From positions 1-64,000 of the forward strand of contig JAHFRV010000001.1 in the NCBI GenBank assembly GCA_023266095.1: a DNA stretch of 64,000 nucleotides, given 5' to 3'. Source of the DNA: Gammaproteobacteria bacterium (GTDB lineage: Bacteria; Pseudomonadota; Gammaproteobacteria; DRLM01). The translations under genes and the position numbers were made by a program. Under the pieces are notes generated by a model that was given only the letters and a program-made list of their open reading frames with translations, was not told the origin of the DNA and did no database searches. Of the stretch, positions 1 to 64,000 are shown piece by piece (the first letter of the stretch is position 1; every line of letters begins with the position of its first letter).

Positions 1-2
1 GG

Positions 3-110
3 GGGGGGGGGGGCGGCACTGTTCCGGAACCCTCCACCTTACTGCTCCTGGGTGCGGGCTTGCTGGGTGTGGGTTTCGCGGGCAAACGCCAGCGCAAGCA
101 AACGCATTAA
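3..110 (+). CDS. C-terminal end of a PEP-CTERM sorted exported protein (partial)
   Basis: The frame ending at the TAA at 108-110 reads GGT, then VPEPSTLLLLGAGLLG, then a short basic tail GKRQRKQTH. This is a textbook PEP-CTERM sorting signal: the PEP motif, a hydrophobic membrane helix and an arginine/lysine-rich end. Known members are exported, recognised by an exosortase and usually released to an exopolysaccharide-rich surface. Only about 33 codons are visible, so the function of the mature protein cannot be told. The window opens with 13 consecutive G bases, so the first few residues (glycines) may be an assembly artefact. A strong terminator follows directly. Identity of the sorting signal is near certain; the rest is unknown. 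Confidence 0.85.
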   Translation, partial: GGGGGTVPEPSTLLLLGAGLLGVGFAGKRQRKQTH

Positions 111-129
111 GATTTGTTTACTTCTGAAA

Positions 130-166
130 AGAAAAAGCGGGCATTGCGCCCGCTTTTTCTTTTTTT
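130..166 (+). terminator. Rho-independent terminator
   Basis: A 13-bp stem pairs AGAAAAAGCGGGC (130-142) with GCCCGCTTTTTCT (148-160) around a 5-base loop, followed by another run of T. It lies just after the PEP-CTERM stop codon. The A-rich left arm means it could also work for minus-strand transcripts arriving from holA, which ends at 289. Confidence 0.92.
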
Positions 167-288
167 CGGCTTGATGAAACTCACACTGTAATACGGGCGG
201 TAAATTGTCGTTTTCTCTAGGGATCATATTGATCCAACATTCCTATGGCGTCGCACCCGCCTTCATACCTGAAACATCACGCAGCTTA

Positions 289-1329
289 TCAACCCGCGGC
301 TTGCGCCCCACCCCGCTTAATCACCTCCACCCCCGCCAGCGCCAAGGTCAGTTGCAACAATTCATCCCACGCATCGCCCGCCGCCGCGCCTTTGATCACA
401 CGGTCCAGGTTGCCTGCCTGACCCAGCAGCGCTTGACACGCGGCAAGCGGATGGCGTTTCAACGCGGCGCGTACGAGCGGTTGGCGCTTGTCCCATATTT
501 TGAAGTCGGCGAACACGCGGTCGACGGGTTGGCCTTGGGCGAGCGCGGCGCGCATCTGCGCCAAGCCGCGAATCTCGCGGCTGAGCGCCCATAATATCAA
601 CACCGGCTCTTCGCCTTCGCCGCGCAAACCGTGCAACACCCGCACGCAGGCGGCCGCGTCACCAGCCAGCGCGCGGTCCGCCAAGTCGTAGACGCTGTAT
701 CGCGCGCTGTCGGCCACCGCCGCGGCCACGTCATCCACTTCCAGCGGGCCGCTGCCATGCAGCAAGGCCAATTTTTCGATCTCTTGCGCGCAGGCCAGCA
801 GATTGCCCTCCACTCGCTCGGCCAGCAGCGCCGCCGCCTCGGCACTGGGCTGCAAGCCTTTGGCGCGCATCCGCGCGGTGATCCAGCCCGGCAACGCGCC
901 GCTTTCCACCGGCCAGATTTGTATCACCACGCCGGCCTGATCGAGGGCGCCGAACCACTTGGTGCGCTGGCTGTCTTTGTCGAGTTTGCCGCTGATCACC
1001 AACAGCACGTCGCCTGGCGGCAAGCGGGAGACATAGTCCATTAACACTTTGGAACCGGCGTCGCCGGGTTTGCCGCTGGGCAGACGCAGCTCAATCAAGC
1101 GTTGCTCGGCGAACAGCGACAAGTTATCGCGCGCCTCCAGCAAGTCTTGCCAATCGAAGCCGCTCTCGACATTGAACACCAGGCGTTCGCTGCAGCCGAC
1201 GGCGCGGGCCCGGGCGCGGATGGCGTCGCAGGACTCCGCCACCAGCAGCGGCTCATCACCGGTAACGAAGTAGACCGGCGCGAGGGCTTTGTTGAGGTGC
1301 GCGGCGAGTTGTTCGGGACGCAGCTTCAT
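289..1329 (-). CDS. holA: DNA polymerase III subunit delta
   Basis: This is the delta subunit of the clamp loader, the wrench that opens the beta sliding clamp during replication. The 346-residue product matches the usual length (E. coli 343). The N-terminal stretch FVTGDEPLLVAES (about residues 21-33) is the typical degenerate nucleotide-binding start of delta proteins, and the rest fits the three-domain AAA+-like family. The ATG overlaps the lptE stop as ATGA (1326-1329), so translation is probably coupled. The gene is last in the minus-strand series leuS-lptE-holA, the same order as in E. coli, where nadD follows; nadD is not seen here. Assignment is secure from sequence and context. Confidence 0.96.
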   Translation of the reverse strand: MKLRPEQLAAHLNKALAPVYFVTGDEPLLVAESCDAIRARARAVGCSERLVFNVESGFDWQDLLEARDNLSLFAEQRLIELRLPSGKPGDAGSKVLMDYVSRLPPGDVLLVISGKLDKDSQRTKWFGALDQAGVVIQIWPVESGALPGWITARMRAKGLQPSAEAAALLAERVEGNLLACAQEIEKLALLHGSGPLEVDDVAAAVADSARYSVYDLADRALAGDAAACVRVLHGLRGEGEEPVLILWALSREIRGLAQMRAALAQGQPVDRVFADFKIWDKRQPLVRAALKRHPLAACQALLGQAGNLDRVIKGAAAGDAWDELLQLTLALAGVEVIKRGGAQAAG

Positions 1330-1838
1330 GGCGTCACCGGCAAGGAACGCAAGCGCTGCACGATCTGCCAGGCGGCTTCGCGGCGCATGTCTTTCACCAG
1401 GGCTTCCTGCTCAGCGTCTTTGCCCAGCACCTCGCTTTCGCTGAAACCGTAGCTGCGCACTTGACTCAAGGTCTCGGGACCGACGTGGACCTGGCCTTGG
1501 GTGTCTTCGATGGTGAAATCGGCGGCGTAATAAATTTCATATTCCTCCACCTTGCCGGTGGAACCCACCGACAGCACCCGGCGTTCACTGCGCTCACTCA
1601 CTACCCGCACCACCCACTGCGCCTCGGCAGGCGTCGCCACCACCATGCCACTCGCCGCGCGCACCCGCGCGCGCAATTCACCCTGCAAACCGCCCGCCTC
1701 ACCAGTGATGGCGATAGGCGGCAGAGGCGCACCGCCATGGTCACTGCCACGCAGATGGAAACCGCAGGCGCTCAACATCGGCAATAAACAGCAAACCGCA
1801 AACCGCAAGAAAAAACTTTGCCGCCGCGGAACCGTCAT
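1326..1838 (-). CDS. lptE: LPS-assembly lipoprotein LptE
   Basis: LptE is the outer-membrane lipoprotein that plugs the LptD barrel and helps insert lipopolysaccharide. The sequence has a signal peptide with a lipobox LSAC (Cys25 from the chosen start), followed by GFHLRG, the hallmark start of mature LptE. At about 170 residues it has the normal length. The frame is open upstream to 1916, but the earlier Met codons would put a long extension before the signal peptide, so I chose the ATG at 1838; no strong Shine-Dalgarno decides it, and an ATG at 1871 is possible. It lies between leuS and holA, as in E. coli, and overlaps holA by ATGA. Confidence 0.93.
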   Translation of the reverse strand: MTVPRRQSFFLRFAVCCLLPMLSACGFHLRGSDHGGAPLPPIAITGEAGGLQGELRARVRAASGMVVATPAEAQWVVRVVSERSERRVLSVGSTGKVEEYEIYYAADFTIEDTQGQVHVGPETLSQVRSYGFSESEVLGKDAEQEALVKDMRREAAWQIVQRLRSLPVTP

Positions 1839-1916
1839 TTTTAGCTGTGCGTTTATCACTGCTGTTTCCATTATCAAATCATCGTGACATAAGATCGGCT
1901 TATTACCTCCGCGCAA

Positions 1917-2028
1917 TCTCTGATGAAAAGCAGATTACCCTCTCCTCTATCGGCGGCACCCCCTCGCTTCGTTCTCCCCGTCAACGGAGAGGGGATAGCT
2001 TCACATGGACCTTCAATTCGTTATTGCT
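1917..2028. other. Intergenic spacer leuS-lptE with inverted repeat
   Basis: About 110 bases separate the leuS stop from the upstream frame of lptE. A pair of complementary arms, CCCTCTCC near 1939 and GGAGAGGG near 1986, could fold into a loose stem. No T-run follows in either direction, so this is not called as a terminator. Confidence 0.4.
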
Positions 2029-4770
<2,742 letters not shown>

Positions 4771-4833
4771 TCAAACCCGACCCCGTTTAGGCCACACTAA
4801 CCCCAGGCCCATCACGCAATAGGAAGAGCCACC

Positions 4834-5361
4834 ATGTCACCTCACACGCCTCACCCCAGCCAAGGCGAAAAACTGCTCCACGCCTACAATCGGATGATGG
4901 AACGGGTCAAAGACCTGCTGGAGCAGACCGGCCATAAAACCGCGCCCATGCTCAAAACCAGTATCGATAAGGCCAAAGCGACCGCGGTGGAACTCGGCGA
5001 ACTGACCCGCGACGAGGCAGAGCTGATCGGCGCCTACTTGCGCCGCGACCTCGAAGACGCTGGTGAGTACTTGGCGGAGACCGGCAACGAAGTCAAAGAC
5101 TGGTTTCACTTCGACATGGAGCTGATCGAAGACCGCTTGCTGGAGATGTTCACCGCCGCCGCCGATCAAACCAAACTGGCTTTGCTGCAATGGGCGCAGC
5201 GCGCCCAGCACGCCGCCGAATATCACAGCGGCGAAATCACCACCGTCGGCAGCCTGCAATGCGCCAATTGCGGCGAGGTGTTGCACTTCCACGCCACCGG
5301 TCACATTCCGCCGTGCCCCCAGTGTCATGGGGCGCGGTTCGTGCGCAAGGGGTGGAAATGA
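4834..5361 (+). CDS. ybeL: YbeL-like zinc-ribbon protein (DUF1451 family)
   Basis: A 175-residue protein with a long charged helical N-terminal part and a C-terminal zinc ribbon: CANC (Cys143, Cys146) and CPQC (Cys161, Cys164). This architecture and the divergent position next to leuS match E. coli YbeL. The molecular function of the family is not established; there is no signal peptide or membrane segment, so it should be cytoplasmic. The ATG at 4834 is preceded by AGGAAGAG at normal spacing. Confidence 0.9.
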   Translation: MSPHTPHPSQGEKLLHAYNRMMERVKDLLEQTGHKTAPMLKTSIDKAKATAVELGELTRDEAELIGAYLRRDLEDAGEYLAETGNEVKDWFHFDMELIEDRLLEMFTAAADQTKLALLQWAQRAQHAAEYHSGEITTVGSLQCANCGEVLHFHATGHIPPCPQCHGARFVRKGWK

Positions 5362-5398
5362 ATTTGCACAATGCTCACGTGAGCCAGGTGTTTAACCA

Positions 5399-5872
5399 AT
5401 GAAATCCAATAAAATTGCCATGATCGCCATTTTGCTCTGGGTTATTACCCTTGCCGTCTTTGCCTGGTTTTTCGTGCGCGGCACTACCGTGGTGGGAACG
5501 GATAATCGCACGGCGGTGGTGCTTAAGGCCGATGAGCGGAATTTGATTCTGCAGGAGATGCGCGGCCTGTTAGCGGCGACTCATGGAATCCTGGAAGGCA
5601 TCACACAGGAAGACAGGGATCAAATCATTCAATCCGCCCGCTCGGCGGGTATGGCGTCCGCGGCCGATGCAAACCCGGCGCTCATGGCGAAACTACCGCT
5701 GCCGTTTAAAACACTGGGCATGAGCGTTCATCAAGATATGGATGAACTCACCCAAGTCGCGGAAAGCGGCCAAGCCACGCCGGCACTTTTGAAGATGCTC
5801 ACCGGCACCCTGGCAAAATGTGTCGCTTGCCACGCTGCATGGCAGCTTAAAGTTGGAGATTCGTCGGAGTGA
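5399..5872 (+). CDS. Membrane-anchored c-type cytochrome, cytochrome c'-like
   Basis: The 157-residue product starts with one hydrophobic segment (about residues 6-26, an uncleaved anchor or signal peptide). An alpha-helical domain follows, with one haem-binding motif CVACH at 141-145 near the C-terminus. A single CXXCH close to the C-terminus of a four-helix-like protein is typical of cytochrome c' and related proteins. The partner is unknown, and electron transfer or gas binding cannot be told apart from sequence. It follows ybeL by about 40 bases and is convergent with lnt. Confidence 0.78.
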   Translation: MKSNKIAMIAILLWVITLAVFAWFFVRGTTVVGTDNRTAVVLKADERNLILQEMRGLLAATHGILEGITQEDRDQIIQSARSAGMASAADANPALMAKLPLPFKTLGMSVHQDMDELTQVAESGQATPALLKMLTGTLAKCVACHAAWQLKVGDSSE

Positions 5873-5914
5873 AGGCAAGCAACGCGCGTCAGGCGGATGG
5901 GTAGGGCTGTTCTC

Positions 5915-7477
5915 CTATCGAGGTTTCACACGGCGCAATATCAGCCATCCACCCACCATAATAATCAACACCGCCGTCACCACCGGCATATTGCCGAAAC
6001 GCCCGTAGGGCGTCAGGCCTTGCATGGGTTGCACGGTGTCGTGCAGGGCATAGACCTCGAATTGCGGCGCCTGTGACAACACCCGGCCGCGTTCGTCCAT
6101 CACCGCGGTCAGGCCGGTGTTGGTGGCGCGCAATAAAGGACGGCCTGCTTCCAAGGCGCGCATGCGCGCCATTTGCAAATGCTGTTGCGGGGCGATGGAG
6201 TGGCCGAACCAGGCGTCGTTGGTGACGTTGACCAATAACGTCGCCTCGGGCAAGGCCTCGATGGTTTCCTCGCCGAAGGCATCTTCATAACAAATGGAAA
6301 TTCCAACGCGCTGACCGGCCACGGCCAAGGGCGCCGCGTTGTCACCCGCGCTGAAATCCGACATGGGCACCTGCATGAACTTCACGAGGCCGCCCAGCAC
6401 GCCCTCCAAGGGCAAATACTCGGTGAACGGCACGAGATGGCGTTTGTGATAAAACTGCCGCGGCGTCGCGCCGCCGACACTGACCACGCTGTTGTAATAC
6501 GGCCCGTCATTGGGCTCTTGATAAATCACGCCCATCAATAAGGCGCTGCCATGCTGGTTGGCCTCGGCGGCGAGGCTATCGAAAAAATCCGCGACCTCGT
6601 GGTAGAGCGCCGGCACCGCCGTCTCCGGCCAGACGATGAGATCGCTGTCCCAACTCGCGCGGGTGAGGTTGGTGTAGAGCTCCAGCGTGGGATCACGCAG
6701 ATCCCACAGCCATTTCAGATCCTGCGGGATATTGCCCTGTAACAAGCTGACCTTGAGCGGCTGGCCGATGGGTTGCACCCACGACAGGTTATTGAGCGCC
6801 ACGGCGCCGCCCCACACGATAGCCAAACCCAGTGCGGCGGCGCTCCGCCAGACCCAGCCGCCGCATAACAGCAATACCAGCCATCCCGCGCTCAAGGCCG
6901 CGGCGAGCGAGACGCCATACACACCTAACACCGGCGCAATCCCGGCGAGCGGGCCGTCGATTTGACTGTAGCCCAGCGCCAACCACGGAAAGCCGGTGAA
7001 AAACCAGCCGCGCACCCATTCCCACAAAACCCAGCCCACCGGAAACAACAGCAGTAATTTGAGTCGCTGCGCGGCGGGATGCGGCCACGGCAAGAGGCGG
7101 GCAAGGCCATAGCCCAGCACTGCGGGAAACAGCGATAAAAACAGCACAAAAACGCTGGTGAGGAATAGCGACATCGCCAAACCGACGCCGCCGTTTTCGT
7201 ACATGCTGACGAACACCCAACTGACGCCGACGCCGAACATTCCCACACCAAACAGATAACCGCGCACCAAGGCCTGCCGCGGCGAGACCTGCAACCACAG
7301 GGCGAATAACAACGCGGGTGCCAACACCGCCAAGAATATGAAATCGAAAGGCGCGTATGCCAAAGGCAATATCGCACCCGCCAGCAAGGCAAGGAGGTGA
7401 CCCCGCCATCCACCATGCAACAGCGCGGCGATTCCCCGGCCGGGCGAGGGCGTGACAACATTCATGGCTGATGGCAT
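5915..7477 (-). CDS. lnt: Apolipoprotein N-acyltransferase
   Basis: Lnt adds the third acyl chain to the N-terminal cysteine of lipoproteins in the inner membrane. The protein has an N-terminal set of membrane helices and a periplasmic nitrilase-like domain. The catalytic triad is visible as Glu in IVWPETAVPAL (about residue 283), Lys in YHKRHLVPF (about 345) and Cys in ISICYEDAFGEE (about 395), with a final C-terminal helix. The length (about 520) is usual. I chose the ATG at 7477; ATG 7465 and GTG 7489 are alternatives and none has a clear Shine-Dalgarno. It is last in the miaB-ybeZ-ybeY-corC-lnt block, as in E. coli. Confidence 0.96.
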   Translation of the reverse strand: MPSAMNVVTPSPGRGIAALLHGGWRGHLLALLAGAILPLAYAPFDFIFLAVLAPALLFALWLQVSPRQALVRGYLFGVGMFGVGVSWVFVSMYENGGVGLAMSLFLTSVFVLFLSLFPAVLGYGLARLLPWPHPAAQRLKLLLLFPVGWVLWEWVRGWFFTGFPWLALGYSQIDGPLAGIAPVLGVYGVSLAAALSAGWLVLLLCGGWVWRSAAALGLAIVWGGAVALNNLSWVQPIGQPLKVSLLQGNIPQDLKWLWDLRDPTLELYTNLTRASWDSDLIVWPETAVPALYHEVADFFDSLAAEANQHGSALLMGVIYQEPNDGPYYNSVVSVGGATPRQFYHKRHLVPFTEYLPLEGVLGGLVKFMQVPMSDFSAGDNAAPLAVAGQRVGISICYEDAFGEETIEALPEATLLVNVTNDAWFGHSIAPQQHLQMARMRALEAGRPLLRATNTGLTAVMDERGRVLSQAPQFEVYALHDTVQPMQGLTPYGRFGNMPVVTAVLIIMVGGWLILRRVKPR

Positions 7478-7709
7478 CTCAAGGCACACTGATGAGGACG
7501 ATCAATCCGGCGATGATATAAGGCTGAGTCAATTATTTCTTGTCACCGGCAACGGCACAGGGCACGGGTGAAATGTGTTCAGGTAATTCATCTCGGCCCA
7601 CGGCTAAAGGACCGCGTCCGTTACAGCAAAATTAATCATTACCGTGCCTGGCGAGTTACCGATGTCACCCCCATGAGTTTCAATACCAATCCGCCGCGCC
7701 CGGCCAAAT
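7478..7709. other. Intergenic region lnt-corC
   Basis: About 230 bases without a convincing gene; short frames here lack family features. No clear terminator or promoter was seen. This gap is longer than is usual between corC and lnt. Confidence 0.4.
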
Positions 7710-8594
7710 TCAAGGCTCAAGCTGGGTGGGTGAGGTTCCCGGCGCGCTTTGGCCGCGACGTTCCGTTACTTGCAGCAGATGAATGCGGCGGTTGTCGGCG
7801 TTGAGCACTTTGAAACGGAACCGGTCGAGATTGATGACTTCACCGCGGCGCGGCAGGCGGCCGAAACGATGCATCACTAAACCGCCGATGGTGTCGAATT
7901 CCTCGTCGCTGAACTCGCTTCGGAAATAGTCGTTGAACTCCTCGATGGGGGTGAGCGCCTTCACGGCGAAAACATTATCGTTATGACGCTTGATGTAGGT
8001 GTCTTCTTCGATGTCGTGTTCATCGACGATCTCGCCGACGATTTGTTCCAGCACGTCCTCGATGGTCACCAGGCCTGCCACTCCGCCATATTCGTCGACT
8101 ACGATGGCCATGTGGTTGCGGTTGGCGCGGAATTCCTTCAACAAGACATTGAGCCGTTTGCTTTCGGGGATGAATACCACGGGACGCAGGATGTCGCGCA
8201 CGTTGAAACGCTGTTCGCCGTCCGGTCCGAAATAGCCGAGCAAATCCTTCGCCAGAAAAACGCCGACTATCTCGTCACGGCTGTCGCCTATGACCGGGAA
8301 ACGCGAATGGGCCGACTCGGTGACCAGGGGCAGGATTTCCGGGAGGGTAGCATCGCGCTCGACGGTCACCATCTGCGCGCGGGGCACCATGATGTCACGC
8401 ACCTGCATTTCCGAGACTTGCAATACGCCTTCGATCATTCCCAAGGCGTCGGAGTCCAACAGCTCGCGCTGCTGGGCGTCACGCAATAAGGCCACCAGCT
8501 GCTCGCGGTCTTTGGGTTCGCCCAGCAGGGCGAGACTCAAACGATCTAACCACGAGCGCGGCGGTGCGCCGTTACTTGTGCGTTCTTCACTCAT
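7710..8594 (-). CDS. corC: CorC/YbeX-family transporter-associated CBS-domain protein
   Basis: A cytoplasmic protein of 294 residues with two CBS domains (first around QVRDIMVPRAQM, second around VVDEYGGVAGLVTIEDV) and a C-terminal CorC/HlyC transporter-associated domain. Family members are linked to magnesium and cobalt efflux and, as YbeX, to ribosome and RNA metabolism next to YbeY. The length matches E. coli YbeX (292). The ATG at 8594 (MSEERTS) fits family starts better than the upstream frame. It lies between ybeY and lnt, as in E. coli. Confidence 0.94.
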   Translation of the reverse strand: MSEERTSNGAPPRSWLDRLSLALLGEPKDREQLVALLRDAQQRELLDSDALGMIEGVLQVSEMQVRDIMVPRAQMVTVERDATLPEILPLVTESAHSRFPVIGDSRDEIVGVFLAKDLLGYFGPDGEQRFNVRDILRPVVFIPESKRLNVLLKEFRANRNHMAIVVDEYGGVAGLVTIEDVLEQIVGEIVDEHDIEEDTYIKRHNDNVFAVKALTPIEEFNDYFRSEFSDEEFDTIGGLVMHRFGRLPRRGEVINLDRFRFKVLNADNRRIHLLQVTERRGQSAPGTSPTQLEP

Positions 8595-8609
8595 AAATCC
8601 CCAAGCCAC

Positions 8610-8872
8610 TGCTACTTAATTCCACTCGACAAATACTGTTCATTACCTGGTCAACCGGTGCCGGCGCTCCGCATCGCTTACGGGTTGACGGCGCCTAACC
8701 GGAATCCGGCACCGGCTACCCGTTACATCCCGCACTTTTCTTAAAAGCCAGCGGTACAAATAAGGATGAATCACTCATGAATGCGTGTTCATCGCCTCCC
8801 TCGCTGCCCCTCTTCAATGAGGGGACGTATCATGCCGGTCTAAATAAAAGAGCCGGACTAAAAACATCGACA
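8610..8872. other. Structured spacer between ybeY and corC
   Basis: About 260 bases interrupt a block that is normally tightly packed. They contain an inverted repeat CCGGTGCCGG (8655-8664) with CCGGCACCGG (8706-8715), a shorter hairpin CCCCTC/GAGGGG near 8813-8830, and two copies of GCCGG(T/A)CTAAA at about 8834 and 8852. No coding feature was found. It may be an intergenic repeat. Confidence 0.45.
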
Positions 8873-9361
8873 TCAGGCGGGGATCGCCGCACGCTCCGCC
8901 ACATAAGGATCAGAATAACCCAAGTCCTCCAGAATGCGCGCTTCCAGGCCTTCCATCTCGTCCGCTTCGGCAGGTGTTTCATGATCGTAACCGAGCAGGT
9001 GCAACGTGCCGTGCACCGTCATATGCGCCCAATGGGCCAGCACGGGCTTGTTCTGCTCGCGGGCTTCGCGCGCCACCACCGGCGCGCATATCACCACGTC
9101 GCCCAATAGCGGAATATCGAGTTCAACCGGACTATCTGAAGAAAATGACAGCACGTTGGTTGGGCCAGGCCGCTGGCGGTAGGTTTGGTTGAGCTCGCCG
9201 CCCTCGGCCTCGTCCACCACCCGGATACTCAGCTCTGCGGCCTCGCATTGACCGGCCAGGGCCGCCGCCACCCAGACTTCGAATTGCGCCGGCCCGGGCA
9301 TGCCCGGGCTGTTTTCCACGGCGTCATCGAGCGCATATTGCACATCGACGACGAGGTTCAT
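8873..9361 (-). CDS. ybeY: Endoribonuclease YbeY (16S rRNA maturation)
   Basis: Zinc-dependent endoribonuclease needed for 16S rRNA 3-prime maturation and ribosome quality control. The zinc motif HGTLHLLGYDH is present, with His117, His121 and His127 as ligands (H-x3-H-x5-H). The protein is 162 residues, near the E. coli length of 155. The ATG overlaps the ybeZ stop as ATGA (9358-9361), supporting coupled translation of PhoH-like ATPase and YbeY. Confidence 0.97.
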   Translation of the reverse strand: MNLVVDVQYALDDAVENSPGMPGPAQFEVWVAAALAGQCEAAELSIRVVDEAEGGELNQTYRQRPGPTNVLSFSSDSPVELDIPLLGDVVICAPVVAREAREQNKPVLAHWAHMTVHGTLHLLGYDHETPAEADEMEGLEARILEDLGYSDPYVAERAAIPA

Positions 9362-10359
9362 GGTCTGCGCTCGCCAGTCGAGCCGGCCTCGCGCTCCTCG
9401 AAGGCCTCGTAGGCCGTGACGATGCTTTGCACCAGCGGATGACGCACCACATCGGCGGCTTTGAAGAAGGTAAAGCTGATGCCGTCCACGTCCTTGAGCA
9501 CTTCCACCACATGGCGCAAGCCCGAAGGACGGCCGCGCGGCAGATCCACTTGGGTCACGTCGCCGGTGATCACCGCCTTGGAACCGAAGCCGATACGGGT
9601 GAGGAACATCTTCATCTGCTCGACGGTAGTGTTCTGCGCCTCGTCGAGAATGATGAAGGCGTCGTTAAGGGTGCGGCCGCGCATATAGGCCAGCGGCGCG
9701 ATTTCGATGATGTGGCGCTCCATCAATTTGGCGACCCGCTCGTAGCCCAGCATCTCGTACAATGCGTCGTATAAAGGCCGCAGATAGGGGTCGATCTTCT
9801 GTATCAAGTCACCGGGCAGAAAACCCAAGCGCTCGCCGGCCTCCACCGCGGGGCGGGTCAAGATCAGGCGACCCACTTTGTCTTGTTCCAGGGCTTGGAC
9901 CGCGGCGGCCACGGCGAGATAAGTCTTGCCGGTACCGGCCGGACCGACGCCGAAGCTGATGTCGTAATTGGCGATGCTTTGCAGATAACGTTGCTGATTG
10001 GGGCCGCGGCCGCTGACGATGCCGCGCCGCGTAGCGATGCCCACCACGTCGTTTTTGTCCGATACCAGCCGTGCCGGCGGGGGCTCAACACCCGCATGTT
10101 GCAAAGCCAGATGCACGCGGGCCGGCGTCAAACGGGTTTTGGCGGTTTCCGAATAGAGATATTTCAAGACGTCACCCGCCGCGCGTGCCGAACCGGCATC
10201 GCCGATGACCCGAAAACGATTGCCCCGGTTACTGACTTCCACACCCAAACGGCCTTCGACCTGACGTAGATGTTCATCGAACTGCCCGCACAAGTTGGCG
10301 AGGCGCTCGTTGTCAGCGGGTTCGAGGGTGAAATCGACTGAGTCGGCGTGAACGTTCAA
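9358..10359 (-). CDS. ybeZ: PhoH-like ATPase YbeZ
   Basis: A PhoH-family ATPase thought to work with YbeY in RNA processing. The Walker A motif GPAGTGKT is at residues 139-146 and a Walker B-type FIILDEAQNTT at about 230. The product is 333 residues, the normal YbeZ size. The start is a TTG at 10359; the N-terminal LEPADNERL aligns with the conserved family start and no ATG is available nearby. It sits between miaB and ybeY in the conserved block. Confidence 0.95.
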   Translation of the reverse strand: MNVHADSVDFTLEPADNERLANLCGQFDEHLRQVEGRLGVEVSNRGNRFRVIGDAGSARAAGDVLKYLYSETAKTRLTPARVHLALQHAGVEPPPARLVSDKNDVVGIATRRGIVSGRGPNQQRYLQSIANYDISFGVGPAGTGKTYLAVAAAVQALEQDKVGRLILTRPAVEAGERLGFLPGDLIQKIDPYLRPLYDALYEMLGYERVAKLMERHIIEIAPLAYMRGRTLNDAFIILDEAQNTTVEQMKMFLTRIGFGSKAVITGDVTQVDLPRGRPSGLRHVVEVLKDVDGISFTFFKAADVVRHPLVQSIVTAYEAFEEREAGSTGERRP

Positions 10360-10443
10360 ATTTGAAATAGAAATAGTGACTTAAAAGTTAAGATAGTCGA
10401 AAACCGTCTTCGGCGCAACGCCGGGGACGGCCCGTCGCCCTGC

Positions 10444-11808
10444 CTAGCCATGAGCCGTTCGTCCATTCGCTCGTGTCTCGGCCGCGCCAAACCATTCTCC
10501 CCGCAAGGAATTGGACATGGTCTGGGTAATCCGCACGAAAACGAACTGACCCACCCAGCGGGTATCACCGGCGAAGTTCACCATCCGATTGTTTTCGGTA
10601 CGGCCGCATAGTTCGTGTGGATTTTTACGCGAAGGCCCTTCCACCAGTACGCGCTCCACGCTGCCGACCATGGCCTGACTGGTGGCGTCGGTCATCTCAC
10701 GGATCCGCCGCTGCAAGATCGCCAAACGATGCTTTTTGACTTCCATCGGCACGTCGTCGGGAAAACTGGCCGCCGGGGTGCCGGGGCGCGGGCTGTAAAT
10801 GAAGCTGAAGGAATTATCGAAACCTATCTCTTCGATGAGATCCATGGTGGCCTGAAAATCGGCGTCGTTCTCGCCGGGAAAGCCAATGATGAAATCGGAA
10901 GTCAGGCACAGATCGGGGCGCAAGGCGCGCAACTTGCGGATCTTGGCCTTGTATTCGAGCACGGTGTGGCCGCGCTTCATCGCCGCCAGAATCCGGTCCG
11001 AGCCGCTCTGAACCGGCAGGTGCAAATGGCTCACCAGTTGCGGGATCTCGGCATAGGCCTGGATCAGCCGCTCGGAGAATTCCACCGGATGGGAAGTGGT
11101 AAACCGGAGGCGCTCGATGCCGTCGATGGCGGCGAGATAGGTGATCAACAGCGCCAGGTCCGCCTCGGCGCCGTCGTGGGTGGCTCCGCGATAGGCGTTG
11201 ACGTTTTGTCCCAACAAAGTCACTTCCCGCACCCCCTGTTCGGCCAGCGCGGCGACTTCGGCGATCACGTCGTCGAAGGGCCGGCTCACCTCTTCGCCGC
11301 GGGTGTAGGGCACCACGCAGAACGTGCAGTATTTGCTGCAGCCTTCCATGATCGACACGAAGGCGGCGGGGCCTTCGGCGCGGGGCGCCGGCAGATGATC
11401 GAATTTTTCGATCTCGGGAAAGCTGATGTCCACCGCCGGACGGCGTTCGGTTTGCACTTGCGTCAGCATCTGCGGCAAACGATGCAGCGTCTGCGGACCG
11501 AACACCATATCGACATACGGCGCGCGACGGCGGATATTGTCGCCCTCCTGGCTGGCTACGCAACCGCCCACACCGATCACCAGGCCCGGCCGCAGCTCTT
11601 TCAGCTCCCGCCATTTGCCGAGCAGGGAAAACACTTTCTCTTCGGCCTTCTCACGCACTGAACAGGTGTTGAGCAGCAGTACGTCCGCCTCTTCGGCGGT
11701 GGCTACCACCTTCAGGCCATGAGACGCCGCTAATACCTCCGCCATTTTGGCGGAGTCGTACTCATTCATCTGGCAACCGTAGGTTTTGATGTATAGCGTT
11801 TTAGTCAT
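10444..11808 (-). CDS. miaB: tRNA-2-methylthio-N6-dimethylallyladenosine synthase
   Basis: Radical-SAM methylthiotransferase that thiomethylates i6A37 in tRNAs reading UNN codons. The N-terminal MTTase domain begins [14 protein letters not shown] (Cys12) with further cluster cysteines at LNTCSVR (Cys49) and GVGGCVAS. The radical-SAM cluster motif is CSKYCTFC near residue 155, and a C-terminal TRAM domain follows. The product is 454 residues from the ATG at 11808; an upstream extension of the frame has no family counterpart. It is the first gene of the miaB-ybeZ-ybeY-corC-lnt block. Confidence 0.97.
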
Positions 11809-11896
11809 GACCCAACTCGGAAAAGGGGCGATTAAAGTACTACTTCGCGGCATGCTTTTCCAGCCGCCGCCGCGGGCGCGGCGTAGGGCGAGTGTC

Positions 11897-13087
11897 TCAC
11901 GGCGGTTCGGAGCCGATCTTATGGATACTCAAATCCGCCCCGTAATATTCTTCCTCCTGAGTGAGCCGCAAACCGAAAAAAAGTTTGAAAGCCCCATAAA
12001 CCAACAAGCCGCCGAGCAGCGCAACCACCACGCCCAGCAAAGTGCCGATCAGCTGTGACAGCAAGCTGATACCGCCTATCCCGCCCAAGGCCGTCCCGCC
12101 GAAAATTCCTGCGGCGATACCGCCCCATACCCCGCACAGGCCATGCAGCGGCCACACACCCAGCACGTCGTCGATCCTCCATTTGTTCTGGGTCAAGGTA
12201 AAGGCCCACACGAACAAAGCACCCGCCACCGCGCCGGTCACCAAGGCCCCCACCGGGTGCATCAAATCGGAGCCGGCGCACACCGCCACCAAACCGGCCA
12301 GCGGCCCGTTATGCACGAAACCGGGATCGTTTCGTCCGACCAGCAAGGCCGCCAGCACGCCACCCGCCATCGCCATCAAGGAATTGATCGCCACCAATCC
12401 ATTGACCGCCTCCACACTCTGCGCCGACATGACATTGAAACCGAACCAACCCACCGTGAGTATCCACGCCCCCAAGGCCAGGAAAGGAATACTCGACGGG
12501 GGATGCGCCGACATCTGCCCGTCCTTGCCGTAACGGCCGTGCCGCGCGCCCAGCAACAGCACAGCGACCAAACCCAACCAGCCGCCCATGGCATGGACCA
12601 CCACCGAACCGGCGAAATCGTGGAAACGCGCACCGAATTGCGCCTCAAGCCAAGCTTGAACCCCAAAGTTACTGTTCCAGGCGATGCCTTCAAAGAAGGG
12701 ATAAACCAGTCCCACCAGCAGGGCCGTGGCCCCCAGCTGCGGGTAAAATTTGGCGCGCTCCGCGATGCCGCCGGAGATGATGGCGGGAATGGCGGCGGCG
12801 AAGGTCAGCAGGAAAAAGAACTTCACCAGATCATAGCCGCTCTTTTCCACCAGCGTGGGCGCACCAGTCAAAAAGGAAACCCCGTAGGCGACGCCGTAGC
12901 CGATAAAAAAATACGCCAGGGTCGACACGGCGAAGTCGGCGATGATCTTCACCAGCGCGTTGACTTGGTTCTTCTTGCGCACCGTACCCACCTCCAAAAA
13001 GGCGAAGCCGGCGTGCATGGCCAGCACCATGACCGCGCCCATCAAGATAAACAATACATCACCACCGGATTTAAACGCGTCCATCAT
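11897..13087 (-). CDS. amt: Ammonium transporter, Amt family
   Basis: A roughly 396-residue membrane protein with about 11 helices. Amt signatures include [13 protein letters not shown] (the Asp and the first pore His) and [11 protein letters not shown] (the second pore His). It conducts ammonium across the inner membrane. The start is the ATG at 13087, preceded by AAGGGAG; the longer frame lacks support. A near-perfect sigma-54 promoter lies just upstream, so NtrC-type nitrogen control is likely. No glnK (PII) gene is adjacent, which is unusual because amtB is often coupled to glnK. Confidence 0.95.
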
Positions 13088-13118
13088 GTCTCCCTTTGAA
13101 CAGTTTTGCACAATAGCG

Positions 13119-13134
13119 AGCAATAAATGCACCA
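13119..13134 (-). promoter_or_regulatory. Sigma-54 (RpoN) promoter of amt
   Basis: Read on the minus strand this is TGGTGCATTTATTGCT. It fits the RpoN consensus TGGYRYRN4TTGCW at every defined position, with GG at -24 and GC at -12 separated by 10 bases. Transcription would start near 13108, about 20 bases before the amt ATG. Sigma-54 control of ammonium transporters is well established in proteobacteria. I did not find a convincing NtrC dyad upstream. Confidence 0.85.
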
Positions 13135-13275
13135 AAATAGACGATTATAATTATCAATTAGTTAAACAATATCTCAGCGCTATAAACGCCCTGAAAGCAC
13201 CGTATAAGCGCGATAAATACGCATAACGCTCTAGTTTGGGGCGGAACACGCCAAAAGCCCGCTTGGAAATTTGTG

Positions 13276-13310
13276 CTTGCCAAAAACAAAATTACTGTAT
13301 AAAAATACAG
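13276..13310 (+). promoter_or_regulatory. lexA promoter with perfect SOS box
   Basis: CTGTATAAAAATACAG (13295-13310) is CTGT-N8-ACAG, the gammaproteobacterial LexA box, with both half-sites intact. A -10-like TATAAA (13298-13303) lies inside the box and a -35-like TTGCCA (13277-13282) upstream, so bound LexA would block RNA polymerase. This is the expected autoregulation of the lexA operon. Confidence 0.93.
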
Positions 13311-13327
13311 CTCCTCAGGAGAACACC

Positions 13328-13942
13328 ATGTCAGAACTGACCCGCCGCCAAACTGAAATTCTACAGATGATTCGGGCACGCATGGAGGATGCCGGCCTTC
13401 CTCCCACCCGTGCCGAGATCGCCGAGAAATTCGGATTCCGCTCAGCCAACGCCGCCGAAGAACACCTGCGCACGCTGGAGCGCAAAGGTCACATCGAGAT
13501 CCTGCGCGGCACTTCCCGCGGCATCCGCCTGCTGCAAACCCAGAGCGGCCTGCCGCTGATCGGGCGGGTCGCGGCGGGCAACCCCATTCTCGCCGAACAA
13601 CATATCGAAACCCATTACCAGATCGACGCCAGTCTTTTTCAACCACGCGCCGATTACCTGCTGCGGGTACGCGGCCTGAGCATGCGTGACGCCGGCATAC
13701 TCGACGGCGACTTGCTCGCCGTGCACCGCACCACCGAGGTCCACCACGGCCAGATCGTGGTCGCCCGGCTCGACGATGAAGTCACCGTCAAACGTCTGGA
13801 CCGCCGCCGCGGTGAAAAATACGCGCTGCGCCTGCTGCCGGAAAACCCGGATTTCGCCCCTATTGAAGTGGACCTGCGCTATCAGCCCCTGGTCATCGAA
13901 GGCCTGGGCGTGGGCGTCATACGCCAAGGAAGCCCTTTATGA
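13328..13942 (+). CDS. lexA: SOS response repressor/autoprotease LexA
   Basis: LexA represses DNA-damage genes and cleaves itself when RecA filaments form. The 204-residue protein begins with a winged-helix DNA-binding domain ([30 protein letters not shown]). The Ala-Gly cleavage site is in RVAAGNP, the catalytic Ser in [10 protein letters not shown] and the catalytic Lys in VTVKRL. The ATG at 13328 is preceded by CAGGAG; the longer frame to 13271 runs into the promoter. It overlaps the next gene by ATGA. Confidence 0.98.
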
Positions 13943-14613
13943 GCAACCTGCACAACAGCCTCGATACTGCCTCGCCATTCACGTTCCGGCACGGCGGAGA
14001 CCCGCGCCCCGTCCCGGCCGGCCTGCCCACCGGCTATCCTGCCCTCGACGCCGCGTTGCCCGGCGGCGGCTGGCCCCTCGGCGCGCTGACCGAGATCGTG
14101 TATCACCAAACCGGCAGCGACGAACTCAGCGTGGCCCTGCCCGCCCTGGCGCGGCTCAGCCAAGAAGGTCGCTGGCTGGCCTGGATCGCGCCGCCCCATA
14201 TCCCCATCGCCCCCACCCTGGCTGCTCATGGCGTCAACCTATCCCGCATATTGCTGGTCCATCCCCGTCCCGGCAGTGATGGCTTGCGCACGGTGGAAAT
14301 GGCGCTGCGTGCCGGCACCTGCGGCGCGGTTCTGGCTTGGCCCGCCGGCGGCGATGAATCCACCCTGCGCCGCTTGCAAGAAGCCGCCGCGGCCAGCAAG
14401 GCGTGGTGTTTGCTGTTTCGTGACGCACATACCGCGCGTCCGCCCGCGGCGGCGGTGGGGCTGCGGGTGGAAACCGCGCGGGACGGCCGGTCGGCGCAAA
14501 TACTCAATCATGCCAGCGGTCCGGCCGGGCAGCACATCCAGCTTGAACTGGCGTCTCGTCCCGCTGGCGATAACTCGGAGATCTTGAGAAGTGTGCCCAC
14601 GCTGCGGCATTAG
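13939..14613 (+). CDS. ImuA/SulA-like SOS protein
   Basis: A 224-residue protein overlapping lexA by ATGA and so under the same SOS box. [20 protein letters not shown] near residue 30 is typical of the ImuA/SulA-like branch of the RecA-like superfamily, in which Walker motifs are degenerate. In many proteobacteria lexA is followed by imuA-imuB-dnaE2, a mutagenesis cassette; in pseudomonads lexA is followed by a cell-division inhibitor called SulA from the same broad family. Here no imuB or dnaE2 follows. The role is therefore either division arrest or accessory function for translesion synthesis encoded elsewhere; sequence alone does not decide. Confidence 0.8.
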
Positions 14614-14970
14614 ACCGGCTCGTACGATATTACCCCACTTCGGGTACCGCGAGCTTCAGCCAAGTAAGGACAACGTGGAGTAAATACTTCCAATTCGCAT
14701 ATTTTTTAAGGTGTAGTGACGGCAAGACTGATGAGAACGGTAAACCGGAGGTTTGGCGCATCCTCTGCGCCGACTGAGCGCCTCAGACGGCTCATCGATA
14801 CAACGAAACCCGGAAGCCTTGCTGGAACAAGTGAATTCAAACTCGATCGGGCACGGGATATTTTTAACCGCGCTATACCTGAATTAGCGTTGTGACTAAA
14901 ACGCCGATACACGATTTACTGCAACATCGGCGGACAAGATGCGATGCCGCCTACGCAGAGTGCGTGTTAA
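14614..14970. other. Intergenic region between imuA-like gene and chrA
   Basis: About 355 bases with lower GC than the neighbours. A 68-codon minus-strand frame (14706-14912) has no recognisable features, a poor start context and no ribosome binding site. No hairpin with a T-run was found, so how the lexA transcript ends is unclear. I see no supported gene here. Confidence 0.4.
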
Positions 14971-16323
14971 TCACACCCCCGCCAAGCGCACGCCCAAGCC
15001 TATCACGGCGCAGGCCGCGATGACGGCAATCACTCCCAACCTGAAACGGAACAAGGCGAGCAAGGCCAGAATACCGATCACCGCGGCCACGCCATCGAAC
15101 GACCCGGCGAAACCTTGCGGCCAGAACACGTGATAAGCAAAGAACAGAGCGAGATTGACGATGACCCCCACCACCGCGGCGGTGATGGCGCTGAGCGGGG
15201 CGGTGAATTTAAGGTCGTCGCGGGTCGATTCGACCCAAGGTCCGCCCAGCAGGATAAACAGGAACGACGGCAGAAAGGTGAAATACGTCGCGACCAGCGC
15301 GCCCACCGCCCCGGCCAGCACCAGCCCTTCGGGCCCGAACACCTGGTGCTGCCACGCCCCCACGAAACCGACGAAGGCCACCACCATGATCAGCGGGCCC
15401 GGCGTGGTCTCGCCGAGGGCCAGGCCGTCGATCATTTGCGTCGCGCTCAACCACTGGTGGTGTTCGACCCCGCCTTGATACACATAGGGCAACACCGCAT
15501 AGGCGCCGCCGAAGGTCAGCAAGGCGGCCTTGGTGAAGAACCAGCCCATTTGCGTGAAGGTGGCCTGCCAACCGAACCACGCCAGCAACATACCCATGCC
15601 GCCCAGCCAGCAGGCCGCCCCCACCGCGCCGTAACGCAGCATGCGCGCCCGCGAGTGGCGGGCATGGGCGGGAATCAGCGTATCGTCGTCGATCAGGGCC
15701 GGGGCAGCGGCTTGGACCTTACCGCCGCCGTGGCCAGCGCCGATATGGAACCGCTCCGGCGCGAGACGGCCACCCAACCAGCCGATGATGGCCGCGCCGA
15801 GTATGATGGCCGGAAATGGCAACTTAAATATAAAAAGGCCGACGAAGGCCAACACCGCGACCGCCCACAACACGCCGTTTTTCAACACCCGTGAACCGAT
15901 GCGGTAAGCCGCGAACAACACGATGGCCGTCACCGCCGGCTTGATGCCGTACAACACCCCCGCCACAGCGGGCACGTCGCCGAAGGCCAGGTACAACCAG
16001 GACAGCACGATCAAGATCAGCAGCGAAGGCAGCACAAACAGCGTACCCGCGACGATGCCGCCCCAACTGCCGTGCAACAGCCAGCCGATGTAGGTCGCGA
16101 GTTGCTGCGCCTCGGGTCCGGGCAGCACCATGCAATAATTGAGAGCATGCAGAAAGCGTTTTTCGGAAATCCAACGGCGGCGCTCCACCAGTTCCTGGTG
16201 CATGACGGCAATCTGGCCGGCCGGCCCACCGAAGCTGATGAATCCCAGCTTCAACCAAAAACGCAAAGCCTCTGCGCGGGAGACGCTGGCAACTGGCGGC
16301 TTGGACATGGGGTCATGAGTCAT
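14971..16323 (-). CDS. chrA: Chromate transporter, CHR family (two-domain ChrA)
   Basis: A 450-residue membrane protein with two homologous halves, as in full-length ChrA. The conserved block [19 protein letters not shown] near residue 30 and its counterpart [13 protein letters not shown] in the second half are CHR-family signatures. Characterised members export chromate using the proton motive force, but many chromosomal homologues have untested substrates. The chosen ATG (MTHDPMSK) has no strong Shine-Dalgarno; Met6 at 16308 is an alternative. It stands alone on the minus strand. Confidence 0.92.
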
Positions 16324-16666
16324 TAAAAACGTTCATAAGTGGCGCGCGGGCTTGCATCCGTTACGCAGCGATGGAGGCGATGCGCGCCTAATGCTGCCAG
16401 TCGTCCAGCGAAACGACAACCCTACACGACTTGCCCTTCCCTTAATACCCGGCTTCGAGATAGAATGCGCGCCGATCGTCGGCTATGAGGCCGGTGAGAG
16501 ATATCCCGGCCAACCTTCAGTTTGGGGTTCGCAGTCATCCCGTAATCCCGAGTCTCCGGGATCAGTTTCCCACCAACGCAGCACACCTCCCCGCACACCG
16601 GCCATGAGTTGGCGCGTGGCGCTGTGCGGAAACGGGCGTATGCAGCACCTCCGGATTTACCACACT
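16324..16666. other. Intergenic region chrA / GH17-GT2 gene
   Basis: About 340 bases between divergent genes. The plus-strand frame of the glycosyltransferase is open through here but encodes low-complexity, proline- and serine-rich sequence without family similarity, so it is treated as leader. Promoters for both genes should lie here; none could be placed confidently. Confidence 0.4.
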
Positions 16667-19342
16667 ATGCGCGCATCCAGTTTCACTATTCTGATTTTAG
16701 TGGTCGCGGCCAATCTAGTGCTGTGGGCCAGCCTCAACCGGCCGCAACCGGCAGCGACCTGGACCGGGGTCATCAACGGCGTCTCCTTCAGCCCTTACCA
16801 TCGCGACGACGACCCGCTGCAAGAACATTACCCCACCGCGCAGGAAATCGACACCGACCTCAAACTCATCGCCACCAAAGTGCACAAGGTGCGCACCTAT
16901 TCCTCGACCGACGGCCTGGAAACCATTCCCAGCCTCGCGCAAAAACACGGCCTCACCGTCACCGCCGGCGCATGGCTGGACAAAGATACCGCCAATAACA
17001 GCTTGGAAATCGCCAATCTCATCAGGAACGCGCGCCAGTTCAGCAATATCGACCGGCTGATCGTCGGCAACGAAGCCGTGCTGCGCGGCGATCTCACCAT
17101 CGACCAACTCGCCACTTATCTCAAACAAGTGCGCAAACAGACCAAACTGCCGGTAAGCACCGCCGAACCCTGGCATGTGTGGATCAAACACCCCGAGCTC
17201 GCGAAAAACGTCGATTTCATCGCCGCCCATATTTTGCCTTACTGGGAAGGCGAGCCTGCCGACACCGCCATCGATTTCGTCGCGGAGCGCTACCGGCAAC
17301 TGCAAAGCGCATTTCCCGGCAAGCCCATTCTGATCGCCGAGGTGGGCTGGCCCAGCGACGGTAACCGCCTGCAATCCGCGCGCGCCTCCCTCGCCGCCGA
17401 AGCCCAATTCATCCGGCAGTTCCTCAATCTGGCCCAGGAGGAACAGTTCGATTACTTCATCATGGAAGCTTTCGATCAACCGTGGAAACAGGCCTTTGAA
17501 GGCACGGTAGGCGCGCATTGGGGGCTTTACGATGTGGAACGCCGCGAGAAATTCGCCATGTCCGGCCCCATCGTCGCCAACCCGCACTGGCCGCTCGAGG
17601 CCGCCGCCGCGGCGCTGCTCGCCCTGTTGCCGATGATTTGGTTTTTGATGCGCTGGCGCGATCTGCGCGCGCGCGGCCGGCTGTTCTTCGCCCTGCTCAT
17701 CCAGAGCGTGGCCTGCGCGCTGACGCTCAGCGCCTTCGCGCCCTTCACCGAAGATCTCTCGCTGCTGGGCACCGTGGCCTGGGGCGTGTTGCTGCCGGCG
17801 CAGATCGCACTGTACGCCGTCATCCTCATCAACGGCCTCGAACTGGTGGAAATGTCCTGGCTGCGGCGTTTCAAACGGCAGTTCACCGCGCTGCATCCCG
17901 CGCCCGAACACCCGTTGCCCAAAGTCTCGCTACACCTCGCCATCTGCAACGAACCGCCCGACCTTGTTAAGCAAACCTTAGCCAGTCTCGCGGCCCTCGA
18001 TTACCCAGATTTTGAAGTGCTGGTGATCGACAACAACACCAAAGATTCCGCGGTGTGGCGGCCGGTGGCGGAATACTGCGCCGAACTCGGACCGCGTTTC
18101 CGTTTCTTCTCGCTGGGCCAGTGGCCGGGCTACAAGGCCGGCGCGCTCAATTTCGCCCTGAAGGAAACCGCGGCGGACGCCGCGATCATCGGCGTGGTGG
18201 ACAGCGATTATCTCGTGCGGCGCGACTGGCTGCGCAGCCTCGTTCCGTATTTCGAACGCGAACCGGTGGCCTTCGTGCAGGCGCCGCAGGATCACCGCGA
18301 ATGGGAAGGCGACCGCTTCAAGGAGATGATCAACTGGGAATACGCCGGCTTCTTCCACATCGGCATGGTGCACCGCAATGAGCGCAACGCCATCATTCAA
18401 CACGGCACCATGACCTTGATCCGCCGCGCGGCGCTCGAAGAGCTGAACGGCTGGTCCGAGTGGTGCATCTGCGAAGACGCCGAACTGGGTCTGCGCCTCT
18501 TCGAACGCGGCTACGAATCGGTCTACGTCAACGACGTCTTCGGCAAGGGTCTCACCCCGCATTCCTACGCCGGCTACAAAGGCCAGCGTTTCCGCTGGGC
18601 CTACGGCGCCGTACAAATCCTCAAACGCCATTCGCGCCAACTGTGGTCCGGCAAAGACAACCAACTGACCGCCGGCCAGCGTTACCACTTCCTCAGCGGC
18701 TGGCTGCCGTGGTTCAGCGACGGCCTGCACGTGGTGTTCACCGCCGCGGCGATGTTCTGGACGCTGGGTCTGTTACTGGCGCCGGCGCATGTGCAGTTTC
18801 CGTTATGGGCTTTTCTGGTGCCGATCCTCGCGGTGTTCGCCTACAAACTGCTGCACGCGCTGTGGCTGTACAGCCTGCGGGTACCCTGCACGCTCTCGCA
18901 GCGGATCGGCGCCGCCATCGCCGGCATGTCGCTGACTCACACCATAGGCCGCGCCATGATTCAAGGCCTGTTCACCTCCGGCCAGCCTTTCTTGCGCACG
19001 CCCAAGGCCGAAGACAAACCCGCACTGATACGCGGCTTGGCCATGGCTCGCGAAGAGTTATTCATGCTGGTGGGCTTAATCATTTCCGCCGGCGCGGTGT
19101 TGAGCGTCTACGGCGTGAACCATGAAGAGGCCATGTGGTGGACAGTCGTGCTGACCGTGCAATCCGTGCCCTATGTCGCGGCCCTTTATTGCTCGCTGAT
19201 CAATGCGCTGCCCACCCGCAATAAGCAAGCTGCGGCTGTGCCGGCGCCGGCCACAGCGCTGCAACACGGCCCGCTGCTCGAAACCACTAGCGCGCCGGTG
19301 CTCGTGGAAGGTTTTAAAACCGCACGGCAAGAAGCGGCATAA
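16667..19342 (+). CDS. Fused GH17 glycosidase/transglycosidase and GT2 beta-glucan synthase
   Basis: An 891-residue membrane protein combining two enzymes. After an N-terminal membrane helix (about 5-25) comes a GH17 domain with the acid/base Glu136 in VGNEAVLR and nucleophile Glu225 in IAEVGWPS. Two or three helices follow, then a cytoplasmic GT2 domain with DSD in VVDSDYLV, the ED motif in WCICEDAELGLRLF and QRFRW (about residue 640). C-terminal helices complete it. The order resembles NdvB-like beta-1,3-glucan synthases that make cyclic or branched periplasmic glucans. GT2 makes and exports the chain; GH17 would cut and branch or cyclise it outside the membrane. I chose the ATG at 16667; ATG 16640 is possible. 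No other exopolysaccharide genes are adjacent. Confidence 0.9.
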   Translation: MRASSFTILILVVAANLVLWASLNRPQPAATWTGVINGVSFSPYHRDDDPLQEHYPTAQEIDTDLKLIATKVHKVRTYSSTDGLETIPSLAQKHGLTVTAGAWLDKDTANNSLEIANLIRNARQFSNIDRLIVGNEAVLRGDLTIDQLATYLKQVRKQTKLPVSTAEPWHVWIKHPELAKNVDFIAAHILPYWEGEPADTAIDFVAERYRQLQSAFPGKPILIAEVGWPSDGNRLQSARASLAAEAQFIRQFLNLAQEEQFDYFIMEAFDQPWKQAFEGTVGAHWGLYDVERREKFAMSGPIVANPHWPLEAAAAALLALLPMIWFLMRWRDLRARGRLFFALLIQSVACALTLSAFAPFTEDLSLLGTVAWGVLLPAQIALYAVILINGLELVEMSWLRRFKRQFTALHPAPEHPLPKVSLHLAICNEPPDLVKQTLASLAALDYPDFEVLVIDNNTKDSAVWRPVAEYCAELGPRFRFFSLGQWPGYKAGALNFALKETAADAAIIGVVDSDYLVRRDWLRSLVPYFEREPVAFVQAPQDHREWEGDRFKEMINWEYAGFFHIGMVHRNERNAIIQHGTMTLIRRAALEELNGWSEWCICEDAELGLRLFERGYESVYVNDVFGKGLTPHSYAGYKGQRFRWAYGAVQILKRHSRQLWSGKDNQLTAGQRYHFLSGWLPWFSDGLHVVFTAAAMFWTLGLLLAPAHVQFPLWAFLVPILAVFAYKLLHALWLYSLRVPCTLSQRIGAAIAGMSLTHTIGRAMIQGLFTSGQPFLRTPKAEDKPALIRGLAMAREELFMLVGLIISAGAVLSVYGVNHEEAMWWTVVLTVQSVPYVAALYCSLINALPTRNKQAAAVPAPATALQHGPLLETTSAPVLVEGFKTARQEAA

Positions 19343-19440
19343 GTTCGAACATTATTTGGACGGCGCCGGCTGAGGTCGGGCCCGGGCCAATGCGTGAATA
19401 CCCGCCGTCCGTTCCGTCCTTGCTTGAACTGTTTCTTTTA

Positions 19441-19469
19441 GATACCCGACTGACGGTATCGTTTTTTTT
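19441..19469 (+). terminator. Rho-independent terminator after the GH17-GT2 gene
   Basis: GATACC (19441-19446) pairs with GGTATC (19455-19460) around an 8-base loop, followed by G and eight T residues. It lies about 100 bases after the stop codon of the glucan synthase and before the promoter of the next gene. Confidence 0.75.
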
Positions 19470-19525
19470 ATTCCGTCGTCGATCCGAGACATTTCTTTAC
19501 CGCTCGCGTCGTCTTCGCGCGACAT

Positions 19526-19554
19526 TTGACAAGCCGCTTCCCACTGCCTAATGT
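19526..19554 (+). promoter_or_regulatory. Sigma-70 type promoter of the small periplasmic protein gene
   Basis: A consensus TTGACA (19526-19531) and TAATGT (19549-19554) are separated by exactly 17 bases. Transcription would start near 19561, giving a leader of about 135 bases before the ATG at 19696. The leader has no structure that I recognise as a riboswitch. Confidence 0.75.
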
Positions 19555-19695
19555 GATATGGCATTCAGCAAGGGAATGTTTCCACCTCGGCAAGCCATTC
19601 CGCGCATTACCCTCTGTTCACTCACCTTCACTGAGCGCAGCTTGCAAGGTGGAATCGTCAAACGTGATATTTCCACACATCCACAGGAGACACTC

Positions 19696-19953
19696 ATGAG
19701 AAAATTCTTAGCGATGACCGTGCTTGCCGGCAGCATGACGGCGTTGTCCGGACTGGCGTTCGCGGATGACGACTTCAAAGGTACTTTGGTGAAAATCGAC
19801 GGCGAGTTCTATGTCGTCAAAGACAAAAATGGCGTGGAGCACCGCGCCCACTTTGACGCCACCACCAAGAAAAAAGGCGACATCAAAGAAGGCGGCATGG
19901 TCGAAATCCATGTCAAGGACGGACACACCACCAGCATCGAAGTAGACAAGTAA
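19696..19953 (+). CDS. Small periplasmic protein of unknown function
   Basis: An 85-residue product with a cleavable signal peptide (MRKFLAMTVLAGSMTALSGL, cleavage probably after AFA at about residue 23). The mature domain of about 60 residues is highly charged: DDDFKGTLVKIDGEFYVVKD, then GDIKEGGMVEIHVKDG. The pattern of alternating strands resembles small beta-barrel folds of the SH3/OB type, but I do not recognise a family. CAGGAG precedes the ATG at good spacing, and the upstream promoter is near consensus, so it is probably well expressed. Confidence 0.8.
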   Translation: MRKFLAMTVLAGSMTALSGLAFADDDFKGTLVKIDGEFYVVKDKNGVEHRAHFDATTKKKGDIKEGGMVEIHVKDGHTTSIEVDK

Positions 19954-20100
19954 GCAAGCAGTCCAGAGCGGTGCGGATGCCCTCCGCACCGCCTCTTGCA
20001 CCTGACGGCCCAGCGCGGTCCAACAGTCCGGCCATCAACCCGATCAAACATCCCTATTGCAAGAACCTCGTCAGAAAAACCGTCAAACTTCGACTTACCT

Positions 20101-22032
20101 TTACCAGTGCAAGGCCCGCAGCCGGCTGATCTTCTTCTTTTGATGGGCCTGCATACGCACCAGGATATTACTCAACACCTTGACCGCGTCCACCACATAG
20201 GGGCCCTTGTTGAGCATCACGCATTCGGCGCGCACGCCCATCGCCGCATCGGTGATCTCAGGACGTGAGCTGATGCCTTTTTTGGCGAGCGATTCCAACA
20301 CGCCGGTCGCCCAGATCACCGGCACGTGCGCCGCTTCGCACAACCACAATATCTCTTCCTGTATCTCCGCGAGACGGACGCTGCCCAGCTCCACCGCGAG
20401 ATCGCCGCGCGCGATCATGACGCCCACCGCATGACGGCCGATGCTGCCCAGGATAATCTCCGGCAGATTGGCGACCGCCCGCTTGGTTTCGATCTTGGCG
20501 ATGATGGGCAACTCGGGCGCGCCGCGCGCCGCCAAGGCGGACATCAGATTATCCATATCCTCCATGGTTTCGACGAAGGAGAAACCCACCATGTCGGCGT
20601 GCTGGCAGACAAAATCCAAATCGCCGAGATCCTGTTCACTGAGGGAGGGCAGATCGAGGCGGGTCTCGGGAAAATTAAGCCCTTTTTCAGCGAGCAGCTT
20701 CACCCCCTTGGGTCCGGCCTGGGTCACCCGCAGCAAGGCCCCCTCCTCCGTCAGCGCCTCCACCACGGCGCCCAAACGCCCGTCGTCTATCCATACCGGA
20801 TCACCGGGCGCCAACCGCCCGAGCGCCTCCGGCACGCTGCAACTGATATGCGCCGGGCGCCAAATCTGTTCCGTCTCCGCTCCCCCGGCTTGCGCCGGTT
20901 CTCCCGGCACGGCGACTCGCGTCAGCAACAGATGATCGCCCGCGCAGAGTTTGATCTCCACTGGCTGACCCGTGAATTCGCATAAAGCCAACTGCCGCGT
21001 CCGCGCGCCGTTGTGCGCGGCCGACTGCGAACGCCGCCACGTCAACGGCGTGCCGGACATCAGATAAGCGGTCTTGGCGCAGTGCGCCAGCAACACCCCG
21101 CTTTCAGTTTTGTCGACAATCTCAAAATGGCGGGTCTTTTGCCGGGCATCGTGAAATTCCAGGCAATCGCCCACTTCGAGACGGCGCTGCTCGGCGTCGG
21201 GCAGGCGCAGGACATGAGACGCGACGACACCGAGCGTCGCCGCGCTCCCGGCCGGCATACTTTCCGGAACAAACGCAATCTGCGCCGGCGCCACGACCCG
21301 CCCGCAGTTATCCTTTTGAGGTTTTATCCGTTTCACGGCGGGTCCGGCCCGCAACGGTCCGGTACGCAACTTGTGCCCCGCCAGATCCATGAGAATCTTG
21401 CAGTCACGCCCGACCTCCGCCGCGGCGCGGCGCACATGTTTGACCATGCCCTCCCATAACGCGGGCTCGTCGTGGGCGCAATTGATGCGCGCGCAATCCA
21501 TGCCGTGATCGACCAAGGCCTTAACCTGCGCGTAATCCCAGGCGGCCTCGGTGGGCAAGGTGACCATGATGCGAACGCGGCGGCCGCCGTTGCGCGCACC
21601 GAACAAGCGGTCGGTGTACCGCTCCAGCATGCCCGAGCCGGCCGCCTGAGATGCCGTGTTGAATCCCGCCGCCCCCTCTTCGTCACCGGCCACGCCTACC
21701 GCCCGCCGCAGCAAGCCGATGACCCGCTCGAGATTGGCGATGACATGGGGCTCGCCCCGCCCCAGCGACGACAGGCCGGCCCGCGCCAGCCGCTCCTGCA
21801 AGGGCCGCAGATCCTGGCTGCGCAAGCTCAGATAATGGGCGAGGTTCACCGCGCTGTCATTGAAGGCGCCGTCAGGATAATGCGCCGCGTAACGCTGCAG
21901 GCGAGTGGCGGCGCCGGCGATCACGCTCTCCCGCAAAGCCGACATTTCCGCGAGCAGATGGCCCAGCTCATCGGTGACAACGGGGGTCTCCCCGCCTTGG
22001 GTGTGGGGCATAATGGTCGATGAATCAATCAT
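20101..22032 (-). CDS. Divergent pyruvate-kinase-like protein
   Basis: About 643 residues. The first 150 are helical and have no pyruvate kinase counterpart. A TIM-barrel A-domain starts at RVRIMVTLP and keeps ARIN (classical ARLNFSHG), AGHKLRTG (classical KGPEIRTG), LDLPSLSEQD, the catalytic-type Lys in IIAKIETKRAV, ARGDLAVELG and SRPEITDAAMG. The B-domain is enlarged. The C-terminal allosteric domain is absent: the protein stops soon after MLNKGPYVVDAVKVL. It is therefore probably a PEP/ATP-using enzyme of the pyruvate kinase superfamily, but not necessarily a glycolytic pyruvate kinase. It is divergent from ppk1 and preceded by a good PHO box. The ATG at 22032 is favoured; TTG 22047 and ATG 22011 are possible. 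Confidence 0.85.
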   Translation of the reverse strand: MIDSSTIMPHTQGGETPVVTDELGHLLAEMSALRESVIAGAATRLQRYAAHYPDGAFNDSAVNLAHYLSLRSQDLRPLQERLARAGLSSLGRGEPHVIANLERVIGLLRRAVGVAGDEEGAAGFNTASQAAGSGMLERYTDRLFGARNGGRRVRIMVTLPTEAAWDYAQVKALVDHGMDCARINCAHDEPALWEGMVKHVRRAAAEVGRDCKILMDLAGHKLRTGPLRAGPAVKRIKPQKDNCGRVVAPAQIAFVPESMPAGSAATLGVVASHVLRLPDAEQRRLEVGDCLEFHDARQKTRHFEIVDKTESGVLLAHCAKTAYLMSGTPLTWRRSQSAAHNGARTRQLALCEFTGQPVEIKLCAGDHLLLTRVAVPGEPAQAGGAETEQIWRPAHISCSVPEALGRLAPGDPVWIDDGRLGAVVEALTEEGALLRVTQAGPKGVKLLAEKGLNFPETRLDLPSLSEQDLGDLDFVCQHADMVGFSFVETMEDMDNLMSALAARGAPELPIIAKIETKRAVANLPEIILGSIGRHAVGVMIARGDLAVELGSVRLAEIQEEILWLCEAAHVPVIWATGVLESLAKKGISSRPEITDAAMGVRAECVMLNKGPYVVDAVKVLSNILVRMQAHQKKKISRLRALHW

Positions 22033-22053
22033 AGGAACAATTCGCAAATGGGA

Positions 22054-22087
22054 ATTCTAGGCTGGCAATATGACCGATATATGACAC
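22054..22087 (-). promoter_or_regulatory. Candidate PHO box and -10 of the pyruvate-kinase-like gene
   Basis: On the minus strand 22087-22070 reads GTGTCATATATCGGTCAT. It matches 16 of 18 positions of the enteric PHO box CTGTCATAWAWCTGTCAY, including both TGTCA-type half-sites at the 11-base period. Exactly 10 bases downstream is TAGAAT (22059-22054), the usual position of the -10 element in PhoB-activated promoters. Transcription would begin around 22047. Confidence 0.7.
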
Positions 22088-22138
22088 TTCCCATCCTGCG
22101 CGGGGATTGCAACCGCTTGGCAAACGACCAAGCCCTTT

Positions 22139-22172
22139 GTGTCATCTTAATGACATAAACCTAGAATAGGAT
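22139..22172 (+). promoter_or_regulatory. Candidate weaker PHO box and -10 of ppk1
   Basis: GTGTCATCTTAATGACAT (22139-22156) matches 13 of 18 positions of the PHO box and is also a palindrome (TGTCAT/ATGACA). A TAGGAT (22167-22172) lies 10 bases downstream. ppk1 control by PhoB is known in several bacteria. The match is weaker than the box facing the other way, and the site could instead be bound by a dyad-recognising regulator. Confidence 0.5.
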
Positions 22173-22207
22173 TGTTTGCATTGAGAATGCTGGCTGTATC
22201 CCGCCCA

Positions 22208-24283
22208 ATGAATAACCTTGACCTCAAATCCCCGGAGCTGTACGTCAATCGCGAGTTGAGCCTGCTGGAATTCAACCAACGCGTACTTGAACAGGCCAAG
22301 GACGAGGGGGTGCCGTTATTGGAGCGCCTGCGTTTTCTCTGCATCGCCTCGACGAATCTCGACGAATTTTTCGAGATCCGGGTGGCGGGCCTCAAACAAA
22401 AACTGGAGGCCGGCTCCATCCAGGCGGGCCCCGACAATCTATCGCCGCAGGAGAGCTTGAAACTGATCGGCGCGCGCGCCCACGCCCTGGTGGATGAACA
22501 GTATCGGGTCTTGAACGACGTCATCCTGCCCGCCCTGGCGCAGCAAGGCATCAACTGCATCCGCCGCGGCGACTGGACGCCGGCGCAAGAAGCGTGGCTG
22601 CGCAATCATTTCGAACAAACCGTGTTACCCGTGCTCAGCCCGATCGGACTCGACCCGTCCCATCCCTTCCCGCGCATCCTCAATAAAAGCCTCAACTTCA
22701 TCGTCGAGCTCACCGGCAAAGACGCCTTCGGCCGCAACAGCGGCATGGCCATCCTCCAGGCGCCGCGCGCCCTGCCGCGCATCATTCAACTGCCGGCGGA
22801 GGAAAGCGGCGGCGGTCCCCATGATTTCGTCTTCCTGTCCTCGGTGATCCACGCCTATGTCGGTCAACTGTTTCACGGCATGCGGGTGATGGGTTGTTAC
22901 CAATTCCGGGTCACGCGCAACTCCGACCTGTTCGTCGACGAGGAAGAAATCGAAGACTTATTGCGGGCGGTGGAGGGCGAACTGGTGGCGCGCAACTTCG
23001 GCGAGGCGGTGCGCCTGGAGATCAGCGACCAATGCTCCGACCAGGTCGCGAACTTCCTGCTGACCCGGTTCGGCATAGGCGCCGACGACCTCTATCGCGT
23101 CAACGGGCCGGTCAATCTCAATCGCCTGCAGACCGTCGCCGACCTCGCGGACCGTCCCGAATTGAAATATCCCAGCTTCACGCCGGGACTCAGCCCGGCG
23201 ATCGCCCGCAACGCCAATCTGTTCGAGGCCATCGCCAAACACGACATCCTGCTGCATCACCCCTTCGAATCCTTCGCCCCGGTCATCGACTTCGTGCGGC
23301 AGGCGGCGGAGGATCCCGATGTCCTCGCCATCAAGCAGACTCTCTATCGCAGCGGTCTCAAATCCGCCATCGTCGATGCCCTGGAGGCGGCGGCGCGGGC
23401 GGGCAAAGAAGTGACGGTAGTGATCGAACTGCGCGCCCGTTTCGACGAAGAGGCCAATGTGGGCCTGGCCAATCGCCTGCAGGAAGCCGGCGCGCATGTG
23501 GTATACGGCGTGGTGGGTTATAAGACCCACGCCAAAATGGTCCTGGTGATCCGCCGCGAGCAACAGCGCCTGCGCCATTACGTGCATCTCGGCACCGGCA
23601 ACTACCACTCGCGCACCGCGCGGATGTACACCGACTACGGCCTGTTCACCCGCGACACGGACCTCGGTCACGACGTCCATCAAGTCTTCCTGCAACTCAC
23701 CAGCCTGGGCAAGGTGCAAACCCTCAAAAAACTGCTGCCCTCACCCTTGACCCTGCACGAAGCCCTGCTGACCAAGATCGGCCGGGAAACCCAGCACGCC
23801 CGGCAGGGCCGCCGCGGACGCATCATCGCCAAGATGAACGCGCTGGTGGAACCGCAAATCATTCAGTCCTTGTATCAAGCCTCGCGGGCCGGCGTCGAGA
23901 TCGATCTGATCGTGCGCGGCATGTGCAGTCTGCGGCCCGGTCTGGCGGGCGTCTCGGATAACATCCGGGTGCGCTCGATCATCGGGCGTTTTCTGGAACA
24001 CACCCGCGTCTACCACTTCGGCAACGACGGCAACCCCGAGGTGTTCTGCTCCAGCGCCGACTGGATGGACCGCAATCTGTTCCGGCGGGTGGAAGTGTGT
24101 TTTCCCGTCACTCAGCCCGATCTCCAACAACGGCTCATCGACGACCTGGCCACCTATCTCGCCGACAACACCCAGGCCTGGCTGATGCAGGCCGACGGCG
24201 GTTACCTGCGCGCCACGATCGGCGAGGCGCCGCCGCTGTCCGCGCAGGCCCGTTTATTACAAAACCTCGCAGAACAGGCTTGA
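22208..24283 (+). CDS. ppk1: Polyphosphate kinase 1
   Basis: PPK1 makes long-chain polyphosphate from ATP. The 691-residue protein (E. coli 688) begins NRELSLLEFNQRVLEQA and contains SSTNLDEFFEIR-type N-terminal motifs (seen as ASTNLDEFFEIRVAGLK). The autophosphorylated-histidine region is HLGTGNYHSRTARMY (about residues 458-472), and SADWMDRNLFRRVEV is near the C-terminus. The ATG at 22208 fits family starts; an ATG at 22187 is possible. Its stop is 2 bases from the convergent ppx gene, and candidate PHO boxes lie upstream. Confidence 0.98.
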   Translation: MNNLDLKSPELYVNRELSLLEFNQRVLEQAKDEGVPLLERLRFLCIASTNLDEFFEIRVAGLKQKLEAGSIQAGPDNLSPQESLKLIGARAHALVDEQYRVLNDVILPALAQQGINCIRRGDWTPAQEAWLRNHFEQTVLPVLSPIGLDPSHPFPRILNKSLNFIVELTGKDAFGRNSGMAILQAPRALPRIIQLPAEESGGGPHDFVFLSSVIHAYVGQLFHGMRVMGCYQFRVTRNSDLFVDEEEIEDLLRAVEGELVARNFGEAVRLEISDQCSDQVANFLLTRFGIGADDLYRVNGPVNLNRLQTVADLADRPELKYPSFTPGLSPAIARNANLFEAIAKHDILLHHPFESFAPVIDFVRQAAEDPDVLAIKQTLYRSGLKSAIVDALEAAARAGKEVTVVIELRARFDEEANVGLANRLQEAGAHVVYGVVGYKTHAKMVLVIRREQQRLRHYVHLGTGNYHSRTARMYTDYGLFTRDTDLGHDVHQVFLQLTSLGKVQTLKKLLPSPLTLHEALLTKIGRETQHARQGRRGRIIAKMNALVEPQIIQSLYQASRAGVEIDLIVRGMCSLRPGLAGVSDNIRVRSIIGRFLEHTRVYHFGNDGNPEVFCSSADWMDRNLFRRVEVCFPVTQPDLQQRLIDDLATYLADNTQAWLMQADGGYLRATIGEAPPLSAQARLLQNLAEQA

Positions 24284-24285
24284 TT

Positions 24286-25782
24286 TCAGCGATAACGCAG
24301 TTCGAATCCCACCGCTTCAAGATAACTCGCTTCCTGCTCCAAATCCCCGCGCGTCAAGGGATGGGCGTCCAACCAGCCCGCTGGAAAAAGGATATCCAGG
24401 TTTTTTTTACCGGCCTCCAGCGTGAATTTGGGCAACGACCCGGCGCTGCGGCCGCGTCGCAACAATACCGCCAGACGCAGGAGGATCGCCAGGCGCTGCA
24501 TGAGCCGCGCCGTGCCGTTGGGAATGTCCTTGAAGAATTTGACGGGAAATTTGCGGCGATGGGCGCGCACCAGCAAGGACAATAATTTTTGCTCCTGCGC
24601 GGAAAACCCCGCCAGGTCGGCGCTCTCGATGATATAAGCGCCATGCTGCTGATATTGGTTATGGCTGATATTCAAGCCGATCTCGTGCAGCTGCGCCGCC
24701 CAGTCCAGCCATTGGCTGATCTCGTGATCGACGAAACCCCAGGCCGATTCGACTTGCGCCAGGCACTGCTTGGCAGTCTGCCGCACCCGTTGCGCGTGTT
24801 CGGCGGCGACATGATGACGACGGGCCAGACTGGCCACGCTGTCGCCGCGCACATCGCGGTCGTGGATGCGGCCCAGCAGGTCGTAGAGCACGCCTTCCCG
24901 CAAAGCCCCTTTGGCCACGCCCATCTGTTTGATGTCGAGGGCCTCGAAGATGGCGAGCAGAATCACCACCCCGCCGGGCAACACCGGCGCCCGTTCGGCG
25001 CTGAGTCGCGGCACGGTCAGTTTATTCACATGACCGGCGTCGATCATCGCATCGAGCAACTTGCGCAAGGCGCCGCGATTGAGGGTGTCGCTACTCCAAC
25101 CCGCCGCGGTCACAATGCCATGCGCGGCGCGGATCGTCCCCGACGCGCCCACCGCGTTGACCCAACCCAGGTCGCGAAAGCTCGCCTCTACCGGTTCGAG
25201 TTCCAGACGCGCCGCCATCAAGGCGCGCTCCACCGCCCGCGCGCTGATCGTTCCATCCGCGAAAAAACGCTGACTCACGGAAACGCAGCCCATATCCAGG
25301 CTCTCCATATGACGCGGCGTAACCCCCGCGCCGATGATGATCTCGGTGCTGCCGCCGCCGATGTCGACCACCAAACGCGGTTTATCGTCGGCGGCCAGGC
25401 TGTGGGCGACGCCCAGATAAATCAGCCGCGCCTCCTCGGCACCGGCGATGATACCGATGGGATGGCCCAGGGCCTGCTCGGCCCGCGCGAGAAATTCACC
25501 GGCGTTGACCGCCTGGCGCAAGGCATTGGTGCCCACGGCGCGCACGCTGCCGGGCGGCAGGTCGCGCAAACGCTGACCGAAGCGTTGCAGGCAATCGAGG
25601 GCGCGCCGCTGCATCTCTTCGCTGAGATTCTGCTCGGCGTCGAGTCCCGCGCCCAAGCGCACCGGTTCGCGCAGACGATCGAGCACCTTAACGTCGCCTT
25701 GCACGTCGCGGGCGACGATCATATGAAAGCTGTTCGAGCCCAAGTCAACAGCGGCGACAATCTCACTGGGCTGGTGTGGCAT
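24286..25782 (-). CDS. ppx: Exopolyphosphatase, Ppx/GppA family
   Basis: Ppx removes terminal phosphates from polyphosphate. The product is 498 residues with the ASKHA ATPase-fold start AAVDLGSNSFHMIVA, the second phosphate loop VVDIGGGSTEIIIG, and a C-terminal HD-like region. GppA (pppGpp phosphohydrolase) cannot be excluded from sequence, but the position tail to tail with ppk1 favours Ppx. It lies downstream of sixA and the CHAD gene on the same strand. Confidence 0.95.
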   Translation of the reverse strand: MPHQPSEIVAAVDLGSNSFHMIVARDVQGDVKVLDRLREPVRLGAGLDAEQNLSEEMQRRALDCLQRFGQRLRDLPPGSVRAVGTNALRQAVNAGEFLARAEQALGHPIGIIAGAEEARLIYLGVAHSLAADDKPRLVVDIGGGSTEIIIGAGVTPRHMESLDMGCVSVSQRFFADGTISARAVERALMAARLELEPVEASFRDLGWVNAVGASGTIRAAHGIVTAAGWSSDTLNRGALRKLLDAMIDAGHVNKLTVPRLSAERAPVLPGGVVILLAIFEALDIKQMGVAKGALREGVLYDLLGRIHDRDVRGDSVASLARRHHVAAEHAQRVRQTAKQCLAQVESAWGFVDHEISQWLDWAAQLHEIGLNISHNQYQQHGAYIIESADLAGFSAQEQKLLSLLVRAHRRKFPVKFFKDIPNGTARLMQRLAILLRLAVLLRRGRSAGSLPKFTLEAGKKNLDILFPAGWLDAHPLTRGDLEQEASYLEAVGFELRYR

Positions 25783-25817
25783 TATTTCCTAGCTCCTATA
25801 ACAGCCATGCCGAACGA

Positions 25818-26834
25818 TCATTCGGCAAGGGAGGCGTCATTCTTAATCGGCAACCCTAACAACGCGACGCGCAACGGGTCCATGTCTTTTTTGAGAAACG
25901 GCGCCTCACCGTCACTCCGCCCCAGGTCGCCGGTGTAACTCGCATAACCTGTATACGCCTCCCGCCGCGCCAAACAGGCCAGGGCGATCAAGCCCGGCAG
26001 CGGATCGCGCCGCCGCAAATTTTTTAAGTCCGCCGCACCGGACGGCGCCAGCGCCGCGCGCAAACAACGCCGCGCATGCGCCGCCGCGGCCTCGACCGCA
26101 ACCTCCCCCAGGCGATGATGCAATACATTCATGTCATGAATATGACCGAGCCGGTCTTGCATATCCGTCAAGCGCGTAATCATGGCCCGCGCCGCGGGCA
26201 GCGCGGGACCCATGGGTTCGAGCAGATAACGCAAACGCTTGGCGGCGATGCGGGCATGGTGGATCGCTTCATCCTCCTCCACGCCGCGCACGGCGTTCAA
26301 ATGCGCGGTCAAGGTTTCATAATACACATCGAGGCGCGCCGCGCAGCACTCGGCATAGCGTGCATGTTGCGCGACGGGATGGTCGGCCAAGGCGGATTTC
26401 AGCCGGTCTTCCATCCGCTCCCAACGCTTGGAAAGTTTGGCGCGTAAACGCGCGTGTTCATCGTCCCGCTCTTGCCGGTAGCGGTCCAGCAACCAGCGCC
26501 AACCGTGGCGTTCGCCGGTTTTGAGTTGCGCCCGGTGCGCCTGTAGCCAGGCCAGCGCCACGTCGGCATCGCGGGCGCGATTGGTTTCACGCGCCAGGCG
26601 GCGCAGTTTGCCGTACAGCTTGGAGGAGAGCGGGACCTCTTCCTCGTGAGCCTCGAGCCAGCTGCGCAGGCGGCGCACAGCGACACGAAAATCGTGCAAA
26701 GCCTCTTGATGCGGCGACACCCGCCAACGCGCGTGGGCCCGGTCGATACGCCGCATGAGTTCGAGGGCATGGCGCCTCACTGCCATCCCGGCCGGCGCAT
26801 TCAACAAGGCGTACGCGGCCGCCGCCTCCGTCAT
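25818..26834 (-). CDS. CHAD-domain protein
   Basis: A 338-residue helical protein with two CHAD repeats: HDFRVAVRRLRSWLEAHE near residue 50 and HHARIAAKRLRYLLEP near residue 190. CHAD domains carry conserved histidines and basic residues and bind polyphosphate; many are encoded near ppk or ppx or fused to CYTH domains. The start at 26834 overlaps the sixA stop as ATGA, which rejects the longer frame. It lies between sixA and ppx, so a role in localising or protecting polyphosphate is a reasonable inference. Confidence 0.92.
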   Translation of the reverse strand: MTEAAAAYALLNAPAGMAVRRHALELMRRIDRAHARWRVSPHQEALHDFRVAVRRLRSWLEAHEEEVPLSSKLYGKLRRLARETNRARDADVALAWLQAHRAQLKTGERHGWRWLLDRYRQERDDEHARLRAKLSKRWERMEDRLKSALADHPVAQHARYAECCAARLDVYYETLTAHLNAVRGVEEDEAIHHARIAAKRLRYLLEPMGPALPAARAMITRLTDMQDRLGHIHDMNVLHHRLGEVAVEAAAAHARRCLRAALAPSGAADLKNLRRRDPLPGLIALACLARREAYTGYASYTGDLGRSDGEAPFLKKDMDPLRVALLGLPIKNDASLAE

Positions 26835-27334
26835 CGCCTGGTCACCCGACGCAAGATGGCCGGCGGACAAAACCAGCGCAGCTCGGCCTGAGCGCCTTGG
26901 GCGGCGGGAAAGGTCAACAGGCAGGCGCCGCCTTTTTTAAATTGAATGAACGAAGACTGACCGGGGACCAGCGAGCGACTGACCCACTCGCCCAGATCGG
27001 GCTCGTGACCGACGATGGCCACGCAACGCGGACCGGCCGCCAACTGCCGGTGCAAGGACGCGGGCGGCGCGCCGGGACTCAACGCCACGGTCTCTTTCAC
27101 AGCCAAACCGCTGTAGGCCTCGGCGACGATCTCGGCGGTTTGCCGCGCCCGCCGCAATGGGCTGGTGAATATCAGCTCGAGTTCCGGCACGAGAACCGCA
27201 AGGCCGCGCGCCACGTCGCGCATGCGCTGACGGCCTTTGGCGGTCAACGCACGTTCCGCATCACTAATCCCGCTAGCGGCGGCGACCTCGCGGTCTTGCG
27301 CAATGGCGTGACGTAGAACCAACACCTGCTTCAT
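26831..27334 (-). CDS. sixA: SixA-family phosphohistidine phosphatase
   Basis: A 167-residue histidine-phosphatase superfamily protein with the RHG-type motif VLRHAIAQD at residues 6-14, a second-site FTSPLRRARQTAEIV at about 56-70 and CVAIVGHEPDLGEW at about 108-121. E. coli SixA dephosphorylates phosphohistidine on ArcB or on nitrogen-PTS proteins; here the substrate is unknown. It is the first gene of a minus-strand group sixA-CHAD-ppx and is coupled to the CHAD gene by an ATGA overlap. Confidence 0.93.
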   Translation of the reverse strand: MKQVLVLRHAIAQDREVAAASGISDAERALTAKGRQRMRDVARGLAVLVPELELIFTSPLRRARQTAEIVAEAYSGLAVKETVALSPGAPPASLHRQLAAGPRCVAIVGHEPDLGEWVSRSLVPGQSSFIQFKKGGACLLTFPAAQGAQAELRWFCPPAILRRVTRR

Positions 27335-27771
27335 CCGGGCACCTCAGTTAAGCGGACAGCATAAAGGAACCTCTGATTTATTCAGAGATTCCTGCGGCAC
27401 AGGGATGTGCCGCCATTTTCAATTGCGGCAGGCCATTGAAAATGAAGGAAAGCGAAAATCACATTTTTCGCGATCCTTAGCTCTGAGAATTCCAGGATGG
27501 AACTATTCAGAGCTTCCTAAACTCTAGTCTGGCACATTACAGCGTCGCCACCCGCAAAGCTCAACAGCAACAGCCGGGCGCGATCACCACAAAATTTAGC
27601 GTCATTCCCGCCGCCCACGGACTTCAATTTAAAAATACGGTGTACCCGGCTGTGGCGGCGGGCTTGTGGCAGAATGAAGACAGGCACTGAGCCAATCACC
27701 CATCGCTTACGCAACGCATCGCCGCGCGAAGCGCCTTGCGACGGAATGCGATAGGCCGGGAAATACCAGTC
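27335..27771. other. Intergenic region with MITE insertion
   Basis: About 435 bases between the divergent sixA and P-type ATPase genes. The 152-bp element listed separately takes up one third. The remainder (27522-27771) holds no convincing gene; short frames cross it but lack family features. The promoter of the ATPase should lie in the last part. Confidence 0.5.
27366..27517 (+). mobile_element. MITE-like non-autonomous element, copy 1 (152 bp)
   Basis: The ends are inverted: GGAACCTCTGA at the left and, on the other strand, GGAAGCTCTGA at the right (10 of 11 bases). The flanks are direct repeats TAAA (27362-27365 and 27518-27521), a 4-bp target duplication. Inside is a perfect hairpin GCGGCACA/TGTGCCGC written as its complement at 27395-27413. 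There is no open frame long enough for a transposase. A second copy in inverted orientation is at 41153-41306 and a 25-bp relic at 52312-52336. Confidence 0.88.
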
Positions 27772-30471
<2,700 letters not shown>

Positions 30472-30654
30472 TGGGTTTGCAGCCCCGTTAAGCGAGCCTA
30501 CAAGCCGACGGACCTATTTCCGTGCCACATCGCCGGCCGGTATCCCGCCAGCCAACAGGTGCCGATGCCGCGCCGATGCGTTAAAGTTCGCTCCCGGCGG
30601 GGCGCCACCATCCGCGCCCGATTGTTAAGTTGATAACCAAGGCAGTCTCACCCG

Positions 30655-31461
30655 ATGTACTCGCGCACCGTTTTATCTTGTTTGCTGACCCTGACCCTCA
30701 CCACCCCTCCCGGCCATGCCGACCAACCCGCCCCGAGCGGCGCTGAGATCGTCAAACGCTGTTATTACAAATACGCCGGCGACGATCAACGTTCGCAACT
30801 GGTGATCGCCCTCACCGATGAAAACGGCAAAAAGGTCAAAAGCGAATACCTGCGGCTGTGGAAAAATTACGCGGGCAAAAACGGCATCGAAGACAAAGTG
30901 GTGCTGTTCACGCAATTTCCGCCGGACAATAAAGGTGTCAATTTCATGCGCTGGTCTTACAGCGACTTGAAGAAAGCCGCCGACCAGTGGGTCTATCTGC
31001 CGGAGATGCGCATGGTACGGCGCATCTCGCAACGCGATCCGAACAATATGGACTGGGGTTTCACCGACGAGGATTTGCGCATCCGCGCCCTCGACGAAGA
31101 CGAACATATTTTCAAGGAGGTCGCGCGCTTTGAAGACACTGAATATTATCTGGTGGAGAGCATTCCCAAACAGGATCCCACTTATGGCAAACGGGTCTCG
31201 TGGTTCAACAAAGCGGATGACTGGGAGGATTGCCTGCAACGGCGCATCGATTACTACGACAAACGCGGCGAACTGATGAAGACTCAGTTCATGAAATGGG
31301 AACGCGTCAAAGACGCCTGGGTCTGGCGCACGGTGGTGGTGAACAACAGCCGCAACGCAGCCTCGGCCGTGTACGACATGCGCCACGTCGAAGTGAACGT
31401 GGGCCTTACCGACGAGGATTTCACGCAACGCACGCTCAAACTCGGCGACCGCCCGCGTTAA
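30655..31461 (+). CDS. Periplasmic outer-membrane lipoprotein-sorting-like protein (LolA-fold)
   Basis: A 268-residue secreted protein with a signal peptide ending near GHA-DQ (about residue 22). The sequence matches the uncharacterised outer-membrane lipoprotein-sorting family with a LolA-like half-barrel: SEYLRLWKNY, LFTQFPPDNKGVNFM, DQWVYLPEMRMVRRI, and WGFTDEDLR. Relatives are often encoded beside RND/MMPL-type lipid exporters and thought to carry a lipid across the periplasm; no such exporter is adjacent. It is followed by an AEC transporter about 75 bases downstream. Confidence 0.83.
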   Translation: MYSRTVLSCLLTLTLTTPPGHADQPAPSGAEIVKRCYYKYAGDDQRSQLVIALTDENGKKVKSEYLRLWKNYAGKNGIEDKVVLFTQFPPDNKGVNFMRWSYSDLKKAADQWVYLPEMRMVRRISQRDPNNMDWGFTDEDLRIRALDEDEHIFKEVARFEDTEYYLVESIPKQDPTYGKRVSWFNKADDWEDCLQRRIDYYDKRGELMKTQFMKWERVKDAWVWRTVVVNNSRNAASAVYDMRHVEVNVGLTDEDFTQRTLKLGDRPR

Positions 31462-31535
31462 CGCGTGGCATTAACTTCGTTTTGAAGACGCCAGGCGCTA
31501 CCATGGTTACTCGCCCGTAACGTAATTTCACCGCC

Positions 31536-32450
31536 ATGCAACAAGTCCTGATCCAAATGGCGGCGCTCATCGCCTGCGGCGTCGCTTGGCGCTATATCAA
31601 ACCGCCGGAGCTGAGTGCCGACACGGCGCGTCGGGTACTCACCGGTCTGGTCTACACCGTGTTGTTACCGGCGCTGGTGTTACTGGTGCTGTGGCGCGCG
31701 CCGCTGAGCTGGGATGCGTTGCGCATCGCCCTGGTCGCCGCCAGCGGCGTGCTGGCGGGGCTGGCCGCCGCCCATATCGCCTACCGTCTGCGCGCCACAC
31801 CCAAGGCCATCACCGGCGCCATGTTGCTCGCCGCCGGCTTTCCCAACGTCACCTATTTAGGCCTGCCGGTGTTGGAAAAAACCTTCGGGCCGTGGGCGCG
31901 CAGCGTGGCCATCCAATATGATCTGTTCGCCTGTACACCCTTGCTGCTGACCGTGGGCATCCTCATCGCACGCGCCTACGGCGCGCATGAGGAACGTGAA
32001 AATCCCTTCGTGGGCTTGCTCAAAGTGCCGCCGCTGTGGGCAGCGGTGGCGGCGCTGACCCTCAATGGAGCGGGGGTGCCGCTGCCGACGGGCTTGGAGC
32101 AGTGGCTGCAAACCCTCGCCAATGGCGTGGTGCCCTTGATGCTGATTTCGCTGGGCATGGCGCTCACCTGGGATCCGCACTATCTGCAACGTCTGCCGCT
32201 GGTGGTGCCGGTGCTGATCATTCAACTGCTGCTCATGCCCTTGGTGGCCTGGGGTGTGGCAGTCCTGATCGGACTCAGTGGTGATCTGCTGATCGCCACT
32301 GTGCTGGAAGCGGCCATGCCCTGTATGGTGCTGGGCATGGTGCTGTGTGATCGTTACCACTTGGACACTCAGCTTTACGCCACCACCGTCACCTTGTCCA
32401 CTGCCCTCAGTTTGTTTACCCTGCCGCTTTGGTACGCGTGGTTACAGTGA
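31536..32450 (+). CDS. AEC (auxin efflux carrier) family transporter
   Basis: A 304-residue membrane protein with ten predicted helices in two five-helix halves. MLLAAGFPNVTYLGLPVL and the C-terminal AAMPCMVLGMVLCDRY are typical of bacterial AEC transporters, which export small carboxylates such as malate or malonate. The substrate is unknown. The stop is 8 bases before the following lipoprotein start, so the two are probably co-transcribed. Confidence 0.9.
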   Translation: MQQVLIQMAALIACGVAWRYIKPPELSADTARRVLTGLVYTVLLPALVLLVLWRAPLSWDALRIALVAASGVLAGLAAAHIAYRLRATPKAITGAMLLAAGFPNVTYLGLPVLEKTFGPWARSVAIQYDLFACTPLLLTVGILIARAYGAHEERENPFVGLLKVPPLWAAVAALTLNGAGVPLPTGLEQWLQTLANGVVPLMLISLGMALTWDPHYLQRLPLVVPVLIIQLLLMPLVAWGVAVLIGLSGDLLIATVLEAAMPCMVLGMVLCDRYHLDTQLYATTVTLSTALSLFTLPLWYAWLQ

Positions 32451-32458
32451 GCAAACCT

Positions 32459-32938
32459 ATGAAACATGGATCATGGTTCATGGTCACCGGCGCTGCGCTC
32501 AGCTTGCCGCTGGCCGGCTGTTTAATCAACAAGAGCGGCGCGGCGGATGCGCCGCTGCGCACGCTCGATCAAGGCGGTTCGACCGGCGTGCTCTCCCAGC
32601 GTTTCGAGGTGATCCGCGACCCCGCCTCGCTGGATGCGCTCTGGCGACAACATACCACGGTGATGAGCCCGCCTCCCCCGCTGCCGCACATCGACTTTGA
32701 ACGCGACATGGTCATCGCTGCCTTTCTCGGCCAGAAGGCCAGCGGCGGTGTTGAGCTGCAAATCAGCAAACTGGACAACGTGGGTGGCGCATTGACCGCG
32801 CACCTCAGCCTCACCAATCCCGGCAAGGACTGTATCGTCACCCAAGCGTTCAGCCAGCCTTATCACATCGTGGTCACGCCTCGGCATGAGCAAGTCATCC
32901 GTTTTCAGGTCAACACCCTCACCACCGACTGCAACTGA
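32459..32938 (+). CDS. PrcB C-terminal-domain-like lipoprotein
   Basis: A 159-residue lipoprotein. The signal peptide ends in the lipobox LAGC (about residue 21). The mature part contains a domain similar to the C-terminal domain of PrcB protease-complex proteins: FEVIRDPASLDALWRQH, then DFERDMVIAAFLGQK and SGGVELQISKL. The ATG at 32459 is chosen because it places the signal peptide correctly. Function is unknown. It sits in an apparent operon with the AEC transporter upstream and a glycosyltransferase-like gene 19 bases downstream. Confidence 0.8.
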   Translation: MKHGSWFMVTGAALSLPLAGCLINKSGAADAPLRTLDQGGSTGVLSQRFEVIRDPASLDALWRQHTTVMSPPPPLPHIDFERDMVIAAFLGQKASGGVELQISKLDNVGGALTAHLSLTNPGKDCIVTQAFSQPYHIVVTPRHEQVIRFQVNTLTTDCN

Positions 32939-32957
32939 GCCGCGCATCAAACCCGCC

Positions 32958-34070
32958 ATGCCCCATCTGCTCGCCGCCATCACCGCCCACGGCTACGGCC
33001 ATCTGGCGCAAACCGCGCCGGTGTTGAATGCCTTGCGGCAACGCTGGCCTGAATTACGTCTCACGCTCTACACCGCCTTGCCGCACGCGCTGCTCGTCAA
33101 GCGTATCGTCGGTGAATTCACTCACATCGACCAAGCGCCGGACGTCGGCATGTTGATGAATAACGCTTTGTCGGTGAATGCCGACGTCAGTGCCGCGGCT
33201 TATCAGGTCTTTCATCGACACTGGCACCGTGACGTCGCGGCGGAGGCGCAATGGCTTGCGAAGCTCGCGCCCGATCTGGTTTTCGTCAATGCGCCATACC
33301 GCCTGCTCGCCGCGGCGAAACAAGCGGCTATTCCGGCCGTGGCCTTGTGTTCACTGAACTGGGCCGGCATCTATCGACATGTCTGTGGCCAGCGACCCGA
33401 AGCACCGGCCGTCCTCGAACAGATGCTCGCTGCTTACCACGACGCGGAGTTATTTTTACAACCCGCGCCGAGTATGCCCATGAGCGAACTCGCCAACCGC
33501 CGCACCATCGGACCCATCGCCCGCCTCGGCACGCCGCGCCGCGCCGAATTGGCAGCCCGCTGCGGTGCAGCCGAACACGACACATTTGTAATGGTATCGC
33601 TGGGCGGCATCCCCCTGCGATTGGACACCCGTCGCTGGCCGCAACGGCCGGGGCTGCATTGGATCGTGCCGCGGAGCTGGCACGCGCCGCGCGCCGACCT
33701 GACCGCCTTCGAATCACTCGGACTGGATTTCGTCGATACTCTGCGCAGCAGCGACGTCTTGCTGACTAAACCCGGTTACGGCAGTTTCAGCGAGGCCGTC
33801 TGCAACGGCGTTCCCGTATTGTATGTCCCGCGCGATGACTGGCCCGAGCAACCATATCTGGTGGAATGGCTGCATCGCCACGGCCGCGGCCTGGCCGTCA
33901 CGCCGCGCGCATTGGCGGAAGGCGACCTCGCCCGATCATTGCAACAGCTGCTCGATCTGCCCGCCGCCGCGCCGCCCGTGCCCAGCGGCATCGAACAGGC
34001 GGTCACCGTGTTAGCGGATCATGTGTGCGCATCCGCCGCCAACCGAAACGCGGCGCGGCGTCTTCCATAA
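32958..34070 (+). CDS. MurG/UGT-like (GT-B fold) glycosyltransferase
   Basis: About 370 residues. The N-terminal AAITAHGYGHLAQTAPVL is the glycine/histidine loop of GT-B enzymes related to MurG and UDP-glycosyltransferases. The C-terminal nucleotide-sugar region includes SSDVLLTKPGYGSFSEAV and GVPVLYVPRDDWPEQPYL. There are no membrane segments, so it acts in the cytosol or at the inner membrane face. The acceptor is unknown. The ATG at 32958 is chosen because the glycine-rich loop follows immediately. Confidence 0.83.
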   Translation: MPHLLAAITAHGYGHLAQTAPVLNALRQRWPELRLTLYTALPHALLVKRIVGEFTHIDQAPDVGMLMNNALSVNADVSAAAYQVFHRHWHRDVAAEAQWLAKLAPDLVFVNAPYRLLAAAKQAAIPAVALCSLNWAGIYRHVCGQRPEAPAVLEQMLAAYHDAELFLQPAPSMPMSELANRRTIGPIARLGTPRRAELAARCGAAEHDTFVMVSLGGIPLRLDTRRWPQRPGLHWIVPRSWHAPRADLTAFESLGLDFVDTLRSSDVLLTKPGYGSFSEAVCNGVPVLYVPRDDWPEQPYLVEWLHRHGRGLAVTPRALAEGDLARSLQQLLDLPAAAPPVPSGIEQAVTVLADHVCASAANRNAARRLP

Positions 34071-34100
34071 ATCAATGGCCCACCCCTTCCGGAGTGACGC

Positions 34101-34625
34101 ATGAACGAACGACGCCGCATTCTCTACCACGGCGGCGTAGTGGATCTCGGCCTGGAAACCGCCCGCTTACCCGGCGGCCGCGACATCAGTTTGGAAATCG
34201 TCCGTCATCGCGGCGGCAGCTCCGCGGCGGCCGTCGATGATCAGCAGCGCGTGTGTTTATTGCGTCAATATCGCCACGCCGCCGGCGACTGGATTTGGGA
34301 ATTGCCCGCGGGAAAACCTGATGACGGAGAAGCGGCACTGTGCACCGCGCAGCGCGAACTGGAGGAAGAGGCCGGTGTCCGCGCGACGGATTGGCAGACC
34401 TTGGGCGACATACTCACCACACCCGGTTTTTGCGATGAGGTCATTCAACTCTTCCTCGCCCGCCGACTGCAACTCGTCGCGCCTCGCCCCGAAGCGTATG
34501 AGTTGATCGAACGCCATTGGATAACCTGGTCCACCGCTCAACAATGGGCACTGGACGGCACCCTGCGCGACACCAAAACCGTGATTGGTTTACTGAGGGC
34601 CGCCAGCCTGCTGGCGCTGGAATGA
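34101..34625 (+). CDS. Nudix hydrolase, ADP-sugar pyrophosphatase-like
   Basis: A 174-residue protein with a complete Nudix box: G at the start of GKPDDGE, then RELEEEAGV (residues about 72-94), matching Gx5Ex7REUxEExGU. The N-terminal part (ISLEIVRHRGGSSAAAVDD, LLRQYRHAAGDWIWELPAG) is typical of ADP-ribose/ADP-sugar pyrophosphatases. It has the shorter-than-usual length for NudF-type enzymes. It is last of the AEC/PrcB/GT/Nudix series. GGAG precedes the ATG. Confidence 0.9.
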   Translation: MNERRRILYHGGVVDLGLETARLPGGRDISLEIVRHRGGSSAAAVDDQQRVCLLRQYRHAAGDWIWELPAGKPDDGEAALCTAQRELEEEAGVRATDWQTLGDILTTPGFCDEVIQLFLARRLQLVAPRPEAYELIERHWITWSTAQQWALDGTLRDTKTVIGLLRAASLLALE

Positions 34626-34733
34626 AAACCACCGCGAATTTCAGCAAAAAATAGCCAGCTAGTGCTAAGATGAAACCTCGCTTTACCAAGGTGTGCCGGC
34701 AGGCATCAACAACCTTACCAGGAGTGAATAGTC

Positions 34734-34874
34734 ATGGCATCGATCATTACCACCATGGTCATAGTCGTAGCGACCATCGCCGTCGTTCTGATGGTATATC
34801 TCACCATCAAAATCTATCGGGGCGAAGCACGTCTCGAACACAAAGAAGAGAAACACACTCTTCCTCGTCAATGA
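34734..34874 (+). CDS. Small single-span membrane protein (46 residues)
   Basis: An open frame of 46 codons encodes MASIITTMVIVVATIAVVLM, then YLTIKIYRGEARLEHKEEKH and a short tail. Residues 3-25 form one hydrophobic helix; the C-terminal 20 residues are strongly charged, so the tail is probably cytoplasmic with the N-terminus out. CCAGGAG lies at good distance from the ATG. No family is recognised. It could be a stress-type membrane peptide or a subunit of a larger complex. Confidence 0.65.
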   Translation: MASIITTMVIVVATIAVVLMVYLTIKIYRGEARLEHKEEKHTLPRQ

Positions 34875-34943
34875 GCGGCACCGTCCACGCTCAGCGGTTT
34901 CCTACATCTTGCAAAGAGACGGACAACCGATGCGTGCATGCTT

Positions 34944-34978
34944 GCCAAGAACGCCGTCGCTGAGACAAGCGTCTTGGC
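34944..34978. terminator. Possible bidirectional terminator hairpin
   Basis: GCCAAGAACGC (34944-34954) can pair with GCGTCTTGGC (34969-34978), about 10 base pairs with one bulge, between the convergent small membrane-protein gene and the cytochrome gene. There is no T-run, so it is only a weak terminator candidate. Confidence 0.35.
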
Positions 34979-34989
34979 TAACGGCATTG

Positions 34990-35565
34990 TTAATTCAACG
35001 ACAAGATAAAATCGACCAGCTTCTCAATGTCGCCATTCGCTACACGCGGTGAATAAGGCGGCATGGGAATTCCGCCTGTCACATCGGTCCAATTGCCTTT
35101 ACCGCCTTTACTGATCTTTTCAACGAGCTGCGCGCGGACATCTTTTCCGCGATAACGGGCAGCGACGTCTTGCCAAGCCGGCCCCACCACTTTTTTATAC
35201 ACCGCGTGACAGGCCAAACAGCCGCTGCGGTTAGCCAACACCAGAGCATCGTCTTGACTCATCACCTGAGAAACGGGCGCCGGGGCCGGCACTTCCGCGG
35301 TGGCTGGCGGAGCGGCCGGCGCCGCGTTTTCCAGCGCCGTATTCTCGGATGGCGGAATCACCGCGCGCGCGGCGGCATCGACGTCGTTTGTCGTGTCCGG
35401 AACGGCCTCGGACGGGGGCGGGGATGGTGGCGTCAGGCTCGCCGGGGGAGCGGGACTGGTGGCAGGGGCGGGCGACGGTAAGGTTTGCGCCTGTTGCTCA
35501 TCCTGCTTGCCGCAAGCGGCAAGCAGCACGGAGAGCAGACCAACTATCAGCAGGGGGTTCTTCAT
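34990..35565 (-). CDS. Lipoprotein c-type cytochrome, class I
   Basis: A 191-residue lipoprotein with lipobox LLAAC (Cys18), a linker of about 80 residues rich in Pro, Ala and Ser, and a C-terminal cytochrome c domain. The haem motif is SGCLACH (about residues 114-120); VGPAW follows, and the axial Met is in GIPMPPYSPRV near the C-terminus. This is the cytochrome c551/c552-type fold tethered by a flexible linker to a periplasm-facing membrane surface. Its redox partner is not in the window. It is divergent from iscR. Confidence 0.9.
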   Translation of the reverse strand: MKNPLLIVGLLSVLLAACGKQDEQQAQTLPSPAPATSPAPPASLTPPSPPPSEAVPDTTNDVDAAARAVIPPSENTALENAAPAAPPATAEVPAPAPVSQVMSQDDALVLANRSGCLACHAVYKKVVGPAWQDVAARYRGKDVRAQLVEKISKGGKGNWTDVTGGIPMPPYSPRVANGDIEKLVDFILSLN

Positions 35566-35883
35566 GACTTCTCCTATGTGAATTCAGTATGTCGGCTCGA
35601 CACCGCGTCCACGGCGCCTGGCAGGTAAACCCAGAGCCACGGGTAACCGAGGTGGCTATGTTAAACCGGAAAAAGGACGATCCGGGAATAAATATCGCCG
35701 GCAGCGGCCCGGCGCGACGACCTGGCGTCCAAGGTGTTTTGGTCGGGGCGGGACGGCGAAGGCTTCAATACACAAAGATTAACAATCCAATAGTTGACCT
35801 TCAGACATGGGTATTGTATACATTTGTTGATTGATTAGGTCGGAATAAGGCCCGGTCAAAACTTTAGCAGAAGGTATCTCTCA
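35566..35883. other. Divergent intergenic region cytochrome c / iscR
   Basis: About 320 bases. The second half holds the iscR promoter. A plus-strand frame at 35589-35834 runs through the promoter and has no family features, so it is not called. Nothing else was recognised. Confidence 0.45.
35794..35822 (+). promoter_or_regulatory. Sigma-70 type promoter of iscR
   Basis: TTGACC (35794-35799) and TATACA (35817-35822) are separated by 17 bases. The leader to the ATG at 35884 is about 55 bases and contains AGAAGGT as ribosome binding site. The AT-rich region around the -10 could be an IscR target, since iscR genes are normally autoregulated, but I could not define a type 1 site. Confidence 0.65.
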
Positions 35884-36366
35884 ATGAAGTTATCTACCAA
35901 AGGCCGCTACGCCGTAACAGCCATGATGGATTTAGCGATTCACGAAAAACATGGGCCTGTCACTTTGGCGGACATTTCCGTCTGTCAGGGAATTTCTCTT
36001 TCTTACCTGGAACAGATTTTCTCTCGGTTACGGCGCAAAGGTCTCATTTCAGGTACCCGCGGGCCACGCGGCGGTTATCGGCTGGCCCGGCCGGCCGAGC
36101 AAATCACCGTGGCGGACATCATCGGCGCCGTCAATGAGAAGATGGATGTCACCCGTTGCAGCGGCATGGAAAACTGCGATAATAACGACCGCTGCCTCAC
36201 TCACGAACTCTGGGCCGATCTCAGTTCACGGATTTACGAATTTCTCGACGGCATCACGTTGGCCCAGTTCGCCGAACGGCCCGGCGTGAAAGAAGTCATC
36301 CACCGCCAGGATACCCTGCATTTCCGTCGCGGCCTGGCCCGCCACCGCCGCACCGAAAGCGCTTAA
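35884..36366 (+). CDS. iscR: Fe-S cluster regulator IscR (Rrf2 family)
   Basis: A 160-residue Rrf2-type winged-helix regulator. The N-terminal MKLSTKGRYAVTAMMDLA and GISLSYLEQIFSRLRRKGLI are typical of IscR. The [2Fe-2S] ligands are Cys92, Cys98, Cys104 and His107 (in CSGMENC and RCLTHELW), the same positions as in E. coli IscR. It should sense cluster supply and repress or activate Fe-S assembly genes. No iscSUA or suf genes follow; slt comes next, so it is an orphan regulator in this window. Confidence 0.94.
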   Translation: MKLSTKGRYAVTAMMDLAIHEKHGPVTLADISVCQGISLSYLEQIFSRLRRKGLISGTRGPRGGYRLARPAEQITVADIIGAVNEKMDVTRCSGMENCDNNDRCLTHELWADLSSRIYEFLDGITLAQFAERPGVKEVIHRQDTLHFRRGLARHRRTESA

Positions 36367-36494
36367 ATTAATTAGTATCTTCTACTATCTTCCCTGTCGC
36401 ATCCTCACGCCAGGCAAGGAGGCGATTTAAAACTATCCAATGACTCCATGGTGGGCCACAATTAATCTGCCACTGACCGCTATTGGGAACACCG

Positions 36495-38441
36495 ATGATT
36501 ATAAAGGAGCTCTGTCTCGCGGCGACCCTGTGTCTCGGCGTCAACCTCGCCGATGCCGCCGTAACCAACGAGGTCGAGCAACAACGCGCCCGCTTCGTCG
36601 AAGCGGAGCTCGCGCTGGCCGCCAACGATATGCAAGGTTTTCAAACCCTCGCCGACGAATTGCACGGCTACCCGCTTTATCCTTATCTGGTCTATGCCGA
36701 ACTGCTGCGGAATCTTTCAAGCTCGCGCGACAGTGAAGTCGGCCGTTTTCTAGATGTCTTTGCCCAAACACCACTCGCGCCCCTGCTGCGCCAACACTGG
36801 CTTACTTATCTGGCCACCGAAAAGCAGTGGGCTAGTTTTCTCAGCCATTATCAGCCGGGCGGCGACACGGCCTTGCTCTGTTTTCAACGCCAAGCGCTGT
36901 ATCAAACCGGCCAACGCCAGGCTGCGCTGGACGGGGTGGAGAAACTCTGGCTGACCGGCCGCGGCCAGCCGCAAGCCTGCGATCCCGTGTTCGACGCCTG
37001 GCGCGCAGCCGGCGGACTGACCCCGACGCTGATTTGGCAACGCATCGAACTGGCGATGGACAAAGGCGAATTGCCGCTGGCCCGCCACTTGGCGAAACAG
37101 CTGCCCAGCGCCGACCAGATCTGGTTCGAAACCTGGATCAGCGTCCATAACAACCCGGGGCAGGTCACCCGCCTCGGCCTGCTCGCGGAGGACAGTCCGC
37201 GCGCGCGCGCGCTGGTTTTATATGCCGTGCAGCAAGCGACGCAACGCGACGTGGCGGCTGGCGGAATAGTGTGGGACGCGGTGAAAACCCGCTACCCGTT
37301 CAGCGCCGACCAACGCGCGGCGATAGAGCGCCGTCTCGCTCTCGGCCATGCCTTGCGCGGCAAGCCCGAGGCGCTGGACCGGCTGGCCGCCCTCGATCCG
37401 CAACAACTCGACGGCACGCTCCGCGAATGGCGGGTACGGGTTGCCCTCAACCTCGGGGATTGGCACGCAGTGCGGATTTGGATAGACGAACTCAAGCTGG
37501 AAGAGCAGCAGAATCCGCGTTGGCAATATTGGCGCGCCCGCGCCTTGGAAGCCACCGGCAGCCCTGAGGCGAAGATCGTTTACGAACGCTTGGCGCGCAC
37601 CCGCAATTATTATGGCTTTCTCGCCGCCGACCGGGTCGATGCGCCGTATGCCATGGAATCACAGCCACTCTCAGTGAACGCCGAGAACCTGGCCAGCGTG
37701 GAAAATCTGCCGGCCATCCAACGGGCACGCGAACTGTTTTTGTTGAACCGCGCCGCGGAGGCGCGCCGCGAGTGGACCTACGCCACCCGCAGTATGACCG
37801 CCACCCAAATGAGCCACGCCGCCAAACTGGGCGAACGCTGGGGCTGGCATGATCGCGCCGTCTTCACCCTGGCGGCCACGCCGTTCAACGGCGACCTTTC
37901 CTTGCGCTTTCCCATCGCCCATGCCGAGGCGGTGCTGGCCGCGGCGCGCGATAGCCGCATCGATCCGGCCTGGGCCTTCGCCGTCATCCGCCAGGAGAGC
38001 GCCTTCATGCCCGACGCGCGTTCCTCGGTCGGGGCGCTCGGGCTGATGCAGCTGCTGCCGCGCACCGCGCACGATGTTGCACGCTCGCTCAAGCTCAGCC
38101 TCAACGGCTCGCAGGCCTTGTTTGACGCCGGCACCAATATCCGCCTGGGCGTGGCCTACCTGCGCCATACCCTGGACCGATTCAACGACAACACCGTGCT
38201 CGCCACCGCCGCTTATAACGCCGGCGCAGCGCGCGCCGAGAGTTGGCGGCCCGCCGCCGATCAACTCATTCCGGCTGACATCTGGGTGGAAAACGTACCT
38301 TTCTACGAGACCCGCAATTATCTGCAACAGGTATTCGCCTACACCGTCATCTACGACCATAGGCTGGGCCGCACCCCCATACCTTTAAAAACCCGCATGC
38401 CTTTCATCAAGACCGCCCAGCCCGCCAAGACGGGCGGTTAA
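36495..38441 (+). CDS. slt: Soluble lytic murein transglycosylase
   Basis: Periplasmic enzyme that cleaves peptidoglycan to 1,6-anhydro-muropeptides. The 648-residue protein has a signal peptide ending around LADA-AV, a long superhelical U/L region, and a C-terminal catalytic domain. The catalytic Glu is in IRQESAFMPDARS (about Glu501), followed by VGALGLMQLLPRTA and NIRLGVAYL. Length and order match Slt70. The ATG at 36495 is chosen because the signal peptide begins there. It follows orphan iscR. Confidence 0.96.
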   Translation: MIIKELCLAATLCLGVNLADAAVTNEVEQQRARFVEAELALAANDMQGFQTLADELHGYPLYPYLVYAELLRNLSSSRDSEVGRFLDVFAQTPLAPLLRQHWLTYLATEKQWASFLSHYQPGGDTALLCFQRQALYQTGQRQAALDGVEKLWLTGRGQPQACDPVFDAWRAAGGLTPTLIWQRIELAMDKGELPLARHLAKQLPSADQIWFETWISVHNNPGQVTRLGLLAEDSPRARALVLYAVQQATQRDVAAGGIVWDAVKTRYPFSADQRAAIERRLALGHALRGKPEALDRLAALDPQQLDGTLREWRVRVALNLGDWHAVRIWIDELKLEEQQNPRWQYWRARALEATGSPEAKIVYERLARTRNYYGFLAADRVDAPYAMESQPLSVNAENLASVENLPAIQRARELFLLNRAAEARREWTYATRSMTATQMSHAAKLGERWGWHDRAVFTLAATPFNGDLSLRFPIAHAEAVLAAARDSRIDPAWAFAVIRQESAFMPDARSSVGALGLMQLLPRTAHDVARSLKLSLNGSQALFDAGTNIRLGVAYLRHTLDRFNDNTVLATAAYNAGAARAESWRPAADQLIPADIWVENVPFYETRNYLQQVFAYTVIYDHRLGRTPIPLKTRMPFIKTAQPAKTGG

Positions 38442-38612
38442 CCTAACGCGGCTGGACCCTCATGCCCGGCAGCGGCCGGCAAGCGTGTTGTGATGTTGAG
38501 TGACGGCATTGCTGTTAGCGGGACGGCCGGCGGGTTTACGCGCCGGACGTCGGTCGCTCATGTTATTCTGCTATTCGGCATAAACACCCACTCACAGCCG
38601 ACAGGAACCCGC

Positions 38613-39491
38613 GTGAGCTCGAGCGCCGACACCTTACAAACGTTTTTACTCGAAGAACACGCCATACGCGGCCACATCATTCAGCTCGACGCCAGCTGGC
38701 GCGCGGTGCTCAGCCGCCACCCGTATCCGCCCGCGCTGCGCGACCGTATCGGCGAATTGATGGCCGCCGCCGCGTTGCTCAACGCCACCCTGCATTATCA
38801 AGGCAGCTTGTCCCTGCAACTGCAGGGCAACGGACCCATAGAATGGCTGGTGGTGGAATGCAACAGCGACTACGGCCTGCGCGCCACCGCGCGCTGGAAC
38901 GGCACGGTGGAATACGGCACGCTTGCCAGCCAAATCGGCCAAGGCCGGCTGGTCATCACCATCACCCCGGCGCAGGGCGACGAGCGTTATCAAGCCATCG
39001 TCGCCGCCGACGGCAATACGGTGGCCGCCGCGCTGCAAGATTACTTCACGCGCTCGGAGCACTTGGACACCCGGCTGTGGCTCAGCGCCGGCGAAGAACA
39101 TGCCGCCGGCCTGCTGCTGCAAAAAACCCCGGACACCGAAAGCGGGGATCGCGACGCCTGGAACCGCATGATACAACTCAGCGGCACGCTTAGCGGCGAT
39201 GAATTGAGCGGCTGCAGCGCCGGCGAAATCATCAAACGTTTATTCCATGAAGAAGACGTGCGGATCTTCGAACCCATCCCGGTGAGCTTTCGTTGCTCCT
39301 GCTCGCGTGAGCGGGTGGAACATACCTTGCGCATGCTCGGACCCGGCGAGATCAAACCCCTGCTCGCGGAACAGGGTGAAGTCATCGTGCATTGCGAGTT
39401 CTGTAATCAACGCTACGCCTTCGACCCGGTCGATATAGAACAACTCTTCAGTGCCGGTGTCATCGAACACGCTTCCACCACCCACCACTGA
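38613..39491 (+). CDS. hslO: Redox-regulated chaperone Hsp33
   Basis: Hsp33 is a holdase activated by oxidation. The GTG start at 38613, preceded by ACAGGA, gives 292 residues, exactly the length of E. coli Hsp33; the upstream open frame is rejected. The C-terminal zinc switch is intact: CSC (Cys228, Cys230) and CEFC (Cys261, Cys264). The N-terminal HAIRGHIIQLDASWRAVL and the ELSGCSAGEIIKRLFHEEDV segment match the family. Confidence 0.96.
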   Translation: MSSSADTLQTFLLEEHAIRGHIIQLDASWRAVLSRHPYPPALRDRIGELMAAAALLNATLHYQGSLSLQLQGNGPIEWLVVECNSDYGLRATARWNGTVEYGTLASQIGQGRLVITITPAQGDERYQAIVAADGNTVAAALQDYFTRSEHLDTRLWLSAGEEHAAGLLLQKTPDTESGDRDAWNRMIQLSGTLSGDELSGCSAGEIIKRLFHEEDVRIFEPIPVSFRCSCSRERVEHTLRMLGPGEIKPLLAEQGEVIVHCEFCNQRYAFDPVDIEQLFSAGVIEHASTTHH

Positions 39492-39707
39492 GCGGCACTC
39501 CGGCACGGCGGATTGCTTCACACCCGCGGATATCATCCGGCAGCGCCGTTCTGCTGGAGTGACCCACTCATTAAAACAAGCCGGTTTAAAATCGCATCAA
39601 TAAAATATACTCAAGTGATTTAATCAATATTCCGATACTCTGATTATCGCCCCTGTGAGTGGTAGGGAAGCTCAATATCCTTCATCTGGGTTTCAGAGGA
39701 AAAACGA

Positions 39708-39779
39708 ATGAGTAATTTTTCGTACTACTGGTTTTCCCCGCCTCGCAAACAGCGTGCCCCACATTCCAGGAGCCTTTAA
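39708..39779 (+). CDS. Candidate 23-residue small protein or leader peptide
   Basis: The frame encodes MSNFSYYWFSPPRKQRAPHS plus three residues. AGAGGA precedes the ATG at 7 bases. It is followed 2 bases later by another tiny frame with its own AGGAG. Its aromatic/proline-rich composition has no recognised counterpart. This may be chance. Confidence 0.25.
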   Translation: MSNFSYYWFSPPRKQRAPHSRSL

Positions 39780-39781
39780 CT

Positions 39782-39850
39782 ATGAGAGGTTTCCAGCCTG
39801 CCCTAAGAATTGAACTCAAGCGAAGACGTCGAGCGGGAATACCGATCTAG
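39782..39850 (+). CDS. Candidate 22-residue basic small protein
   Basis: The frame encodes MRGFQPALRIELKRRRRAGI plus two residues and starts 2 bases after the previous tiny stop. CCAGGAG lies 8 bases upstream of the ATG. The run of four arginines gives a strongly basic peptide. Could be a leader for the HDOD gene or noise. Confidence 0.25.
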   Translation: MRGFQPALRIELKRRRRAGIPI

Positions 39851-39953
39851 CCGAGCCAGGATGCGCCGTTCATCTCAGAAAAGTACGAACTCTAGGGAGT
39901 CCGCATTCTGAGTGGACACCCAGATCATGGCCCTGGCGCGAAAAGGAGAAGTG

Positions 39954-40835
39954 ATGTCCAACAGGAAAGATGAATTTGCGCGCACGATCCGGCAACGTAT
40001 CCAACAGCTGGATGATCTGCCCACACTGCCGGAAGCGGCCCGCGCGCTGCTGCGTTTGCGCAACGATCCGCAGGCCGGCGCGCAGGAGCTGGCCACGGTG
40101 GTGGAACAAGACCCGAGCCTCGCCGCGCAAATCGTCCGCTACGCCCGCCTGTCGATCTTCGGTTATGGCGGCAAAGTCACCTCGGTGCAAAAGACCATCA
40201 CCCTCGTGCTCGGTTTTGACATGGCGCTCCATATGGCGCTGGGCCTCTCCACCGGCAATCGCTTGAATATGCCGGAAGACGGCCGCATCGGTCGGAACGC
40301 ATTCTGGCGCCACGCGGTATACAGCGCGACCTTGATGCAGGAATTCAGCACCGCCATACCCGCCGCCCACCGCCCGCCGGCGGGGCTCACTTATCTCGCC
40401 GGACTGCTCCATAACCTCGGCTTCGTGACCTTGAGCCATCTCGCGCCCAAGGAATTCACTTTACTCAACCAGTTTTTCAGCGAAAGCGGCGTCAACTCGA
40501 CCCGGGAATTAGAACTGCAACTCCTGGGCGTGCGCCATGAGCAACTGGGCATGTGGCTGATGCAAGCCTGGGGGCTGCCCGAGGAGGTGATCATCACCGC
40601 GCGGGAACATCACTATCCCGATTATGAAGGTCGTCACGCTACCTATTCAAAACTGGCTTTGCTCGCCGACCGCGCCCTGGCACGCCACCAGCTGGGTGAC
40701 GACAATAATTGCGAATTGCCCAAAGAAATCCTCGCCAGCCTGGGGTTAACCGAAACCTGGACTCTGGCTACGCTGGAACAACTCTTCACGATTTCTTCCG
40801 AACTGGACTCCCTGGTGGAACAGCTGGCGGCCTGA
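39954..40835 (+). CDS. HDOD-domain signalling protein
   Basis: A 293-residue protein consisting of one HDOD domain (metal-dependent phosphohydrolase relative without the catalytic HD pair). Typical features are LDDLPTLPEAARALLRLRND, VVEQDPSLAAQIVRYARL and the loop HLLGAH-like TYLAGLLHNLGF. HDOD proteins are usually non-enzymatic scaffolds in motility, c-di-GMP or stress signalling. AAGGAG directly upstream of the ATG at 39954 decides the start over the in-frame Met codons at 39912 and 39927. Confidence 0.9.
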   Translation: MSNRKDEFARTIRQRIQQLDDLPTLPEAARALLRLRNDPQAGAQELATVVEQDPSLAAQIVRYARLSIFGYGGKVTSVQKTITLVLGFDMALHMALGLSTGNRLNMPEDGRIGRNAFWRHAVYSATLMQEFSTAIPAAHRPPAGLTYLAGLLHNLGFVTLSHLAPKEFTLLNQFFSESGVNSTRELELQLLGVRHEQLGMWLMQAWGLPEEVIITAREHHYPDYEGRHATYSKLALLADRALARHQLGDDNNCELPKEILASLGLTETWTLATLEQLFTISSELDSLVEQLAA

Positions 40836-40990
40836 GAACCTGTTCATGATCTCGATCAAGGGATGCAGCGCAAGGCAGTTTAAGCCATCAAACATAGTTA
40901 TGGGAAAACCAGCAGAAACTCCGGCGTTCAACGATAGGGAAATGATTCCAGTGCAAACCACCCCCGCTCTCTCCGCGAATTCGCCAAACA

Positions 40991-41152
40991 CTCGGGCCGA
41001 TCAGCCCCATTAAATTAGTCTCACTATTATTCCTCTGGGTGCTGCACAGTACCGCCCAGGCCGCGAATTGCCTCTATGTCTCCTCTTATCACCACGGGCA
41101 TGAGTGGAACGATGGAATTGAACGCCGTGCGCACAACCCGGACTCCATTTTA
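40991..41152 (+). pseudogene. N-terminal remnant of an ABC-type substrate-binding-like protein
   Basis: The frame reads KLVSLLFLWVLHSTAQAAN, a signal peptide, then CLYVSSYHHGHEWNDGIE. This mature start (CLYVSSYH.GYEWNDGIERG) is that of exported proteins of the ABC_sub_bind-like group found in gammaproteobacteria. No ATG is left at the front, similarity stops after GIER, and the frame runs into the MITE at 41153 and stops there. The normal protein would be about 300 residues or more. It is a dead fragment. Confidence 0.7.
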
Positions 41153-41306
41153 GGAATATTTGAATAATTCCATCCTGGAATTTTCAGAGCAAACAAGGCG
41201 AAAAATGTGATTTTCTCTTTTGCGTCATTTCCAATAGCCTGCCGCCATTAAAAAATGGGTGGCACATCCTTGTGCCGCAGGCAGCTCTGAATAAATCAGA
41301 GGTTCC
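41153..41306 (-). mobile_element. MITE-like non-autonomous element, copy 2 (154 bp, inverted)
   Basis: This is an inverted copy of the 27366-27517 element, about 80% identical by eye, including the blocks CATCCTGGAATT, AAAAATGTGATTTTC and GGCACATCC. Flanks are direct repeats TTTA (41149-41152 and 41307-41310), the same 4-bp target as copy 1 read on the other strand. It has no coding capacity and truncates the gene remnant to its left. Confidence 0.88.
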
Positions 41307-41323
41307 TTTATTCGGATAACCGC

Positions 41324-42121
41324 TCAAGGTGCCGGCGGCGGCACCAAGTCCGGTTCGAAATCATAGGTGCCTTGCGGGCCGGGCAGACAAGCCATGCCGC
41401 CGTCGCCGGTACAAAAGCACGAACTTTCATTTGAAGTGACCGTAACGACATCGGCGGCGCCCTCGAATTTTCTCCAGGCATGGCCGTATCCCGCCACCAA
41501 AGCTATGCCTTTGCTCGACGCGGCATCCTGGACGATTTTGGCCTGCGGATGTTCAAACAGGTATTGGGCCAGCGGCCGGCCCGGTGCTTCGTACACGCCG
41601 CCGTTGGTCGAATACCACAAACCGACCGTCGCGTTCCATTGTTGCCAGGTGTCGCATAGGACCTGGCCGTTATAGGCCGGCTGGTAGATCAGCACATCGT
41701 CCGCGACACCGTCGCCGTCGCTGTCGACATCCAGGGTGATCGCGACGGCCTTGGCATCGGCCTTGCGGCTGCCGCCGCAGTGTTTCTGGGACGACACGTA
41801 AGTGGAATAGGTGAGCCCGCCCAGACTGCGCAACGGCATGGCCCAACCCGTGACCAGCACCGCGCGGGCGCCGCCGTCGACATTGTTTTTCACCGGAAGA
41901 CCCTTGCCGATCGCAAATTGCAGACTGCCCGCCCCAAAGGGCGGCGTGGCCGGACCGGTGACAAATTCCAGTGAGGCATTGCCGGTAGTCGCGGTTTGCC
42001 AACCCACGCTGTCCGCCGTGCTGGGCGTGACGATGGCGAAGAACGCCGCGGCGTGCGCGATACCGGGTAACAGCAGCGTGCCCGTCACGGCGACCATGCG
42101 CGTCAATGCTTGGTGTTTCAT
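41324..42121 (-). CDS. Secreted protein of unknown function
   Basis: A 265-residue exported protein. The signal peptide MKHQALTRMVAVTGTLLLPG ends at AHA (about residue 25). The mature part is rich in Gly, Ala, Ser and Thr and has a beta-sandwich-like pattern. DVDSDGDGVADDVLI (about residues 150-165) resembles a calcium-binding loop of thrombospondin type-3 repeats. Four cysteines occur near the C-terminus (SSCFCTGDGGMAC). The protein ends DLVPPPAP without a PEP-CTERM or LPXTG-like signal. AGGAGGG precedes the ATG. I do not recognise the family. Confidence 0.75.
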   Translation of the reverse strand: MKHQALTRMVAVTGTLLLPGIAHAAAFFAIVTPSTADSVGWQTATTGNASLEFVTGPATPPFGAGSLQFAIGKGLPVKNNVDGGARAVLVTGWAMPLRSLGGLTYSTYVSSQKHCGGSRKADAKAVAITLDVDSDGDGVADDVLIYQPAYNGQVLCDTWQQWNATVGLWYSTNGGVYEAPGRPLAQYLFEHPQAKIVQDAASSKGIALVAGYGHAWRKFEGAADVVTVTSNESSCFCTGDGGMACLPGPQGTYDFEPDLVPPPAP

Positions 42122-42162
42122 GTTTCCCTCCTGAGTTATCCAGAGCAGCTTGTCCGCTGAGT

Positions 42163-42210
42163 TGCGTCATTCATCAAAAGCGCGGCCTGACTGGCCCGAT
42201 GAATGACGCA
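42163..42210. repeat. 48-bp inverted repeat
   Basis: TGCGTCATTCATC (42163-42175) is perfectly complementary to GATGAATGACGCA (42198-42210), a 13-bp stem. The 22-base loop itself carries GGCC (42184-42187) and GGCC (42193-42196). It lies 40 bases upstream of the secreted-protein gene (minus strand). No T-run follows in either direction, so it is more likely a regulatory site, a protein-binding dyad or a mobile-element end than a terminator. Confidence 0.6.
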
Positions 42211-42415
42211 CTATTGAGTCGGTATCAATGTTCTTGAAAGGATGAAGCGGGTTGTGCCTCTTTTCGATCGCGTTTCGTTTCAAGTTCGTAGATGCCAACT
42301 CAATAGGTATAGTCGGCGTCCGGCGATAACGCAATGCAGAGTTTGTGCAAAAGCTGAGACGCTGCGCGGAGACGACGGATTATTTCTGATCACCGCATTG
42401 AGGTCGATGGGTAAC

Positions 42416-42457
42416 ATGCGATGAGCATGGCGAATCGCATCGATCAAAAACGATGCG
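42416..42457 (+). repeat. 42-bp imperfect direct repeat, copy 1
   Basis: This segment and 43763-43804 have the same length and match at 33 of 42 positions, with the core CATGGCGAATCGNATCG shared exactly. The right half can form a hairpin CGCATCG/CGATGCG. The two copies flank the first effector/immunity pair. Confidence 0.5.
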
Positions 42458-42526
42458 GCTCGTGCCAGTGGACTTAAGAAGGCAAGGTATTTATTCTTCC
42501 TAAGCATTAACTCCAGATCAACTCGC

Positions 42527-42547
42527 TCACGCCCACCCTGGGCGTGA
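42527..42547. repeat. Perfect 9-bp-stem hairpin
   Basis: TCACGCCCA (42527-42535) and TGGGCGTGA (42539-42547) are exact complements around the loop CCC. No T-run follows. It may be an operator or mRNA hairpin in the region leading into the effector gene. Confidence 0.5.
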
Positions 42548-42672
42548 CTAGTTATCTGAGTGCGAAGGCTCTTCTTTCATAGTGTTCGTAATGGCATTGC
42601 TGTTAGGGTCTCACCACGCAGGTGTTCACGGTCTTCGCCGTCTATACTCTGGCTCAGGGAAAGGGCAGTCAC

Positions 42673-43330
42673 ATGGATGTCGTCATACCCATCGTTTTCC
42701 CCGACTACCTCATCGCCGTGGGGACGCCCGCGATCACCGTGGAGATACCGGATCTTCTTCCTTGGATCGACGTCTTGCCTAAGAAACTCAAGGTTCGAAA
42801 GACGCAAAACAAACTCCCGATGCTCGGCCACGCCGGAGTTCTCTTTTTCGATGGCGGGACTGGCTTGTCGAAGTATTACGAATACGGGCGTTACGATCCC
42901 CAAAATAAAGGGCTGGTTCGCCGCACTTCAATCCCCGACGTGAAGATTGCGCCGAACGGCCGACCCACCGCCGACTCTCTCAAGGCGGTACTGCACAAAA
43001 TCTCGATGGCCGCCGGCCAGAAAGGTCGTATCTCAGGTGTCTACATCGAGGTCAAGGGAACGTTTCCGGCGATGTTGAGCTACGCTGATACACGCAAGAA
43101 ACAGAATGGCAACCCCAGCCGTGTTCCTTATGACCTCACGCGCTATAGCTGCATCCATTTCGCGAAGGGCGTGGTTGAAGCGGCCGGGGTACAAACACCG
43201 TGGATGGTCGACCCGCGACCTCAATCGTACTGGCCAGTTTCGCGATGAATTCTCCGATCTCGACTACGACCCGAAATCGCGATGTCTGACAGTGGAGCGG
43301 ATTCCTGAACTGGGAGGTACGGGGAAATGA
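42673..43330 (+). CDS. Putative cell-wall or lipid hydrolase effector, permuted papain-like fold; frameshifted
   Basis: The protein starts MDVVIPIVFPDYLIAVGTP and has no signal peptide. It carries LGHAGVLFFDGG followed by YYEYGRYD, and later RYSCIHFAKGVVEAAG. A His block followed by a Cys in a [SN]C.HF motif is the order of permuted NlpC/P60, LRAT and YiiX-like papain-fold enzymes, which suggests His in GHAG and Cys in SCIHF as catalytic. Frame 1 ends early at 43248; skipping one base at 43231 restores the tail GQFRDEFSDLDYDPKSRCL down to a TGA at 43328-43330. That TGA overlaps the next ATG, so the longer form is probably ancestral. A role as a type VI or similar antibacterial effector is inferred. 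Confidence 0.6.
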
Positions 43331-43698
43331 GATCTCGATGCCTCGGGCGGCTGCTCGCATTGGCGGTCGTCATTTTCCTCACGGCCTGTCCGGCGTCCGA
43401 TACAGTACCCAAGCGGCCCGCGGGAGTGCCGGCACAGGCCCTGTGGGTGGGTGGTGCTGATGGCGGTGTCTGGGTTCTTGTCGTCCTGCCGACAAAGCCT
43501 AGGGGAAATCTCTATCAGGCGCAGGTCTGGGCCGAGCACACAGGCGATTCACTCTTCGAGGGGTTTATGCAACTTGATCCCCCCGGCGGCATCCCGCCGC
43601 AGGTTGGCAATCCTGCCTCCTATACTGGTTGGGACGGAGACACTTTGTACTTGTCCGACGGACGCGAATTGAAAACAAAGCGGAGTCCAACAGACTGA
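43327..43698 (+). CDS. Lipoprotein, putative cognate immunity protein
   Basis: A 123-residue protein with signal peptide and lipobox FLTAC (Cys21). The mature domain of about 100 residues has an alternating strand pattern (LWVGGADGGVWVLVVLP, YQAQVWAEHTGDSLFEGFMQL) and a glycine/proline-rich end. Its ATG overlaps the restored stop codon of the hydrolase as ATGA. Small periplasmic lipoproteins coupled to an enzyme that acts on the cell wall or envelope are a common form of immunity protein. I do not recognise the family, so the immunity role is inference from context. Confidence 0.65.
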   Translation: MRSRCLGRLLALAVVIFLTACPASDTVPKRPAGVPAQALWVGGADGGVWVLVVLPTKPRGNLYQAQVWAEHTGDSLFEGFMQLDPPGGIPPQVGNPASYTGWDGDTLYLSDGRELKTKRSPTD

Positions 43699-43762
43699 CG
43701 CCGATTTCTCATTCGACGAGATATGGATAGCCGTGGCAACAAAAGAGGGGCCGTGCGGCAGG

Positions 43763-43804
43763 ATGCGAGGAACATGGCGAATCGGATCGGCCGCGAAGGA
43801 TGCG
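43763..43804 (+). repeat. 42-bp imperfect direct repeat, copy 2, with hairpin
   Basis: Matches 42416-42457 at 33 of 42 positions. Here GAATCGGATC (43779-43788) can pair with GATGCGATTC (43799-43808), 9 of 10 pairs. It lies in the 134-base gap between the two convergent modules and could act as a terminator-like barrier between them, although there is no T-run. Confidence 0.5.
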
Positions 43805-43832
43805 ATTCCTTCGTCACATCAACCTACGTGGG

Positions 43833-44171
43833 CTATTTGCACTCAAGTGGCCAGGTATCAGTCGCAATGCGACCGGACGCACTCAGGGCAAATGCGGTAA
43901 CTATTCCGCTGGGTTTATCAAATGAGGCGATGATCAGAGTAGCTCCGTTGTCTAGTGGCTGAACGTAAAACCGGCCGATAGATGGGCTGTTGAGCAAGTT
44001 TTCGCATGGTATGTCGATGCTGCCAATCTTCCGATGAAGCTCCCATGGGTACTCGGCCTCACTCTTTAGACTCGCTTGGAGAGAACCGCTCCATCGTCCT
44101 ACGACGAATGAAAGCGACACCGCCGCTATAGCAATGATGATCCAAGCGAGCCTCTTTGGCGGTGTCATCAT
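43833..44171 (-). CDS. Membrane-anchored periplasmic protein, putative immunity partner of the L,D-transpeptidase
   Basis: A 112-residue protein with one N-terminal membrane segment (about residues 8-28, RLAWIIIAIAAVSLSFVVG) and a periplasmic domain of about 80 residues with two cysteines (IPCENLL and the penultimate Cys of LECK), which may form a disulfide. Its ATG overlaps the transpeptidase stop as ATGA (44168-44171). Position and periplasmic location suggest it protects the cell from the adjacent enzyme. The family is not recognised. Confidence 0.65.
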   Translation of the reverse strand: MMTPPKRLAWIIIAIAAVSLSFVVGRWSGSLQASLKSEAEYPWELHRKIGSIDIPCENLLNSPSIGRFYVQPLDNGATLIIASFDKPSGIVTAFALSASGRIATDTWPLECK

Positions 44172-44677
44172 TTGATGGTCACCGCAATCGTGACGCCGGC
44201 ATATTTGGCCTGCGTCGTCAACTCAAACATCTTCGTTACGTTTTGATTGGATAACCGCACGCACCCGTGTGAGCAGTATAGGTATTTCGCTTCATTGTCG
44301 CCGACGAAGAGCCTCAGGAGTTCTTCGGGCAATGGTGGTTTTTCAAATCCACCAACTAGTGGCCCACGAGTACCGTGTATTCCGTAGGTCGTGTACTTTC
44401 CGGTCTTGCTATTGTTCAGGGGAAGAAAGTATGGTCCGTATGGATTGCCCCAAAGATCTTTAGACCATGGCGTAGGTCCATGTGTCGGGTTGGTTTTGTC
44501 CTTGATCCACTTGCCAGCTTGGTACGAACCCGCTGGTGTACCTTTATCCTCACAGCCAGAAACCACGCTGGCCGTCAAAAGAACGGTCTTTGTGGCGCCG
44601 ACGGTTTCGCTGAGCGTGAGGGTCTTATTTGATCGTGACACAACGATTTCAAGTGAGGGAGTGGATGGTTTTGCCAT
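44168..44677 (-). CDS. YkuD-type L,D-transpeptidase without signal peptide, putative effector
   Basis: A 169-residue protein with a YkuD catalytic domain: TYGIHGTRGP and the active-site motif YCSHGCVRLSN (catalytic Cys in HGC). YkuD enzymes form 3-3 or lipoprotein crosslinks or swap D-amino acids on peptidoglycan. Unlike housekeeping family members it has no signal peptide, LysM or membrane anchor, so it must leave the cell by another route. Tlde1-type type VI effectors have the same logic: an L,D-transpeptidase-like enzyme with an adjacent periplasmic immunity protein. AGGAGA precedes the ATG. The base composition is more AT-rich than the core genes. Confidence 0.82.
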   Translation of the reverse strand: MAKPSTPSLEIVVSRSNKTLTLSETVGATKTVLLTASVVSGCEDKGTPAGSYQAGKWIKDKTNPTHGPTPWSKDLWGNPYGPYFLPLNNSKTGKYTTYGIHGTRGPLVGGFEKPPLPEELLRLFVGDNEAKYLYCSHGCVRLSNQNVTKMFELTTQAKYAGVTIAVTIK

Positions 44678-44822
44678 CGTAGTCTCCTAGAAAAAGTATA
44701 TGTAGCCTGGGTGGAGCGCCGTTCGCGAAAACCGGGAACCCGCATCCTTGAAGCTACACAAGAACACGGATCGGCGTGAACTCAACACTACGCAAGCCAA
44801 CACGCAGCGTCGCGGCACGCAA

Positions 44823-46487
44823 TCAATCCCGCCCGCTCGGCCACGCCAAGAGTAACAACAAGCCGCCCACCCCGCCCAACACCCAGGTGAACAGCGGGGC
44901 ATCGCCCACCATCAACGGTGCGTAGCCGTCCAGACCCAGCACCACCGCCGCCGCAATCACCAGCGCGGCGCCGACCACGGCCACGTACAAACGCTGCTGG
45001 CCTTGGCGCAAACTGCGGTGCAGCTCGCGCAGCTCGGGATTGTCGCTGGTCACTTTGAGTTGACCGGTTTCGGCGCGCTTCAGCACATCGTGCAACAGGG
45101 CGGGAATTTCCGGCAGGCGTTCCGCCCAGCGCGGGATGTTCTCTTTTAAGCCGCGCAGCAAGGCGTGCACACCGACTTGCTCGCTCATCCAGCGTTCGAG
45201 AAACGGCTTGGCGGTCTGCCACAAATCGAGATCGGGATAGAGGTCGCGGCCCAGCCCTTCGATGTTAAGCAGGGTCTTTTGCAGCAGCACCAATTGCGGT
45301 TGCACTTGCATGTTGAAACGCCGCGCGGTTTGAAACAGCCGCAGCAGTAACTGGCCGAAGGAGATTTCTTTGAGCGGCCGCTCGAAGATCGGTTCGCAGA
45401 CGGTGCGGATCGCCGATTCGAATTCATCGACCCGCGTTCCCTCCGGCACCCAGCCCGACAAGACATGCAGCTCGGCTACCCGTCGGTAGTCGCGGCGGAA
45501 AAAGGCCACGAAGTTTTCGGCGAGATAGTGCTGGTCGACCGGATTCAGCGTGCCCATGATGCCGAAATCCACGGCGAGGTATTGCCCCTGCGGCGAGACG
45601 AAGATGTTGCCGGGGTGCATGTCGGCGTGAAAAAAACTGTGGCGAAACACTTGGGTGAAAAAGATTTCAACGCCGCGTTCGGAGAGTTGTTTGAGATCGA
45701 TGCCCTGTTGCCGCAGCGCCGCGATGTCACCGATAGGCGTGCCGTAGATGCGTTCCATCACCATCACCTGACGGCGGCTATAGGGCCAATACACCTCGGG
45801 CACATAGAGCAGCCCGGACTCTTGAAAATTACGGCGCAACTGCGAGGCGTTGGCCGCCTCGCGCAGCAAATCGAGCTCATCGAGAATGGTCTTTTCATAT
45901 TCGCGCACCACCTCGCGCGGCCGCAGGCGCCGGCCCTCGCTCCAGTAATCTTCGGCGAGACCGGCCACCACATACAGCAGACCGATGTCGCGAACGATCA
46001 CTTCCTGGATATGGGGCCTCACCACTTTCACCACCACCTCGCGACCGTCGTGCAGGCGCGCCAGATGCACTTGGGCGATCGAGGCGGAAGCGTGCGGTGT
46101 TTCTTCGAAGTGGGCGAACAACTCGGTGACCGGCTGACCCAAGGCGCTTTCGATGATGGCACGCGACTCGGCGCCGGGAAACGGTGGCACCCGATCCTGC
46201 AACTTAGTCAGTTCGACGGCGATGTCGTCCGGCAACAGATCGCGGCGGGTGGAGAGCATCTGCCCGAATTTGACGAAGATCGGACCCAACTCTTCCAACG
46301 CAAGGCGGATGCGCACGCCGCGCGGCGGCAGTTGGCGGGGCACCCAATACCAGGGGAGAAAATACCGGATGAAACGCACCGGCCGGAACAGATGGGTGGC
46401 GAGCACAATGTCGTCCAGACCGTGACGCAACAACACGATATTGATGTGCAGCAGGCGCAATAACTGGCGCGGTTGAAACATCAGCAT
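44823..46487 (-). CDS. ubiB: Ubiquinone biosynthesis kinase-like protein UbiB
   Basis: Atypical ADCK/COQ8-type kinase-fold protein required for ubiquinone synthesis. [18 protein letters not shown] (KxGQ motif) is near residue 75, and an Ala-rich loop [10 protein letters not shown] and [11 protein letters not shown] follow. Two C-terminal membrane helices lie at about 505-550. It is 554 residues (E. coli 546) from the ATG at 46487, which aligns best with family starts; an in-frame TTG at 46526 overlapping the ubiJ stop is a possible longer start. It is last of the operon ubiE-RDD-ubiJ-ubiB. Confidence 0.96.
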
Positions 46488-46522
46488 GACAAAAATTCCG
46501 TCGCCGTCACGATGACTGTCAT

Positions 46523-47143
46523 TCAAGATTTCTCAGATTGCTGCGCAGTGGCGAGACGTTTCACCCGCGCCGCCAAGCGGTCGGCGTCGCTGCGCAAGTG
46601 ATCGACCGCCGCCAGCCAGGCTTCCACCTCGTCGCGGCGCGGCAAGTAATCGCTTTCTTCTTGCAGATAATCGGCGCCGTCGCGGCCGAGGTGGTCCCAA
46701 CCCTGGGCACTCCATTCGCGCAGGCCACGCACCGCCACGCCCACCTGATGGGCCGCCACATCGCCGACCAGCCGTGAGAGTTGTTCCTCCCAATCGATGT
46801 CGATGTCGCGCAGCACGGCCTCGAAACGCTGGCCCAGCTCTACGTCACCGCGGATCTCCACGTCGCCCTTGAACACCGCGCCACGTTCGCCGCGCACCAG
46901 ACCCAGCCGCGCCAGACTGAAAGGCGCGCCGCGGATCACGGTGTCGGGGCGGCCGGCGTAATCACCCAGCAGATGCAGACCGCCGGCATGCGGCGTCATA
47001 TAAAAAGTAAGATTGAGGCCGCGCAGGTCCAGAGCGACGACCTTGCCGCTGAGCGGCGCGAGGCGCGCCAGCGTGGTGGGGTCGAGCGCCAGATAGCGAT
47101 TCATGGCGCTTTCCAGTCCGGCCAGCAACAAGGCAGGGATCAT
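46523..47143 (-). CDS. ubiJ: Ubiquinone biosynthesis accessory protein UbiJ (SCP2 domain)
   Basis: UbiJ binds lipid precursors through an SCP2 domain and organises the soluble Ubi complex. The product is 206 residues: [19 protein letters not shown] at the N-terminus is typical of the family, with an SCP2-like beta sheet (about 30-110) and a C-terminal coiled coil (about 170-205). The start is ATG 47143 or GTG 47146; both touch the stop codon of the RDD gene. It lies between ubiB and the RDD gene. Confidence 0.94.
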
Positions 47144-47637
47144 CACTTCCAGTCCTTTTCAATTTCCGGCAGCGGTGCGCGCGTTATATCCTCGAGCACC
47201 ACCACGGTCTTGGCGATCTTGTCGTGAAAACCTTGTTTGCGTTTGTCAAAGGCGATCCACAAAAATCCTAGACCCAACGGCAAGGCCGACACGAAATAGG
47301 CGAAATAACGCAATAGCGCCTGGCCGGTGCGCAAGGGCGCGCCGGTGCGCGCGTCCACTACCTGACAACCCAGCAGCAGCTTGCCGGGCGTGCCGAGAAA
47401 TCTCAGCCAGAAAAACACCGTCACCAGCGCGAACACGGCATTCTGCGCCAGACCGCGCAGCAGCTCGGCTCCGTCGTAGACCTGCGACCCCGGCGCCACC
47501 TCGGTGGACGGCGCCGCACCCCAACCCAGCAGCAGCCACATCAGACCGAGGATCAAACCGAAGATCAAACTGTCGATCAGCGAGGCGGCCAGGCGGCGCC
47601 AGAAACCGGCGTACTGGACATGTTCACCGAAGCTCAC
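47143..47637 (-). CDS. RDD-family membrane protein inserted in the ubi operon
   Basis: A 164-residue protein with an RDD domain: [18 protein letters not shown] with the characteristic Arg and Asp, three to four membrane helices and [13 protein letters not shown] at the end. RDD proteins are of mostly unknown function; some are sodium or proton antiporters. The GTG start at 47637 overlaps the ubiE stop as GTGA, and its own stop overlaps the ubiJ start, so it is tightly built into the operon. The N-terminal part of the open frame further upstream is a shadow of ubiE. In E. coli ubiE is directly followed by ubiJ. Confidence 0.85.
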
Positions 47638-48386
47638 AATTTGTAGCCCCGATGCAGGGCGACGATGCCACCGCTCAAGTTGTAATAATCGCAGTGGGCG
47701 AACCCCGCCTCCAATAACATGTGTTTGAGCGCGTCCTGGCCGGGGTGCATGCGTATCGATTCCACCAGATACCGGTAGCTGTCGGCGTCGCCGGTCACCG
47801 CCTTGCCCAGCCACGGCAATATTTTTGAATAAGCATCGTACAGCGGCCGGATCGGCGCCGCCGGTTTGGAGAATTCCAGCACCAGCAAACGCCCGCCGGG
47901 TTTGAGCACGCGGTGCATCGAGGCCAGCGCGCCGGGAATATTGGTGACGTTGCGCAGGCCAAAGGCGATGCTCACGCAATCGAAGGCATTATCGACGAAG
48001 GGCAGGCGTTCGGCGTTGGCCTGCGCGTAGTCGACATTGCCGACGATGCCGCGTTCGATCAGCGCGTCGCGGCCGCGGTTGAGCATGGCGTTGTTGATGT
48101 CGGTGGAGATCACCCGCCCGTCCGTGCCCACCCGCGCGGCGAAGGCCGCGGCGAGGTCGCCGGTACCCGAGGCCACGTCCAGCACCCGCTGTCCCGCGGC
48201 GACGCCGCTGAGCTCGATGGTGAAGCGCTTCCACAGCCGATGCACGCCCAGCGACATCAGGTCGTTCATGAGATCGTATTTGTTCGCCACCGAATCGAAG
48301 ACGCCCGCCACCAGGCGGGCCTTGTCCTCGGCGGGCACTTGCCGGTAACCAAAGTGCGTGGAGTTGGACGAGTCACGTTCAGTCAT
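47634..48386 (-). CDS. ubiE: Ubiquinone/menaquinone C-methyltransferase
   Basis: SAM-dependent methyltransferase of the quinone pathways. The 250-residue product (E. coli 251) has [20 protein letters not shown] near the start, the SAM motif [16 protein letters not shown] at about 67-82 and [13 protein letters not shown] at about 155-167. The ATG at 48386 fits the family start exactly; the longer frame is rejected. First of ubiE-RDD-ubiJ-ubiB and downstream of the DUF971 gene. Confidence 0.97.
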
Positions 48387-48400
48387 GATGTGTGCGCCGT

Positions 48401-48772
48401 TTAAACCGGTGGAGTACGCTGATGGCCGGCCTTGGCCAGCGCGTCCAGATAGTTCCGCCACAACGCCGGCTGATGCGCGCCGAGCTTGTGGAGCAGATCC
48501 CAAGTATAGAGGCCGGTGTTGTGGCCGTCGTCAAAATAAATCTTGACCGCGTAATGGCCGACCGGCTCGATGGCGGTGATGTTGACATTCTCCTTCCCCA
48601 CCTGCAACACCTCCTGGCCGGGACCGTGGCCGCGCACCTCGGCGGAGGGCGAATAGACGCGCAGATATTCGCAGGGCAATTTGTAATGCGCGCCGTCGTC
48701 GAAACGGATTTCCAGAACGCGGCTGACGCGGTGGAGGCGGATGTCGGTGGGATGCGGCGTGTCGCTTGACAT
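48401..48772 (-). CDS. DUF971 (gamma-butyrobetaine hydroxylase N-terminal-like) protein
   Basis: A 123-residue protein consisting of one DUF971 domain: [54 protein letters not shown]. The domain is zinc-binding in eukaryotic gamma-butyrobetaine hydroxylase and is found alone in many proteobacteria between hslU and ubiE, as here. Its molecular role is not settled; a link to Fe-S or metal handling has been proposed. It ends 14 bases before the ubiE ATG. Confidence 0.9.
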
Positions 48773-48794
48773 AGTATTCTCGTTACGTAAAGCG

Positions 48795-48862
48795 CTAGGC
48801 GCAAAGTTAAATGAGAACAGTAAAGTCGACTCCGTTCTTTGCCCTTTTTACTTTGCGCCTAG
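48795..48862 (-). repeat. Long inverted repeat between hslU and the DUF971 gene
   Basis: CTAGGCGCAAAGT (48795-48807) and ACTTTGCGCCTAG (48850-48862) are perfect 13-base complements, with a 42-base loop that contains shorter pairings (GAAC/GTTC). It spans most of the 98 bases between hslU and the DUF971 gene. In the minus-strand mRNA the left arm is followed by GGCGCTTTACG rather than a U-run, so it may slow rather than end transcription, or protect the hslVU mRNA. Confidence 0.6.
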
Positions 48863-48870
48863 TCCTGCTT

Positions 48871-50202
48871 TTATAAAATATACCGGCTCATGTCTTCATC
48901 ACCCGCCAGCTGGGCGAGTTGTGCATCCACATAAGCGCCGTCGATGATCAAAGTTTGCCCGTGCCGATCGGAGGCATCGAACGAAACCGTTTCCAATAAA
49001 CGTTCCATCACCGTGTGCAAGCGACGGGCGCCGATATTCTCGGTACGCTCGTTCACCGACCAGGCGATCTCGGCGAGACGGCGGATACCGTCGGCGGTGA
49101 ATTGCAGCGCCAACCCCTCGGTGGCGAGCAGCGCGGCGTATTGCTCGGTGAGCGAGGCGTCGGGCTCGGTGAGAATGCGCACGAAATCCTCTACGGTGAG
49201 CGCACTCAATTCCACGCGGATCGGCAAGCGTCCCTGCAGCTCGGGGATGAGATCCGAAGGTTTGGCCAGATGAAAGGCGCCGGAAGCGATGAACAAGATA
49301 TGATCGGTGCGGACGATGCCGTGTTTGGTGGTGACGGTGCTGCCCTCCACCAGCGGCAATAAATCGCGCTGCACGCCTTCGCGGGAGACGTCGGGACCGG
49401 CATGTTCGCCGCGCTTGGCGATCTTGTCGATTTCGTCGAGGAACACGATGCCGTTCTGTTCGACGTTTTGCAGCGCCCGGGTTTTCAAATCGTCTTCGTT
49501 GACCAACTTGCCCGCCTCTTCGTCGTTGAGCATCTTGAGCGCGTCCTTCACCCGCAAACGGCGGCGGCGGGTGCGGGTGCCGCCCATGCTTTGAAAGAGG
49601 CTCTGCAATTGACCGGACATCTCTTCCATACCGGGTGGCGCCATGATCTCCACCCCGATCGGCGCGGCGCTGAGTTCCACTTCAATCTCTTTATCGTCCA
49701 GCTCGCCCTGGCGCAGCTTCTTGCGAAAGATTTGCCAGGTGGTGCTCTCCTCCGCGCTCTCGGGCGTCGCGCCAAAACCGCTGCGCGCCCGCGGCAGCAA
49801 GGCCTCGAGCACCCGTTCTTCCGCCGCGTCCTCCGCGCGGTGGCGGACCTTGCCCAGCTCTTCCTCGCGGGTCATTTTGATGGCGACGTCCGCCAGGTCA
49901 CGGATGATGGATTCCACGTCGCGGCCCACATAACCCACTTCGGTGAACTTGGTGGCTTCCACTTTGATGAAGGGTGCGTTGGCCAGTTTGGCCAAGCGCC
50001 GCGCGATCTCGGTTTTACCCACCCCGGTGGGGCCGATCATTAAAATATTTTTGGGGGTGATCTCGTTGCGCAGCGCGTCGCTGACCTGCGAACGGCGCCA
50101 ACGATTGCGCAAGGCGATCGCCACCGCGCGTTTGGCGTCGGCCTGACCGACGATATGTTTGTCGAGTTCCTGGACGATTTCTCTGGGAGTCATGTAAGAC
50201 AT
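48871..50202 (-). CDS. hslU: ATP-dependent protease ATPase subunit HslU
   Basis: AAA+ unfoldase that feeds Hsl[18 protein letters not shown] at the start, Walker [15 protein letters not shown] at about 59-72, Walker [13 protein letters not shown] at about 250-262, and the C-terminal tail EDMSRYIL that docks in HslV. It is 443 residues, the E. coli length, from the ATG at 50202 (the ORF can extend by one GTG). It is downstream of hslV. Confidence 0.98.
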
Positions 50203-50251
50203 CACGGCTACTCGGTAGTCATAGGCGATAAATCGGAAATTCGCGCGGCCG

Positions 50252-50803
50252 TTACTGTACCGCGCTCAATTCCTCGATGGTCAGATGGTGGTTGGTGTAC
50301 ACACAAATGTCGGCGGCGATGGACAAGGCCTTTTCGACGATGGCGCGCGCATCCAGCTCGGTGTGCATCATCAAGGCCCGCGCCGCGGCCTGGGCATAGG
50401 GGCCGCCGGAGCCGATGGCGGCCAGGTCGTGTTCGGGTTCGATGACATCACCATTGCCGGAGATCAGCAGCGAACTTTGTTGGTCCGCCACGATCAGCAT
50501 GGCCTCGAGACGGCGCAGCATACGGTCGGTGCGCCAATCCTTGGCCAGTTCCACCGCCGAGCGCACCAGGTTGCCGGAGTGCTTCTCCAGTTTGCCCTCG
50601 AAACGCTCGAACAAGGTGAAGGCGTCGGCGGTGCCGCCGGCGAAACCGGCGATGACCCGCTCACCGTACAGACGGCGGACCTTACGGGCATTGCCCTTCA
50701 TCACGGTATTGCCCAAGGACACCTGGCCGTCGCCGCCGATCACCACCTGCGCGCCGCGCCGCACCGCCAAAATAGTCGTACCCCGAAACTGTTCCAAAGC
50801 CAC
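50252..50803 (-). CDS. hslV: ATP-dependent protease subunit HslV
   Basis: Threonine peptidase that forms the HslVU chamber. The GTG at 50803 with GGGGAGT upstream gives 183 residues and a short propeptide VALEQFRG before the catalytic Thr of [29 protein letters not shown] and [14 protein letters not shown] match the family. The open frame upstream to 50926 is rejected. It is divergent from sat. Confidence 0.97.
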
Positions 50804-50946
50804 ACTCCCCGCGAAAGGGTTTAATCTTACACGCTCGCGGCGGGGGGAAGAAGCGAGTGGGGTCGGCCACATTGCCAGGCCGGCCGGCCCGCGGTAGCCG
50901 CGGCCAGGCAAATCGGCACGATACATACCCGCCGCGGCCGTTTCAT

Positions 50947-50955
50947 TGCTAAAAT
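50947..50955 (+). promoter_or_regulatory. Extended -10 promoter of sat
   Basis: TGCTAAAAT (50947-50955) is an extended -10 element (TG-N-TAAAAT). No clear -35 box was found at the usual distance. Transcription would start near 50962, about 60 bases before the ATG. Confidence 0.5.
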
Positions 50956-51022
50956 GGCGCCCTTTCGCCGGCAGCGCGGGGCCGCTTCCAGCGTCGCCCC
51001 TTACTTCAGGAGTTCACCCACC

Positions 51023-52240
51023 ATGTCCAAACTCGTCAAACCCCACGGCGCCGAGACGCTGAAACCTTTGCTGCTGGACGGCGCCGCGCGCATCGCGGAA
51101 CGCCAGCGGGCCGCGACTCTCACCCAGGTCCAGATCAGTTCCCGCGAAGTCGGCGATCTGATCATGCTGGGCATCGGCGGCTTCACGCCGCTGGAAGGTT
51201 TCATGACTCACGCCGACTGGCAGGGCGTGTGCGACGGCATGAAGACGGCCAGCGGTCTGTTCTGGCCCATCCCCATCACTCTCTCCACCGACAACCATAC
51301 CGCCGACCGCATCAAGACCGGCGGCGAGGTGGCGTTGGTGGACCGTGAGTCCGGCGAGATCATGGCCACCATGCGGGTCACCGAAAAATACACCATCGAC
51401 AAGGCCCATGAATGCGCCATGGTGTTCAAGACCACCGACGCCGAACACCCGGGCGTGCAGATGGTGATGGAACAGGGCGAGGTGAATCTGGCCGGACCGG
51501 TAAAGGTCTTGTCGCAAGGCCGCTTTCCCAGTGACTTCGCCGACGTCTACATGACGCCGGCCGAGACTCGCAGACTGTTCGAGGAAAAAGGCTGGAGCAC
51601 GGTCGTCGCCTTTCAGACCCGCAATCCGCTGCACCGGTCGCACGAATATCTGGTGAAGATCGCCATCGAAATCTGCGACGGCGTGATGATCCATTCGCTG
51701 CTCGGCAAACTGAAGGCCGGCGACATTCCTTCCGACGTGCGCGTCAAAGCGATCAATGCGCTCGTCGAAAATTATTTTGTGAAAGACACGGTGGTGCAAT
51801 CCGGCTATCCGCTCGATATGCGCTACGCCGGCCCGCGTGAGGCGCTGCTGCATGCGTTGTTCCGCCAAAATTACGGCTGTTCCCACCTCATCGTCGGCCG
51901 CGACCACGCCGGGGTGGGCGATTACTACGGCCCCTTCGACGCCCACCACATCTTCGACCAAATCCCCAAAGGTGCGCTGGAGACCCAACCGCTCAAGATC
52001 GATTGGACTTTTTACTGCTATAAATGCGGCGGCATGGCCTCGATGCGCACCTGCCCTCACGACGGCGCGGATCGCTTATTGTTGTCCGGCACCAAGCTGC
52101 GCAAGGCGCTCTCGGAAAATGGCGAAGTGCCGCCCGAATTCTCACGCCCCGAAGTGCTGACTATTTTACGCGACTACTATGCCAACCTGGCTGAGCACGA
52201 AAAAGTGGAAGTGAAGCTTAGCGGTCATTCGGCGCGCTGA
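51023..52240 (+). CDS. sat: Sulfate adenylyltransferase (homo-oligomeric ATP sulfurylase)
   Basis: ATP + sulfate to APS + pyrophosphate, or the reverse during sulfur oxidation. The 405-residue protein carries [12 protein letters not shown] (the HXXH-type motif), [13 protein letters not shown], and a zinc-binding set [15 protein letters not shown]. This is the single-chain Sat type used in dissimilatory sulfur metabolism, distinct from assimilatory CysDN. No apr or dsr genes are in the window, so direction is inferred: in sulfur oxidisers it makes ATP from APS. CAGGAG precedes the ATG. Confidence 0.95.
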
Positions 52241-52272
52241 AACAGGCGGGGCCGCCCCCGCGGAGCAGGACC

Positions 52273-52295
52273 GTACCCCCGCTTCGCGGGGGTAC
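52273..52295 (+). terminator. Strong hairpin after sat (terminator-like)
   Basis: GTACCCCCGC (52273-52282) and GCGGGGGTAC (52286-52295) are exact complements around the loop TTC. The stem is very stable but is not followed by a T-run, so it is either a Rho-dependent end or an mRNA stabiliser between the convergent sat and hydrolase genes. Confidence 0.55.
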
Positions 52296-52311
52296 GCAAC
52301 GATCAAGCTAA

Positions 52312-52336
52312 GGAAGCTCTGAATAATTCAGGTTCC
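52312..52336 (+). repeat. 25-bp two-ended relic of the MITE family
   Basis: GGAAGCTCTGAATAATTCAG plus GTTCC contains the right-end sequence of the MITE (GGAAGCTCTGAATA) fused directly to the complement of the left end (TTCAGGTTCC); the whole internal part is missing. Flanks CTAA and ATAA do not form an exact duplication. It is an internal-deletion derivative or an excision product. Confidence 0.6.
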
Positions 52337-52350
52337 ATAAACACTAAGCG

Positions 52351-53058
52351 CTAAGGTGAAACAGCCTCATCCGCATATACATAGCGGCCGCGGCTTTCGG
52401 CCACCGCGCCTGTGATAATAGTTTGCAGGGCGGCCAGCTTGCCGTGGAAATAATGGCAGGCATCGTCGAGGTACACTGTTTCCGGCGCGGGATAGATGCG
52501 CGTCGCCCAGCGCAACACCTCCTGGTAGGGCACCAGTTGATCCTGCTTGCCTTGCACCAGCAACCAGGGGCAGGCGGGCGCCGCCATTTCGGCAAGACGG
52601 AAAATATTGACCGGCGGCGCGATGGTGATCAGGCGGTCGACCTCGGTGTATTGCGCGGCGTGCAAAGCGATATAGGCGCCGAAAGAAAAACCCGCCAGCC
52701 AGATTTCTCGGCCGGGATATTCGGCGCGCACCGCGCGAATGACCGCCAGCAGATCCTGAGTTTCGCCTATACCATGGTCGTATTGACCCGCGCTATCACC
52801 CACGCCGCGAAAATTGAAACGGATCGTCAGCACGCCCAACTTGCACAAAGTACGCGCCAGCGTGTGAGTGACTTTATTATTGTAGCTGCCGCCATGCAAA
52901 GGATGAGGATGGCAAACGACAGCGACCGCACCGGCGGCTCTTTCCGCTTGGGGAACACTGACGATACCTTCGATGCGGCCGGCCGGACCATGGAATTGTA
53001 TGCCCTCTTCATGGGCAAACGGCCGCGGAATTGAGGCGGCGCTGGTAGCTAAACTCAT
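52351..53058 (-). CDS. Alpha/beta hydrolase
   Basis: A 235-residue alpha/beta-hydrolase fold protein. CHPHPLHGGSYNNKV (about residues 49-63) is typical of a bacterial group of small hydrolases, and the nucleophile elbow GFSFGA carries the catalytic Ser (about 122). The later acid and base are in KQDQLVPYQ and ACHYFHGKL. It is cytoplasmic, without a signal peptide. Substrate is unknown; members are annotated as dienelactone-hydrolase-like or esterase. It is convergent with sat. Confidence 0.88.
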   Translation of the reverse strand: MSLATSAASIPRPFAHEEGIQFHGPAGRIEGIVSVPQAERAAGAVAVVCHPHPLHGGSYNNKVTHTLARTLCKLGVLTIRFNFRGVGDSAGQYDHGIGETQDLLAVIRAVRAEYPGREIWLAGFSFGAYIALHAAQYTEVDRLITIAPPVNIFRLAEMAAPACPWLLVQGKQDQLVPYQEVLRWATRIYPAPETVYLDDACHYFHGKLAALQTIITGAVAESRGRYVYADEAVSP

Positions 53059-53301
53059 CGCAAAGGCTCAAATAGTAATAATGGCGAATTCGCGGAGAGT
53101 GCGAATAATAAGTGTTGAAACCAGCAAAGTCAAAATGCAACCGTGACAGCCCGTCCATCCGCGTTCGCCATCATCCTTGACGTCGCTTAGCCGCCGCAGC
53201 CAAAAAAGCCAGGCCGCTTGTTATTCCGACAAATCCGCCTCTATCGGTTGGATAGCTGACGCGATGCACAAAACCATGCTTCGCGCCATTACGTTACAAG
53301 C

Positions 53302-54096
53302 TTATTTGCCGGAAGGCGGCGCCCCTGGCGGTAGAAGACTGTCGCCGTATTTGGCGCGCTGTTGATGTTCGTAGAGCTTGGCGTATTTCAAGAACACATA
53401 AAAAGCGCTCACCGCCGCCGCGATGAAACCTGCCCAGCCGTTGAGAAAATTGCGCTTGAAAAAATAGATGCGCACGAAATAGAGCGGGGGATAAAACACC
53501 ATGATCCAGGGATTAGCACGGCGGCCCTTGGCCAGTTTATCGGCGACCAAGCCGCTGGAATAGGCGTTCACCTTGTCCACTTTCTCATGCACACTCACCT
53601 CACCGTAGTGATAAAACGGCGCATGCAGTTGTCGGAGGGTGCCGATCACCTTGGGCGCGGCATGCACCGGCATATCGCTCATCCGGCCCTTGGCCTTGTC
53701 GAAGAAACGTAGGAAATAATTCATGCGGGCGGCGGGATGGGCCATGCGCCAGAACATTTGCTCCTGACGCGGCAACTCGTAGCCGTCGGCCTGCGGCCCC
53801 CCGCGCAAGACCGTTTGTAGCTGACTTTGCAATTCCGGCGAGAGGGCCTCGTCGGCGTCCAGCAGCAACACCCAGCCGTGGGTAGTCTTCTCCAAGGCCG
53901 ACTGTTTTTGCCTGCCGTAACCGAGAAATTCATGTTGAAAGATTCGGCAGCCGAACTCACGCGCGATATCGAGAGTGGCATCGTTGCTGTAAGAATCCAG
54001 CAGTACGATCTCGTCGGCCCACTTCACGCTATCGAGACAGGCGCGCAGGGTACGGGCATTATTAAACGTGGTGACGAATACCGAGAGCTGCTCCAT
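53302..54096 (-). CDS. Glycosyltransferase family 2, LPS core type (WaaE/KdtX-like)
   Basis: A 264-residue GT2 enzyme: SVFVTTFNNARTLRACLDSV at the start, VLLLDADEALSPEL with the DAD nucleotide-sugar motif, and a C-terminal hydrophobic segment. The length and the pattern HPAARMNYFLRFF match the lipopolysaccharide core glycosyltransferases of the WaaE/KdtX group. It is divergent from the GT1-type glycosyltransferase and belongs with the LPS gene cluster to the right. Confidence 0.9.
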   Translation of the reverse strand: MEQLSVFVTTFNNARTLRACLDSVKWADEIVLLDSYSNDATLDIAREFGCRIFQHEFLGYGRQKQSALEKTTHGWVLLLDADEALSPELQSQLQTVLRGGPQADGYELPRQEQMFWRMAHPAARMNYFLRFFDKAKGRMSDMPVHAAPKVIGTLRQLHAPFYHYGEVSVHEKVDKVNAYSSGLVADKLAKGRRANPWIMVFYPPLYFVRIYFFKRNFLNGWAGFIAAAVSAFYVFLKYAKLYEHQQRAKYGDSLLPPGAPPSGK

Positions 54097-54211
54097 GGCG
54101 GGTCCATAACGTGTTTATAAATTCGGCCAAGTTTAACACCGATGCGCGGCCTACGCCGGGCGAGGCAAACAACTCGCGCGTGCCGGAGGGCAAGCTTGCT
54201 ACAATCACGCC

Positions 54212-55303
54212 GTGAAAAATACCACACCCTCTACACCGCGCAGCGTACTGTGCTGGGGTCGCTCCGACCCCGGCTACTCCCGCAATCGCATCCTGCGTCA
54301 GGCTTATGCAGCGCTGGGTTGGCGGGTGTTGGATTTTCAGCCGCGTTTCTCGGCTTTTGGCGACTTGGAGGCCCGCTGGGGCATCGAGACTCGTCCCGAT
54401 CTGATCTGGGTGCCCTGCTTCCGCCAACACGACATCGCCCCCGCCGCGCGCTGGGCGCGTCGTCATGGCGTGGCGCTGCTGTTCGATCCCCTGATCAGCG
54501 CCTATGACAAACAGATTTTCGAGCGATGCAAACTCGACGAACGCAGTATGGCCGCGCGGCGTTTGCTGCAAACCGAACGAGACCAATTCGCGCTGGCCGA
54601 CGTGGTGCTCGCCGACACCGAGGCCCACGCGGCGTTTTTCCGCGACGTGCTGGAGGTGGACGCGGAGAATATCCACGTCGTGCCGGTGGGCGCCGAGGAA
54701 AACCTGTTCACCCCGCAAGCCTGGCCCGCCGAGGCCGAACCCATGGAGGTGTTGTTCTTCGGCAGCTTCATACCGCTGCAAGGTCCGGAGGTGATCGTGG
54801 CAGCGGCGCGCCTCTATCGCGGTCCGCCGCTGCGTTGGTGCCTGTTGGGCAACGGCCCGTTGCGGGCGCAATGCGAACGCGCCGCGCAAGGACTGAACAC
54901 GCTGAGCTTCGAAGACTGGCTGCCCTACCAGCAACTCCCGGCGCGCATTCAACACGCGAGCATCGTGCTCGGCATCTTCGGCGCGACGCCCAAGGCGCAG
55001 CGGGTCATTCCCAACAAGGTTTACCAGGCCATGGCCTGCGCGCGGCCGGTGGTCACCTTGCGGAGCGACGCCTATCCGCCCCGACTACTGGCGCAAGAAA
55101 ACAGCGGACTACACTGGGTGGAGGCGGGCGATGCCCGCGCCCTGGCGGACGCGGTGGCCGAGCTGGCCGAGCGGCGCACGACCCTGGCGCAGGACGGCTT
55201 ACAGGCGCGCCGCCGCTTCGACGATTTTTTTTCGCAGGGCTCGATCAACGCCCGCTTGCAGCAGGCGATCGCCGCCGCGACCTCTACTCGGGCACGCGGA
55301 TGA
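54212..55303 (+). CDS. Glycosyltransferase family 1-like
   Basis: A 363-residue GT-B protein. The C-terminal half contains VLFFGSFIPLQGPEVIVAAA (donor-binding fold start), LLGNGPLRAQ and PNKVYQAMACARPVVT with the conserved E-like region replaced by KVYQAMAC. No membrane helices are present. The start is a GTG at 54212 without a clear Shine-Dalgarno. The 3-prime end overlaps the convergent methyltransferase gene by 20 bases. A role in LPS or capsule assembly is inferred from its neighbours. Confidence 0.85.
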   Translation: MKNTTPSTPRSVLCWGRSDPGYSRNRILRQAYAALGWRVLDFQPRFSAFGDLEARWGIETRPDLIWVPCFRQHDIAPAARWARRHGVALLFDPLISAYDKQIFERCKLDERSMAARRLLQTERDQFALADVVLADTEAHAAFFRDVLEVDAENIHVVPVGAEENLFTPQAWPAEAEPMEVLFFGSFIPLQGPEVIVAAARLYRGPPLRWCLLGNGPLRAQCERAAQGLNTLSFEDWLPYQQLPARIQHASIVLGIFGATPKAQRVIPNKVYQAMACARPVVTLRSDAYPPRLLAQENSGLHWVEAGDARALADAVAELAERRTTLAQDGLQARRRFDDFFSQGSINARLQQAIAAATSTRARG

Positions 55304-55982
55304 TGCCGATACCGAAACCGCATTGTTTGGGATCGGCGACGAATTCCTCGGTCACCGCCTCTTGTTTGATGCGTTGCCAGAACTGATATACCTGATTGGT
55401 GGGCAGCGGCTGTTTTTCCACGATGTCATGAAAGGCGATGAGGCCGCCGGGTCGTACCAGGTGATGATAATCGCGATAGTCTTGTTCAACGCCCGTCGCG
55501 GTGTGGTCGCCGTCGATGAACAATAGATCGACCCGCTCACCGCGTAATTCCGCTTCCACCCGGCGACGAAAAGCCGCGTCATGGGAATTGCCGGACAACA
55601 AGGTCACTTTGCAGGGCGAACCGGGCGGCGGCAAAGCCTCCAGCAACTCGCGCTGATGACTCATGTCTTGCAAATCGCAACTGATGACCCGCTGCGCGGC
55701 CAGACTCGACCAGATCAGCAAGGTGCCGCCGCGTGCCGTGCCGATCTCGAGGATGGTGCGCGGTTTGAGCGCCGCCACGGCGCGCGCCAGAGCGGTGATC
55801 TCGGCGGGGATCTGCAAGGTTTTGATCAAGTAATAACCCCCGCCGCCGAAATTCATGGCCCAATCCACCGTGTCTTCCAGGCTGCGCGGGCGGGCGTGAT
55901 ATTCGCGCAGGCGACGGAACGCCACGCCGCGATTGTAAGGCGCGCGCAGGCTCCGGCTGAGTTTCTTCAGGGTCGATTGCAT
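55284..55982 (-). CDS. Class I SAM-dependent methyltransferase (CmcI/TylF-like)
   Basis: A 232-residue protein with a Rossmann methyltransferase core: TILEIGTARGGTLLIWSSLA (motif I, about 78-97), CDLQDMSH and VDLLFIDGDHTATGVEQDYR, ending in a metal/His-containing segment. The family includes cephalosporin hydroxylase CmcI-like and macrocin O-methyltransferase-like proteins that often act on sugars. The ATG at 55982 follows GAGGAAG; the longer frame is rejected. It lies 19 bases after the O-antigen ligase. Confidence 0.85.
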   Translation of the reverse strand: MQSTLKKLSRSLRAPYNRGVAFRRLREYHARPRSLEDTVDWAMNFGGGGYYLIKTLQIPAEITALARAVAALKPRTILEIGTARGGTLLIWSSLAAQRVISCDLQDMSHQRELLEALPPPGSPCKVTLLSGNSHDAAFRRRVEAELRGERVDLLFIDGDHTATGVEQDYRDYHHLVRPGGLIAFHDIVEKQPLPTNQVYQFWQRIKQEAVTEEFVADPKQCGFGIGIIRVPE

Positions 55983-56001
55983 GACAGACGCTTCCTCGCG
56001 A

Positions 56002-57309
56002 TTAATTGAATTTGGTTGGCTGCGCCGCTCGGACACCCGCCTGGTGGTGGGCCGCGCCAGCGCCGCAGGCCGCACAGTATAACGCGGCGGTCAGCCATAA
56101 CAGCACCGACATCAGTAGCGAATAAGTCGGCACATGGGTGTTGAAGGGGAACAACAGGGCAGCCAGCACCAGCATCCACGGCAAGGCCAGCCGCTGCGCG
56201 GCGCGCGGCGTTTGTCGCCAGCGCATCACTAATAATCCCATCGCCGCGGCAAAGCCGAGCAATCCCACGCTGCCGGTTTCGGCGGCGATTTCCAGCCACA
56301 AATGGTGGGTGTGCAAAGCACCGGTCGCGCTGTCGGGCCGTATGAAGGGATCGTCGGCCAAGGCGTAGCGCGGGTAAGCGTAACGGAAACCGTGGACGCC
56401 CACGCCGTTGACCGGATGTTCGGCATACATCTTCAGCGCCACCTCCCAGATGGGCAGGCGCAAGGAAATGGCCGTGTCGATGGACTCCGCGTCACCCTTC
56501 AGCACCAGCAAGGAGGTGTCCATGCGCGCCGTGAACGGCGGATAAAAAAGATAGGCCGCCAGTACCACCGCCAAACCGCTCACCAGCCCGACGCCCAGCC
56601 AGCGCAACGCCTTGCGGCGCTGGTCACGCAGATAAATCAAAAAATAGCCGCAGAAAATGACGAATAACATGATCCACGCCGCGCGGCTGCCGGCCAGCAA
56701 TACCACCAGCAGCAGAGTAAGGGCGACGGCGGCCTGCACCCAGCGCGGACTATGCCGCCGTACGAATTCGAGCAGCAGCGGCGAGAGCACCGCCAACACG
56801 TAACCGAAACGTTTGCTCTCTTCGCCGAACAGCGCGTTCAAGCGGCCGGGTAGATAACGGTAACCGAACAAGTCGCGATGAAAGAATAATTGCACCAGCG
56901 CGTCCGCCAGCCAAAACAACAATAGAAAGGCGCTGAGCATCAGCAAACGCCGCCGCGCCGCTTCCCCGGCCATCACCTGCAACACGAACAGGCCGGCGAA
57001 ATAAAATCGCACATAGCCGAGCACGCCCAGCAGCGCTTTATCCCTTTGCACCGCATCGGGAATGGACAGCAACATCGGCACCCACAACAACAGGAACAGC
57101 ATGCTGAACAACCGCCCACCACCGGACCAGGCCAGCGCCCTGCCCTGCTTGATGAGCGCGCGCGCGCCCAGCAGCGCCATGATGAGGATGAACAGTTCCA
57201 CCGAACGCGCGAAGGGCAAGGCCGCCAAGGTCAGACCGATGAGCAGCACCGGCCACCCGTCACGCAACCGGCCGCGGAGACCGGAGGAAGATAACGCCGC
57301 GCCGCTCAC
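56002..57309 (-). CDS. waaL: O-antigen ligase family protein (WaaL/Wzy-like)
   Basis: A 435-residue membrane protein of about 12 helices with a long periplasmic loop that contains GVGVHGFRYAYPRY and HTHHLWLEIAAETG. These Wzy_C motifs are those of ligases that join O-antigen or similar glycans to lipid A-core. WaaL and Wzy polymerase look alike; the position among core transferases favours ligase. The GTG start overlaps the GT4 stop as GTGA. Confidence 0.87.
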   Translation of the reverse strand: MSGAALSSSGLRGRLRDGWPVLLIGLTLAALPFARSVELFILIMALLGARALIKQGRALAWSGGGRLFSMLFLLLWVPMLLSIPDAVQRDKALLGVLGYVRFYFAGLFVLQVMAGEAARRRLLMLSAFLLLFWLADALVQLFFHRDLFGYRYLPGRLNALFGEESKRFGYVLAVLSPLLLEFVRRHSPRWVQAAVALTLLLVVLLAGSRAAWIMLFVIFCGYFLIYLRDQRRKALRWLGVGLVSGLAVVLAAYLFYPPFTARMDTSLLVLKGDAESIDTAISLRLPIWEVALKMYAEHPVNGVGVHGFRYAYPRYALADDPFIRPDSATGALHTHHLWLEIAAETGSVGLLGFAAAMGLLVMRWRQTPRAAQRLALPWMLVLAALLFPFNTHVPTYSLLMSVLLWLTAALYCAACGAGAAHHQAGVRAAQPTKFN

Positions 57310-58448
57310 GGCTGAGTCGCTAACACGCCGCCGGCGGGTATCGCCAGGGATTCATAAACCCGCAAGGTATCGTCCAACATACGTTGCAGGGAAAAATCCG
57401 TGTGCTGAGTCACCGCCGGTTTTTGTTTCAAAAAGGCCGTGACTTTGGCGGCGAGTTCGTCCATGTCCCCCAACGGCACCCGCCCTTCGGGGAAGAGGCT
57501 GTTTAATATCTCGCCCACCCCGCCGTGGTCATAGCCCGCCACCGGCACCCCCAGGCTGAGCGCTTCCAGCACGGTGCGGCCGAAAGATTCGGGCTGGGTG
57601 GAGAGCGACAACACGACGTTGGAAACGGCGAGGATCTCCCGTAAATCACTGCGATGGCCGGTGAAGATGAGATTATCGAGTCCGGCCTGCCGGGCGGATT
57701 GTTTAATTTCTTCGGCATACGCTTTGCGCCGCCGGTCCTCGCCCCCCACCACCAGACCCCATACCGGCAAACCTTCTTCGCGCAGGCGTTTCAGCAACTC
57801 GATGAAATCCTCGTGGCCCTTGAGACGGGTCATGCGTCCCGGCAGGGTCACCACGTAGGCGTCGAGCAATTGCGGGTATTGGGCATACCAGCCGCGCAGC
57901 CAACCGGAGTTGGGACGGTAGTCGAAAGGATAGAAACGGCGGTCGACGCCGCGCGGAATCACTTGGATACGCTGCTCAGGCAGGCCTGGATAATTCTTCA
58001 ACAGGTACTCCTTCACGGTGTGCGACACCGCAATCACCCGTTCGCCGCGGGTCATGATGGCGCTGTAACGGCCCACCGAATACAAGCCGTGCACGGTAGT
58101 CACGAAATGAGGCCGCAACGCGGGTTTGATGCCGCGCCAGGCCAGATAGGCGATCCAGGCCGGCAGGCGGGAACGGGCATGCAGCACATCGACCTGGCGT
58201 TGTCGCAACAGACGCCGCAGTTTTGCGACATAACGCAGCGTGAGCGGCGACTTGGCACCGACCGGCCAGGCGATATGTTCGCTACCGCCCTTGGTGAGGT
58301 AGGGCACCAAACGGCCGCCCGCGGAAATCACGATCGATCGATGACCGCGCTGCACTAAAGCATTGGCCACCTCCAGGGTACCGCGCTCCACCCCGCCCTC
58401 TTCCACGGCGGGCAACACTTGAACCACCGTCAATGCACGCTGAACCAT
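57306..58448 (-). CDS. Glycosyltransferase family 4
   Basis: A 380-residue GT-B enzyme. VLPAVEEGGVERGTLEVANAL near the start is the glycine-rich acceptor loop; the donor domain has VVTLPGRMTRLKGHEDFIEL, LSTQPESFGRTVLEA with the EX7E motif, and GVPVAGYDHGGVGEIL. It is likely to extend the LPS core. The ATG at 58448 is chosen over a GTG at 58463; both overlap the ELM1-like gene. Confidence 0.92.
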   Translation of the reverse strand: MVQRALTVVQVLPAVEEGGVERGTLEVANALVQRGHRSIVISAGGRLVPYLTKGGSEHIAWPVGAKSPLTLRYVAKLRRLLRQRQVDVLHARSRLPAWIAYLAWRGIKPALRPHFVTTVHGLYSVGRYSAIMTRGERVIAVSHTVKEYLLKNYPGLPEQRIQVIPRGVDRRFYPFDYRPNSGWLRGWYAQYPQLLDAYVVTLPGRMTRLKGHEDFIELLKRLREEGLPVWGLVVGGEDRRRKAYAEEIKQSARQAGLDNLIFTGHRSDLREILAVSNVVLSLSTQPESFGRTVLEALSLGVPVAGYDHGGVGEILNSLFPEGRVPLGDMDELAAKVTAFLKQKPAVTQHTDFSLQRMLDDTLRVYESLAIPAGGVLATQP

Positions 58449-59374
58449 CGCTCGATCATCCACTGGGCGCAGCGCGCCGCTTCATCAAAAACCTGTTGGG
58501 GCGCCCGCAGCGCCTGCCCCTGCCGCCAGGCGGCGAACGAGGTCACCCATGCTTCGCGCAGCAAAGCCTCCACCCCGCGCACCACCCGGCCCACACCGCG
58601 GCGCGGCACGTCGATCACGCCCACCGCCGCACCGGCGGTCAACGCCTCGTAAATCATCGACACGCTGTCTTCCGTCACCCACACCTGTTCCGCGGCGGCC
58701 AGCTGCGCGGGCAACCAGTCCGCGTGAGTATCACGATACATCACGCTATCGACGTTGGGCAGGCCGAGTTCCGGCAAACGCAGCTCGGTGGCGGGCGGGG
58801 TGCGCCGTGAACTGGCGATGGTCCAGTGCCGCGCGGGATCGCGTTCGGCGATGGTCTTGATCCGCTCCAGCAGACCCGCCTCGTCCCAGCCGTGATGCGG
58901 CGACGGTCCGCCCACCAGGATCAGACCGCTACCCGCCTGTTTCACCGGCGCGGGACGGATGACGTTCAGCACGCCGCGAGTCACCAAGACCCGGGCCGAA
59001 GACGGCACACCGTCGTGTTCGGGGACGATGCACACATCAAAACAGCGGCGGGGCAGACTGGGCTTCATCAACACCACAGCGCGCCCGCCGTGGACGCGGC
59101 GGGCGGCGAGCAGGGAAAGATGGGTACGGTGCCCGGCGCCTAACAATAAATCGGGGGCGGGCAGATCGCGGCGCACGGGGCGACGCCAGGCATAGGCGGC
59201 GAGGGCTTGCCGTGGTTTCAGCGCAGGCAGGGCATGCGCTTCCAGCGGTAGACGGTCCGACAGCGCGGCCAGCAAGCCGCGCACTTGATTGGCATGCCCC
59301 GCCTTGCCGTCACTGAACCACCAGGCCACCAGCGGCCGGCGCGGCGGCGCAGGACTCTGCGCCCGCGATGTCAC
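58430..59374 (-). CDS. ELM1-like protein (mitochondrial fission ELM1 family)
   Basis: A 314-residue protein of the ELM1 family, which has a GT-B-like fold. WWFSDGKAGHANQVRGLL at the start, LILVGGPSPHHGWDEA in the middle, and WVTEDSVSMIYEALTAGAAV near the end are typical. In plants ELM1 recruits a dynamin to mitochondria; in bacteria it is found in LPS clusters and probably is a sugar transferase relative. The GTG at 59374 overlaps the zinc-finger gene stop as GTGA, so that start is preferred. Confidence 0.9.
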   Translation of the reverse strand: MTSRAQSPAPPRRPLVAWWFSDGKAGHANQVRGLLAALSDRLPLEAHALPALKPRQALAAYAWRRPVRRDLPAPDLLLGAGHRTHLSLLAARRVHGGRAVVLMKPSLPRRCFDVCIVPEHDGVPSSARVLVTRGVLNVIRPAPVKQAGSGLILVGGPSPHHGWDEAGLLERIKTIAERDPARHWTIASSRRTPPATELRLPELGLPNVDSVMYRDTHADWLPAQLAAAEQVWVTEDSVSMIYEALTAGAAVGVIDVPRRGVGRVVRGVEALLREAWVTSFAAWRQGQALRAPQQVFDEAARCAQWMIERWFSVH

Positions 59375-59601
59375 TTGGCCGGATGATCGATGAGCAGGTA
59401 GTTGGCGCCGCAATAAGGACACATGGCCTGGCCGGTTTCCTGTATGGCCAGGTACACGCGGGGATGAGAGTTCCACAAACTCATACCGTCCATCGGGCAG
59501 TGCAAAGGCAGGTCCGCCCGCGTCACTTCATAACGGTTCTCGGCGTTGGCCTCGATCTGTCTTTTTTTACCCCCGCCGCCCGCCGACTGTGTCGTATTCA
59601 C
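59371..59601 (-). CDS. Zinc-finger domain protein (zf-CHCC type)
   Basis: A 76-residue protein with HCPMDGMSLWNSHPRVYL and CPYCGANYLL. The pattern of the Cys, His, Cys and Cys ligands matches the CHCC zinc finger seen in a complex I subunit and in small bacterial proteins. The GTG at 59601 has AGGAGAAGGGC immediately upstream, stronger than the context of the ATG at 59622. It commonly lies between ilvE and the LPS genes; its role is unknown. Confidence 0.85.
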   Translation of the reverse strand: MNTTQSAGGGGKKRQIEANAENRYEVTRADLPLHCPMDGMSLWNSHPRVYLAIQETGQAMCPYCGANYLLIDHPAK

Positions 59602-59631
59602 GCCCTTCTCCTCTATCCGCATTTTCCGGCC

Positions 59632-59651
59632 GGCCCGGCTGGGGCCGGGCC
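59632..59651. other. GC-rich hairpin between ilvE and the zinc-finger gene
   Basis: GGCCCGGC (59632-59639) and GCCGGGCC (59644-59651) form a perfect 8-bp stem around TGGG. It is in the 61 bases between the two minus-strand genes; no T-run follows. It may weaken transcription from ilvE into the LPS genes. Confidence 0.45.
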
Positions 59652-59662
59652 AACCCCGGCCC

Positions 59663-60586
59663 TTACTCTACCAAGCTCAGCCATTCCGGATAAACACTGC
59701 GCCGGCCGTGCACCTGGTCGAAATAGGTCGATTGCAGTTGTTCGGTGATGGGTCCCCGGCTGCCGATGCCGATGGCACGGCCGTCCACTTCGCGGATCGG
59801 CGTGACTTCGGCGGCAGTGCCGGTGAAGAAGGCCTCGTCGGCGATGTACACCTCGTCACGGGTGATGCGTTTCTCGCGCACCTTGAGGCCCATGTCCTCG
59901 GCAAGTTTGATCACGGTGGCGCGGGTGATGCCGTCGAGCGCGGAGGTGAGTTCAGGCGTATAAATCACACCGTCGCGGATGATGAAGATGTTCTCGCCGC
60001 TGCCTTCGGCGACGTAGCCTTCCGCGTCAAGCAACATGGCCTCGTCGCAGCCGCAGGCCAGCGCCTCGTTGAGCGCCAGCATCGAGTTGAGGTAGTTGGC
60101 GTTGGCCTTGGCCTTGCACATCATGATGTTCACGTGATGGCGGGTATACGAGCTGGTGCGCACCTTGATGCCGCGCTTGAGATTTTCCTCACCCATGTAA
60201 GCGCCCCAGGTCCAGGCGGCGATCATGACGTGGGTCTTCAAATTCTCGGCGCGCAGGCCCATGCCCTCGGCGCCGTAGAAACACATGGGGCGGATGTAGG
60301 CCGATTCGAGCTGGTTGTCGCGCACTACTTGGCGGGTGGCTTCGTTGAGCGTGGCCTTATCGTATGGCATTTTCATGCCGAGGATGTGGGCCGAACGGAA
60401 CAGACGATCGGTATGCTCCCGCAGCCGGAAGATGGCGGCGCCGCGGTCGGTCTTGTAAGCGCGCACTCCTTCGAATACGCCCATACCATAATGCAAAGTG
60501 TGGGTCAGCACGTGCACCTTGGCTTCGCGCCAGGGCACCAATTGGCCGTCTAACCAGATGACGCCATCGCGGTCAGCCATCGACAT
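59663..60586 (-). CDS. ilvE: Branched-chain amino acid aminotransferase
   Basis: PLP enzyme of class IV making Leu, Ile and Val. The 307-residue protein has VIWLDGQLVPWREAKVHVLT at the start, HYGMGVFEGVRAYKT, the catalytic-Lys region CKAKANANYLNSM, and EGYVAEGSGENIFI for cofactor phosphate. GAGGAG precedes the ATG at 60586. It is downstream of glnE, a usual arrangement in gammaproteobacteria. Confidence 0.97.
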   Translation of the reverse strand: MSMADRDGVIWLDGQLVPWREAKVHVLTHTLHYGMGVFEGVRAYKTDRGAAIFRLREHTDRLFRSAHILGMKMPYDKATLNEATRQVVRDNQLESAYIRPMCFYGAEGMGLRAENLKTHVMIAAWTWGAYMGEENLKRGIKVRTSSYTRHHVNIMMCKAKANANYLNSMLALNEALACGCDEAMLLDAEGYVAEGSGENIFIIRDGVIYTPELTSALDGITRATVIKLAEDMGLKVREKRITRDEVYIADEAFFTGTAAEVTPIREVDGRAIGIGSRGPITEQLQSTYFDQVHGRRSVYPEWLSLVE

Positions 60587-60663
60587 GACTTAAATCTCCT
60601 CAACACAGATCAATATTAAAAATTAAAGCGCCTTCACGGCGCCGCGTGCCGCTGCGATACTCG

Positions 60664-63576
60664 CTATGCGGGATCGCCGGGGTCTTCCATCAACCTCCGC
60701 CAGACGCGCGACACCTCGGCGCGGAGCGCGTGAAACGCCTCGGCGCCGACCAGCGCGGACTCATCCTGCAGGGTAAGCTGATGCACTCTGGCCCGGTAGG
60801 CGCGATAGGCGTCGCTCAATAACTGGACATCCACCGCCGTCATCAATCCCGCCCCGGCAAAGCCCTCCAACAAACGAATATTATCGGTATAACGCAGCAA
60901 TTCCGGGTAGTCACAGGCCCACGCCAAAGCGCCATATTGAACCATAAATTCAATATCGGCGATACCGCCGGCGTCTTGCTTGAGATCGAAGCGCGCGGGG
61001 TCGCGCTGACCCAATTCGTCACGCATGCGCTGGCGCATCTCACGCACCTCGCGTCGCAGCACGGCGCGGTCGCGGCGGCGCGCCAGCACCTCGCGCCGCA
61101 CCGCGTCGAAACCGGCCGCGACCGCGGCATCACCCGCCACCGCCCGCGCCCGCACCAGGGCCTGGTGCTCCCAAGTCCATGCCTCTTTACGCTGATAGTC
61201 GGCGTAGGCGGTCAGACTGCTGACCAATAATCCGGAGGCGCCGCTGGGGCGGAGGCGCATGTCGATATCGTACAAAACACCGGAGGGGGTGTGGGTGGTG
61301 GCCATGTGGATGATGCGCTGGCCGAGCCGGGCGAAATACACCGCATTGTCCAGCGGCCGGGCGCCCTCGCTACCCAGCTCTTCGCCCGCGCTGTCGTGCA
61401 GGAACACCAGGTCGAGGTCCGAGCCGTAGCCGAGCTCGATGCCACCCAGTTTGCCGTAGCCGATGACCGCGAAACCCGGCTCGAAAGTCTGGTCATCGAC
61501 CCGGCATCGCGGCGCGCCGTGGCGCGCGGTCAAATGATCACGCGCGAGACGCAGCACCTCGCCGAGCGCGACCTCGGCGATCTCGGTGAGGTGATCGCTC
61601 ACCACCATCAGCGGATAAATACCGGCCAGGTCGGCCGCCGCCACCCGCAGCACATTGGCCTGTTTGAAATGACGCAGCACCTCCATCTGTTGTTCGAGAT
61701 CATCCGCCGCCACCCGCGCCAGGTCGGCGGCGAGTTCACGCTGCAAGGCCGCGCGATTGAGCGGCACATACAAGGCGCGCGGGTCGAGCAGCTCATCGAG
61801 CAGCAAGGGGTGACGCGCCAGTTGCGCGGCGATCCAGGAACTGGCGGCGCACAGGCGCACCAGCTGGGACAAGGCGACGGTGTTCTCCAGCAATAACGCG
61901 AGATAGGCGGTACGCCGCGCGATTTTTTCCAGCAGGCCCAACACCCGGCTCAAGGTCACGCCCGGCCGTTCGGTTTGCGCCACCGCCGCCAGCAACAAGG
62001 GCATGAGGTAGTCGAGACGCTCGCGGCCCGGCACCGTCAAATGACGGCAGGTGACGGATTCCCGCAGCCGGGTGATCTGCTCCAGCACCGCCGCGGGCTC
62101 ATCGAATCCCGCGCCGACGAGCACGGCCTCCGCTTCAGCGGCGGCGAGGCCGCCCCGCCACAGCCGCATCAGCGGCGTTTCTCCATCACCGGCCAGCCCT
62201 TCCTCGGGCGCGGCGAATAAATGTTCGAAGTGGCCGTGCACCCGGCGGCGATGATGCTGCAACACCTGCGCGAAACTTTCCCAATCGGGGTAATCCATAG
62301 CCATCGCCAGCCGCTGACAACCCGCGCCGTCGCTCGGCAGGCGATGGGTTTGCTGATCGGCGTAGGCTTGCAGACGGTTTTCAGCGCGCCGGAGAAAATG
62401 GTAGGCCGTGGTCAGATCGGCGACCACATGGGCCGGCAGATAAGCCGCCGCACCCAGCCGTTCCAAAACCGTGAGGATGGGCCGCACTTGCAGCTCGGTC
62501 TCGCGCCCGCCGCGGATCAGCTGAAAGGCCTGGCCGATGAATTCGATCTCACGAATGCCGCCGGCGCCGATCTTGATATTGTCCTCCAGCCCCTTGCGTT
62601 TGACCTGTTCGGCGATGAGGGCCTTCATCTCGCGCAATGAATGATAGGCGCTGAAATCCAGATAACGCCGAAATACGAAGGGCCGCAATTGCGTCAGCAA
62701 TCTTGCGCCCGCCGCATGGTCACCCGCCACCACCGCGGCCTTGATCCAGGCATAGCGTTCCCACTCACGGCCATGCGCCTGGTAATATTCTTCCATGGCG
62801 TCGAAGCTCATCACCAGCGGCCCGCTGTCGCCGAAGGGCCGCAGCCGCATATCAACGCGGAACACGAAGCCGTCGGCGGTGACGGCGTTCAAGGCCTGGA
62901 TGAGACGCTGGCCGAGGCGGCGGAAATAATCCTCGCAAGTCACACTGCGCGGGCCGCCACGGATCTCGCCGTCTTCCGGATAAGCAAAGATCAAATCGAT
63001 ATCGGAGGAAAAATTGAGTTCGCCGGCGCCCAGCTTACCCATGCCGATCACGATCAATCCCTGCCGCTCGCCGGACTCCGCCAGCGGCGCGCCCAATTCG
63101 CCGGACTGCCAATCATCCAAACAGCGCAAAGCGCCCTCGATGCAGGCGCAGGCCAGGACCGACAAATCATGCAAAGTTTCCCGCAAATCCGCCCAGCCGG
63201 CCAGATCCCGCCAAGCGATGCGCAGCATCTCGCGGCACCGGAATCGCCGGAGTTGCCGGGCCAAGCCCGGTTCATCCACCACCCCCGCCAAATAGGCTTC
63301 CAGCCGCCGGGGGTAATCCTGCTCCGGGTACACAGTCAGCAAATCGCCACTGCCAACCAGCTCCGTCAACACAGCCGGTGTGCGCACGCAATGTTGAGCC
63401 ACGAAATCGCTGGCCGCCCACACCCGCGGCAGACTTTCGATCACCGCCGGCGTCGCGGGCACAGCAACGCCCTGTTCGCCAGCCGCTGTCACGTAGTGGC
63501 GCCAAAGATGCTGCGTCTCCTCGCGGAGTGTTGCGGGCAGATTGAAAAACACCGGGTCAATATCTTGCTTAGTCAC
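60664..63576 (-). CDS. glnE: Bifunctional glutamine synthetase adenylyltransferase/deadenylase
   Basis: GlnE switches glutamine synthetase off and on by adding or removing AMP. The 970-residue protein has two nucleotidyltransferase domains: GMGKLGAGELNFSSDIDL near residue 180 (deadenylation) and GYGKLGGIELGYGSDLDLVF near 700 (adenylylation). E. coli GlnE is 946. The start is a GTG at 63576 with weak Shine-Dalgarno. It is divergent from the pilU-like gene. Confidence 0.97.
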   Translation of the reverse strand: MTKQDIDPVFFNLPATLREETQHLWRHYVTAAGEQGVAVPATPAVIESLPRVWAASDFVAQHCVRTPAVLTELVGSGDLLTVYPEQDYPRRLEAYLAGVVDEPGLARQLRRFRCREMLRIAWRDLAGWADLRETLHDLSVLACACIEGALRCLDDWQSGELGAPLAESGERQGLIVIGMGKLGAGELNFSSDIDLIFAYPEDGEIRGGPRSVTCEDYFRRLGQRLIQALNAVTADGFVFRVDMRLRPFGDSGPLVMSFDAMEEYYQAHGREWERYAWIKAAVVAGDHAAGARLLTQLRPFVFRRYLDFSAYHSLREMKALIAEQVKRKGLEDNIKIGAGGIREIEFIGQAFQLIRGGRETELQVRPILTVLERLGAAAYLPAHVVADLTTAYHFLRRAENRLQAYADQQTHRLPSDGAGCQRLAMAMDYPDWESFAQVLQHHRRRVHGHFEHLFAAPEEGLAGDGETPLMRLWRGGLAAAEAEAVLVGAGFDEPAAVLEQITRLRESVTCRHLTVPGRERLDYLMPLLLAAVAQTERPGVTLSRVLGLLEKIARRTAYLALLLENTVALSQLVRLCAASSWIAAQLARHPLLLDELLDPRALYVPLNRAALQRELAADLARVAADDLEQQMEVLRHFKQANVLRVAAADLAGIYPLMVVSDHLTEIAEVALGEVLRLARDHLTARHGAPRCRVDDQTFEPGFAVIGYGKLGGIELGYGSDLDLVFLHDSAGEELGSEGARPLDNAVYFARLGQRIIHMATTHTPSGVLYDIDMRLRPSGASGLLVSSLTAYADYQRKEAWTWEHQALVRARAVAGDAAVAAGFDAVRREVLARRRDRAVLRREVREMRQRMRDELGQRDPARFDLKQDAGGIADIEFMVQYGALAWACDYPELLRYTDNIRLLEGFAGAGLMTAVDVQLLSDAYRAYRARVHQLTLQDESALVGAEAFHALRAEVSRVWRRLMEDPGDPA

Positions 63577-63708
63577 CGGAAAGCCTCGAATTTACTTGGC
63601 GAAATCATACCTGAGCCGCGAATCATAGCATTCAAGTTGCCACCTTCCACGCCGATAGGTTTCTAGGGTCGTCTTATTCAATATCATTCATATTCAGCGG
63701 GAGGCGTG

Positions 63709-64000
63709 ATGGAATTTCGCGAGTATTTAAAGTTCATGGTGATAAAAGAGGCCTCCGATCTTTATCTCACCACGGGCGCCCCACCCACGGCGAAAATTCA
63801 AGGAGTGATGACTCCCTTGGAATCGACCCCCATGAGCCCCGACCGCCTGCGGGATATCGCCGATTCGCTGATGGATGAGGAGAAGCGCGCCGCCTTTCAA
63901 AAAAACCCGGAGATGAATCTGGCGCTGTCCGAGGCGGGCGTAGGCCGGTTCCGCGTCAACATCTTTCAGCAACGCAATCAACTGGGCATGGTGATCCGCG
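63709..64000 (+). CDS. pilU: Type IV pilus retraction ATPase PilU-like, N-terminal part
   Basis: The frame starts at 63709 after GGGAGG and runs to the end of the window: MEFREYLKFMVIKEASDLYL, then TTGAPPTAKIQGVM, and later NLALSEAGVGRFRVNIFQQR. This is the N-terminal PAS-like domain of PilT/PilU twitching ATPases; the start and the GVGRFRVN-type segment resemble PilU more than PilT. The Walker motifs lie beyond the window, so the PilU call is not final. Confidence 0.85.
   Translation, partial: MEFREYLKFMVIKEASDLYLTTGAPPTAKIQGVMTPLESTPMSPDRLRDIADSLMDEEKRAAFQKNPEMNLALSEAGVGRFRVNIFQQRNQLGMVIR

What the first reader, a model, noticed from the sequence alone, without database searches (positions are those of the whole stretch)
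42673..44677. Two convergent effector/immunity-like modules aimed at the cell envelope
Two enzymes without signal peptides, a permuted papain-like hydrolase (42673-43330) and a YkuD L,D-transpeptidase (44168-44677), each overlap by ATGA a small lipoprotein (43327-43698) or membrane-anchored periplasmic protein (43833-44171). The modules are tail to tail with 134 bases between them. The same design (cytoplasmically made wall enzyme plus periplasmic immunity partner) is known for type VI effectors such as Tlde1/Tldi1. No VgrG, PAAR, Hcp or baseplate genes are here, so this would be an orphan toxin island with unassigned delivery. The hydrolase family and both partner families are not ones I can name.
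Basis: partly seen in the sequence, partly recalled or inferred. Interest (0 to 1): 0.8.

Follow-up and report, generated by a model that had tools for sequence, protein, structure and literature searches.

The report
Two envelope toxin–immunity-like gene pairs
Two small, probably imported gene pairs, each an envelope-attacking enzyme with a likely protective partner of the kind bacteria inject into rivals, sit tail to tail in a genome assembly where the core of such an injection machine was not found, and one of the two enzymes appears cut short.

Summary
(1) The 42673-43330 "hydrolase" is not one reading frame. The frame ends at 43248 and the tail that relatives keep lies in another frame, so this effector is C-terminally broken in the assembly. 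(2) It can be named: Pfam TseH (PF25218, 1.1e-26), the Vibrio cholerae type VI effector family. A profile of its lipoprotein partner (no Pfam family) finds, among 369 sampled class genomes, only the six with a free-standing TseH. All five other such genomes have the T6SS sheath gene (71 of 369 overall). (3) The YkuD enzyme does not match the Tlde1 profile. An Aquabacterium contig holds a 63%-identical enzyme with the same ATGA overlap to a homologue of the same anchored partner, among flagellar genes: a conserved, unnamed L,D-transpeptidase–partner pair. The host assembly (96.4% complete) shows no VipB, Hcp, PAAR or TssM, but has a VgrG–Rhs operon. I read the island as two horizontally acquired T6SS-type effector–immunity cassettes, now most likely kept for immunity or as relics. 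Toxicity, binding and delivery were not tested.

The parts
42673..43248 (+). TseH-like permuted papain-like cysteine hydrolase, 191 aa, no signal peptide seen; predicted catalytic His53 and Cys160; C-terminal tail lost by a frame change near codon 183-186
   Evidence: PF25218 E 1.1e-26; PDB 6v98 'Cysteine hydrolase' E 1.4e-27; alignments; frame check; hydropathy
43229..43330 (+). out-of-frame remnant of the conserved TseH C-terminal tail; its stop overlaps the partner's ATG
   Evidence: tblastn second frame 43229-43297; ORF 43106-43330; tail in frame in L006 and L007
43327..43698 (+). TsiH-like predicted periplasmic lipoprotein (lipobox LTAC, Cys21), presumed immunity protein
   Evidence: family alignment, 25-34% identity with a WxGGxDGG motif; profile finds 6 of 369 genomes, the same 6 that have free-standing TseH; lipobox; no Pfam family
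43833..44171 (-). single-anchor, probably periplasmic protein, presumed immunity partner of the L,D-transpeptidase
   Evidence: 34% identical homologue in the same position in L024; predicted N-terminal helix plus four strands, mean pLDDT 78
44168..44677 (-). YkuD L,D-transpeptidase/carboxypeptidase-like enzyme, 169 aa, no signal peptide seen, SHGC motif with Cys139, intact frame
   Evidence: PF03734 E 3.8e-11; 63% identity over all 169 residues to the Aquabacterium homologue
42416..42457 (+). left copy of an imperfect 42-nt direct repeat flanking the TseH module (possible insertion scar)
   Evidence: extended local alignment score 53 against a maximum of 43 in 500 single-base shuffles
43763..43804 (+). 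right copy of the same repeat, 79% identical, between the two modules

Best explanation
Two horizontally acquired T6SS-type cargo effector-immunity cassettes lie tail to tail. Cassette 1 is TseH-like: a cytoplasmically made permuted papain-like cysteine hydrolase that would be injected into a neighbour's periplasm and attack phospholipid acyl groups or peptidoglycan there, blocked in the producer by a periplasmic lipoprotein. Cassette 2 is a YkuD L,D-transpeptidase that would trim or exchange the D-Ala of peptidoglycan stem peptides in the target's periplasm, blocked by a membrane-anchored periplasmic partner. In this genome effector 1 has lost its conserved C-terminal tail and T6SS core markers were not found, so the locus most likely works now as inherited immunity plus a possibly idle toxin, not as an armed weapon. 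Shown: families, gene pairing, unusual composition, frame break, absence of four core markers from the assembly. Inferred: toxicity, immunity binding, target, delivery route, and that the foreign composition means horizontal transfer.
For: TseH family match. A profile of the TsiH-like partner finds 6 of 369 class genomes, the same 6 with free-standing TseH (p = 3e-13; the profile was built from those six genomes, so the informative part is its absence from the other 363). T6SS sheath gene in 5 of 5 of the other five against 66 of 363 of the rest. G166 copy inside a T6SS cluster next to a PAAR-like gene. YkuD-partner pair with the same ATGA overlap in Aquabacterium, among flagellar genes. No signal peptide seen on either enzyme, anchor or lipobox on both partners. 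Low GC and GC3. Own genome: no VipB, PAAR, Hcp or TssM. TseH frame broken in window, L010 and L011, in one frame in L006, L007, L008; in L010 the catalytic His position reads Tyr; the adjacent TsiH-like gene is open in all six. TsiH-like genes on two Pseudoalteromonas plasmids without a TseH match on those plasmids (their chromosomes were not searched). Published TseH-TsiH module in V. cholerae Aux3 (PMC7721734, passages).
Against: The genome has a VgrG-Rhs operon and is 96.4% complete, so a T6SS could sit in a gap. Three Rhs-type TseH domains end just after the Cys helix, so losing the tail need not inactivate. Effector decay against immunity retention is not significant (3 of 6 against 1 of 8 broken, p = 0.17), and the frame breaks could be assembly errors. 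The YkuD pair is known from two genomes only; no toxicity or binding data exist. The GC3 of cassette 1 is only mildly low (z -1.3 and -1.9).
Confidence: 0.66

Rival explanations
1. Armed weapon: the cell has an unassembled T6SS, or a second delivery route, and fires both effectors; the truncated TseH is still active or its frame break is an assembly error.
For: VgrG and Rhs genes are in the genome; two same-family genomes, G003 and G004, have VipB and TssM; His53 and Cys160 are kept; YkuD effector intact.
Against: VipB, Hcp, PAAR and TssM not found; same-genus G002 (99% complete) also lacks VipB, Hcp and TssM; no PAAR gene beside the cassettes. Adaptor families were not searched for.
Confidence: 0.2
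2. Pure relic: both cassettes are neutral leftovers of horizontal transfer into a lineage without T6SS, and all four genes are decaying.
For: Broken TseH; T6SS core markers not found; orphan setting among other genes.
Against: Three of the four genes are intact with plausible signals and motifs; the YkuD enzyme keeps all 169 residues at 63% identity to a distant relative without a gap.
Confidence: 0.1
3. Housekeeping envelope enzymes with accessory partners, not weapons (for instance a cytoplasmic L,D-carboxypeptidase for wall recycling, like ElsL).
For: Weak NCBIfam matches of the YkuD protein, to PRK06132.1-3 (E 0.00047, 19.1 bits against cut-off 329) and to ElsL (E 0.003, 17.4 bits against 270); no signal peptide, as expected of a cytoplasmic recycler.
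Against: Found in 1 of 369 class genomes at E <= 1e-5; partner is predicted periplasmic; cassettes are low-GC and patchy; TseH is a known effector family.
Confidence: 0.04

Closest known systems
TseH-TsiH of Vibrio cholerae T6SS Aux3 (VCA0285-VCA0286), Pfam PF25218
   Same: Permuted papain-like effector next to a periplasmic immunity gene, on a mobile segment between direct repeats and set among other genes (PMC7721734 passages; window).
   Different: No PAAR beside it here and no integrase seen; effector frame broken at the C-terminus; T6SS core markers not found in the assembly; homology of P0002 to V. cholerae TsiH not tested.
Tlde1a-Tldi1a of Salmonella SPI-6 T6SS
   Same: L,D-transpeptidase fold used as a toxin, in an effector-immunity pair (PMC9638812, abstract and passages).
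   Different: P0004 matches YkuD PF03734 and no Tlde1 profile (PF10908, name and number recalled) at E <= 1; not seen linked to T6SS genes; partner family unnamed.
[quoted passage not shown]
   Same: Same permuted His-then-Cys core; TseH is one clade of the same tree and cleaved a fluorescent phospholipid at pH 8.9 only, while it showed no activity in that paper's mass-spectrometry assay (PMC12994826 passages).
   Different: The window protein matches the TseH family; its substrate is untested.
Orphan immunity genes / acquired interbacterial defence
   Same: Immunity genes kept without a cognate effector (PMC12247911, PMC10470768; starts of abstracts in the search listing).
   Different: Here one cassette still has an intact effector; protection is not shown.

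Membership tests
TseH effector family (PF25218) | Profile match over the core | tested here: met
   E 1.1e-26, 94.1 bits against cut-off 27
TseH effector family (PF25218) | Permuted papain-like catalytic His then Cys | tested here: met
   Cys160 invariant in 9 of 9 rows of A4; His53 in 7 of 9 rows, the other two being broken copies cut before or at it; both invariant in 3 of 3 rows of A5
TseH effector family (PF25218) | Intact full-length reading frame with C-terminal tail | tested here: not met
   Tail in another frame; this lowers 'working TseH', not family descent
TseH effector family (PF25218) | Adjacent periplasmic immunity gene | tested here: met
   P0002 family beside all 6 free-standing TseH genes
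TseH effector family (PF25218) | PAAR adaptor or T6SS core in the genome | tested here: not met
   PAAR, VipB, Hcp, TssM not found in the 96.4% complete assembly; VgrG present
TsiH of V. cholerae | Sequence homology of P0002 to TsiH | not tested
   TsiH sequence not fetched
Tlde1 (T6SS L,D-transpeptidase effectors) | Match to the Tlde1 Pfam profile | tested here: not met
   Only PF03734 YkuD at E <= 1 for P0004; only PF03734 at E <= 0.01 for the L024 homologue
Tlde1 (T6SS L,D-transpeptidase effectors) | L,D-transpeptidase Cys/His motif | tested here: met
   SHGC (Cys139) and GIHGT (His101) invariant between P0004 and L024
Tlde1 (T6SS L,D-transpeptidase effectors) | Periplasmic immunity partner in an operon | tested here: inconclusive
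   Anchored partner with ATGA overlap in 2 of 2 known loci; that it confers immunity is untested
Tlde1 (T6SS L,D-transpeptidase effectors) | Linkage to a T6SS cluster | tested here: not met
   Window: no VipB, PAAR, Hcp or TssM in the genome, and VgrG on another contig. L024, 16.5 kb: none seen by eye among its ORFs
Tlde1 (T6SS L,D-transpeptidase effectors) | Capping subdomain and dual activity | not tested
   P0004 was not folded; activity needs enzymology
Orphan immunity / acquired interbacterial defence | Intact immunity gene without working cognate effector | tested here: inconclusive
   True for cassette 1 if the frame break is real and inactivating; not for cassette 2

The most novel reading that the evidence does not exclude
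The YkuD-anchored-partner pair founds an unnamed family of L,D-transpeptidase effector-immunity cassettes that move independently of T6SS loci, and in this T6SS-less lineage both cassettes are kept mainly as acquired immunity, with TseH decaying while its immunity gene stays.
Probability: 0.35. Interest if true: 0.6.

Novelty: new variant of a known kind. Interest (0 to 1): 0.45.

Why it matters
It names one half of the finding (TseH with a lipoprotein or anchored immunity-like family that Pfam does not hold) and isolates the other half as a candidate new L,D-transpeptidase effector family with its own partner family. If the cassettes are kept in a genome without a T6SS, they are a natural case for asking whether immunity genes outlive the weapon.

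Tried and rejected
Phage origin: no relative of P0004 in viral contigs or phage records, none of the TseH alignment A5 in viral contigs, no PHROG or PADLOC match at E <= 0.1 for the four proteins. One unverified 'bacteriophage' scaffold carries a TseH domain at the end of a 2125-aa protein with a DUF6443 domain. No P0004 or P0003 relative on plasmids. Wider search for the YkuD family: 1 of 369 class genomes, 1 of the 6 held genomes of the order, all of one family, 1 locus in genome contigs. Solved structures by sequence: nothing for P0004 alone; TsiH-like profile, best a titin chain at E 0.009; YkuD profile, known L,D-transpeptidases only at E 0.33 to 0.98, mixed with unrelated chains; P0003 profile, one antibody chain at E 0.66. 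Fold of P0003: no Foldseek match at E <= 0.001; best VIA row a competence pilin, Z 6.4, rmsd 3.3, 65 aligned, in the range of common arrangements; absence of a family from that list excludes nothing. Fold of P0002 alone: mean pLDDT 51, not used. RNA families: none at 40500-45000. Promoter- and terminator-like sites: 1 and 6 found, shuffles 2.3 and 5.1. The 17-nt core of the direct repeat is not rare at up to three mismatches (2 found, 1.42 expected), though both copies are exact; the 42-nt repeat is the stronger evidence, but the shuffle test was run on regions chosen after seeing it. Broken effector against intact immunity as a pattern: not significant. One hit was dropped before counts: L014/G071, below the TseH cut-off with four stops. 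No empty-site comparison with G002 was made.

Full report
Check of the observation. Three of the four genes are as described; the first is not. The span 42673-43330 holds 658 bases and cannot be one frame. Translation from 42673 ends at 43248 (191 aa). Relatives L006, L007 and others carry a further conserved tail. tblastn with the L006 protein matches the window in one frame to 43230 and in another from 43229 to 43297. The YkuD/partner overlap is real, and so are the 134 bases between the modules.

Cassette 1. P0001 matches Pfam TseH at 1.1e-26 and the solved chain 6v98 at 1.4e-27 (that this is V. cholerae TseH is recalled). Cys160 is invariant in 9 of 9 aligned proteins and His53 is present in 7 of 9. 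TseH occurs in 10 of 369 sampled genomes of the class, 9 of them over the curated cut-off. Of those nine, six are free-standing genes (window, L006, L007, L008, L010, L011) and three are the C-termini of proteins with Rhs-like sequence before the TseH domain (L009, L012, L013; Rhs-like by eye; Pfam's RHS model was matched, below cut-off, only in L013). All six free-standing copies are followed by a small lipoprotein or anchored protein with a WxGGxDGG motif. A profile of this partner finds 6 of 369 genomes, the same six; because the profile was built from them, the informative part is that the other 363 have none. No Pfam family covers it (0 of 7 members). The Rhs-type copies are followed by other small proteins; the one in L012 is Pfam Imm58.

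T6SS link. The sheath gene VipB is in 71 of 369 genomes. It is in 5 of 5 genomes with free-standing TseH other than the window's (p = 2.4e-4; 5 of 6 with the window's, p = 0.0012) and in 0 of 3 with Rhs-type TseH. In G166 the pair lies in a T6SS cluster beside PAAR-like and TssF-like genes (names by eye except VipB). In G205, G132, G057 and G207 no T6SS gene was noticed by eye in the stretch fetched (18.0, 18.5, 3.9 and 18.5 kb); in G205 the pair sits between ubiC-like and ubiA-like genes. So an orphan setting is common for this family.

The host. The assembly has 3,325,946 bases in 110 contigs and is 96.44% complete. VipB, PAAR, Hcp and TssM (IcmF-related) were not found. A 7.3-kb contig carries VgrG, a TPR protein, an 1099-aa Rhs protein and a small downstream gene. 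G003 and G004 in the same family have VipB and TssM; G002 of the same genus, 99% complete, has no VipB, Hcp or TssM. A T6SS in an assembly gap is not excluded.

Cassette 2. P0004 is a YkuD enzyme (3.8e-11) with SHGC and no signal peptide seen. At E <= 1e-5 it has no match in the other 368 class genomes, plasmids or phages. One genome contig, from an Aquabacterium MAG, encodes a 63%-identical enzyme, ungapped over all 169 residues, followed with the same ATGA overlap by a 34%-identical homologue of P0003 (blastp E 3.6e-24), set among flagellar genes (fliD-, fliF-, fliM-like, by eye). Conservation of the pair at this distance is the main evidence that P0003 is its functional partner. P0003 is predicted as one N-terminal helix, two short helices and four strands (mean pLDDT 78, two-row alignment) with no clear structural relative.

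Origin. The window's composition dips here. GC3 is 0.55 and 0.56 for cassette 2 and 0.67 and 0.63 for cassette 1, against a mean of 0.75 (sd 0.06) for 38 greedily chosen ORFs of at least 200 aa elsewhere in the window. A 42-nt direct repeat, 79% identical, flanks cassette 1; its extended alignment scores 53 against at most 43 in 500 single-base shuffles. The V. cholerae TseH module is likewise a mobile element between direct repeats (PMC7721734, passages).

How it would work. Published for V. cholerae: TseH is loaded with the help of a PAAR protein and acts in the target, and periplasmic TsiH neutralises it (PMC7721734 passages). Its substrate is disputed: peptidoglycan in that paper; phospholipid acyl groups according to PMC12994826, where TseH was active in a fluorescence assay at pH 8.9 but not in the mass-spectrometry assay (passages). 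Tlde1a, another L,D-transpeptidase toxin, trims tetrapeptides and exchanges D-amino acids (PMC9638812, abstract). By analogy cassette 2 would do the same; that step is inference.

Decay. Among the six free-standing TseH genes, three are split over two frames (window, L010, L011) and three lie in one frame. In L010 the catalytic His position also reads Tyr. The adjacent TsiH-like gene is open in all six, and L006 has a second open copy. A further TsiH-like gene in G057 has a stop. The contrast 3 of 6 against 1 of 8 is not significant (p = 0.17). Two Pseudoalteromonas plasmids carry the TsiH-like protein with no TseH match on the plasmid at E <= 1e-5 nor a convincing one in the 12.3 kb around it (best E 0.54); their chromosomes were not searched. 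This fits retention of immunity without the weapon, but does not prove it. Against it, the Rhs-type TseH domains lack the tail, so the truncated window protein could still be active.

Literature searched for a published YkuD-type effector outside Tlde1. One search returned only the Tlde1a paper; one search returned six papers, of which I opened the Tlde1a paper and PMC3482391 (no YkuD in the part held; its toxin table does list an NlpC/P60 domain with T6SS, PVC and TcdB/TcaC carriers). One search listed 16 papers, of which I opened two. That is a search of one open-access library, not proof of absence. PMC13377157 was opened for TseH and only mentions it.

Verdict. It is a TseH-type pair with a broken effector plus an unnamed L,D-transpeptidase-type pair. 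Interest is moderate.

Noticed in passing
L004 1-7191 (G000:C58): Own-genome contig with VgrG, a TPR protein, an 1099-aa Rhs protein and a small downstream gene, in an assembly without VipB, Hcp, PAAR-profile or TssM matches; the contig begins at the VgrG gene.
   Followed up: partly
L010 296-976 and L011 2456-3118: A gene of the M74 murein endopeptidase family (PF03411; the two are 60% identical) lies next to the TsiH-like gene in two different genomes, a possible third member of the cassette.
   Followed up: partly
L006 2102-3067: Tandem duplication of the TsiH-like immunity gene after an intact TseH (77% identity in the tblastn).
   Followed up: no
plasmid NZ_CP080775.1 near 64787-65469 (not fetched): A TseH-like stretch under a gene annotated SpvB/TcaC N-terminal domain protein, followed at once by a partial TsiH-like match: the same pair on a different carrier.
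   Followed up: no
L021 and L022: What look like arrays of partial Rhs C-terminal cassettes, including TseH tips, in genomes without a VipB match.
   Followed up: no
window 42211-42306: Inverted repeat with 32-nt arms, 78% complementary, in the gap before the TseH module.
   Followed up: no
window 41324-42121: A 265-aa gene with a signal-peptide-like start (by eye) and no family over cut-off, between the HDOD-like gene and the island; ordinary GC3.
   Followed up: no
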